Assembly (NCBI GenBank): GCA_020433785.1 | Contig: JAGRCC010000390.1 | Location: 1-5,967 of the forward strand | DNA from: Anaerolineae bacterium | GTDB taxonomy: Bacteria > Chloroflexota > Anaerolineae > 4572-78 > J111 | Direction of reading: 5' to 3' | Length of the DNA: 5,967 nucleotides | Shown here: one piece after another, positions 1 through 5,967 of the stretch | How the letters are laid out: the number at the start of each line of letters is the position of its first letter | How positions within the stretch are numbered: the stretch's first letter is position 1 | Made by a program: the position numbers and the translations under genes | Notes under the pieces: generated by a model | Told to the model about the DNA's origin: nothing | Databases searched by the model: none | The model's input: only the letters and a program-made list of their open reading frames with translations

Positions 1-756
1 TTTGACACCTTTCCGGGCCTGAAACACGCTATATTTACACGCCGGGGTGGGGTTAGCCCGTCTCCGTTCAGGTCGCTCAATTTAAGCGTTTCTGTCGGCG
101 ACAATCCCCAGACAGTCCAAAAAAATTTTTCCGACGCCTGTCACGCTGTTGGTATCCCCCCCGAAAAGACGGTTTCAAGCTATCTCGTCCACGGCGCCGA
201 TGTTTCAACAATCGACCCGTCCAATCAGCGGCCGGTGATCGGTCTGGCCGATGCCCTGATTACCGCCGAGCCGGGAATTTATCTCTTTATGCGCTTTGGC
301 GACTGTACACCACTGCTCTTTTTCGACCCCATTCGGCAGGCTGTGGGGTTGACCCATGCCGGTTGGCGCGGCACGATGCAGAATGCCGCCGGCGCTACGG
401 TCGCGGCCATGATCGATCGGCTGGGGTGTGAGGCGGAGAATATCGTCTCGGTAATTGGCCCGGCAATTGGGCCGTGTTGCTATGAAGTGGGTCCGGAAGT
501 AATGGCAGCGGCTTCACAAAGTTTTGATGAGCCGGAACACCTCTTTGCCTACCCTAATGGGCCGGAGAAACGGGCTCATTTTGACTTATGGGAAGCCAAC
601 CGGCAGCAGTTGGTCAAAGCCGGGGTGACGCATGTTATCCAATCGAAATTGTGTACGGCTTGTCACACCGATGACTTTTTCTCTCATCGAGCCGAAAAGG
701 GGCGGACCGGGCGTTTTGGTGTGGTCATTGGTCTTGAGGAAAATTCGAGTGAGTGA
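1..756 (+). CDS. pgeF: PgeF/YfiH family multicopper-oxidase-like protein (peptidoglycan editing factor, purine nucleoside phosphorylase family), 5' truncated
   Basis: The frame is open from base 1 to the TGA at 754-756, giving 251 visible residues; the start lies left of the window. Family members are usually about 240-280 residues, so little is missing. Near the N-terminus is the family pattern FTRRGGVSPSPFRSLNLS followed by VGDN. The three expected zinc ligands are visible: His64 in LVHGADV, Cys102 in FGDCTPLLFFDP and His119 in LTHAGWRGT. The later block IGPAIGPCCYEVGPEV and the C-terminal CTACHTDDFFSHR...GRFGVVIGL are also typical. The residue before the zinc cysteine is Gly where ADC is usual, a mild variation. 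Known members are cytosolic, act as purine nucleoside phosphorylase/adenosine deaminase, and in E. coli prevent misincorporation into peptidoglycan precursors; the exact substrate here is inferred. The gene overlaps yggS by 8 bases, so the two are probably coupled. Confidence 0.95.
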   Translation, partial: FDTFPGLKHAIFTRRGGVSPSPFRSLNLSVSVGDNPQTVQKNFSDACHAVGIPPEKTVSSYLVHGADVSTIDPSNQRPVIGLADALITAEPGIYLFMRFGDCTPLLFFDPIRQAVGLTHAGWRGTMQNAAGATVAAMIDRLGCEAENIVSVIGPAIGPCCYEVGPEVMAAASQSFDEPEHLFAYPNGPEKRAHFDLWEANRQQLVKAGVTHVIQSKLCTACHTDDFFSHRAEKGRTGRFGVVIGLEENSSE

Positions 757-1504
757 GTTAATCTCATCGCTCCAGTCGGTCCAAACGCGGATGGCCGAGG
801 CGGCAGCACGAGCCGGACGAAATGTAAATGATGTGACCCTGGTGGCCGTTACCAAAACTCATCCGCTGGATGTGGTGATTGAAGCTTATCAGGCTGGTCT
901 CCGTCATTTTGGCGAGAACCGCAGCGATGAATTTCAGCAAAAGCGGATCAAATTTTCAAAGTGGCAGGCCGCGCAAAGTCAAGCCGATCCGGTTCACTGG
1001 CATTTTATCGGCCACGTCCAAAGCCGGCAGGCTGGCTTAATTCTAGAAAATCAACCGGCCTTAATTCACTCGATAGATAGTTTAAAGCTGGCGCAGCGTC
1101 TTGATCGATTAGCCCAAGAGCAAGACGCCCCCCAGATTAACGTCCTTTTACAATGCAACGTTTCCGGTGAGTCCTCGAAATCAGGCTTTGCGCTGCATCA
1201 ATGGTCAACATCGTCTCATCAACTGGCCGACTTCTTAACTGTTGTCGAGCAGATTGCGGCACTGGAAAAGATCACAATTGCCGGCTTAATGACGATGGCG
1301 CCCTACTCAGATGAAGCTGAACCTTCTCGACCCTATTTTAAGTGTCTGGCCGCTTTAAGATCGAAGCTTAGAGAAGTTACGCCCCACTTGGCCTGGCCGC
1401 ACCTATCGATGGGGATGACTAACGATTTTGAAGTCGGTATCGAGGAAGGAGCGACCATTATTCGAGTCGGGCGTGCTATTTTTGGAGAACGAAATTACAA
1501 CTAA
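749..1504 (+). CDS. yggS: YggS/PLPBP family pyridoxal-phosphate homeostasis protein
   Basis: This 251-residue protein belongs to the YggS/PROSC fold-type III family, which binds PLP but has no known catalytic activity and buffers cellular PLP and amino-acid metabolism. Family signatures in order: VAVTKTHPLDVV with the PLP-binding lysine at residue 36, FGENRSDE, HWHFIGHVQSRQA, IHSIDSLKLAQRL, VLLQCNVSGESSKSGF, IAGLMTMAPY, and the phosphate-binding end LSMGMTNDFEVGIEEGATIIRVGRAIFGER. The frame is open further upstream (ATG at 632), but that extension lies in pgeF and has no family similarity. I chose GTG at 749 because GAGGA at 736-740 sits 8 bases before it and the protein then begins close to the family N-terminus. 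An in-frame TTG at 734 is a weaker alternative. The start overlaps the pgeF stop by 8 bases, and proC follows after 10 bases. Confidence 0.95.
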   Translation: MSELISSLQSVQTRMAEAAARAGRNVNDVTLVAVTKTHPLDVVIEAYQAGLRHFGENRSDEFQQKRIKFSKWQAAQSQADPVHWHFIGHVQSRQAGLILENQPALIHSIDSLKLAQRLDRLAQEQDAPQINVLLQCNVSGESSKSGFALHQWSTSSHQLADFLTVVEQIAALEKITIAGLMTMAPYSDEAEPSRPYFKCLAALRSKLREVTPHLAWPHLSMGMTNDFEVGIEEGATIIRVGRAIFGERNYN

Positions 1505-1514
1505 AGTATCGAAT

Positions 1515-2342
1515 ATGTTTGAGAATACCAAAATCACTTTTATTGGCAGTGGAGCCATGGCCACGGCGATGATAGCTGGTTTGTGTGAGCAAGGTTTAGT
1601 TGCCCCCCACCATATCACCGCTAGTGACCCTTTTGCGGCTCAATTAGAAAAAATAGAACAACGCTTTTCAATTAAGACCTCGCCACGCAATGTTGAAGCG
1701 GTCAAAGGGGCCGATATTATAGTCTTGGCGGTCAAACCCCAAACGCTAGCCGCCATTGGCAAAGAATTGAAAAATGAGATCCCGCCTGAAGCGCTGGTCT
1801 TATCCATATTGGCTGGCTCAACCATTAACACTATCAGTCAAGCTTTACGGCACGACCGCCTGGTGCGGGTGATGCCCAATACGCCGGCCCAGGTCAACAA
1901 AGGTATGTCCGTCTGGACCTGCACCGAGCAGGTCGATGACCTACAAAAACAGCAAACTCAAGCCATTTTAGGAGCATTAGGGGCAGAGATCTTTGTAGAC
2001 AGCGAAAAATTCCTGGATATGGCCACAGCCCTATCCGGCGGCGGACCGGCCTACGTTTATTTATTTATGGAGGCCCTGATTGATGCCGGGGTTCACATGG
2101 GCTTCGCCAGACCGGTAGCCCAGCAGTTGGTTTACCAGACACTGGAAGGATCGGTGGCTTTTGCCCGCAGTACCGGCAGCCACCCCGCCGAACTCCGCAA
2201 CATGGTCACGTCGCCGGGCGGCACCACCGCCGAAGCCTTATACCAATTGGAAAAGGGCGGCTTTCGAGCCGTGATTTCCAAAGCCATTTGGGCAGCTTGC
2301 CAGAAATCCCGTTATCTGGGAGGATTAGAGGATAATGAGTAA
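1515..2342 (+). CDS. proC: pyrroline-5-carboxylate reductase
   Basis: This 275-residue protein catalyses the last step of proline synthesis, the NAD(P)H-dependent reduction of pyrroline-5-carboxylate to proline, in the cytosol. The N-terminal Rossmann motif [17 protein letters not shown] starts at residue 7, followed by the cofactor-side pattern SDPFAAQLE and by [17 protein letters not shown] and VRVMPNTPA. The C-terminal dimerisation and substrate domain carries [17 protein letters not shown] (Ser174 onward) and the signature [11 protein letters not shown] (Ser233 onward). The length is normal. The frame extends upstream, but ATG 1515 places the Rossmann strand at the usual distance from the start. 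No clear Shine-Dalgarno precedes this ATG, so it probably depends on ribosomes leaving yggS 10 bases upstream. In-frame TTG 1482 inside yggS is a less likely start. The end overlaps yggT by 8 bases (ATGAGTAA). Confidence 0.96.
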
Positions 2343-2607
2343 TTTTTTAATCATCGTCATTCAGATCGTATTTCAGCTCTTGTGGTGGGCTATTTTGATT
2401 AAAGTCATTTTGTCATGGCTGCCTATGGCCGGAATTAGAATTGATCCCTATAACCCTGTGGTTCAAATGTTAAACTCTATTACAGACCCGATTTTAGAAC
2501 CACTACGCCGGTACACAACCGTCGGGATGATTGACTTAAGCCCGATTGTGGCTCTTATTGGGCTCAGTTTGATTGAAAATATCCTGATTGGGCTTTTGCG
2601 TGGGTAA
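2335..2607 (+). CDS. yggT: YggT family small integral membrane protein
   Basis: This 90-residue protein has the YggT/Ycf19 pattern. An N-terminal membrane helix (about residues 4-28) is followed by SWLPMAGIRIDPYNPVVQMLNSITDPILEPLRRYTT, then GMIDLSPIVALIGLSLIENILIGLL as a second helix. The conserved SW.P, NPVVQ, TDPILEP.RR and ID.SPI elements are all present and the length is typical. Function is only broadly known: relatives are linked to membrane or septum organisation in Gram-positives (YlmG), to nucleoid and thylakoid distribution in chloroplasts and cyanobacteria, and to osmotic tolerance. The start ATG lies inside the end of proC. GGGAGG at 2318-2323, 11 bases before the ATG, supports it, with a second purine run AGAGG at 2327-2331 too close to be ideal. 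It is part of the pgeF-yggU operon. Confidence 0.93.
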   Translation: MSNFLIIVIQIVFQLLWWAILIKVILSWLPMAGIRIDPYNPVVQMLNSITDPILEPLRRYTTVGMIDLSPIVALIGLSLIENILIGLLRG

Positions 2608-2625
2608 AAAAATAAGGAGAAAACT

Positions 2626-2925
2626 ATGCGTGACATCAAGTTTAATATCACTAAAGCCGAAGAAGGGGCCGCCTTTGCCGTGCATGTGGTACCCAAAGCG
2701 CCTAAAAATGAAGTCGTCGGCAAACACGGCGATGCCCTGAAAATACGCTTGACCTCCAATACCGTCGGCGGCATCGCTAACGATATGCTAATTAACTTCA
2801 TCGCTCAAAAACTAAATGTCAAACGAGAAAAGGTGGAGATTGCGGCGGGGTTAAGTTCGGCTGAAAAGATGATCATTGTCGTTGGGTTATCTCCGCATGC
2901 CGTTGAAAGTACGCTGTTATCATAG
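2626..2925 (+). CDS. yggU: DUF167 (YggU) family protein
   Basis: This small protein of 99 residues is predicted to be cytosolic. The DUF167 core is recognisable: FAVHVVPKAPKNEVVGKHGDALKIRLTS, then the helix GGIANDMLINFIAQKLNVKREKVEIAAGLSSAEKMIIVVGL. The family consensus has PPVEGKAN before the helix; here it reads SNTVGGIAND, so the usual double proline and Glu are missing but Gly, Ala and Asn are kept. The start is well supported by AAGGAG at 2614-2619, 6 bases before ATG. It follows yggT by 18 bases and is the last clear member of the operon; yggS, yggT and yggU are neighbours in many bacteria, including E. coli. No biochemical function is established for the family. Confidence 0.88.
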   Translation: MRDIKFNITKAEEGAAFAVHVVPKAPKNEVVGKHGDALKIRLTSNTVGGIANDMLINFIAQKLNVKREKVEIAAGLSSAEKMIIVVGLSPHAVESTLLS

Positions 2926-2934
2926 GGAACTCAA

Positions 2935-2991
2935 TTACTCCAACCAACGTCTTAATATGGAGAAGAATAACGACTTACTGGTTGGAGGTAA
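2935..2991 (+). promoter_or_regulatory. predicted leader hairpin that sequesters the lipoprotein ribosome binding site
   Basis: TTACTCCAACCA (2935-2946) can pair with TGGTTGGAGGTAA (2979-2991), 12 pairs with one bulged G. Further inside, GTCTTA (2949-2954) can pair with TAACGAC (2968-2974) with one bulged C. The Shine-Dalgarno GGAGG (2984-2988) of the following GTG start lies wholly in the 3' arm, so the folded form should hide it. This is read from complementarity only, with no energy calculation. It would suit a thermometer-like or factor-controlled translational switch, or simply lower expression of the lipoprotein relative to the operon. Confidence 0.5.
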
Positions 2992-2995
2992 TTTT

Positions 2996-3544
2996 GTGAT
3001 TTTCCTAAAAAATAAAATCAAGTTGGTAATGACCGTGTGTGGTTTGGTTCTGGTCATAGCCGCCTGTTCTGGGCCTGAAGTGGCCGAACAAGCTGATAGA
3101 TCCGGCGGCAATATTCAAGTTCAAACGGCCACTGCCGAGCCGCCGGCCGCTACTAATGAACCAGTGACGGCTCCGGTACCAACGGCCACTGATTTACCAA
3201 CCGAAATTATTGAACCTGTCTCTCCCATTTCTCCCGCACCTACAATTGAGGAGAGTACTGTAAACAGTTTGGTTGAGACTATGAACCCGGTCCCCGGCAG
3301 TGAAAAAGCCCTGGCCGCCGCCATTAATGATCTGGCGCCGCAGATTAATGTGGCGCTTGACCAAATAACGCTGGTGTCAATTGAGGCCAGAGAGTGGTCT
3401 GACGCCAGTTTGGGCTGTCCCCAAGAAGGCTTTATGTATGCCCAGGTGATTACGCTCGGTTACTTAATTGTGCTGCAAGCCGATGGCGTTGAATACCAAT
3501 ATCACACCAATCAATCCGATACGGCAATTCTGTGTAAAGAATAA
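2996..3544 (+). CDS. small lipoprotein with Thr/Pro-rich linker and a C-terminal domain recalled from Chloroflexota
   Basis: I start this gene at GTG 2996 because GGAGG (2984-2988) is 7 bases upstream and the product then has a clean type II signal peptide: basic n-region KNKIK, a hydrophobic core, and lipobox VIAAC with the lipidated cysteine at residue 24. In-frame ATG 2957 would lengthen the n-region and has no ribosome site. The 182-residue protein continues with a low-complexity linker rich in Pro, Thr, Ala and Glu (about 27-100), then a compact domain (about 101-182). That domain contains EAREWSDASLGCP, YAQVITLGYLIVLQADG and EYQYHTN, and ends ILCKE. Cys141 and Cys180 are the only other cysteines of the mature chain and could form a disulfide. 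I know this pattern from uncharacterised lipoproteins of Chloroflexota, but it has no assigned function. The gene lies 70 bases after yggU, so it may be cotranscribed or have its own signals. Confidence 0.85.
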   Translation: MIFLKNKIKLVMTVCGLVLVIAACSGPEVAEQADRSGGNIQVQTATAEPPAATNEPVTAPVPTATDLPTEIIEPVSPISPAPTIEESTVNSLVETMNPVPGSEKALAAAINDLAPQINVALDQITLVSIEAREWSDASLGCPQEGFMYAQVITLGYLIVLQADGVEYQYHTNQSDTAILCKE

Positions 3545-3579
3545 ACCTCAAGGACCAGGGCAACTCCGTCTGAATCGCC

Positions 3580-3599
3580 CCCAGTTGACTGAAATTGGG
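3580..3599 (+). other. weak hairpin downstream of the lipoprotein gene
   Basis: CCCAGTT (3580-3586) can pair with AATTGGG (3593-3599), seven pairs including one G-U, around a 6-base loop. No T-run follows, so it is not a convincing rho-independent terminator. It could mark the 3' end of the lipoprotein message by protecting it from decay. Confidence 0.3.
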
Positions 3600-3612
3600 A
3601 CATAAGTAGGTA

Positions 3613-3644
3613 TTGACTTCCCGCCTATTATCTGAGATGATAAT
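3613..3644 (+). promoter_or_regulatory. candidate promoter with a palindrome over the -10 region
   Basis: TTGACT at 3613-3618 is a good -35 element. Two -10 candidates follow: GATGAT at 3636-3641 (17-base spacer, 4 of 6 matches) and GATAAT at 3639-3644 (20-base spacer, 5 of 6). The region is palindromic: ATTATC (3627-3632) mirrors GATAAT (3639-3644), with ATCT-G-AGAT (3630-3638) nested within, as in an operator. A second TTGACT lies 28 bases upstream at 3585. Transcription from here would run into the boxA-like motif and hairpin series. The call rests on consensus matching only. Confidence 0.4.
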
Positions 3645-3671
3645 AAGCGTCAGGTAAAGTTAAAACCGTTC

Positions 3672-3688
3672 TGTTCTTTAAACAATCC
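3672..3688 (+). promoter_or_regulatory. boxA-like antitermination motif
   Basis: TGTTCTTTAAACAATCC closely resembles known rRNA leader boxA elements (E. coli TGCTCTTTAACAATTT; Gram-positive type TGTTCTTTGAAAAC). No rRNA gene lies in the window. The motif stands between a candidate promoter and a terminator, where a Nus-factor antitermination signal would make sense. A chance match in a T-rich stretch is possible. Confidence 0.35.
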
Positions 3689-3753
3689 AATTTTTGCATT
3701 CAATTTCTGTTTCCCCACTTGTTTCTACGCCTGGGGAAGTTACGGAGTTTGCC

Positions 3754-3798
3754 ATGGAATTCGTCACAAAAGCTCAAATCAAGGCACTTAGCGGCTAA
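3754..3798 (+). CDS. possible 14-codon leader peptide overlapping the terminator
   Basis: An ATG at 3754 opens a 14-residue frame, MEFVTKAQIKALSG, ending with TAA at 3796-3798. GGAG at 3744-3747 is 6 bases upstream, a workable ribosome site. The Shine-Dalgarno and start codon lie within hairpin H2, the body covers the 5' arm of the terminator, and the stop codon lies in the terminator loop. A ribosome on this frame would therefore compete with both hairpins, as in attenuation. The peptide has no run of a regulatory amino acid, it matches nothing I know, and so short a frame may be chance. Confidence 0.25.
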   Translation: MEFVTKAQIKALSG

Positions 3799-3815
3799 TG
3801 GTTTGAGCTTTTTTT
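3768..3815 (+). terminator. rho-independent terminator
   Basis: AAAAGCTCAAA (3768-3778) pairs perfectly with TTTGAGCTTTT (3802-3812). Seven consecutive T (3809-3815) follow and overlap the end of the arm. The loop is rather large at 23 bases and contains a small palindrome, TTAGC-G-GCTAA (3788-3798). It ends whatever transcript starts in the 3545-3767 gap, or the lipoprotein transcript, before the Tyr/Asn-rich gene. Confidence 0.75.
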
Positions 3816-3835
3816 GTTGTCGGCGTGATGAAGGT

Positions 3836-3863
3836 TTGACGGGTGATCAGTTGTAGTTCTAAA
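3836..3863 (+). promoter_or_regulatory. candidate promoter of the Tyr/Asn-rich protein gene
   Basis: TTGACG (3836-3841) and TCTAAA (3858-3863, 4 of 6 matches to TATAAT) are separated by 16 bases, just after the terminator. An A-rich stretch and a strong ribosome site follow. Transcription would begin near 3870, about 27 bases before the start codon. Confidence 0.4.
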
Positions 3864-3896
3864 AAAACAAAAACTTATGAGTTAAGGAGAGACGTC

Positions 3897-4223
3897 ATGA
3901 AAAAATTTATTACCCTCGCTTGTGCAGCGGTCTTGGCCGTAACCATGTTGGCCATCACCACTCAAACCAGCCAGGCCAGCGGGCCTAATAGCAACTATAA
4001 CCATTACCACAATAACTACCAAGGTTACAACTATTCAAACTACGGCCACAAAAATTACGGCTACAACTATTATAACTCCCGCTACAACAACTATAACTAT
4101 GGACGAACCTATTATCCCCGATATTACAGTAACTACTACAGCCAATACTGCTACAAAAATTACTATAACAACCGCGCCCACTACGGTTACTCTTACCAGC
4201 CCGCCTATTATCGCTATTACTAA
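3897..4223 (+). CDS. secreted tyrosine/asparagine-rich low-complexity protein
   Basis: This 108-residue protein starts at ATG 3897; AAGGAG (3884-3889) is 7 bases upstream, so the longer frame from 3843 is not needed. It begins with a textbook Sec signal peptide: MKK, a hydrophobic stretch to about residue 20, then TTQTSQA with probable cleavage after Ala27. By hand count the 81-residue mature part has 30 Tyr (37%) and 17 Asn (21%). The rest is mostly Gly, Ser, Arg, His and Gln, with no Asp or Glu, a single Cys, and repeated NYN, NYY and YNNY units. It is therefore basic, disordered-looking and export-directed. I recognise no family. Such composition suits a surface, matrix, adhesive or amyloid-like component, or a substrate for tyrosine cross-linking; all of that is inference. 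It stands alone between its own promoter and a strong terminator, convergent with the pentapeptide gene. Confidence 0.85.
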   Translation: MKKFITLACAAVLAVTMLAITTQTSQASGPNSNYNHYHNNYQGYNYSNYGHKNYGYNYYNSRYNNYNYGRTYYPRYYSNYYSQYCYKNYYNNRAHYGYSYQPAYYRYY

Positions 4224-4286
4224 GATATAGCCGCCAATTCAATAGCAGTAAACCCAATTACTTCTGATCGCACCCGTTAGACAAAT

Positions 4287-4322
4287 AAAAAAGAGACAAG
4301 GCTTTAAAGGCCTTGTCTCTTT
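4287..4322. terminator. bidirectional rho-independent terminator between convergent genes
   Basis: AAAGAGACAAGGC (4290-4302) and GCCTTGTCTCTTT (4310-4322) are perfect 13-base complements around a 7-base loop. On the - strand the stem is followed by six T and then ATTTG, ideal for ending the pentapeptide gene transcript, whose stop codon is 25 bases away. On the + strand the tail is only TTT then CATTCG, but the long stem should still help end the Tyr/Asn-rich gene transcript, 66 bases after its stop. Confidence 0.92.
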
Positions 4323-4346
4323 CATTCGTTATCAAAGTAAAACCTA

Positions 4347-5351
4347 TCAGGTCTCATCATCGTCTTCTTTACGATTTTTTATCCTTGACAGGGAGGCCGC
4401 CAGCCCCGACGCAGTAGCTCGACGCTTTTCCTTCTTGCCCGCCGGTCGAGGGGGAAGCGTCAGAGGCTTGTAGAGTTTGCCATCCGGCATGGTCGCTTTT
4501 TCCAATTTCCTGGCCAAAGCCAACTGCGTTTCGGTCACTTTAGCATTGGTCAGATCAGCTTGACTCAAATTGGCCTGACTTAAGTCGGCCCCTTCCAGAT
4601 CGGCCTCTCGCAGGTTGGCCTGGCTCAAATCGGCTCTAACCAGGATCATCTTCTTAAGATTAGCGCCTTGCAGATTGACCTCAGTCAATTTTGCATCGCT
4701 AAAGTTAACCGGCCCTAAATTAGAGCCGCTGAAGTCATTTTTACTCAAATCGGCCCCATCGAAACTGACGCCTTTTAACTTGACCTCGGCCAGCGTAATA
4801 TTTGTTAAAATAGCGCCATCTAACACCGCCTGGCTCAAATCGCAGCCCTTTAAGTTCGCGCCGTTAAGATTAACTCCTGTTAAGTTGGCCTGACGCAAAA
4901 TGGCATTTGATAGGTCGGCCTTGTCCAAATCGGCTTCGCGTAAGTCCGTCTCGGCTAAATTGGCCCCTTTCAGTTTAGCATCTTTGAAGGCTGACCAACG
5001 TAACCGAGCTTCATAAAAATTCGCCTCACTCAAGTCGGCCTCATTGAAACTGACCGCATCCATTCTTGCGCCGATCATCGCCACCCCGACCAAGCTGGCG
5101 CGATCAAGGTTAGCGCCCTGCCAGCGTGTTTTGAATGCATCGATGTTGGTTAAATCAGCCCCGCTCAAATTGGCCCGCAGCAGATTCGCGCCACTCAAAT
5201 TGGCCCCGCGCAGATCGCTTCCGCTCAAATCAACGCCGCGCAAATCGATTTGGCGGAGATCTTGCCCGCTCAAATCTTTATGGCGTAAATCCGGCACTTC
5301 ACCTGCCAGACGGGCTAATTTAACGATTTGAATGATGTCTTCACGTTTCAT
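4347..5351 (-). CDS. pentapeptide repeat protein
   Basis: This 334-residue protein is dominated by A(D/N)LxX pentapeptide repeats. The central Leu/Phe/Met position recurs every five residues from Leu22 to Leu277 without loss of register, about 52 units; weaker units (for example NIDAFKTRWQG and VAMIGARMDAVSF) keep the spacing. Such repeats fold as a right-handed quadrilateral beta-helix, here about 13 coils and roughly 60 angstroms long. There is a short N-terminal helix (1-20) and, after the cap-like LARKLEKATMPDGKLYKPL, a tail of about 35 residues that is basic (KKEKRR) and ends in acidic DDDET. No signal peptide or membrane segment is seen, so it is probably cytosolic. Qnr/MfpA relatives mimic DNA and bind gyrase, but most family members have no known role, and I do not assign one. 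ATG 5351 is preceded by GGAAGG and AAGGG (5356-5368). It has its own promoter upstream. Confidence 0.93.
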   Translation of the reverse strand: MKREDIIQIVKLARLAGEVPDLRHKDLSGQDLRQIDLRGVDLSGSDLRGANLSGANLLRANLSGADLTNIDAFKTRWQGANLDRASLVGVAMIGARMDAVSFNEADLSEANFYEARLRWSAFKDAKLKGANLAETDLREADLDKADLSNAILRQANLTGVNLNGANLKGCDLSQAVLDGAILTNITLAEVKLKGVSFDGADLSKNDFSGSNLGPVNFSDAKLTEVNLQGANLKKMILVRADLSQANLREADLEGADLSQANLSQADLTNAKVTETQLALARKLEKATMPDGKLYKPLTLPPRPAGKKEKRRATASGLAASLSRIKNRKEDDDET

Positions 5352-5381
5352 GGCACCCTTGACCTTCCGCCGATATTTTCA

Positions 5382-5410
5382 ATTATGCCATAAGACGCGA
5401 GTCAAGACAA
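5382..5410 (-). promoter_or_regulatory. candidate promoter of the pentapeptide repeat gene
   Basis: On the - strand, TTGTCT (5410-5405) and CATAAT (5387-5382) are separated by exactly 17 bases, with 4 of 6 and 5 of 6 consensus matches. Transcription would start near 5375, about 24 bases before the ATG, which leaves room for the ribosome site at 5356-5368. Confidence 0.5.
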
Positions 5411-5430
5411 CCTGACTAGCTAAACATAAA

Positions 5431-5445
5431 ACAAACGCTTTCGTT
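5431..5445 (-). terminator. possible weak terminator after the ABC permease gene
   Basis: On the - strand AACG-AAAG-CGTT (5445-5434) forms a 4-base stem with a small loop, followed by TGTTTTATG. The stem is short, so this is a weak candidate; I see no better terminator for the permease between 5602 and the pentapeptide promoter. Confidence 0.2.
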
Positions 5446-5509
5446 AACACCTAAAGTGACCTTAACGCCACAAACCAAAAGGCTAAGGTTGAGACTAAGG
5501 CCAAAATCA

Positions 5510-5551
5510 AACCATCCACCTAACCAACCAGCTACCCAACCAACCATCCAA
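5510..5551 (-). repeat. GGTT/GGAT-rich short repeats (GG tracts on the - strand)
   Basis: On the + strand this stretch is built of AACCATCC, ACCTAACC, AACCAACC and CCCAACCAACCATCC units. On the - strand it gives a row of GG tracts split by 2-5 bases, including GGATGGTTGGTTGGG and GGTTGGTTAGGTGG. Four or more such tracts could form two-tetrad G-quadruplexes in DNA or in the 3' untranslated part of the permease message. It is part of a 5502-5611 stretch with only two G on the + strand. Confidence 0.55.
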
Positions 5552-5563
5552 TTACCTAGCCTA

Positions 5564-5607
5564 AACTCCCCAACTCCACTAACTCCATAAACTCTACCAA
5601 CTCTACT
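5564..5607. repeat. 9-base tandem repeat at the permease stop codon
   Basis: Five units of AACTC(C/T)NNN follow each other: 5564-5571 (8 bases), then 5572-5580, 5581-5589, 5590-5598 and 5599-5607, all 9 bases. The variable last three bases are ACT, ATA, ACC and ACT in the full units. The permease stop codon (5603-5605) lies within the last unit, so the array starts exactly at the gene's end. It resembles the short tandemly repeated repetitive sequences seen between genes of cyanobacteria and some other bacteria. There are no spacers, so it is not a CRISPR. Confidence 0.75.
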
Positions 5608-5967
5608 CATACCGCAGCGCCTCGATCGGCTTCAGCCGTGAGGCCCGTGTGGCCGGATAGACTCCAAAGAACAAACCGATGGCCAACGCAAAGCTGGTTG
5701 CCAGCAAAATCGAGTCTAGCGTGACCACCGTCTCTCCCAGATTGGGGATCAGACGTGGCAGCAACTGCGACACGCCATAACCCAAGCCGATGCCGAACAT
5801 GCCGCCAATCAACGAGATAACCGTCGCCTCCACCAAAAACTGAAACATAATATCCCGTCGCTTGGCCCCCACCGCCTTGCGGATACCGATCTCGCGTGTC
5901 CGTTCCGTAACCGAAACCAGCATAATGTTCATAATTCCAATCCCGCCCACCAGCAGCGATACCCCGG
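5603..5967 (-). CDS. MacB/FtsX-type ABC transporter permease, C-terminal part
   Basis: Only the last 120 codons are in the window; the frame is open to the right edge, so no start is visible. The order is [18 protein letters not shown] (end of a membrane helix with the family signature), [20 protein letters not shown] (the cytosolic loop that contacts the ATPase), [24 protein letters not shown] (helix), a short external segment [34 protein letters not shown] (last helix), and [13 protein letters not shown], the classic C-terminus of MacB-like permeases. Such proteins pair with a cytosolic ATPase and often a periplasmic adaptor, and export lipoproteins, peptides or macrolides or drive mechanotransmission; the cargo cannot be told here. 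The partners should lie right of the window. The GTG at 5950 is only an internal Val codon. Confidence 0.95.

Follow-up and report, generated by a model that had tools for sequence, protein, structure and literature searches.

A conserved leader precedes the genes of a lineage-restricted family of tyrosine-rich, predicted Sec-exported proteins in uncultured Anaerolineae

The analysed stretch of DNA (hereafter the window; 5,967 nt, contig JAGRCC010000390.1 of the Anaerolineae bacterium assembly GCA_020433785.1) carries a gene for a tyrosine-rich protein of 108 aa (ORF 3897-4223, forward strand). Upstream of it lie pgeF, yggS, proC, yggT, a DUF167 gene and a lipoprotein gene, and downstream a pentapeptide-repeat gene and a gene encoding an FtsX-type permease. 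The YGGT, DUF167, Pentapeptide and FtsX assignments are Pfam matches, while pgeF, yggS, proC and the lipoprotein gene are presumed identities, named from sequence and gene order. The following features were distinguished around the Tyr gene:

3594..3610, + strand: block upstream of the -35 hexamer, ATTGGGACATAAGTAGG, identical in the orthologous locus L001 and partly kept in locus L084
3613..3641, + strand: sigma-70-like promoter TTGACT-17-GATGAT (9 of 12), with an equivalent promoter at six of six family loci
3672..3684, + strand: boxA-like element TGTTCTTTAAACA, matching GYTCTTTAANA at 10 of 11 positions, in the same place at five of six loci
3754..3798, + strand: possible leader ORF of 14 codons after GGAG, a weak candidate whose L001 counterpart has 4 codons
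3769..3815, + strand: conserved intrinsic terminator of the leader, with a 13-bp main stem and a U-tract, 81 nt before the ATG
3884-3889, + strand: ribosome-binding site AAGGAG (from sequence; GGAGA kept in six of six family leaders)
3897..3977, + strand: predicted signal peptide of 27 residues, cleaved after SQA (inspection, AlphaFold, family comparison)
3978..4223, + strand: mature Tyr/Asn-rich part, 81 residues, including the stop codon (translation, composition, codon comparison, family)
4289..4323, either strand: bidirectional terminator separating the Tyr gene from the convergent pentapeptide-repeat gene (both-strand terminator scan)
4347..5351, - strand: pentapeptide-repeat gene, convergent to the Tyr gene at four of the six loci read

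The mature part of the protein includes 30 Tyr, 17 Asn, 7 Ser, 6 Gly, 5 Arg, 4 His, 2 Lys and one Cys, contains no Asp or Glu, and the net charge of the protein is +7. In the window's eight remaining gene stretches, 24 of 1601 residues (1.5%) are Tyr, and at this background rate the chance of finding at least 30 Tyr in 81 residues is P ~1e-33. The sequence features point to export through the Sec pathway, since the MKK N-terminus, the helix (residues 2-21) and the SQA cut, recognized by inspection and in an AlphaFold model, are kept in the relatives. In this model, built on seven sequences (pLDDT 45.8, pTM 0.19), the signal helix is the sole part predicted with some confidence and nothing folded was seen beyond it; the mature protein is predicted to be intrinsically disordered. 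A first-pass annotation of the same DNA had described the ORF, its Tyr/Asn-rich composition without acidic residues, a ribosome-binding site and a signal peptide, and had suggested a low-complexity protein. Translation and residue counts, the AAGGAG motif, the family-wide conservation of the signal peptide and the skewed composition with predicted disorder all agree with that description. Its further ideas, a fibre, matrix or adhesive role, dityrosine formation and an abundant product, are conjectural.

The loci corresponding to the window were sought by scanning genome contigs for ProC, and the best 80 of 379 relatives were kept. Among these 80, a Tyr-rich ORF (threshold: 11 Tyr in 50 residues) occurs only at the locus of the best relative, L001 of Anaerolineae bacterium HKST-UBA12 (ProC 83% identical), where it is syntenic with the window gene, with the lipoprotein gene on one side and the pentapeptide gene on the other. 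The two Tyr-rich proteins share 69% identity over aligned positions (51% in a BLASTP alignment with gaps), and the L001 orthologue retains the frame, the signal peptide and the C-terminus, both reading frames being open throughout. Across 80 aligned mature codons, differences at the first, second and third positions number 20, 9 and 42, respectively, and 26 of the 55 identical residues are encoded by different codons. The Nei-Gojobori values for the mature part are pN 0.158 and pS 0.956; because pS is saturated, no pN/pS ratio is given. The Tyr-rich ORF is a real coding gene under purifying selection; the first-pass annotation had argued for a real product and called for a selection check. It had also named two observations that would speak against a real gene, a lack of homologues with a conserved signal peptide and frameshifts in close relatives; these were looked for, and the homologues keep the signal peptide and the frames are intact.

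The fast-evolving lipoprotein gene (2996-3544; 55% identity to L001, compared with the much more conserved ProC) matched no family above the cut-off. The product of the pentapeptide gene (4347-5351) has a basic tail, KR.ATA.GL.A.L.RI, conserved in relatives of the order. Relatives of this gene in genomes G013 and G003 are not adjoined by a Tyr gene; the locus of G014 was not counted, its contig ending approximately 160 bases further.

Searched by itself against 5.8 billion proteins, the Tyr-rich protein gave no match at E 0.001. A two-row profile retrieved remote members at loci L084 (genome G012; E 5e-4) and L082 (G004; E 1e-3), and despite these weak E-values both Tyr genes are convergent to a related pentapeptide gene. 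Four-row and seven-row profiles added members P0002-P0005 and P0007-P0014. P0005 was matched by the four-row profile and not recovered by the seven-row one, although it is itself a row of the latter. The resulting set has 16 members, L001 having been admitted by synteny and L166 by its leader. Profile A7, built from it, has 13 rows, including P0014 (E 0.031) and omitting P0005, P0008 and P0013, all three of which are counted among the 16. P0006, at E 0.2, was too doubtful to keep, and the matches L083 (a LysM protein), L085, L118 and L119 were judged to be unrelated.

The members share a predicted signal peptide of 24-28 residues, a mature start of SGP, DGP, QGP or APP, a mature length of 78-101 residues (15 of 16; P0008 has 60) and a C-terminal Tyr or Trp (15 of 16, the exception again being P0008). 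Aromatic residues form 24-40% of their mature parts, which have 0-3 Ile/Leu/Val/Met residues and at most one Glu. All 16 contain at least one Cys, with a maximum of seven (six of them consecutive in L084), and 1-9 His; the window protein and L001 have one Cys each. Compared with shuffled sequences, the similarity of the mature parts to that of the window protein reaches z 13.2 for L001 and 4.4 for P0005, and lies between -0.1 and 4.1 for the other 13, so that kinship of the latter rests on the signal peptide, the profile scores and, where DNA is available, the leader and synteny. The mature sequences of this unnamed family drift, and composition is what is mainly kept.

Searched with the A7 profile, at least 49 of 396 genomes of the class match at E 0.01. 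Strong matches (E 1.2e-31 to 2.0e-23) occur in at least five genomes (G003, G011, G012, G004 and G001), all belonging to the 12-genome family of G001, i.e. at least 5 of 12 there; the next match has E 6.7e-8. At most 12 candidates per genome were scored in these searches, and absences are not firm. An A5 profile found a real member in G001 only among 400 genomes of the phylum. From the 44 genomes whose A7 matches are weaker (E between 6.7e-8 and 0.01), 17 loci were read; they comprise five genes of another Tyr-rich exported family, one Tyr/Asn-rich gene (L178), five LysM genes, one other, and five loci without a qualifying ORF. For the 13 A7 members, no match was found in Pfam-A at E 0.01, LysM included, nor among PDB sequences at E <= 1, and NCBIfam gave two weak single-member matches, one for the window protein (19.3 bits, where the cut-off is 120) and one for another member (acid_shock_Asr, E 0.0055). 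The Tyr-rich proteins are a lineage-restricted family within uncultured Anaerolineae. No published account of a tyrosine-rich protein in Anaerolineae was found in the literature searched, and no paper from a broader search on tyrosine-rich, secreted or low-complexity proteins of bacteria and Chloroflexi concerned such a family, as far as titles and the beginnings of abstracts show.

Alignment of the upstream DNA of the window and L001 revealed a leader with a kept promoter and a strong hairpin followed by a U-tract; no conservation of the leader-ORF peptide was seen in this alignment. A promoter and an intrinsic terminator precede all six family genes for which flanking DNA is available (window, L001, L082, L084, L106 and L166), with a promoter spacer of 17-18, 84-129 nt between the -10 hexamer and the terminator (five loci), and 54-101 nt between the terminator end and the ATG (six loci). 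When 19 genes were examined with one script, all six family genes showed the promoter pattern together with a terminator whose end falls 40-120 nt ahead of the ATG; among 13 non-family genes for exported proteins, such a terminator was found in L178 only and the promoter or boxA pattern in none. The same terminator position was seen in 29 of 446 control ORFs. The hairpin shows compensatory changes at 5 of 12 pairs, which is modest support because it comes from six sequences, two of them close. A consensus scan of the window was not above chance (5 promoter-like sites vs 6.2 in shuffles, 9 terminator-like vs 8.0); the case for the promoter and terminators rests on conservation. The conserved promoter-leader-terminator arrangement ahead of the Tyr genes qualifies the earlier description of a gene with its own promoter and terminator: both are present, yet the intrinsic terminator at 3769-3815 splits the promoter from the gene, and the 3' terminator at 4289-4323 reads on both strands and so also serves the convergent pentapeptide-repeat gene.

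The leader was also used as a search pattern on its own (TTGAC-N18,19-RATRAT-N25,34-TGYTCTTT, built on the window, L001, L082 and L106). It gave six matches in the 396 genomes of the class and one in the reversed control. Four of the six precede Tyr-rich genes; three of these are loci used to build the pattern, and the fourth (L166, in G003) encodes an exported Tyr-rich protein that had gone undetected in this genome with the A5 profile; a leader terminator is present there as well. The remaining two matches, one each in G016 and G075, are found opposite long ORFs. The G012 locus was not recovered because the L084 leader lacks the TGYTCTTT motif. At that sensitivity the leader accompanies the Tyr-rich protein and nothing else, and it stays with the Tyr gene in G003 and G011, where the gene does not adjoin the pentapeptide gene. 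The family is tied to a conserved leader that predicted one member blind. A chance ORF is ruled out by the codon-position differences, pN vs pS, and this discovery of a new member. Two other interpretations of the upstream region were discarded: a riboswitch (three Rfam matches in the window, with E up to 5 and far below gathering scores, none inside the leader) and the block AAGTAGG-TTGAC as the mark of a regulon (7 matches in five genomes vs 9 in the reversed control).

The motif TG[CT]TCTTT lies 27-32 nt past the -10 hexamer in the window, L001, L082, L106 and L166, and is absent from L084; it occurs in 0.5-2% of shuffles of the four leaders tested. It resembles boxA, whose gamma-proteobacterial consensus is given in a consulted excerpt as GYTCTTTAANA (PMC5725501). 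The match to this consensus is 11/11 in L001, 10/11 in the window and L166, 9/11 in L082 and L106 (shuffle P ~0.1 each) and 8/11 in L084 (P 0.42). When the pattern alone, TGYTCTTTNAAMA, was searched in G001, G004, G011 and G012, it gave 36 matches vs 20 in the control, and among the 30 with a locus, only the two ahead of the Tyr genes of G001 and G011 scanned positive for both a promoter and a terminator. The rRNA operons give a mixed comparison. TGYTCTTT is absent upstream of 16S in ten rrn loci, over up to 420 nt (271 nt in L123). Similarity of the Tyr leaders to the rrn leaders of the order is seen in L084, at the equivalent place (P 0.003), the other five leaders having P 0.05-0.37 (window, 0.37). 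The rrn element compared is TTAACAA[CA]T, which every one of the eight rrn leaders examined in this order (L120-L122, L124-L126, L133 and L134) carries 71-115 nt before 16S; it is a boxA candidate of the order, unlike the gamma-proteobacterial boxA. The location and the core sequence speak for a boxA-like signal, and we consider a functional boxA a tentative assignment, with odds somewhat below even. E. coli boxA complexes are described as opposing mainly Rho, not intrinsic terminators (PMC12691694). The further proposal that an exported structural protein has come under rRNA-type boxA/Nus antitermination, by way of a promoter-boxA-intrinsic terminator leader that would couple coat production to the ribosome-synthesis machinery, appears unlikely. 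Were the boxA assignment correct, the known reach of Nus-factor control would widen to include an intrinsic terminator and an exported protein of structural type.

Our preferred reading, to which we give a probability of roughly 0.5, is that the gene encodes a Sec-exported, disordered, cationic, Tyr-rich structural protein of the coat or extracellular matrix, cross-linkable and made by read-through of the leader terminator, possibly with the aid of boxA. Transcription would start at the promoter 3613-3641 and end at the terminator 3769-3815 unless polymerase reads through, which the boxA-like element (3672-3684) might promote. Once exported, the protein could self-associate and hold on to anionic wall polymers through Tyr stacking and Arg/His cation-pi contacts, and could be cross-linked oxidatively through Tyr and, in most members, Cys. 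The stretches read showed no gene for a peroxidase, a tyrosinase or export machinery.

The leader could instead be a free-standing small RNA, ~175 nt long and complete with promoter and terminator, the Tyr gene being transcribed from a separate promoter in the 54-101-nt gap before the ATG. Such an RNA would account for the complete promoter-to-terminator unit found at six of six loci, and the best promoter-like site in the gap scores 9/12 both in the window, where it equals the leader promoter, and in L084 (reached by 12% and 22% of shuffles). Against a gap promoter, the best sites in L082, L106, L166 and L001 score 6, 7, 7 and 8 of 12, levels reached by 61-100% of shuffles, and the gap of L082 is merely 54 nt long; against an independent RNA, the leader keeps company with the Tyr gene despite the changed neighbourhood in G003 and G011. 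We regard this explanation as improbable, though a serious one.

As to the function of the product, the protein might use Tyr, His and Cys to bind or store an extracytoplasmic metal or redox cofactor instead of building a coat, which would fit the Cys present in every member, as many as seven in one of them, and the 1-9 His. The window protein and L001 have a single Cys, however, aromatic content rather than a fixed ligand pattern is the main conserved trait, and no metal-transport or oxidase gene was seen adjoining in the stretches read, which makes such a function quite unlikely. A small cationic secreted effector, e.g. the precursor of an antimicrobial or signalling peptide, would be in line with the size, export and charge (+7, no acidic residue) of the window protein, yet it is very unlikely, as the aliphatic residues for an amphipathic helix, a constant active motif and an adjoining immunity or dedicated export gene are all absent.

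The structural coat or matrix protein that we prefer has look-alikes in known Tyr-rich proteins forming dityrosine in coats and walls, such as the oocyst-wall proteins of Eimeria and the Bacillus spore-coat proteins CotC and CotG. Likened by description, they are Tyr-rich, extracellular and structural, the last being proposed for the present family; they come from unrelated lineages, and for the present family such cross-linking is a proposal. The sulfur globule proteins SgpA, SgpB and SgpC are exported and rich in Gly, Asn and Tyr. The portion of the source consulted presents them as small envelope proteins of periplasmic globules in Allochromatium vinosum (PMC11267869), a description resembling the role proposed here; the Tyr-rich family, unlike them, belongs to another phylum, and a sulfur-oxidation context was not seen in the stretches read.

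The leader can be compared with boxA-type (rrn, lambda nut) and LoaP-type leaders, in which the transcript carries a recognition element close to its 5' end and then a terminator that polymerase has to pass (PMC5725501, PMC12691694); the Tyr-gene leader likewise has a candidate element near its 5' end and a downstream terminator. The boxA targets named in the same excerpts are rRNA, lambda, suhB, a toxin-antitoxin gene and CRISPR arrays (PMC5725501, PMC12691694), whereas the Tyr gene encodes an exported low-complexity protein and its terminator is intrinsic. The protein and its leader resemble known Tyr-rich structural proteins and attenuated leaders, but membership of either group was shown by none of the tests run. 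Proteins of this kind might help to explain coat or floc properties of Anaerolineae, and the family members may be regarded as short natural Tyr-rich materials.

Exported LysM proteins of the same order, at L105, L107 and L196 (genomes G005, G013 and G014), end in a Tyr/Cys-rich tail (..YDYTGYYY..YSYTCGY..). Like the Tyr-rich family, they have a signal peptide followed by A[PS]... and this C-terminal tail; unlike it, they contain LysM domains (matched to PF01476 at L105 and L107, by eye at L196) and have no leader. By analogy they are a hint that stretches of this type have their place at the cell wall, with the qualification that the composition may be convergent. They may represent a similar material in wall-anchored form.

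Further Tyr-rich genes were noted among the weaker matches. The central ORFs of L176, L177, L179, L180 and L184 encode a second small exported Tyr-rich kind of protein, with the motif ..GYVF/YPGSGYN[KR]VCMYS.WNCSYRFVPPYP.SG[YW].., and four of these five are preceded by a terminator-like hairpin ending ~200-230 nt before the ATG. The central ORF of L178 (G016) encodes an exported, repetitive protein of 141 aa, rich in Tyr, Asn, Asp and Arg; a terminator ends 75 nt before its ATG, without the promoter or boxA pattern. Finally, L116 (G004) encodes an exported LysM-like protein with tandem MGMDQQPYMGYPQ repeats.
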